The notes beneath the pieces are model-generated. The model worked only from the letters and a program-made list of their open reading frames with translations. It ran no database searches and was not told where the DNA came from. From positions 1 through 5,857 of the forward strand of contig JACPHL010000150.1 of NCBI GenBank assembly GCA_016188625.1: a stretch of 5,857 nt of DNA, given 5' to 3'. The position numbers and the translations under genes are program-made. This stretch comes from Candidatus Rokuibacteriota bacterium (GTDB lineage: Bacteria > Methylomirabilota > Methylomirabilia > Rokubacteriales > JACPHL01). The number at the start of each line of letters is the position of its first letter. The first letter of the stretch is position 1. This document shows positions 1 through 5,857 of the stretch, one piece after another.

Positions 1-75
1 GCAGCCGACGGCCTTCCCCCGCTCCAGGGCGCGCGGGAGCCCCCCGGCGATCGACATGTGGGCCCCGAGGTTCAC
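1..75 (-). CDS. nfo: Partial second copy of endonuclease IV (N-terminus, runs off left edge)
   Basis: Read on the minus strand from a GTG at 75-73, this is 25 codons encoding the same N-terminus as the complete nfo at 347 (starts MNLGAHMSIAGG, ends KAVGC at the window edge). It is an inverted repeat of 347-421 with only three differences, at plus-strand positions 43, 52 and 75. These correspond to a third-position change in a glycine codon (GGC/GGG), a third-position change in a serine codon (TCC/TCG), and GTG versus ATG at the start. All are silent, as expected of a real, slightly diverged gene rather than sequencing noise. A TGCTAAAAT extended -10 box lies 7 nt upstream of the GTG, suggesting a leaderless transcript. 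The rest of the gene is outside the window, so whether it is a full paralogue, a recombination remnant or an assembly chimera cannot be told here. Confidence 0.6.
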   Translation of the reverse strand, partial: MNLGAHMSIAGGLPRALERGKAVGC

Positions 76-346
76 CCCCCTGATTTTAGCACCGCTCAAG
101 GCGGGAGGCGTCGGTCCCGAGCGGAACGTTAAGCGGAGCGGCGCGGGCCCCCGTCGTGAGCGAGCCGGGTGGGGAAGCCGGCTCACGGGCTCAGAACGAA
201 GGAGGAGGGGCCCCGCCCGGCGAGCCACAGACGGGTGCGCCGTGGAGCGTGTGGAGCGAGGGGCCGAGGTCTCCCCGGGGGCTGTCGGGGCTGAGCGAGC
301 GGGGCACCACGGCGCGACCCACACGATTTCCTGAAGACCCCTTCTG
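76..346. other. Spacer between the two head-to-head nfo starts; no gene recognised
   Basis: Apart from the -10 box at 83-91, I see no supported gene. Open frames cross this stretch on both strands, but they are arginine/glycine/proline-rich shadows of GC-rich DNA with no family resemblance. A 7-bp perfect hairpin (162-168 with 178-184, loop 169-177) and a Shine-Dalgarno-like purine run near 200-209 are present, but no start codon follows the latter at a useful distance. The sequence just upstream of the ATG at 347 does not resemble the sequence just upstream of the GTG at 75, so the inverted similarity stops abruptly at the start codons. Confidence 0.6.
83..91 (-). promoter_or_regulatory. Extended -10 box of a likely leaderless promoter for the mirrored nfo copy
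   Basis: The minus strand reads TGCTAAAAT (91 to 83), close to the extended -10 consensus TGnTATAAT, and ends 7 nt before the GTG start at 75. That spacing would put the transcription start on or next to the start codon. No good -35 hexamer is visible 16-18 nt further upstream, as is common for extended -10 promoters. The identical 9-mer occurs before the plus-strand genes at 2742-2750. The assignment is inferred from sequence similarity and spacing only. Confidence 0.5.
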
Positions 347-1300
347 ATGAACCTCGGGGCCCACATGTCCATCGCCGGCGGGCTCCCGCGCGCCCTGGAG
401 CGGGGGAAGGCCGTCGGCTGCTCCATCGTCCAGCTCTTCCTCAAGAACCAGGTCCGGTGGGCTGGCCGGCCGCTGACGGCCGAGGAGGCGGCGGAGTTCA
501 CGCGGGTCCAGGCCGAGACCGGGATCCGCACGGTCTTCGCCCACGCCACCTACCTCATCAACCTCTGCGCGCCGGATGAGAAGGAGTGGGCCCGCTCCGT
601 GGACGCCTTCCACGACGAGCTACTCCGGGCCGAGACCCTCAGGCTCCCCTTCGTCATCATCCATCCGGGCTCGCACAAGGGGGCGGGGCTCGACGCCGGC
701 CTCGAGCGGATCACCGCCGCCATCGATGACCTTCACCGCCGGACCCAAGGCCTCGGGGTCCGGATCGTCCTCGAGAACGCGGCGGGGGCGGGGAACCTGG
801 TCGGCTCCCGGCTCGAGGAGCTGCGCGGGATCCTGGAGCGGGTGCGGGAGCCCGAGCGCCTCGGCTTCTGCCTCGACACCTGCCACCTCTTCGCGGCCGG
901 CTACGATATCCGCACCCGGGAGGGGCTAGCGGCCACGCTCGATGCCTTCGACCGGCTGATCGGCCTGGACCGGCTCCGCGCCTTCCACCTGAACGACGCC
1001 AAGAAGGGGCTCGGGTCGGGGCTGGATCGGCACGAGCATATCGGGCAGGGGCAGATCGGCCTCGAGGCCTTCCGTGCCCTCCTCAACCACCCGCGGGTGG
1101 GCGGTCTCCCCATGTCCATCGAGACCCCCAAGGCGGAGGACTGGGATCAGCGGAACCTGGCCACCCTCCGCGCCCTCCGCGACAGCGGGGGGGCGGGGCT
1201 CAGCGGGCGCGGGTCACTCCCACCTTCGGGCAGAGGCGCTCGATCGGGCAGCGGGAGCAGTAGGGGGAGATCGGGCGGCAGACGGTCTGGCCGAAGCTGA
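347..1300 (+). CDS. nfo: Deoxyribonuclease IV (AP endonuclease, Nfo family)
   Basis: This is a cytosolic base-excision-repair enzyme that cuts 5' to abasic sites and removes blocked 3' ends. It is a TIM-barrel protein with a trinuclear zinc site. All nine expected metal ligands can be placed: H66 (FAHATYL), H106 (IIHPGSH), E143 (VLENAAG), D177 and H180 (CLDTCH), H214 (FHLND), D227 and H229 (LDRHEH) and E259 (SIETPK). The ATG at 347 gives the usual family N-terminus with GAHMSIAGG, although no clear Shine-Dalgarno precedes it. Family members are about 280 residues; this frame gives 317. The excess (from about residue 281) is a Gly/Ser/Arg-rich tail read antisense through the 3' end of nth, so the tail is either non-native read-through or a lost stop codon. 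The convergent neighbour nth acts in the same repair pathway. Confidence 0.93.
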   Translation: MNLGAHMSIAGGLPRALERGKAVGCSIVQLFLKNQVRWAGRPLTAEEAAEFTRVQAETGIRTVFAHATYLINLCAPDEKEWARSVDAFHDELLRAETLRLPFVIIHPGSHKGAGLDAGLERITAAIDDLHRRTQGLGVRIVLENAAGAGNLVGSRLEELRGILERVREPERLGFCLDTCHLFAAGYDIRTREGLAATLDAFDRLIGLDRLRAFHLNDAKKGLGSGLDRHEHIGQGQIGLEAFRALLNHPRVGGLPMSIETPKAEDWDQRNLATLRALRDSGGAGLSGRGSLPPSGRGARSGSGSSRGRSGGRRSGRS

Positions 1301-1928
1301 CCAAGAGGTCGTTGAACTCGATCCAGTAGCGGCGGGGGAGCCTGGCCCGCAGGGCCTGCTCGGTCTCCTCGGGAGACCGCGTCCGGACGTAGCCCCAGCG
1401 GTTGGCGATCCGGTGGACGTGGGTATCCACGCAGATCCCGGGTTTCCGGAACCCTCGCGTCACCACCAGGTTCGCCGTCTTCCGGCCGACCCCCTTCAGG
1501 GTCAGGAGCGCCTCCAGGTCGTCCGGTACCGCGCCGCCGAATCGGTCCATAAGGTCCTGGCAGACCCCGAGGATGACGCGCGCCTTGGTCCGGTAGAAGC
1601 CCACCGGGAAGATCGCCCGCTCGATCTGCCTCGGGGTGAGGCGGAGCAGCGCCTCCGGGGTCGCGGCGAGCCGGAAGAGCCGGCCTGCGGCCGGGCCGGT
1701 CGTCTCGTCCTTGGTCCTGAGCGACAGGAGGCAGGCGATCAGGATCCGGAAGGGAGCGTGGTCCTCGACCTCCACCTGGGCAATGGCGGTCTGGCTCCAT
1801 CTGGGGGCCCTGGCCTTGAGGGTTCGGATGACGCGGGGGATCGCCCCTGGCGGCATGAGGCCACGCCGGCCCCGAGGCGCCTTTTTTCCATGTTCAATGT
1901 TTGCCTTCTGATACGATGAATTAGGCAT
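1200..1928 (-). CDS. nth: Endonuclease III (DNA glycosylase/AP lyase)
   Basis: This bifunctional glycosylase removes oxidised pyrimidines and nicks the abasic site; it acts in base-excision repair with Nfo-type enzymes. The helix-hairpin-helix LKGVGRKTANLVV (about 144-156) carries the catalytic lysine K150, and the conserved aspartate is D168 in CVDTHVHR. The [4Fe-4S] loop has exact C-x6-C-x2-C-x5-C spacing (C217, C224, C227, C233). The motif SLRTKDE replaces the E. coli SAQATD-type motif, as seen in archaeal and thermophile-like relatives. The frame is 242 residues against 211 in E. coli. The core starts near residue 28, so an internal ATG at 1856 (MPPGAIPRV) is a credible alternative start. 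The first 24 codons cross a comparatively AT-rich patch. The ATG at 1928 lies 6 nt after the TPR gene's stop with GGGG close upstream, suggesting co-transcription. Confidence 0.92.
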   Translation of the reverse strand: MPNSSYQKANIEHGKKAPRGRRGLMPPGAIPRVIRTLKARAPRWSQTAIAQVEVEDHAPFRILIACLLSLRTKDETTGPAAGRLFRLAATPEALLRLTPRQIERAIFPVGFYRTKARVILGVCQDLMDRFGGAVPDDLEALLTLKGVGRKTANLVVTRGFRKPGICVDTHVHRIANRWGYVRTRSPEETEQALRARLPRRYWIEFNDLLVSFGQTVCRPISPYCSRCPIERLCPKVGVTRAR

Positions 1929-1934
1929 CGCCCC

Positions 1935-2684
1935 TTAAGACTTATCTTCGATCGACTCGAGGAGGGCTGTGGCGGCCTTCCGGTGCTTGGCCATGTAGTC
2001 GGGCAGGGAACTGGGGTTCTTCTCGCCGAGGAGCCGCCGCAGCTCCCGCCTCGCCTCGTCGTAGCGCTGCCTCTTGATCAGCAGCTTGGCCAGGTCCAAC
2101 CGGATGTTGGTCGCGTGGGGGTCGAGGTCCAGGCCCTTCCTGAGGTGTTCCTCGGCCTTCTCGAGGCTCCCGCCGAACAGGGCGGGCACCTCCAGATAGA
2201 AGACGCCGGCCAGGCCGTGGCCCTGTGGGTGCTTGGGGTCGAGCTCGAGGATGGTCTCGATCTCCTGCTTCAGGGTGGGGATCAGGAAGAGCGACCGGAG
2301 CACGCCGTGGGTCTGGCCCCAGCGCCCGACGTTGGCCGCGTACCAGAGGTGGGCGTCGGCGCTCCGCGGCGCCAGCTCCACGCCCCGCTTCGCCACCTCG
2401 CGCCCCCGCTCGTAGGTAGCCAGCTTCTCCTCGCGGTCCCGGGCGCGGACGTCCCCCCAGGCCAGGTAGATCCGGGCCAGGAAGACGAAGGCCTCGGGCT
2501 GGGGGTCCTCGCGGAGCATCCGCTCGAGGAGGTCCCGCGCCCGGTCCAGGCGCTCCGGGTCCTCGTGGTAGCGCGCGACGAGCGCGTGCGCCTCGGCGAG
2601 CGGGGACTGGGCCGGGGCGGGGGTCGGGGGAACCGTCAGGGCCAGGGCGAGGGCGAGCGCGCCGAGGAGCGACCCGGCTGTCAC
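1935..2684 (-). CDS. Exported tetratricopeptide-repeat protein (TatT-like)
   Basis: This is a 249-residue protein starting at GTG 2684. Residues 1-26 form a signal-peptide-like stretch: a hydrophobic Leu/Ala run at about 5-18, then a Pro/Ala-rich segment ending APAQS. There is no lipobox cysteine, so it is probably periplasmic or N-terminally anchored rather than a lipoprotein. TPR-like helical pairs follow, the clearest at 49-80, 92-121, 152-190 (with LEVPALFGGSLEKAEEHL) and 193-220. The WYAANVGRWG and FYLEVPALFGG segments recall the TRAP-transporter T-component (TatT) group, but no TRAP transporter gene is nearby, so this is a resemblance only. No ribosome site precedes the GTG; instead a TTGACA / -10 pair ends 6 nt upstream, consistent with leaderless initiation. 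It ends 6 nt before nth. Its partner proteins and role are unknown. Confidence 0.8.
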   Translation of the reverse strand: MTAGSLLGALALALALTVPPTPAPAQSPLAEAHALVARYHEDPERLDRARDLLERMLREDPQPEAFVFLARIYLAWGDVRARDREEKLATYERGREVAKRGVELAPRSADAHLWYAANVGRWGQTHGVLRSLFLIPTLKQEIETILELDPKHPQGHGLAGVFYLEVPALFGGSLEKAEEHLRKGLDLDPHATNIRLDLAKLLIKRQRYDEARRELRRLLGEKNPSSLPDYMAKHRKAATALLESIEDKS

Positions 2685-2690
2685 ACGCCC

Positions 2691-2719
2691 ACGTTACCCG
2701 GGGGACCTCGGGGTGTCAA
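2691..2719 (-). promoter_or_regulatory. Promoter of the TPR-nth transcript, probably leaderless
   Basis: On the minus strand a perfect TTGACA -35 (2719-2714) is followed after 17 nt by TAACGT (2696-2691). The GTG start lies 6 nt beyond it. The -35 and spacer are ideal and the -10 is weak (3 of 6). The short distance to GTG, with no Shine-Dalgarno between, suggests the mRNA begins at or next to the start codon. Confidence 0.5.
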
Positions 2720-2741
2720 TGGATACGGCCTCACGGGCCCA

Positions 2742-2750
2742 TGCTAAAAT
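2742..2750 (+). promoter_or_regulatory. Extended -10 box driving the plus-strand operon
   Basis: TGCTAAAAT here is identical to the box at 83-91 (minus). It ends 6 nt before a GTG at 2757 and 98 nt before the MBL gene's ATG. The -35 region (about 2721-2727) is poor, as allowed for extended -10 promoters, and sits beside the -35 of the divergent TPR promoter, so the two promoters are back to back within 60 bp. It probably serves the genes from 2757 to 5586. Confidence 0.5.
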
Positions 2751-2756
2751 AGCCCG

Positions 2757-2837
2757 GTGTTTCACCGTCTCACGGGGATCCGCCTGCCGCTGCTCATGTT
2801 CCTCGCCCTGATCCCGGTCTTCGGCGCCGAGCCGTAG
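2757..2837 (+). CDS. Possible 26-residue leaderless small ORF, signal-peptide-like
   Basis: GTG at 2757 opens a 26-codon frame ending at TAG 2835-2837. The peptide has a short basic N-terminus (HR, then R9), a hydrophobic run LPLLMFLALIPVFGA (about 10-24) and ends EP. This looks like a signal peptide or single membrane segment. The start lies 6 nt after an extended -10 box, the same geometry as the two other leaderless starts in the window. The stop is 11 nt before the ATG of the MBL gene, whose own ribosome site is weak (AGGA only 2 nt away), so it could couple translation as a leader peptide. I know of no family for it. It may equally be untranslated 5' leader. Confidence 0.35.
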   Translation: MFHRLTGIRLPLLMFLALIPVFGAEP

Positions 2838-2848
2838 CGGTCAGGATC

Positions 2849-4046
2849 ATGCATATCCGGTTCTGGGGCACCCGAGGATCCCTGGCGAAGCCGGGACCCG
2901 CCACGCTCCGGTACGGCGGTAACACCGCCTGCGTCGAGCTGCGGGCGGCTGACGGGACCCTCGTCGTCCTCGACTGCGGGACCGGCGCCCACGGCCTGGG
3001 GCAGGCCTTGCTGGCCTCCGAGCCGCGCCCGCTGCGCGGCCACCTCCTGATCACCCATACCCACTGGGACCACATCCAGGGCTTTCCCTTCTTCGCCCCG
3101 CTCTTCGACCCGGAGACCGAGTGGGATATCTATGCGCCTGGCGGCCTGGGGAGGCGCCTGGAGGAGACCCTGGCGGGGCAGATGGAGTACTCCTACTTCC
3201 CGGTCACCCTGGACCAGCTCGGCGGCACGATCCGCTACCACGACGTCGGGGAGGGAGTGTTCGAGGTCGGCGGCGTGCATGTGGTCACCCGCTATCTGAA
3301 CCACCCGGCGCTTGCCCTCGGCTACCGGTTGGAAGCGGGCGGCGTGTCGGTGGTCTACGCGGTCGATCACGAGCCGCACGCCCGACCCGATCGCGAAGCG
3401 GGCCTCGCCAGGGGCGCCTCGCGCGCTGGACCGGCTCGTCGAGGCCTGTCGCCAGCGGATCGCCTCCCGCGGCGGCGCCCTGGAGGTCTTCGCCGCCGCG
3501 GAGGGCCAGGAGATCGAACTCGCGGAGCGCCCGGTCGCTCGAGCTCCCGCCGCCGCGGTCGGGTCCGTGGGAGATGGGGGCGCCGCGACCACCCCGGCCC
3601 CACCCGGGGTGGTCAAACCGACCGAGGGCGCCACGCCTCCGAAGACCGTTCTGGTCGTGGACGACGACCCCGACATCGTGCAGCTCGTCATGCGGGCGCT
3701 CCGGCCCGAGGGGCTCCGGCTTCTCTCGGCGGCCGACGGCGAGTCGGCCCTGGAGATCGCCCTGCGCGAGGGGCCGGACCTGATCCTGCTGGACTGGCTG
3801 CTCCCCGGGCGCGACGGGCTCGAGGTCTGTCGCGCCTTGCGGGCCTCCGACGATCCGACGCTGCGCGGGGCACCCGTGGTCCTGATCACCGCGCAGACCC
3901 GGCCGGAGCAGATCGCGGCCGGCTTCGCCGCCGGGGCGACCGACTACCTGGCGAAGCCCCTCACGCCGGCCTACGTCCGCTCTCGTGTCAGGGGCTGGCT
4001 GCTGCGCGCGCCCGGGGGCGGTGCCTCAGCCGGTCGCGCGGATTGA
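2849..4046 (+). pseudogene. Metallo-beta-lactamase / response-regulator receiver fusion, broken by frameshift and internal deletion
   Basis: The gene starts as a PhnP/RNase Z-like MBL hydrolase (MHIRFWGTRGS, then RYGGNTACVE, VLDCGTGAHG). It has the metal motif H70-T-H72-W-D74-H75, then YLNHPALALGYR and the DHE of residues 173-175 near 3366-3376. In family members about 80-90 residues should follow, with an HDAQY-type, a GWGHS-type and an HHDP-type motif supplying the remaining ligands. Here none is found. The sequence switches to the +1 frame, picking up ALDRLVEACRQRI and LEVFAAAEGQEIEL, the usual end of this MBL domain, then a Pro/Ala/Gly linker and a full receiver domain ending at TGA 4044-4046. 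The original frame instead continues as Arg-rich nonsense to 4099. The break lies at about 3373-3420. Real decay, a strain-specific deletion or assembly collapse are all possible. Confidence 0.72.
3312..4046 (+). CDS. Receiver-domain (REC) 3' portion of the broken MBL fusion
   Basis: In the +1 frame relative to the MBL start, an intact CheY-like receiver spans roughly residues 111-232 counted from the ATG at 3312. It has the acidic pocket D117-D119 (VLVVDDDPD), phospho-acceptor D161 (ILLDW), T193 (LITAQ) and K215 (YLAKPLTP). Nothing DNA-binding follows, so it is a phospho-receiver output-less module. In an intact gene it would presumably control or report on the N-terminal hydrolase. Only codons from about 3400 onward look authentic; the ATG at 3312 lies inside MBL coding sequence and is a formal, not a convincing, start. 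Whether the receiver is translated on its own is unknown. It ends 22 nt before the redox gene. Confidence 0.5.
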   Translation: MPSATGWKRAACRWSTRSITSRTPDPIAKRASPGAPRALDRLVEACRQRIASRGGALEVFAAAEGQEIELAERPVARAPAAAVGSVGDGGAATTPAPPGVVKPTEGATPPKTVLVVDDDPDIVQLVMRALRPEGLRLLSAADGESALEIALREGPDLILLDWLLPGRDGLEVCRALRASDDPTLRGAPVVLITAQTRPEQIAAGFAAGATDYLAKPLTPAYVRSRVRGWLLRAPGGGASAGRAD

Positions 4047-4068
4047 CGGGCGCGGAGGCGGTCGCCGG

Positions 4069-4569
4069 ATGGAGGGGAGCCCGAGACCGTCCCGTTTGAG
4101 CCCCGGCATGCCGGCCCCGTCCCTGACCCTCCCGCGGGCGGGGGGGTCGCCGTGGCGCCTCGAGGAGGCCCTCGCGCGGGGCCCGGTGCTCCTCGCCTTC
4201 CACCGGGGGACCTGGTGACCGAACTGCCGGGCGTCCCTGGCCCGGGTGGCCGGGGTGCGGGAGGCGCTCGAGGCGCGGGGGGTCCAGGTCGTGTTCATCC
4301 TCTGCCAGAACGCGGCCCGGGTGGAGGCCTGGCTCCGCGCCCACCCGCAGCCGTTCCCGCTCCTGGTGGATGCCGACCGCCGGGCGGCGAAGACCTACGG
4401 GGTCTGGCACCCCCTCGGCCTGGCCGCCCTCAACATCGCCCGCCCCGCGCTGTTCCTCATCGGCACGGACGGCCGGATCCGCTGGGCGCACGTCAGCCGT
4501 CACCAGAGGGACCTCCCCGACCCCGAGACCCTGCCGTCCCTGATCGACCGCGCGCTCAAGGAGGGGTGA
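4069..4569 (+). CDS. Selenocysteine-containing peroxiredoxin-like (AhpC/TSA superfamily) redox protein, UxxC
   Basis: A single frame runs from ATG 4069 to TGA 4567-4569 (166 residues), interrupted only by an in-frame TGA at 4216-4218. Upstream it reads LSPGMPAPSLTLP and PVLLAFHRGTW; directly after the TGA it reads PNCRASLARVAGV. This is the PRX-like redoxin active site (normally F-x-R-G-x-W-C-P-x-C), so TGA replaces the first, nucleophilic Cys as residue 50, with C53 as the resolving Cys. Downstream are FILCQNAARVEAWL, PFPLLVDADRRAAKTYGV, a PALFLIG strand and GRIRWAHVS, all ordinary for the fold. GGAGG (4054-4058) lies 10 nt before the ATG, supporting this start over ATG 4108. A SECIS-like hairpin follows the TGA. 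Predicted role: thiol/selenol peroxidase or disulfide reductase. The alternative is a TGC-to-TGA nonsense mutation or base error. The Sec machinery genes (selA, selB, selC, selD) are not in view. Confidence 0.8.
4216..4218 (+). other. In-frame UGA, predicted selenocysteine codon
   Basis: This TGA is the only stop within an otherwise continuous 166-codon redoxin frame. It sits between Trp49 and Pro51-Asn52-Cys53, at the position of the peroxidatic or N-terminal active-site cysteine of the CxxC motif. Conservation of the family continues on both sides without a frame change. Confidence 0.78.
4235..4255 (+). promoter_or_regulatory. Candidate bacterial SECIS element
   Basis: The arm CCCTGGCC (4235-4242) pairs with GGCCGGGG (4248-4255), giving 8 bp with one G-U pair, around a 5-nt loop CGGGT (4243-4247). 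The loop starts 24 nt after the UGA and has G as its second base. Both features match the usual bacterial SECIS rule: a hairpin inside the coding region shortly after UGA, with a small apical loop carrying a G in its first two positions. A competing hairpin (4227-4232 with 4240-4245, loop 4233-4239) places its loop only 14 nt from the UGA and is less suitable. GC-rich DNA forms hairpins easily, so this is supporting rather than decisive evidence. Confidence 0.55.
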
Positions 4570-4576
4570 GAGACCG

Positions 4577-5059
4577 ATGGTCCGCCTCGGCTACTTCCTC
4601 CTGATCCTGGCGCTCGGGGTCTGGCTCGGGGCGATGACGTTCTTCTCCTTCGCCGCGGCCCCTATCGCCTTCTCCGTCCTGGAACGCGAGGCGGCCGGGC
4701 GCCTGGTCTCCGCGGTCTTCCCGATCTACTACGCGGTCGGGGGCGGGCTCGGGGTCGTGGGGCTCGTGGTCAGCCTCGTGATGGCGCTCGGGGCCCGGCG
4801 GGGCCGGCCGCTCCTCCTCGGGATCGCGGCCCTCCTGCTGCTGGCGGTCGCCCTCACCGTCTACGCCGGCGTGGTACTCCTCCCCGAGACCCAGGAGGCC
4901 AAGGCCCAGGTCCGGGCCGCACCCGCCGACGCCGGGGCGAGCCTCGAGTTCACCCGGCTCCACCAGCGGGCCGTCGTCCTGAACCTCGTGGTGATGCTCG
5001 CCGTGCTCGCGGCCCTCGGCCTGGCGGTCCTCGCGCTCCCGGCGTGGCGGGGATCCTGA
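4577..5059 (+). CDS. DUF4149 family integral membrane protein
   Basis: This is a 160-residue protein with four predicted membrane helices: about 5-30, 49-73, 79-102 and 132-155. Between helices 3 and 4 is a roughly 28-residue polar loop containing LLPETQEAKAQVR and the EFTRLHQRAVVLN motif. The four-helix layout, the FFSFAAAPIAF segment at the end of helix 1 and the xxLHxxxVxxN motif at the start of helix 4 are typical of DUF4149 (TMEM205-like) proteins, whose function is not established. The start is ATG 4577, 7 nt after the redoxin stop, with a purine-rich AAGGAGGGG (4559-4567) inside the end of that gene as ribosome site, so translation is probably coupled. The next gene follows after 14 nt. 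Pairing with a membrane-proximal selenol redox protein is suggestive but unproven. Confidence 0.82.
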   Translation: MVRLGYFLLILALGVWLGAMTFFSFAAAPIAFSVLEREAAGRLVSAVFPIYYAVGGGLGVVGLVVSLVMALGARRGRPLLLGIAALLLLAVALTVYAGVVLLPETQEAKAQVRAAPADAGASLEFTRLHQRAVVLNLVVMLAVLAALGLAVLALPAWRGS

Positions 5060-5073
5060 GGGAGCTTCGGCGC

Positions 5074-5586
5074 ATGACCGCCCCGCGGCGGGAGTACCAC
5101 TACCGGGTGGACCGGGAGGGGCGACTCCTCCATGAGGGGTCGGAGATCGTCGATCCGGCGGTCCTCCGCCTCTTCTGGCGGACTCTCCACCGGACCGAGG
5201 ACGGGCGCTGGCTCTCGGTCTGCCAGGGGGAGCGGAACTGGGTGGAGGCCGACGAGACCCCGTTCGTGGTCCAGCGGCTCCGCCCGAGCCTGGACGAGGC
5301 CGGACGGCTCGTTTCCGCCGAGCTGGTCCTGCTCGGCGACTACCGGGAGCCGCTCGACCCGGCGAGCCTTGCCGTCGGCCCGGGCGGGCTCCTGACCTGC
5401 GCGATCCGCAGCGGCTCCTACCGGGCCCGGCTCGGCCGGCGCGCCGCGCTCCAGCTCGCCCCGTACCTCGTCGAGCGCGACGGCAGGGTCTTCCTGACCA
5501 TGGGCGGCCGCGCCCACCAGGTCGTCGGGGCCGACCATGCACGGGACCTCATCGGCGAGTCCGCCACCGGCCTGCCCAACGGGTAG
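5074..5586 (+). CDS. DUF4505/UPF0598-like conserved protein
   Basis: This is a soluble protein of 170 residues with no signal peptide or membrane segment. It opens with REYHYRVDREGRLLHEG, then DPAVLRLFWRTLHRTEDGRW and CQGERNWVEADETPFVV. The tyrosine-rich 'REY-Y-VD-G-L' opening, 'F---L' helix and 'C-GERN-V---DTP-VV' block strongly recall the UPF0598/DUF4505 family, found in some bacteria and in mitochondria-targeted eukaryotic proteins. DUF1285, which has a similar fold-level layout, is the alternative. No biochemical function is established. I prefer ATG 5074, which has GAGGGAG (5058-5064) 9 nt upstream. The GTG at 5044 would add ten residues and overlap the DUF4149 gene by 16 bp. It is the last gene of the plus-strand cluster; no strong terminator hairpin with a T-run follows. 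Confidence 0.72.
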   Translation: MTAPRREYHYRVDREGRLLHEGSEIVDPAVLRLFWRTLHRTEDGRWLSVCQGERNWVEADETPFVVQRLRPSLDEAGRLVSAELVLLGDYREPLDPASLAVGPGGLLTCAIRSGSYRARLGRRAALQLAPYLVERDGRVFLTMGGRAHQVVGADHARDLIGESATGLPNG

Positions 5587-5596
5587 CCCAACCACC

Positions 5597-5646
5597 ACAC
5601 ATCTTTTCTCTTGACACCACACATATTTATCATACTATAAATGTGT
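5597..5646 (+). promoter_or_regulatory. Promoter and phased operator half-sites of the antitoxin gene
   Basis: An AT-rich island contains a perfect TTGACA -35 at 5611-5616, with -10 candidates TACTAT (5633-5638, 16-nt spacer) or TATAAA (5636-5641, 19-nt spacer). ACACAT occurs at 5597-5602 and 5619-5624, and its reverse complement ATGTGT at 5641-5646: starts exactly 22 bp apart, about two helical turns. The first two are part of a 9-bp direct repeat ACCACACAT. The second and third form an imperfect inverted repeat spanning the core promoter. Ribbon-helix-helix antitoxins commonly repress their own promoter through such short phased sites, so autoregulation is the natural inference. Confidence 0.6.
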
Positions 5647-5660
5647 TCAAAAGGTGTTAC

Positions 5661-5857
5661 ATGGCTCGAGTCAACGTCTTCTTGAAGAATGACCTCCTCA
5701 AGGCAGTGGACGAGGAGGCTACTCAGGCCGGCATGAGCCGGAGCGCCCTCATCCAGCGGGCATTGACGGCCTACCTGGAGGCGCAGCGGGCGGCGAGGGA
5801 GGAGGCCGAAGCTCGGCGCCGGAGGGAGGAAGCCTGTAAGAAGATGGACGCGTTAGC
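5661..5857 (+). CDS. Ribbon-helix-helix antitoxin, VapB/CopG type (partial, runs off right edge)
   Basis: At least 65 codons from ATG 5661, preceded by AAGGTG (5651-5656). The N-terminal strand RVNVFLKNDLL (about 3-13), helix KAVDEEATQAG, turn MSRSALIQRAL and following TAYLEAQ make a typical ribbon-helix-helix DNA-binding domain that dimerises and inserts its beta-strands in the major groove. The next 20 or so residues form a very charged Arg/Glu-rich helix, continuing as ACKKMDAL at the edge. This is the kind of tail that in VapB-type antitoxins wraps its toxin. The family usually precedes a PIN-domain VapC RNase, expected just beyond the window. The abrupt AT-rich promoter in a GC-rich genome and the location at an operon end suggest a mobile toxin-antitoxin module. 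A stand-alone CopG-like regulator is the alternative. Confidence 0.75.
   Translation, partial: MARVNVFLKNDLLKAVDEEATQAGMSRSALIQRALTAYLEAQRAAREEAEARRRREEACKKMDAL

Follow-up and report, generated by a model that had tools for sequence, protein, structure and literature searches.

A publication of 2005 already counted a peroxiredoxin (Prx)-like family that contains UxxC instead of TxxU among the known ones ('Prx-like protein', PMC1088965), and a 2026 review includes 'Prx-like thiol:disulfide oxidoreductase, PF00578, UxxC/UxxU' in its Table 1 (PMC13188914). A passage of the same review, citing its reference 66, assigns 63 predicted selenoprotein genes to a Methylomirabilota MAG (PMC13188914). Here we describe a redoxin gene in a 5,857-nucleotide window, the whole of contig C285 of a 2.6 Mb Candidatus Rokuibacteriota genome (phylum Methylomirabilota; 344 contigs, 84% complete). 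As judged from its sequence, the gene very probably encodes a thioredoxin-fold Prx-like thiol:disulfide oxidoreductase with selenocysteine (Sec) inserted at UGA codon 50.

The redoxin frame (Table 1) has a single internal TGA, codon 50, and ends at a second TGA at 4567-4569. The internal codon occupies the first position of a CxxC motif, in the context RGTW-U-PNC. When this TGA was translated as Cys or Sec, the product matched Pfam PF00578 (AhpC-TSA) over residues 13-139 (1e-25; 90.5 bits against a cut-off of 26), the match spanning the TGA in one frame. These data bear out the initial annotation, which had described a 166-codon frame with one TGA at codon 50, correctly in both length and codon numbers, and homology on either side of the TGA with no change of frame. 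GC contents at the three codon positions are 0.71/0.69/0.96 upstream of the TGA and 0.78/0.51/0.98 downstream, and the next gene, at 0.79/0.47/0.97, is of the same coding type as both halves of the redoxin gene. The 116-codon open run alone is weak evidence, as at the GC of the window it is expected by chance with a probability of ∼0.24, and the weight of the coding evidence therefore rests on homology. If Sec were not inserted, translation from the 4069 start would yield just a 49-residue fragment. Standard gene finders would report two wrong fragments, an annotation that the present reading corrects; the internal ATG that had been placed at 4246 is in fact a GTG codon.

Table 1. Positions of the redoxin gene and associated features in the window.
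Feature	Position	Strand	Basis or remarks
GGAGG-like stretch, possible Shine-Dalgarno sequence for the 4069 start	4055..4059 (approximate)	+	Proposed from sequence
Prx-like UxxC selenoprotein gene, predicted	4069..4569	+	ATG to TGA; 166 residues including Sec50
TGA, predicted Sec50 codon	4216..4218	+	Aligned TGA/Cys in redoxins; Sec machinery in genome
TGC, Cys53, putative resolving partner in UxxC	4225..4227	+	Invariant column in 28 homologues, Sec read as Cys
Putative bacterial SECIS hairpin	∼4226..4274	+	GUGG apical loop 4246-4249; fits published model; not significant alone
DUF4149 membrane protein gene, downstream neighbour	4577..5059	+	PF13664, 5.7e-18

The AlphaFold2 model of the protein, with Cys replacing Sec, has a pLDDT of 91.4 and displays a thioredoxin fold of the Prx/TlpA type. 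Residue 50 directly precedes helix 51-62, the active-site helix of the model, and CxxC in thioredoxin folds normally lies at such a helix start. The nearest solved folds in the PDB are the Bcp/PrxQ peroxiredoxins and the ResA/DsbE oxidoreductases. The protein contains UxxC in place of TxxU, as U50-P-N-C53, and all 28 aligned homologues have Cys, or a Sec treated as Cys, at position 53. As this alignment shows, the protein lacks the peroxiredoxin motif PxxxTxxC/U, with Arg46 and Sec50 located at the Pro and Thr positions, respectively. The earlier description of the protein as peroxiredoxin-like thus holds for its fold but not for the peroxidase motif. A UxxC pair in the absence of PxxxTxxC would indicate thiol:disulfide exchange in which Sec attacks and Cys resolves, and the sequence points to this as the predicted function. 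By analogy with the family, Sec50, at the start of the active-site helix, would act as the nucleophile that attacks a disulfide or peroxide substrate; Cys53 would then resolve the intermediate, generating a selenenyl-sulfide that a thioredoxin-type donor would reduce. The same selenoprotein might instead be chiefly a peroxidase, a view that differs on function only. It is consistent with the PrxQ/Bcp-type peroxiredoxins among the nearest folds and with the position of Cys53, which in the alignment matches the peroxidatic residue (Cys or Sec) of TPGC/TPGU relatives, but the presence of Arg46 and Sec50 where Pro and Thr belong renders it unlikely, although a serious contender.

The homologues also support Sec at the first position of UxxC. 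At the codon-50 column of 58 aligned redoxin sites, drawn from relatives, the same genome, plasmid records and one Myxococcales MAG, TGA is present in 37 and a Cys codon (TGC or TGT) in 13. As the redoxin itself served as query and most of the set comes from a single phylum, the counts express consistency and not independent events. Cys is encoded, for example, in the Myxococcales MAG (RGTWCPVC) and in Haloarcula (YCTNC), while the remaining 8 sites encode Ser, Thr, Leu or Ala, like true peroxiredoxins and the TxxU forms. The closest homologue (∼42% identity), from an independent Candidatus Methylomirabilota MAG that falls in the class of the window, displays LRGTW-TGA-PNCRKQL, with TGA at the same codon. 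These data are consistent with the proposal that the TGA replaces the first Cys of CxxC, and with the expectation of either Cys or TGA at this codon in homologues. A search with the redoxin protein alone among genome contigs found no relative, and none was detected in the viral contigs searched.

The codon-50 column also bears on two explanations in which the TGA is not a Sec codon. If the gene were a pseudogene, the TGA would have arisen from a Cys codon by genuine nonsense mutation, and the sequence after it would be in decay; the nearest relative found is too distant to gauge selection on this gene, but the TGA lies at exactly the position where homologues have TGA or Cys, with TGA in the closest one, and the frame, the codon-position GC and conserved residues persist to the normal end, making decay very improbable. 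A sequencing or assembly error, by which TGC or TGT was misread as TGA, would fit a source genome as fragmented and incomplete as this one, but is just as hard to credit when the TGA recurs at this codon in an independent MAG and in many paralogues and relatives.

In the host genome at least 8 of ∼20 AhpC-TSA genes contain one TGA, as does the sole SelW-like gene, an Rdx gene at C41:9505-9717 in which the single TGA is in frame. Contig C36 comprises a redoxin cluster in which two genes ∼1 kb apart (11200-13600) have one in-frame TGA each (TTTUPLC and AGTUEMC), accompanied by several further AhpC-TSA genes. The same genome also encodes a true peroxiredoxin containing a predicted Sec, at C131:3823-4254, with the motif DWTPGU. 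In the GYWUPFC family of relatives, FNFVLARVP-like sequence precedes the redoxin match in the same frame, which gives the impression of a fusion to a membrane segment.

All four components of Sec synthesis and decoding that were looked for are encoded by the host genome. The genes for tRNA-Sec (75.7 bits; also identified as SeC by ARAGORN, anticodon tca (UCA)), selA (600 bits) and selB (381 bits) are located together within 5 kb on contig C273, and selD (396 bits) is on contig C179. The selD gene (C179:1347-2267) likewise contains a single in-frame TGA, located at a UxxK site (GAGUACKLG), and is therefore predicted to encode a selenoprotein as well, a Sec-containing selenophosphate synthetase. 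The selA gene was found in 83/95 of the phylum genomes searched, and in 50/53 of the more complete ones, so the Sec trait is general to the lineage. The gene inventory agrees with the initial annotation, which expected the host to use selenocysteine if the gene was genuine, and UGA codon 50 would be decoded as Sec through SelB, Sec-tRNA and a nearby downstream SECIS hairpin. Decoding of the UGA as Cys or Trp, through another tRNA or by near-cognate read-through, is most improbable, for although occasional Cys insertion would look identical to Sec in sequence, the full Sec pathway is encoded, TGA functions as a normal stop codon at other places in the window, and the homologues that lack TGA mostly have Cys, not Trp, at the aligned position. 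The Sec reading of codon 50 adds a well-supported, sequence-based case to the view of Methylomirabilota as heavy selenocysteine users.

The published bacterial SECIS (bSECIS) model comprises a loop of 3-9 nt with G in the first two positions, located 16-37 nt from the UGA, and an energy of ≤ -7.5 kcal/mol. The hairpin that follows the TGA of the redoxin gene, with its GUGG loop 27 nt downstream and an energy of -26.6 kcal/mol, fits this model; it was, however, no better than synonymous recodings of the site (p 0.28-0.35). As the site is 80% GC and the recodings are equal, the hairpin is not informative alone. The loose model is also satisfied at 12/13 Cys sites and fails to discriminate Sec sites from Cys sites at such GC. 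A stricter form, in which the hairpin loop contains GG or GU, separates Sec from Cys sites as a group. With this motif, hairpins of ≤ -7.5 kcal/mol are present at 42/42 Sec sites compared with 5/13 Cys sites, and mean z values against synonymous recodings are -1.43 and -0.22, respectively. Collapsing kin into 12 Sec and 6 Cys clusters gave z values of -1.23 and -0.06 (Mann-Whitney p ∼0.01), p-values that are somewhat optimistic since the strict loop form was picked after the loops had been viewed, although it is also the pattern of the review. These data show that the lineage has SECIS-like structure downstream of its TGA sites as a group. With regard to the redoxin gene itself, the SECIS sought downstream of codon 50 remains putative: the hairpin is consistent with the published model, without individual significance, and a search of Rfam returned no family match.

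The DUF4149 gene starts 7 bases past the redoxin stop, a gap that makes co-transcription likely, and the two genes are thus probably expressed from one transcript. The redoxin had been proposed to be the catalytic component of a gene cluster that also encodes DUF4149 and DUF4505 proteins, but this association is not conserved. In the phylum, 19 further DUF4149 loci lack any detectable redoxin or DUF4505 homologue within ∼1.5 kb on each side (0/19), and the closest redoxin homologue has different neighbours, a DUF4149 match being absent from its genome; a conserved functional cluster of the three genes was accordingly rejected. Elsewhere in the window, at 2849-4046, the start of a metallo-beta-lactamase fold (2849 to ∼3375) gives way, through a change of frame, to a response-regulator receiver domain (frame 3312-4046), and the second half of the metallo-beta-lactamase is apparently lost. 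Either damage to a fusion gene or faulty assembly could account for this region.

In comparison with known systems, the redoxin selenoprotein resembles the SelL-related redox protein NF040769, its best NCBIfam match (9e-20, residues 15-111); membership of that family was rejected, as the score of 71 bits lies below the curated cut-off of 120. It shares its fold, Pfam family and an active-site Sec with the TxxU Sec-peroxiredoxins, such as the TPGU protein encoded in the same genome. In these enzymes, by contrast, Sec replaces the peroxidatic Cys and is located in the column of Cys53, not at codon 50. The ResA/TlpA/DsbE thiol-disulfide oxidoreductases, which are among the PDB matches, have CxxC at the same helix start, but contain Cys rather than Sec, and differ also from the 166-residue frame in that the latter has, by eye, no N-terminal membrane anchor or signal peptide. 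The closest likeness is to the Prx-like thiol:disulfide oxidoreductase selenoproteins, with which the protein shares PF00578, UxxC for the TxxU of Sec-peroxiredoxins and a bacterial host with Sec machinery, a comparison made by domain and motif description and not by direct alignment with the reference protein WP_010940744.1. The redoxin selenoprotein is thus a further member of a family known since the early 2000s and entails no new mechanism. It differs from the known UxxC members in belonging to a divergent subfamily, RGTWUPNCR ... YGVxHPxGLxALNxARP, here found only in two Methylomirabilota genomes. It is possible, if somewhat doubtful, that this represents a Methylomirabilota-specific Sec-dependent redoxin subfamily (RGTWUPNCR ... 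YGVxHPxGLxALN) with its own substrate, within the unusually large set of redoxin selenoproteins of the phylum.
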